A stretch of DNA of 9,557 nt. Source: an uncultured Clostridia bacterium. Lineage in GTDB: Bacteria; Bacillota; Clostridia; Oscillospirales; Acutalibacteraceae. The notes beneath the pieces were generated by a model. The model saw only the letters and a program-made list of their open reading frames with translations. It did no database searches and was not told where the DNA came from. Of the stretch, positions 1 to 9,557 are shown one piece after another. A program made the translations under genes and the position numbers. The DNA lies in the NCBI GenBank assembly GCA_947302895.1, contig CAMYWU010000043.1:1-9557 (forward strand), read 5' to 3'. Position 1 is the stretch's first letter. The number at the start of each line of letters is the position of its first letter.

Positions 1-415
1 GAGTCAGGTTGTATGTAACAAATTCCGCAATTCCGATTAATCCCGTTAGTCCTGAGGAAATATTAATCGCTGTTATGGCGTTTTTGATCTTTTTATTGGT
101 ATTAACGGTATTGGCAACCATAATATAACCAAGAAAACAGCCCATCCAAAGCAAGCCTATCAGTGAGGAAAGAATATGGGTGTGGCTCCATATTCCGGAA
201 ATCACCATATAACACATATATGCAATGGAAACCTTGCCAAGTTCTCCGAGTTTTGCGTTTCTTCCTGTTTTTTTCATATGAATTATGAAATAAATATACA
301 GGAAGAATACAAAGAGCGGAGCGATATATTCAGGAAAAACAAACGAAACGCCAAGCGTTATCAAAAGCATTGCAAATAGCTTTCTGTCTGTTTGCCAACT
401 GCCCGTAGCAGCCAT
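1..415 (-). CDS. Polytopic membrane protein, O-antigen ligase-like (partial, N-terminus only)
   Basis: A minus-strand frame opens with ATG at 415-413 and stays open for 138 codons to the left edge, so only the N-terminal part is present. It begins MAATGSWQTDRKLFAMLLIT and holds several hydrophobic segments, roughly residues 13-46, 63-80, 82-101 and 115-134, with short basic loops such as HMKKTGRNAK and NTNKKIKN. The composition and helix spacing resemble the N-terminal half of O-antigen ligase/polymerase (Wzy/WaaL-like) proteins that add or polymerise surface glycans. The diagnostic C-terminal domain lies outside the window, so this family call is inference; polytopic membrane protein is certain. 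An AAGGATG ribosome site (complement of 423-429) sits before the ATG, and a good promoter lies at 452-480. The gene is divergent from the foldase genes. Confidence 0.6.
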   Translation of the reverse strand, partial: MAATGSWQTDRKLFAMLLITLGVSFVFPEYIAPLFVFFLYIYFIIHMKKTGRNAKLGELGKVSIAYMCYMVISGIWSHTHILSSLIGLLWMGCFLGYIMVANTVNTNKKIKNAITAINISSGLTGLIGIAEFVTYNLT

Positions 416-451
416 AGCTTCACATCCTTATAAACATACTCTAACTACATA

Positions 452-480
452 ATAATAGCATAAGCCTTTCATTTTTTCAA
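452..480 (-). promoter_or_regulatory. Sigma-A-type promoter of the leftward membrane protein gene
   Basis: On the minus strand TTGAAA (480-475) and TATTAT (457-452) each match the vegetative consensus at 5 of 6 positions and are separated by exactly 17 bp. TGC directly precedes the -10, giving an extended -10 TGn motif. A start near 445 would leave a leader of about 30 nt before the ATG at 415. Seen directly in sequence; activity is inferred. Confidence 0.65.
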
Positions 481-538
481 GATATTTGTATTATTCTGTT
501 GAATTACAAAAAGGTAAAAACAGCTTAAAACTTTTGTA

Positions 539-567
539 TTGCATTATTATAATAAATATAGTATAAT
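539..567 (+). promoter_or_regulatory. Probable sigma-A promoter of the foldase operon
   Basis: A perfect TATAAT (562-567) lies 17 bp downstream of TTGCAT (539-544), which matches only the TTG of the -35 consensus. The region is very A/T-rich, and the predicted start near 574 leaves about 38 nt of leader before the ATG at 613. The -10 is strong, the -35 weak. Confidence 0.55.
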
Positions 568-612
568 CTATCTATTAGTTTATTTTAAAATAGCATAATA
601 GGAGTTTTGACT

Positions 613-2415
613 ATGAGCGAAAAGACTAAGAACGGTGAATTTGAAGAAAACGAACTTGAAAAGTCAAATTCATCCAAGGAAGTAACTTTTGAAGAAAACG
701 ATAACTGGGAGTTTCAGGCAAGGGCTTTAACTCTTGAAAACGATGATTTTGAAGCTGATACCGATTATGAAAAGGTTCAAAGTGAAAAGGAAGAAAAAAA
801 TGAGCCCGAAAAAAAGCCCGTTGTAAAAGCAAAGGAAAAGTCGCCGAAAAAGCTTTCAAAGAATACTATTAAGTTTATCATAACCGGAATTATCTGTGCA
901 ATTGTTGCGGCACTTCTCATTGTTTTTGGTGTTAATTATTACACTCAGCCAAATACCAACGAAAAAATGAATCCCGGTAATGTTGCACTCAGGGTTGATA
1001 AAACCCCCGTTTCAATCGGTATGTATAACTATTATTATAACGCTGTTTCAAACAACTATATCAGCTATGCGCAGCAGGGTTATTATGATATAGATACCTC
1101 AGTTGATTATTCAAAGCAGAAAACAACTGATGCCGACGGTAACGAAATAACCTGGGCTCAGATGTTTGAAAACGAAACAATCGACCGTGTTCAGTATATA
1201 ACAGCATATTATCAGGAAGCTGTTAAGCACGGCGTAACCCTTACAGATACCCAGAAGGAAGAAATCGAGAAAAACATCAAGAGCATTAAGGATGCCGCTT
1301 CCGAGGCTGATTTATCTGTTGATGAATATGTTTCCTCAACCTATGGCGAATACTGCGGTGTTGCAACAATCAGAAAGCTTCTTGAACAAAGCTATGCAGC
1401 AAATAATTATTATCGCCAGTATCTGATTGAAAACAAGGTTGATGAAAAGGCTGTTGAGGCTTATTTTGAAGAGCATAAGGATGATTATACAGAGGTTGAC
1501 TTTGCATATCTCTTTGTAACCTATGATTCAAGCGATGCCAACGCAAAGGCTGAGGCAGAGAAAAACGCTAAGAAATACGCTTCACAGATTAAGAATGTAA
1601 ACGATTTGAAGAAGCTTATTCCAACAGCTTGCAAGGATATAGTCGACCAGTATGTTTCAGCAGGTTATTATGCTGATGCAGACGCTTGCGCTGAAGCAAT
1701 TGCAAGCAGTGTTGAAACCTCTATAACTAAGAGCGATAATTCCTTCACCGAGGCTGGTTCAGCATGGCTCTTTGATTCAAACACAAAGAAGGGCGATTGT
1801 TCGGCATTCCTTGATGAAACCAATTCAATGTATTTCATTCTTCTTAAAACAGGCGAGCCCAGCGTTGCTGATGATGAGGTGTATTCCGTTCGCCATATTC
1901 TGATTATGCCCGGCGACGAGGAAGAAGAAAGCTCCGAGGCTCAAACAACAAAGAAGGAACACACAAAAGAGGAATGGGCAGAAGCTGAAAAGAAGGCTAA
2001 TACAATTCTTGAAGAATACAAAAAAGGCAAGAAAACCGAATATGAATTTGCTCTTCTTGCTGAAAAGTATTCAGAAGATACCGGTTCAACCTCAAAGGGC
2101 TCAAATGGTATGTATGGCGGTCTTTACGAGGGTGTTCCGCTCGGACAGATGGTAAAGGAATTTGAGAGCTGGTCAACCGATAAATCAAGAAAATACGGCG
2201 ATACCGATATAGTTAAATCGGATCACGGCTATCATATTATGTTCTTTGTTGAAGACACAAATTCAAGCTTGTTCAAGAGCGAGCAGGCAGTTGTTGCCGA
2301 AAAGGAACAGGAATATATCAAGTCCTTTAAGGTTAAGAAAAACAGAAGATCAATGAAGAAAACCATGGTTGCAAAGCCTCAGAGCGCTGAAGAAACAACA
2401 GAGGCTGCAAATTAA
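613..2415 (+). CDS. Membrane-anchored parvulin-type peptidyl-prolyl isomerase (PrsA/PpiC-like), paralog 1
   Basis: 600 residues. Likely an extracytoplasmic foldase that isomerises peptidyl-proline bonds in exported proteins. Residues 1-86 form a highly charged, Glu/Lys-rich cytoplasmic tail; 87-108 are a single transmembrane anchor with no lipobox cysteine, so unlike classical PrsA this is not a lipoprotein. A SurA/PrsA-like helical region follows (YNYYYN near 138-143, EITWAQM further on). The parvulin domain spans about 422-547, with the HILI strand (His428) and the C-terminal HGYHIMF motif (His541), both expected active-site histidines. An acidic Ser/Thr-rich insert follows HILI. The ATG at 613 is preferred over the in-frame TTG at 607 because AGGAG (600-604) is 8 nt upstream of the ATG but only 2 nt from the TTG. 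A close paralog lies directly downstream. Confidence 0.9.
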   Translation: MSEKTKNGEFEENELEKSNSSKEVTFEENDNWEFQARALTLENDDFEADTDYEKVQSEKEEKNEPEKKPVVKAKEKSPKKLSKNTIKFIITGIICAIVAALLIVFGVNYYTQPNTNEKMNPGNVALRVDKTPVSIGMYNYYYNAVSNNYISYAQQGYYDIDTSVDYSKQKTTDADGNEITWAQMFENETIDRVQYITAYYQEAVKHGVTLTDTQKEEIEKNIKSIKDAASEADLSVDEYVSSTYGEYCGVATIRKLLEQSYAANNYYRQYLIENKVDEKAVEAYFEEHKDDYTEVDFAYLFVTYDSSDANAKAEAEKNAKKYASQIKNVNDLKKLIPTACKDIVDQYVSAGYYADADACAEAIASSVETSITKSDNSFTEAGSAWLFDSNTKKGDCSAFLDETNSMYFILLKTGEPSVADDEVYSVRHILIMPGDEEEESSEAQTTKKEHTKEEWAEAEKKANTILEEYKKGKKTEYEFALLAEKYSEDTGSTSKGSNGMYGGLYEGVPLGQMVKEFESWSTDKSRKYGDTDIVKSDHGYHIMFFVEDTNSSLFKSEQAVVAEKEQEYIKSFKVKKNRRSMKKTMVAKPQSAEETTEAAN

Positions 2416-2427
2416 TAAAAATAATTC

Positions 2428-2456
2428 TTGTAATATTAAAGAGTTTATAGTAGAAT
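2428..2456 (+). promoter_or_regulatory. Possible internal sigma-A promoter before the second foldase gene
   Basis: TTGTAA (2428-2433, 4 of 6) and TAGAAT (2451-2456, 5 of 6) are separated by 17 bp in the 79-bp gap between the two paralogs. No terminator hairpin is visible in the gap, so the second gene could be read both from here and from the promoter at 539-567. Confidence 0.45.
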
Positions 2457-2494
2457 ATTAAGGAAATTTTAGCAGAAAGGCTATGTGATAAAAT

Positions 2495-4456
2495 ATGGCA
2501 AAGGATATCGAAAAAGAAAAGGAAGAGCTCCTCGAAGAAGAGCTCAGCGAAAAAACGGAAGAGGCTAAAGAAGAAAAAAAACCCTCCAAGGAAGAAAAGG
2601 CAGCTGAAAAAGCAGCTCAGAAGGAAGAAAAAGCTGCTAAGAAGGCAGAAAAGGAAGAACAAAAGCTCAATGAAAAAAGAGAAAAAGCTGAGGCAAGAAA
2701 AAAGGAAATCGTTGCCGAGGTTCGTGAGCTTAAAACTCAGATTGCCGAAGAAACAGACGAGAAGAAAAAGAATAAGCTTCGCCGTCAGAGAGACGACCTT
2801 ATCGCTCAGAGAGACGCGATCAATAAGAGCAAGGACGGAATAACAATTCCTATGGCTCCTCTTGCTAAAAGAAGACTCAGGGCTTGTATTGCAATTGTTG
2901 TTGTTATTGCGTTCCTCTTTGTTTACGTTCAGAGCGGAATGGTTCGCCATGGTTTAATGGGTGCGTTAGGCGTACCGCAGAGCACTTTTACAGGTATGGT
3001 TGTTAAGGATGGCGACGGCAAGAATCATGCAATAAAGGTAAGCACTTATAACTACTACTATGCAATGCTTTATAATCAGCTTCGTCAGACTCAGGAGCAG
3101 TATGAGCAGTATGGTGTTGAGCTTTCAGACGACCAGAAGATTGATTTCGATAAGAAGCTTTCTCAGCAGAAAACTAAGGACCCCGATGACGAAACAAAGG
3201 AAATCACCTGGGCTGAGTATATGCATGATCAGGTTTTGGATAATGTTAAAGCAACCTATATGTATTATTATGAGGCTGTTAAGGCAAACGACGGTAAAGA
3301 ACCCAAAATCACTGATGACCAGCAAAAAGAGATTGATGAGGCAGTTGATAACTATAAATCAACCGCTGAAAGCCAGGGTGTTACCGTTAGCGCATATTTC
3401 ACCTATGTTATGGGTAAGGGTGTAACCGAAAAGGTATTCCGCAACGAAGCAAAGATATCTTATATTTCTGAGAATTATCAGGAAGACTATCAAAAAGAGC
3501 TTTCCTCAAAGCAATATGATGAATCAGAATACGAAAAATACCGTGATGAGAACAAGGCAGACCTTGTAAGCGTTGATATTAAGTATTTTGAGTGCGACAC
3601 TGAGGATGATGCAAAGGCATTCAAAAAGGCTCTTAAGGCAGACGGTTCAAACTTTGCAGCTCTTGCTTCAAAGTATGCTTCTTCCGATTGGGATAAAGAG
3701 GCAAATAAGAATGCCGTTGAAACAACTTATGTTGATATAACAATGCCTACTCTTAAGAATATGAACGGCGGTATTGCAGCAGCCGATGAACACGAAGACG
3801 GCGAGGAAGAAGAACAAACCTATTCAGGTCTTGACTGGGTATTCTCCACCGACAGAAAAGCCGGCGATGTTAAGCAGGTTTCAACCTCAGTTGTTTATAT
3901 CATCAAGCCTGCAAGACTTTCAGATACTCATCCTGTATCAGTTCGCCATATCCTTATCAAGCCCTATAGCGAAACAACCAATGATGACGGCGAAGTTAGC
4001 GAAACAGAAGCTGAAACTCCTTCAGAAGCTTCAAAAGAGGAATGGGCAAACGCTAAGGCAAAGGCTGATAAGATTTATAAGCAGTATAAAGACGGCGAAA
4101 AGACCGCTGAGGCATTCGGCGAACTCGCAAAGGATAATTCAGCAGACAGCAACGCTTCCGACGGCGGTATTTACGAAAACGTTACTCCAAACCAGATGGT
4201 TCCGACCTTCAATGCATGGTGCTTCGATAAGAACCGCAAGGAAGGCGATACAGGAATCGTTAAGACTGAATACGGTTATCATATTATATATTTCGAAGGA
4301 ACAAGCGATTTAACTGTATGGCAGTATACTGCTCAGCAGGCGCTTGCAAGCGATGACGGAAAAGAGGCAACCGAGAAGCTTGAAAAGTCCTATTCAATCA
4401 AGCAGACTTGGCTCGGCTCACGTTACTTCGAAAAAGATACCGATATTGATTCATAA
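2495..4456 (+). CDS. Membrane-anchored parvulin-type peptidyl-prolyl isomerase (PrsA/PpiC-like), paralog 2
   Basis: 653 residues, paralogous to the preceding gene in domain order and in motifs: YNYYYAM near 185-191, EITWAEYM, and a YYYEAVK segment matching YYQEAVK in paralog 1. Residues 1-125 are an extreme Lys/Glu/Ala-rich tail predicted to be coiled coil, followed by a membrane anchor at about 129-147; the remainder should lie outside the membrane. The parvulin domain runs from about 479 to 603 with RHILI (His485) and YGYHII (His596). An acidic Ser/Thr insert (TNDDGEVSETEAE) again follows HILI. ATG at 2495 is the only sensible start; its nearest ribosome site, AAAGG at 2476-2480, is 14 nt away, which is long. 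Role as a folding helper for secreted or envelope proteins is inferred from the family. The tail may bind cytoplasmic partners, but nothing here shows that. Confidence 0.88.
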   Translation: MAKDIEKEKEELLEEELSEKTEEAKEEKKPSKEEKAAEKAAQKEEKAAKKAEKEEQKLNEKREKAEARKKEIVAEVRELKTQIAEETDEKKKNKLRRQRDDLIAQRDAINKSKDGITIPMAPLAKRRLRACIAIVVVIAFLFVYVQSGMVRHGLMGALGVPQSTFTGMVVKDGDGKNHAIKVSTYNYYYAMLYNQLRQTQEQYEQYGVELSDDQKIDFDKKLSQQKTKDPDDETKEITWAEYMHDQVLDNVKATYMYYYEAVKANDGKEPKITDDQQKEIDEAVDNYKSTAESQGVTVSAYFTYVMGKGVTEKVFRNEAKISYISENYQEDYQKELSSKQYDESEYEKYRDENKADLVSVDIKYFECDTEDDAKAFKKALKADGSNFAALASKYASSDWDKEANKNAVETTYVDITMPTLKNMNGGIAAADEHEDGEEEEQTYSGLDWVFSTDRKAGDVKQVSTSVVYIIKPARLSDTHPVSVRHILIKPYSETTNDDGEVSETEAETPSEASKEEWANAKAKADKIYKQYKDGEKTAEAFGELAKDNSADSNASDGGIYENVTPNQMVPTFNAWCFDKNRKEGDTGIVKTEYGYHIIYFEGTSDLTVWQYTAQQALASDDGKEATEKLEKSYSIKQTWLGSRYFEKDTDIDS

Positions 4457-4463
4457 TCACATT

Positions 4464-4700
4464 ATGGCTATTATTTCAAAAAACAAAGAGCTTGAACAGC
4501 TGAAAAAGGAAAACGCAAGATTAAAAGCAGCTCTTAGCGAAGCGGAGTTTGAAAACCAGAGGCTTGAGATTATAAACAGCAATCTTGAAAATCAGCTTGC
4601 TGAATCAAACAGAGAGCTTGGCGAAAATATCGAGGTTCTGCAGAGTCTCAAGGGCGAAATTGAAAACCTTGTCAGCAATCTTCAAAGCTACAGAAAATAA
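4464..4700 (+). CDS. Small coiled-coil protein, function unknown
   Basis: 78 residues starting MAIISKNKELEQL. Apart from the first six residues it is a single predicted coiled coil: leucine or isoleucine fills most a/d heptad positions (L10, L13, L20, L24, L34, L41, L45, L52, L59, L62, I66, L69, L73), with Asn at several a positions (17, 31, 38), typical of parallel dimeric zippers. No membrane segment or enzyme motif is visible. It begins 7 nt after the stop of foldase paralog 2, and no Shine-Dalgarno is evident, so translation is probably coupled to that gene. The frame is open further upstream to an ATG at 4344, but that part is a shadow of the foldase gene. I do not recognise a family. 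It is the last gene before the hairpin at 4710-4745. Confidence 0.7.
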   Translation: MAIISKNKELEQLKKENARLKAALSEAEFENQRLEIINSNLENQLAESNRELGENIEVLQSLKGEIENLVSNLQSYRK

Positions 4701-4702
4701 TG

Positions 4703-4731
4703 TTATATTAACCTCCGATACTGCATATGCT
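4703..4731 (+). promoter_or_regulatory. Sigma-E-like sporulation promoter for yabPQ
   Basis: TTATATT (4703-4709) matches the B. subtilis sigma-E -35 consensus KMATATT at 6 of 7 positions. After a 14-bp spacer, CATATGCT (4724-4731) resembles the -10 consensus CATACANT, with two mismatches. yabP and yabQ belong to the sigma-E regulon in B. subtilis, and sigE itself is in this window. The predicted start, near 4737-4739, falls in the Shine-Dalgarno. The match is seen in sequence; the sigma assignment is inferred. Confidence 0.5.
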
Positions 4732-4745
4732 TTATCGGAGGTTTT
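4710..4745 (+). terminator. Terminator-like hairpin whose 3' arm is the yabP ribosome site
   Basis: An 11-bp perfect stem pairs 4710-4720 (AACCTCCGATA) with 4733-4743 (TATCGGAGGTT) around a 12-nt loop, and TTTT (4742-4745) closes the structure. It would end transcripts of the foldase/coiled-coil operon. The 3' arm contains GGAGG (4737-4741), exactly 7 nt before the yabP ATG, so in any read-through RNA the ribosome site is paired. The palindromic loop GCATATGC carries the sigma-E-like -10. Confidence 0.75.
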
Positions 4746-4748
4746 AAT

Positions 4749-5021
4749 ATGCAGGAAAATTTAGAAAAGAAAAATCACAGCTTATCAATCAACAACAGGG
4801 AAAACATTGAAATAAACGGTGTTAAGGATGTTGCGTATTTCAACGAGGAGGAGGTAAGCGCCTCGTGCGATTGCGGAAGCATTCTTATCAAGGGAACCCA
4901 CTTGCTTGTTGAAGCGCTCGACCTTGATAACGGTGTACTTATTATCAACGGAAGAATAACTGCGGTTGTATACAGCGAGAAAACGGGCTCAAAGAAGCTG
5001 CTCGGGAAGTTTTTTTCATAG
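4749..5021 (+). CDS. yabP: Sporulation protein YabP
   Basis: 90 residues, typical length for the YabP/YqfC family. After a short polar N-terminus (MQENLEKKNHSLSINNREN) come the family features: an INGVKDV segment, the FNEEEV motif, the ILIKGTHLLVEALDLDNGVLII beta-strand core ending in NGRITAVVYSE. Family members are made in the mother cell under sigma-E control and contribute to spore formation; the molecular function is unknown. The start is secured by GGAGG at 4737-4741 with 7-nt spacing to ATG. The C-terminus ends in Phe-Phe-Ser, encoded by a run of seven T (5010-5016) directly before the TAG, and yabQ follows in the -1 frame. Order yabP-yabQ-divIC is conserved in Bacillus and Clostridia, which supports all three calls. 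Confidence 0.88.
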   Translation: MQENLEKKNHSLSINNRENIEINGVKDVAYFNEEEVSASCDCGSILIKGTHLLVEALDLDNGVLIINGRITAVVYSEKTGSKKLLGKFFS

Positions 5022-5047
5022 TAAAAGCATTAACGGCCTTTGCAGTT

Positions 5048-5314
5048 TTGGGCTTGATTCTCGGCTTTTTATACGATGTGTTTTATCTGCTTAACACTAA
5101 AGTTAAAAAAAGATGGTTCTTGTTTTTAGCAGATATAGTGTTTTCCCTGATTTTTACAGTTTTGTTTTTTTGTTTTTTAATCGGTTTTAACGGCGGTGAA
5201 TTCAGAGCTGTATTTTTGATTGATTGCCTTGCAGCTCTTTGTCTGAATTTGGCTTTATTACGCAAAATTCAACGAGTTTTCAACAAGTTGTTGAAAGACG
5301 GTCAAAAACTTTAA
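5048..5314 (+). CDS. yabQ: Spore cortex protein YabQ (start uncertain, probably further upstream)
   Basis: 88 residues from the first canonical start (TTG 5048). YabQ is an integral membrane protein needed for spore cortex formation in B. subtilis. The family signature is visible: a first helix ending in GLILGFLYDVFYLL, a basic loop KVKKRWFLFLADIVF, then a second helix followed by FNGGEFR, matching the G-E-(L/F)-R segment of YabQ, and a third helix. It is a shorter form than B. subtilis YabQ. The TTG has no ribosome site and cuts into the first helix. The same frame continues upstream through IVKALTAFAV back into the end of yabP, which fits the family's usual N-terminus, but no ATG/GTG/TTG is present there; ATA at 5018 overlaps the yabP stop. 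See the finding on this start. Confidence 0.75.
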   Translation: MGLILGFLYDVFYLLNTKVKKRWFLFLADIVFSLIFTVLFFCFLIGFNGGEFRAVFLIDCLAALCLNLALLRKIQRVFNKLLKDGQKL

Positions 5315-5364
5315 TTTTGTTTTCAAATTGTAACCTTTTTTTTGAAAAAACACGAAAAAAACTA

Positions 5365-5394
5365 TTGCAATATATCTATATAGTGTAGTATAAT
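5365..5394 (+). promoter_or_regulatory. Sigma-A promoter of divIC
   Basis: TTGCAA (5365-5370, 4 of 6) and a perfect TATAAT (5389-5394) are separated by 18 bp. The start would be near 5401, giving a leader of about 44 nt before the TTG at 5445. This gives the division gene vegetative expression independent of yabPQ. Confidence 0.65.
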
Positions 5395-5444
5395 AAATTT
5401 ACTAACCGTATATTGTTATATGCGTTGTGTATGAGGCGATAGAT

Positions 5445-5744
5445 TTGAATCAGAGAATTATGAAAATTGTTAAAAGCAAGTCATTTGTTAAGCTCGTTAT
5501 CGGCATTTTGTTCCTCGGGCTTGTTTGCTATTGCTCATACACTCTTATCAGTAACTATTCCGATATCAGCAGGCTCAATGCTCAGGCAGCGGAGCTCAAT
5601 ACTCAGTATGATAATCAGCTTAAGGAAAATGAAAAGATAAAGGCAATTCTTAATTCCGATAATAAAGATGAGTATATTGAGCAAAAGGCAAGAGAAAAGG
5701 GCTATGTTAAGGATGGCGAAATAGTTTTCTACGACATATCATAA
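5445..5744 (+). CDS. divIC: Septum formation initiator DivIC (FtsB-like)
   Basis: 99 residues of bitopic membrane protein. A short basic cytoplasmic N-terminus (MNQRIMKIVKSKS) leads into one transmembrane helix (about 15-37), a coiled coil (ISRLNAQAAELNTQYDNQLKENEKIKAIL) and the diagnostic C-terminal motif EYIEQKAREKGYVKDGEIVF shared by DivIC/FtsB proteins. It acts in the divisome with FtsL and DivIB/FtsQ to trigger septal peptidoglycan synthesis. Three starts are possible: GTG 5427, TTG 5445 and ATG 5460. I choose TTG 5445 because TGAGG (5432-5436) lies 8 nt upstream, while GTG 5427 has no ribosome site. It is the third member of the conserved yabP-yabQ-divIC order but has its own promoter and terminator. 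Confidence 0.9.
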   Translation: MNQRIMKIVKSKSFVKLVIGILFLGLVCYCSYTLISNYSDISRLNAQAAELNTQYDNQLKENEKIKAILNSDNKDEYIEQKAREKGYVKDGEIVFYDIS

Positions 5745-5756
5745 AATATTAATTGT

Positions 5757-5784
5757 GGGCGGATGATATCCGCCCGAAATTTTT
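5757..5784 (+). terminator. Rho-independent terminator after divIC
   Basis: GGGCGGAT (5757-5764) pairs perfectly with ATCCGCCC (5768-5775) around a 3-nt loop; GAAA and then five T (5780-5784) follow. The stem is GC-rich and strong, the T-run slightly displaced. Unlike the hairpins at 4710 and 6951 it does not include the next gene's ribosome site, which starts six bases further on. Confidence 0.75.
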
Positions 5785-5801
5785 ATATAAAGGAAAATAA
5801 A

Positions 5802-6917
5802 ATGAACTTATTAATGACTGCGCCTTGTCTTCTCGGTATTGAGGGGCTTGTTGGCGATGAATTGAAAATGATGGGTGCGAGTAATGTTGCTCCCGAAAAC
5901 GCCAGAGTTTTCTTTGAAGGAAACGAGGATATTCTTGCAAGGGCAAATTTAAACTCACGCTTTTCTGAAAGAATATTAATTGTTCTCGGCAGATTTAATG
6001 CATTAACATTTGAAGAGCTTTTTCAGAGCGTTAAAGCAATCAGCTGGGCTGATTTTATCGGCGCTAACGATACTTTTCCCGTTAAGGGCTTTTCAATCAA
6101 TTCAACTCTTCATTCAATTCCCGATTGCCAGAGCATAATAAAAAAAGCGGTTGTTGAATCGCTTAAAGAGGACTACGGTATTTCCTGGTTTGAGGAAACA
6201 GGACCTGTTCATCAGATTCAGTTTTCAATAATCAAGGATGAGGTTTGCATTATGCTTGATTCAAGCGGTATGAGCCTTCATAAAAGGGGATACCGCCCAT
6301 CATCAAACGATGCTCCTATAAGAGAAACGCTTGCCGCTGCGATGTGCTCCCTTTCAAAGCTCAGGCATTACCATACTCTTTACGATCCCTGCTGCGGAAG
6401 CGGAACAATTCTTATTGAGGGTGCGCTTCTTGCAAACAATATTGCGCCGGGACTTGGCAGGGGATTTGCATTTGAAAGATGGGGCTTGATTGATGAAAGT
6501 GTAATCAAAAGCGAAAAAGAGCGCTGCCATGATTTAGTTAAGAAAGATACTGATTTTTGCGCTATCGGAAGCGATATTGACAGCGCAGCAGTTGAGCTTA
6601 CTCTTCATAACGCCAATAAAGCAGGGGTTGCAAACTTCATCAGGGCATCCCAGGCGGACATAAGAGTTTTTAATCCATCAACAGAAAAGGGAACGCTTGT
6701 TACCAATCCTCCATACGGCGAAAGAATGCTTGATATAAAAGAGGCTGAAAAAATCTATCGCATTATGGGCGAAAAATTCATTTCAAAATACGGCTGGTCT
6801 TACGGAATTATTTCACCCGATGAGGAGTTTGAAAAATGCTTCGGCAGAAAAGCCGATAAGCGCCGTAAGCTATACAACGGCAATATCAAATGCCAATACT
6901 ATATGTTTTTTAAATAA
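5802..6917 (+). CDS. THUMP-domain class I SAM-dependent RNA guanine-N2 methyltransferase (RlmL/YpsC family)
   Basis: 371 residues, full length for the single-domain Firmicute YpsC group (E. coli RlmL carries an additional RlmK domain). Residues 1-60 form the N-terminal ferredoxin-like part, about 60-160 the THUMP RNA-binding domain, and 165-371 the Rossmann methyltransferase. The SAM-binding motif I is DPCCGSGTILIEGA from residue 195; GSDID gives the acidic ribose-binding loop; NPPYGERM from residue 302 is the catalytic N-P-P-Y motif of N2-guanine/N6-adenine methyltransferases. HKRGYRPSSNDAPIRETLAA is the family's linker motif. Likely product: an m2G in 23S rRNA. Start at ATG 5802 is supported by AAAGGAAA with 7-nt spacing; the frame is open to 5763 only across the terminator. 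No promoter is visible directly upstream. Confidence 0.9.
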   Translation: MNLLMTAPCLLGIEGLVGDELKMMGASNVAPENARVFFEGNEDILARANLNSRFSERILIVLGRFNALTFEELFQSVKAISWADFIGANDTFPVKGFSINSTLHSIPDCQSIIKKAVVESLKEDYGISWFEETGPVHQIQFSIIKDEVCIMLDSSGMSLHKRGYRPSSNDAPIRETLAAAMCSLSKLRHYHTLYDPCCGSGTILIEGALLANNIAPGLGRGFAFERWGLIDESVIKSEKERCHDLVKKDTDFCAIGSDIDSAAVELTLHNANKAGVANFIRASQADIRVFNPSTEKGTLVTNPPYGERMLDIKEAEKIYRIMGEKFISKYGWSYGIISPDEEFEKCFGRKADKRRKLYNGNIKCQYYMFFK

Positions 6918-6936
6918 ATTTAAAATCTGAATTTAC

Positions 6937-6970
6937 TTTGACAAAAAAATCTCTCCTTGCAAGTTATAAT
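6937..6970 (+). promoter_or_regulatory. spoIIG-type promoter: consensus hexamers with 21-bp spacer and Spo0A-like box
   Basis: TTGACA (6938-6943) and TATAAT (6965-6970) are both perfect sigma-A hexamers but are 21 bp apart, instead of 17. The B. subtilis spoIIG promoter is known for the same oddity (22-bp spacer) and depends on phosphorylated Spo0A bound across the -35. Here TTTGACA (6937-6943) overlaps the -35 and matches the Spo0A box TTCGACA at 6 of 7 positions. The predicted start is near 6977. Sequence is direct; Spo0A control is inferred from homology of design. Confidence 0.8.
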
Positions 6971-6992
6971 CGATTTGCAAGGGGGGATTTTT
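6951..6992 (+). terminator. Terminator-like hairpin whose 3' arm is the spoIIGA ribosome site
   Basis: CTCTCCTTGCAA (6951-6962) pairs with TTGCAAGGGGGG (6975-6986) in a 12-bp stem with two G-U pairs; the 12-nt loop contains the TATAAT. ATTTTTATT follows, with five T at 6988-6992. It can end transcripts coming from the upstream methyltransferase gene. The 3' arm includes the AAGGGGG ribosome site of spoIIGA. Confidence 0.7.
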
Positions 6993-7796
6993 ATTGTTAT
7001 TTATGCAGATGTTTTATTCATCGTTAACTTTTTTATAACCCTTTTGCTGCTTGAATTAACCGCAAAAGCGGGAAAGAGAAACCCGAAAACCTTCAGAATT
7101 GTTATATCCTCTGCGCTCGGCGGAGCATATTCGCTTATAATATTGATTGATGATATTCCCATAGTTCTGTTGCTGCTTTCAAAAATCGGTTTTGCAATAC
7201 TCTTAATTCTGATTTCATTTTCATTTGTAAGGCTGAAAAGCTTTTTATCAATGCTGTTGATATTCATGTTTTCAAACTTCGTTTTTCTCGGAATTATTGC
7301 AGGCCTGCAGATGATTTTTCACAGCGACAGAATCAGCATCAATAACGGTGAAATTTATTTTGATATAAACGCTCGTCAGCTGCTGTTTGCGGCTCTGCTT
7401 GCATATGCCGCCTCCTGTCTGATAATAAGGTTATATAATAAAAAGCTCTCAGCAGGCGAGATATACAGCATTCTGATTTTTAATAACGGCAAACAAATAA
7501 ACGCTTTTGCTCTATCGGATACGGGGAATAAACTTCGTGAGCCGTTTTCAAATGCACCTGTTATAATTGTTAAAAGCGAGCTTCTGCAAGGCTTTTATGA
7601 TGAGGAAAAAGCAAGGCTTATTCCTGCGTCAACGATTAATTCAAAATCCTTTTTATACGCCTTTAAGCCCGAATGCGTTAAGGTTAAAACCTCAAAGGGG
7701 TGGGAGATTATCGAAAATGTTTACATAGCTTCAAGTGATGAAATCAATTCAAAGAGTTTTTCCGCAATTATTAATCCCGAAATTATTTCAGTTTAG
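6993..7796 (+). CDS. spoIIGA: SpoIIGA, pro-sigma-E processing aspartic protease
   Basis: 267 residues from ATT 6993. SpoIIGA sits in the sporulation septum and cleaves the N-terminal pro-peptide of SigE when signalled by SpoIIR. The N-terminal half is a five-helix membrane domain beginning VIYADVLFIVNFF, the family's typical first residues. The C-terminal cytoplasmic half holds LSDTGNKLREPF with catalytic Asp176 (aligned with Asp183 of B. subtilis) and ends in FSAIINPEIISV, the F-x-I-x-N-P-E segment of the family. TTG codons at 6957 and 6975 are in frame, but they lie in the promoter/hairpin and before the predicted transcript start. ATT 6993 lies 7 nt after AAGGGGG, gives the family N-terminus, and is my choice although ATT is rare as a start. 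sigE follows 9 bp after the stop. Confidence 0.9.
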   Translation: MVIYADVLFIVNFFITLLLLELTAKAGKRNPKTFRIVISSALGGAYSLIILIDDIPIVLLLLSKIGFAILLILISFSFVRLKSFLSMLLIFMFSNFVFLGIIAGLQMIFHSDRISINNGEIYFDINARQLLFAALLAYAASCLIIRLYNKKLSAGEIYSILIFNNGKQINAFALSDTGNKLREPFSNAPVIIVKSELLQGFYDEEKARLIPASTINSKSFLYAFKPECVKVKTSKGWEIIENVYIASSDEINSKSFSAIINPEIISV

Positions 7797-7805
7797 GTGA
7801 TACAT

Positions 7806-8513
7806 ATGAGCTTAATTAATAAGATTTTCAATTTTATTGTTCAGAAAATTATTTATGAGGAATACTGCTTTTATATCAACGGTCCCGAAACGCTTCCGCC
7901 GCCGCTTACAAGGGAGGAAGAGGAAACAATAGTTGAGCAGATTAGAAGCGGAGACGAAACAAACCGTGATTTGCTTATAACGCATAATCTGCGCCTCGTT
8001 GTTTATATTGCAAAGAAATATGAGAGCAAAACAGCAGGCGCCGAGGATTTGGTTTCAATAGGAACAATCGGGCTTATGAAGGCGGTCAGAACCTTTAATC
8101 CCGATAAGAATATAAAAATTGCAACCTATGCTTCAAGATGTATTGAAAACGAGATACTTATGTATTTAAGAAAAGCCTCTAATTCAAAGATTGAAATGAG
8201 CTTTGATGAACCGCTTTCAATAGATTGGGACGGAAATGAGCTCACTTTGCGTGATGTTCTCGGCTCCGAGCCCGATGAAATCAGCCAGGGAATTGAATAC
8301 GAGGATGAAAAGCGCCTTTTAAGGTATATTATTTCAAATCTTTCCCAGAAGGAAAAGAGCATTATGGAGCAGCGCTTCGGCTTAAACGGAACTCAGCTGC
8401 TAACCCAAAAAGAGCTTGCCGATGATATGGGAATATCGCAATCGTATATTTCCCGCCTTGAAAAACGCATTCTAACAAAAATCAAGGACGAAATGGAGCG
8501 CCACATAGTATAA
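7806..8513 (+). CDS. sigE: RNA polymerase sporulation sigma factor SigE (pro-sigma-E)
   Basis: 235 residues, near the 239 of B. subtilis. The first early mother-cell sigma factor, made as an inactive membrane-bound precursor. Residues 1-22 are a hydrophobic/basic amphipathic pro-sequence (MSLINKIFNFIVQKIIYEEY), and FYINGPETLPPPL aligns with the B. subtilis cleavage region YYIGGSEALPPPL. Region 2 is NLRLVVYIAKK (from N61) through EDLVSIGTIGLMKAV and ATYASRCIENEILMYLR; FDEPLSIDWDGNEL is highly conserved in SigE. Region 4.2 helix-turn-helix is TQKELADDMGISQSYISRLEKRI from T200. Start: ATG 7806 follows AGGTGAT (7795-7801), a 7-nt match to the anti-Shine-Dalgarno; GTG 7797 lies inside that site and is rejected. 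Probably translationally coupled to spoIIGA. sigG, often next in line, is absent. Confidence 0.97.
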   Translation: MSLINKIFNFIVQKIIYEEYCFYINGPETLPPPLTREEEETIVEQIRSGDETNRDLLITHNLRLVVYIAKKYESKTAGAEDLVSIGTIGLMKAVRTFNPDKNIKIATYASRCIENEILMYLRKASNSKIEMSFDEPLSIDWDGNELTLRDVLGSEPDEISQGIEYEDEKRLLRYIISNLSQKEKSIMEQRFGLNGTQLLTQKELADDMGISQSYISRLEKRILTKIKDEMERHIV

Positions 8514-8515
8514 AA

Positions 8516-8546
8516 AAACACAAAAGGGACTGTCCCTTTTGTGTTT
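8516..8546. terminator. Strong two-way terminator after sigE
   Basis: A perfect 14-bp inverted repeat, 8516-8529 and 8533-8546, with a CTG loop. On the plus strand the 3' arm ends in GTGTTT, giving only a weak T-tract; on the minus strand the run of A at 8512-8518 supplies a T-run. It therefore serves sigE and the converging DUF378 gene. The GGGACTGTCCC core is the strongest inverted repeat in the window. Confidence 0.85.
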
Positions 8547-8550
8547 AATA

Positions 8551-8577
8551 TGTAGGGAGCGGCGACCCCGACGCTCC
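8551..8577. repeat. Short GC-rich palindrome, possible dispersed intergenic repeat
   Basis: TGTAGGGAGCGGCGACCCCGACGCTCC contains GGAGCG (8556-8561) and CGCTCC (8572-8577) as a 6-bp stem around GC-rich sequence, in an otherwise A/T-rich intergenic gap. TGTAGGG-plus-palindrome units of this kind recur between genes in some Clostridia. I see one copy only, so dispersal is inference. Confidence 0.35.
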
Positions 8578-8588
8578 AATAATAATAA

Positions 8589-8795
8589 TTAGTCCTCTAA
8601 TGCGTTATTCCTGAATAAAAGGCTGATACACCAGATTGCTGCAAGGGCAACGAGAGTATATATAATTCTTGCAAAAACTCCGCTCTGACCGCCGCCAATC
8701 CAGGCAACCAAATCAAACTGGAAAATTCCGATAAGACCCCAGTTGATTCCGCCTATTATTGTTAAAATCAGCGCAATTTTATCAAGTATTCTCAT
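8589..8795 (-). CDS. DUF378 family small membrane protein
   Basis: 68 residues with two predicted membrane helices: ALILTIIGGINWGLIGIFQF (about 8-27) and RIIYTLVALAAIWCISLLF (about 43-61). The GGINWGLIG motif is the hallmark of DUF378 (B. subtilis YuzA-like), a family without known function. It ends in a polar tail RNNALED. ATG at 8795-8793 is preceded by AAAAGGAG (complement of 8805-8812), 9 nt away and a strong ribosome site that is also the 3' arm of a hairpin. It lies downstream of manA on the same strand and converges on sigE. A functional link to either neighbour is not apparent. Confidence 0.85.
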   Translation of the reverse strand: MRILDKIALILTIIGGINWGLIGIFQFDLVAWIGGGQSGVFARIIYTLVALAAIWCISLLFRNNALED

Positions 8796-8837
8796 AAAAA
8801 ATCACTCCTTTTAGTCTATTGTTGACCTAAAGGAGTG
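8796..8837 (-). terminator. Terminator-like hairpin after manA whose 3' arm is the DUF378 ribosome site
   Basis: Read on the minus strand, CACTCCTTT (8837-8829) pairs perfectly with AAAGGAGTG (8811-8803), with three further G-T-C/G-A-C pairs inside after a small internal mismatch. A single A and then six T (8801-8796) follow and run directly into the ATG. The 3' arm includes the AAGGAG ribosome site. It would end manA transcripts and mask translation of the DUF378 gene in read-through RNA. Confidence 0.65.
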
Positions 8838-8848
8838 GTTTTATTCTT

Positions 8849-9557
8849 TTATATTTCTGTTACCAAAATTTCCATTTCACCGCTGATTTTGTATTCGCCG
8901 AAGTTTGCAGGAACAAAGAAGGAATCTCCCTTCTTTGCATTTGCGCCTTCAACCTTGCCATTTCCGTCTATAACAAGAATATGATTGAAGCTCATATCAT
9001 CTGTTTTAAGCGTTATTTCATCTTTAATATCGTAGCGGTTAACGGTGAATAAATCGCATTTTGTTAAAAGCTGTGAAATGCCGCCGCTGATTTCTTTTTC
9101 TTCGCCCTGGGGCTTTATATCGTATTTTGGCGGCTCTGTTTTTGAAACGTCAATTGCTTTTTGGATATGAAGCTCTCTCGGCTTGCCGTCCTTGCCGATT
9201 CTTCCGTAGTCATAAACTCTGTATGTGCAGTTTGAATTCTGCTGAATTTCGGCAATAAGAGCGCCCTTTCCGATAGCGTGAACCGTTCCTGCCTCAATAA
9301 AGAATAAATCGCCCTTTTTAACCTTAACGCTGTTGAGCTTATCAAGCAGAGTATTGTTTTCTATTGCCTTTTTAAATTCTTCGGAGGTGATTTTTTCCTT
9401 GAAGCCGTAAATCAACTGAGCATCATCAATCGCATCAAGAACATACCAGATTTCTGTTTTGCCGAATTCATTTTCAACCCTGCGTGCATAGTCATCGTCG
9501 GGATGAACCTGAACGGAGAGATTATCGAATGCATCAAGAAGCTTTATAAGAACGGGG
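8849..9557 (-). CDS. manA: Mannose-6-phosphate isomerase, class I (partial, N-terminus beyond the window)
   Basis: The frame is open from the right edge for 235 residues to TAA at 8851-8849. Interconverts mannose 6-phosphate and fructose 6-phosphate with a bound zinc. The visible part begins PVLIKLLDAFDNLSVQVHPDDDYA, which carries the Gln and His zinc ligands (Q-V-H-P-D-D), then FGKTEIWYVLDA with the Glu ligand, GDLFFIEAGTVHAIGKG with the second His ligand, and YRVYDYGRIGKDGKPRELHIQKA, a conserved core motif. A C-terminal beta domain ends GEMEILVTEI. Firmicute class I enzymes are about 315-325 residues, so some 80-90 N-terminal residues are missing at the right edge. A TTG at 9415 opens an internal frame but is not the start, since conserved sequence continues upstream of it. 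Confidence 0.95.
   Translation of the reverse strand, partial: PVLIKLLDAFDNLSVQVHPDDDYARRVENEFGKTEIWYVLDAIDDAQLIYGFKEKITSEEFKKAIENNTLLDKLNSVKVKKGDLFFIEAGTVHAIGKGALIAEIQQNSNCTYRVYDYGRIGKDGKPRELHIQKAIDVSKTEPPKYDIKPQGEEKEISGGISQLLTKCDLFTVNRYDIKDEITLKTDDMSFNHILVIDGNGKVEGANAKKGDSFFVPANFGEYKISGEMEILVTEI

Follow-up and report, generated by a model that had tools for sequence, protein, structure and literature searches.

Terminator-like hairpins before sporulation genes of a Clostridia genus: candidate locks that a gene's own transcript would escape

In B. subtilis, a hairpin in read-through RNA has been described for sigG (spoIIIG) (Sun et al. 1991 and one other reference, both as cited in the accessible part of PMC5942855), and the same partial source describes a 5-bp hairpin at the ribosome-binding site. 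In phage T4, the Shine-Dalgarno sequence (SD) of gene e, I-TevI and similar late genes is hidden in long early RNA, and late promoters located just upstream give rise to RNA that lacks the 5' strand and is translated (accessible parts of PMC2988022 and PMC3014915). In yeast, bifunctional terminator-promoter elements have been engineered (accessible part of PMC10298055). Here, we analysed a window of 9,557 nucleotides from an uncultured Clostridia bacterium (GCA_947302895.1, contig CAMYWU010000043.1) with three junctions of this general kind, i.e. J1 before yabP, J2 before spoIIGA and J3 before a DUF378 gene (Table 1). The explanation that we find best, and consider probable, is a lock that read-through RNA would close and that the gene's own transcript would evade.

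At all three junctions, folding is much more stable than in shuffled sequence (J1, MFE -22.8 vs a mean of -8.3 for shuffles, z -6.07; J2, -32.2 vs -8.9, z -10.5; J3, -19.0 vs -6.7, z -5.3), and 0 of 200 shuffles fold as well in each case. The initial annotation had proposed that the junctions have a common layout, that the 3' arms double as SDs and that the layout recurs over differing stems rather than as copies of one repeat. These proposals are borne out by the predicted folds, in which the SD lies inside the 3' arm at all three junctions, while its count of two loops with a -10 has to be raised, because a -10-like element is present in all three (that of J3 being of the forespore type). 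The J2 stem has 21 pairs (6945-6965 / 6972-6992), and the J3 stem contains one A.A mismatch. As in intrinsic terminators, the stem is followed by a T tract. A terminator scan picks up J2; J1 and J3 have loops or tails outside its limits or threshold, and a finder allowing larger loops lists both. Rfam searches for riboswitch, T-box, thermometer and leader families gave no match at gathering score within the window.

Table 1. Features of the three junctions, in coordinates of the window
Junction	Feature	Position	Strand	Basis or remark
J1	ORF upstream of J1, co-directional, coiled-coil-like by eye	4464..4700	+	
J1	Predicted yabP -35, sigma-E-type, TTATATT	4703..4709	+	Sequence; 14-nt spacer to CATATGCT
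J1	5' arm (anti-SD) AACCTCCGATA	4710..4720	+	Folding; changes jointly with 3' arm in relatives
J1	Loop	4721-4732	+	Folding
J1	Predicted -10 CATATGCT, inside loop	4724..4731	+	Sequence
J1	3' arm TATCGGAGGTT	4733..4743	+	Contains SD GGAGG 4737-4741
J1	TTTT, short T run at J1 end	4742..4745	+	Sequence
J1	yabP (sporulation), ATG 4749	4749..5021	+	PF07873, TIGR02892, both above cut-offs
J2	RlmL-type methyltransferase gene upstream of J2, co-directional	5802..6917	+	
J2	Predicted spoIIGA -35, TTGACA	6938..6943	+	GACA invariant in 23 aligned leaders (of 35)
J2	5' arm	6945..6965	+	Folding; covaries
J2	Predicted -10 at loop, TATAAT	6965..6970	+	Invariant in 23 aligned leaders (of 35)
J2	3' arm	6972..6992	+	SD GGGGGG 6981-6986, T run 6988-6992
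J2	spoIIGA, predicted start AUU (unusual; ATT at 6993)	6993..7796	+	PF03419
J3	ORF upstream of J3, co-directional, mannose-6-phosphate isomerase-like (manA-like)	8849..9556	-	
J3	Predicted forespore-type -35 of DUF378 gene, GAATA	8842..8846	-	
J3	5' arm, 8837-8829 + 8827-8824	8824..8837	-	A8828 unpaired; folding
J3	Predicted -10, exactly the loop, AACAATA	8817..8823	-	Folding
J3	3' arm, 8816-8813 + 8811-8803	8803..8816	-	SD AAGGAG 8810-8805; A8812 unpaired
J3	Six T after J3	8796..8801	-	Sequence
J3	DUF378 small protein gene, ATG 8795	8589..8795	-	PF04070

Among the upstream ORFs, the one before J3 is presumably mannose-6-phosphate isomerase-like, judging from its sequence, and a longer ORF before J1 (4344-4700) has no Pfam match. 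We take TTATATT to be the sigma-E-type -35 of yabP and GAATA with the J3 loop -10 to be a forespore-type promoter, judging from the consensus sequences; TTTGACA at the spoIIGA -35 resembles a Spo0A box. The CATA motif of the yabP -10 has an invariant T and an invariant second A, and its C and first A are conserved to at least 90% (13 of 35 loci aligned); in GAATA of DUF378, every base except the first A is invariant (14 of 34 loci aligned). A simple promoter scan lists 39 sites vs 22.9 in shuffles, and the J2 promoter is absent from this list because its spacer is 21 nt. The spoIIGA of the window was missed by the simple gene caller because of its AUU start; at this position, 15 of 35 genomes have ATT and 9 of 35 TTG.

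To describe the spread of the hairpin, SD occlusion was defined as the energy cost of freeing positions -16 to -6 and called strong at -10 kcal/mol or below; an earlier metric, restricted to the SD motif, had lower shuffled rates, and the figures given here are those of the fixed -16 to -6 window. In the genus, which is known from animal-gut samples and whose members are not independent of one another, occlusion is strong in spoIIGA (28/35), yabP (25/35), DUF378 (18/34), SpoIIQ-like (25/30), pdaA (28/30) and PBP2/SpoVD-like (PBP; 29/30) genes. One locus (L028/G004) was left out of the relatives, and some starts, e.g. those of L224 and L123, were miscalled by the simple gene caller. YabP and SpoIIGA are identified by Pfam, and PdaA, SpoIIQ-like and PBP2/SpoVD-like proteins match only with scores below the NCBIfam cut-offs. 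Strong occlusion was found in 0 of 30 loci each for sigE and gpr, 0 of 29 for spoIVA and 1 of 30 for the sigG-like gene. spoIVA is co-directional with its upstream ORF and yet has no hairpin; it is a weak comparison gene because it lies ~12 nt behind an ORF. The strong SD hairpin is lacking in 10 of 35 yabP loci, all ten co-directional and seven within 120 nt, and in 16 of 34 DUF378 loci the SD is not strongly occluded. Even within the strong DUF378 set, 3 of 18 (L077, L091 and L092) are by eye of a type with the SD outside the hairpin, and many DUF378 and some sigG-like loci have a promoter-like box in the hairpin with the SD outside. In other words, SD overlap is one variant of the hairpin design. 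dUTPase, which is no sporulation gene, has the layout in 8 of 30 loci. In samples from outside the genus, the hairpin is uncommon: in other families of the order, it was found in 4 of 20 spoIIGA (1.7 expected) and 5 of 20 yabP loci (1.4 expected), and in other genera of the same family in 2 of 20 pdaA loci (0.4 expected), and these two have the PdaA proteins of highest similarity in that sample.

Over the six genes, the hairpin is present at 146 of 177 loci with a co-directional upstream gene vs 2 of 11 with a divergent one (Fisher 1.6e-5); a laxer gene rule gives 145/177 vs 4/13 (1.7e-4). Of the losses, 4 of 7 in spoIIGA and 3 of 5 in SpoIIQ-like genes lie at divergent neighbours, and the median distance behind a co-directional upstream ORF is 41-75 nt, depending on the gene. 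A strict regex-plus-helix search for a promoter in a terminator before nine genes, which served as support only, found one at 130 of the 230 loci with a co-directional upstream gene and at 1 of the 47 with a divergent one. At one DUF378 locus (L081), a hairpin with the SD outside is kept although the upstream ORF was called divergent. Because the hairpin is rare with divergent neighbours, the suggestion in the initial annotation that such elements insulate operons is supported, for co-directional ones, by neighbour orientation; termination itself is predicted.

The same rarity would fit plain terminators of the upstream genes, with the overlap of SD and promoter reflecting economy of space and the hiding of the SD having no role. 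In strong hairpins, TTTT lies at most 9 nt before the start in yabP (23/25), pdaA (26/28), PBP (27/29), spoIIGA (20/28) and DUF378 (15/18) and in only 10 of 25 SpoIIQ-like genes. We regard this alternative as rather unlikely: it accounts for the TTTT after most strong stems, SpoIIQ-like excepted, and for the loci, many of DUF378 and some sigG-like, that keep a hairpin with T's and the SD outside, but not for four spoIIGA loci (L019, L021, L024 and L029) that pair the SD strongly without a T run, the 15 of 25 SpoIIQ-like hairpins without TTTT and the placement of the SD in the stem by six different genes.

Returning to the proposed lock, its central feature is the gene's own promoter, as predicted from motifs, inside the hairpin; a transcript from this promoter would thus come without the 5' arm. 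Using patterns picked after inspection of the same leaders and counted without a chance control, a -10-like element is found at the loop of strong hairpins in spoIIGA (27/28), PBP (27/29), pdaA (23/28), SpoIIQ-like (21/25), yabP (18/25) and DUF378 (16/18). In transcripts that start 5-8 nt downstream of the -10, the SD is predicted to be free, with a mean occlusion by gene of -0.8 to 0 where a -10 was found; some of these folds remain occluded, the worst being -10.5 for SpoIIQ-like, -9.2 for pdaA and -6.1 for DUF378. Among terminators just before genes in part of the sample, 5 of 28 have -10-like loops vs 29 of 385 elsewhere, a weak difference. Alternatively, the promoter could lie upstream of the whole hairpin, which would then be part of the gene's mRNA and lower or gate its translation as in sigG or an RNA thermometer. 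This appears improbable: there is a described precedent in sigG (accessible part of PMC5942855), but the promoter-like boxes at and around the loop stay fixed although the arms drift, a gene with folds of about -20 to -36 kcal/mol in its leader would be almost shut off, and rarity with divergent neighbours is not predicted by such a leader.

The initial annotation had made covariation of the 5' arms a test of the idea, and in the relatives these arms do covary with the 3' arms. Strong hairpins have 21 distinct 3' arms in spoIIGA, 16 in yabP, 8 in DUF378, 16 in pdaA and 14 in PBP. Swapping 5' halves between species weakens mean occlusion from -15.9 to -8.3 in spoIIGA, -13.7 to -5.9 in yabP, -10.6 to -6.0 in DUF378, -17.2 to -9.4 in pdaA and -17.2 to -10.8 in PBP. 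Against this, the own 5' half beats all others in only part of the loci, namely in spoIIGA (14/35), yabP (14/35), DUF378 (8/34), SpoIIQ-like (8/30), pdaA (17/30) and PBP (5/30). SpoIIQ-like arms are conserved and not covarying, with 592 of 870 swaps also at or below -10. RNAalifold on MAFFT alignments is weak here because the arms shift register: it gave no pairs for DUF378 and, for yabP, 7 pairs, 6 of them with double change, at a covariation term near zero.

A -10 flanked by inverted repeats could also be a DNA operator for a repressor or Spo0A. We hold this to be very improbable, since arm sequences vary between genes and species and the G.U pairs (234 among 2306 pairs) favour the sense strand: in 125 of 170 hairpins, its fold is more stable than that of the complement (Wilcoxon 4e-15), the exception being DUF378 (13/33). 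A shared half-site and strand-symmetric repeats, as in an operator dyad, were not found, apart from the missing strand bias of DUF378. In favour of an operator, one of the strongest other matches lies before the gene of an ArsR-type regulator, which is likely to have one.

The other test set by the initial annotation, frequency relative to shuffled controls, came out in favour of the strong class: in a genome sample of 1086 genes, 9 lie at or below -16 kcal/mol vs 0.18 from shuffles and 13 at or below -14 vs 0.92 expected, with sporulation families prominent among the strongest matches. Weak pairing is nearer to the shuffled level (28 vs 18.75 genes at or below -8 in G000), as it would be if a G-rich SD and T-rich spacer looked like half a terminator by chance, a reading that is hardly credible given the excess of the strong class (9 vs 0.18) and its retention in many genomes with compensating arms.

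Based on these data, we suggest the following model for the lock. For RNA that reads through out of the upstream gene, folding predicts the terminator-like hairpin, which would stop transcription or hide the SD. By contrast, RNA from the gene's own promoter, the boxes presumably being read by the gene's own sigma factor, would start inside the hairpin, without the 5' arm, and be translated. As a result, sporulation genes packed behind other operons would not be expressed before their own sigma factor becomes active. We lean, with less assurance, towards a broader version in which these are genus-wide, compact one-way insulators: a sporulation promoter sits in a terminator loop whose 3' arm is the next SD, read-through is stopped twice, by termination and SD masking, the own transcript is unlocked from its start, and the sequence is freely redesigned and lost when the neighbour turns away.

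Sporulation must stay off during growth, and here sporulation genes lie tens of bases behind co-directional genes. If the model is true, ~40 bp would provide a lock closable only by foreign RNA, with no protein needed. It would also explain why the arms drift freely alongside kept pairing and promoter boxes, and exclusion of read-through from developmental genes would become testable gene by gene. Standard annotation would be misled, the same bases being terminator, promoter and ribosome site.

As in T4 gene e and sigG, the SD is paired with an upstream arm in the long RNA, here by prediction and covariation. B. subtilis sigG is likewise a sporulation gene with escape logic; however, it is one gene, described as a translation block (accessible part of PMC5942855), whereas the present cases concern several genes other than sigG in a different lineage, their loops carrying a -10-like box and many of the hairpins a T run. 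The sigG-like gene of this genus, unlike that of B. subtilis, has an occluded SD in only 1 of 30 loci. In T4, the logic serves phage late genes with late promoters, and the accessible parts of the descriptions mention no T run (PMC2988022, PMC3014915); here it would recur in cellular operons that are unrelated to one another. Intrinsic (Rho-independent) terminators likewise have a GC-containing stem followed by T's, but here a -10-like element occupies the loop, and the SD of the next gene is provided by the 3' arm. In the yeast elements, a single short piece likewise serves as the end of one unit and the beginning of another; these are engineered and eukaryotic, and masking of a ribosome site is not mentioned in the accessible part of the source (PMC10298055). 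The idea of an unrecognised class of elements therefore stands in part: escape logic has already been published for single cases, namely B. subtilis sigG and phage T4. On our best reading, this known logic is here combined with terminator-like hairpins and recurs across a genus.

The hairpins that enclose a ribosome site (SD) are best read as locks that would be closed by read-through RNA only. In this model, a hairpin formed on read-through RNA would terminate transcription or at least hide the SD, while a gene's own transcripts would escape the lock. Hairpins J1, J2 and J3 precede yabP, spoIIGA and DUF378, respectively, and at each junction 0/200 dinucleotide shuffles matched the native fold. 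In all three, the 3' arm includes the SD and is followed by T's, the start codon is 0-3 nt past the T run, and a -10-like element sits in the loop. From consensus sequences that we take to apply, the boxes of J1, J2 and J3 would correspond to sigma-E, sigma-A with Spo0A, and a forespore sigma factor, in that order; the 21-nt spacer of J2 recalls the long-spaced spoIIG promoter of B. subtilis. Should these boxes be promoters, transcripts would begin within or next to the 3' arm, leaving each gene's own mRNA with a very short leader that lacks the 5' arm. For RNA begun 5-8 nt past the -10, predicted SD occlusion (the energy cost of freeing positions -16 to -6) drops to gene means between -0.8 and 0 kcal/mol; individual cases are still occluded (worst, -10.5 kcal/mol), perhaps due to a misplaced -10.

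Features of the window and of two further loci
Feature	Position	Observation
J1		-10-like CATATGCT in loop; TTATATT 14 nt upstream
J2		-10-like TATAAT in loop; TTGACA 21 nt upstream
J3		-10-like AACAATA in loop; GAATA 18 nt upstream
TTTGACAA	window 6937-6944	overlaps predicted spoIIGA -35; similar to an inverted Spo0A box
spoIIGA start position	window 6993-6995	ATT
Two tandem PPIC-type foldase genes	window 607-4456	each with charged N-terminal stretch, then apparent hydrophobic segment (by eye)
Terminator-like stem	window 8516-8546	14 pairs, between convergent sigE and DUF378 genes
Unknown 268-aa ORF	L101:8450-9328	very strong SD hairpin (-20.8 kcal/mol); no match in Pfam or NCBIfam
ArsR-type regulator gene	L294:15891-16244	long dyad across SD, more likely an operator

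The window corresponds to a single contig (C43) in a draft genome of 1.6 Mb that is 82% complete. Its genes are two PPIase-type foldases, a small ORF, yabP, yabQ, a DivIC-type gene, an RlmL-type methyltransferase, spoIIGA and sigE; the minus strand carries DUF378 downstream of an ORF that we take to be mannose-6-phosphate isomerase-like. Seven of the ten named relatives carry the name Eubacterium, and sample sources include deer, goat and rabbit.

Conservation within the genus was assessed from the 72 nt preceding each gene, with one locus per genome and the window's own genome counted. For spoIIGA, 35/37 genomes were usable (G004 was dropped for a contig end too near and G020 for a missing N-terminus); yabP was found in 35 (two had no match) and DUF378 in 34 (three had no match). 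Predicted folds reach an SD occlusion of <= -10 kcal/mol in 28/35, 25/35 and 18/34 of these, respectively, compared with 0/30 sigE loci. Among the strong hairpins, there are 21, 16 and 8 distinct 3' arms, and each arm position shows several pair types, i.e. the sequence drifts while complementarity is kept. Swapping 5' halves between species about halved the occlusion for all three genes. In the 23 aligned spoIIGA leaders, which form the main clade of strong hairpins (23/35), every position varies except GACA, TATAAT and a single additional A. Because G.U pairs occur frequently and RNA of the sense strand is more stable than its complement in 125/170 hairpins, with DUF378 as an exception (13/33), these data argue for the hairpins acting as RNA.

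The initial annotation proposed that this layout recurs, and the strong class indeed exceeds shuffled controls. In a two-genome sample (540 kb from the window's genome plus 800 kb from the relative G007; 1086 genes from a simple gene caller), 9 genes reach <= -16 kcal/mol vs 0.18 expected after shuffling the sequence upstream of position -18, 13 vs 0.92 reach <= -14 kcal/mol, and 33 vs 12.98 reach <= -10 kcal/mol. The layout is thus rare, but its strong class greatly exceeds what chance would give. Among the nine strongest, DUF378 and yabP each occur in both genomes; the other five are pdaA, genes for a SpoIIQ-like M23 peptidase, a PBP2/SpoVD-like transpeptidase and an ArsR-type regulator, and one unknown ORF. 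In this sample, spoIIGA of the window is absent because its AUU start eluded the caller. The names SpoIIQ-like, PBP and PdaA rest on NCBIfam matches below curated cut-offs, with the Pgp3 peptidase family scoring slightly above SpoIIQ and PBP2 above SpoVD.

Across matching genomes of the genus, the SD hairpin is present in 25/30 SpoIIQ-like (30 loci from 41 genomes), 28/30 pdaA (from 36) and 29/30 PBP2/SpoVD-like loci (from 34). The arms covary in pdaA and PBP, and are mostly conserved instead in SpoIIQ-like loci. The SD hairpin is absent from spoIVA (0/29; 29 of 30 matching genomes) and gpr (0/30; 30 of 31), and present in only 1/30 sigG-like loci (30 of 41). Outside sporulation, dUTPase has it in 8/30 (30 of 33 matching genomes; L441, L442, L445, L452, L457, L458, L460 and L461); by eye, a sigma-A-like -10 lies within the stem of these hairpins. 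Some sigG-like loci (L262, L271, L272, L274 and others; 8/23 with a co-directional neighbour and 0/7 with a divergent one) have a separate hairpin with CATAATA-like bases at its loop and the SD about 30 nt or more beyond. At L262, L264, L271, L272, L274 and L277, a terminator-like hairpin with CATAATA or CATACTA at its loop stops 31-38 nt short of the start codon, a putative promoter in a terminator that does not overlap the SD. Similarly, the 16 weakly occluded DUF378 loci have, by eye, a hairpin with CATACTA-like bases and the SD outside. Thus, the common denominator is a predicted promoter in a hairpin, with SD overlap as a tighter variant. These predicted hairpins without SD overlap support the termination half of the model, and the masking half is supported by some spoIIGA and SpoIIQ-like loci in which the SD is predicted to pair although no T run follows.

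If the hairpin guards against read-through, a gene with a divergent neighbour should be able to do without it. Across the six hairpin genes (194 loci, 6 set aside for a contig edge or no upstream gene called), it is present in 146/177 loci whose upstream gene is co-directional and in 2/11 whose upstream gene is divergent (Fisher 1.6e-5, in related species); a laxer gene rule gives 145/177 and 4/13. The nine divergent losses, also in related species, fall in spoIIGA (4), SpoIIQ-like (3), DUF378 (1; L081, which retains an SD-free hairpin) and pdaA (1). The hairpin-less gpr has a divergent neighbour in 29/30 loci by a codon-scored rule and 18/30 by a cruder one. However, ten yabP loci have no hairpin despite a co-directional neighbour, and spoIVA without a hairpin is likewise a counter-case to read-through guarding.

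At the spoIIGA start position, 15/35 genomes of the genus have ATT (window; L001-L006, L008-L010, L012, L013, L020, L204, L205, L220), 9/35 have TTG, and L011 has ACG. Judged from sequence, AUU appears to be the start codon, and this rare codon may throttle the sigma-E protease.

The arrangement spans the genus and, within the family, 2/20 sampled genera, namely the two whose PdaA is most similar; elsewhere in the order the signal is weak. In titles and abstract openings of the open-licence literature, we found no recurring promoter-in-terminator or SD-terminator class. Predicted terminators between sigE and sigG have been described in B. mycoides (PMC3762067). The escape logic proposed here is the one already published for T4 late genes (PMC2988022, PMC3014915) and proposed for a hairpin of 20+ bp at B. 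subtilis sigG (PMC5942855, referring to Sun et al. 1991).
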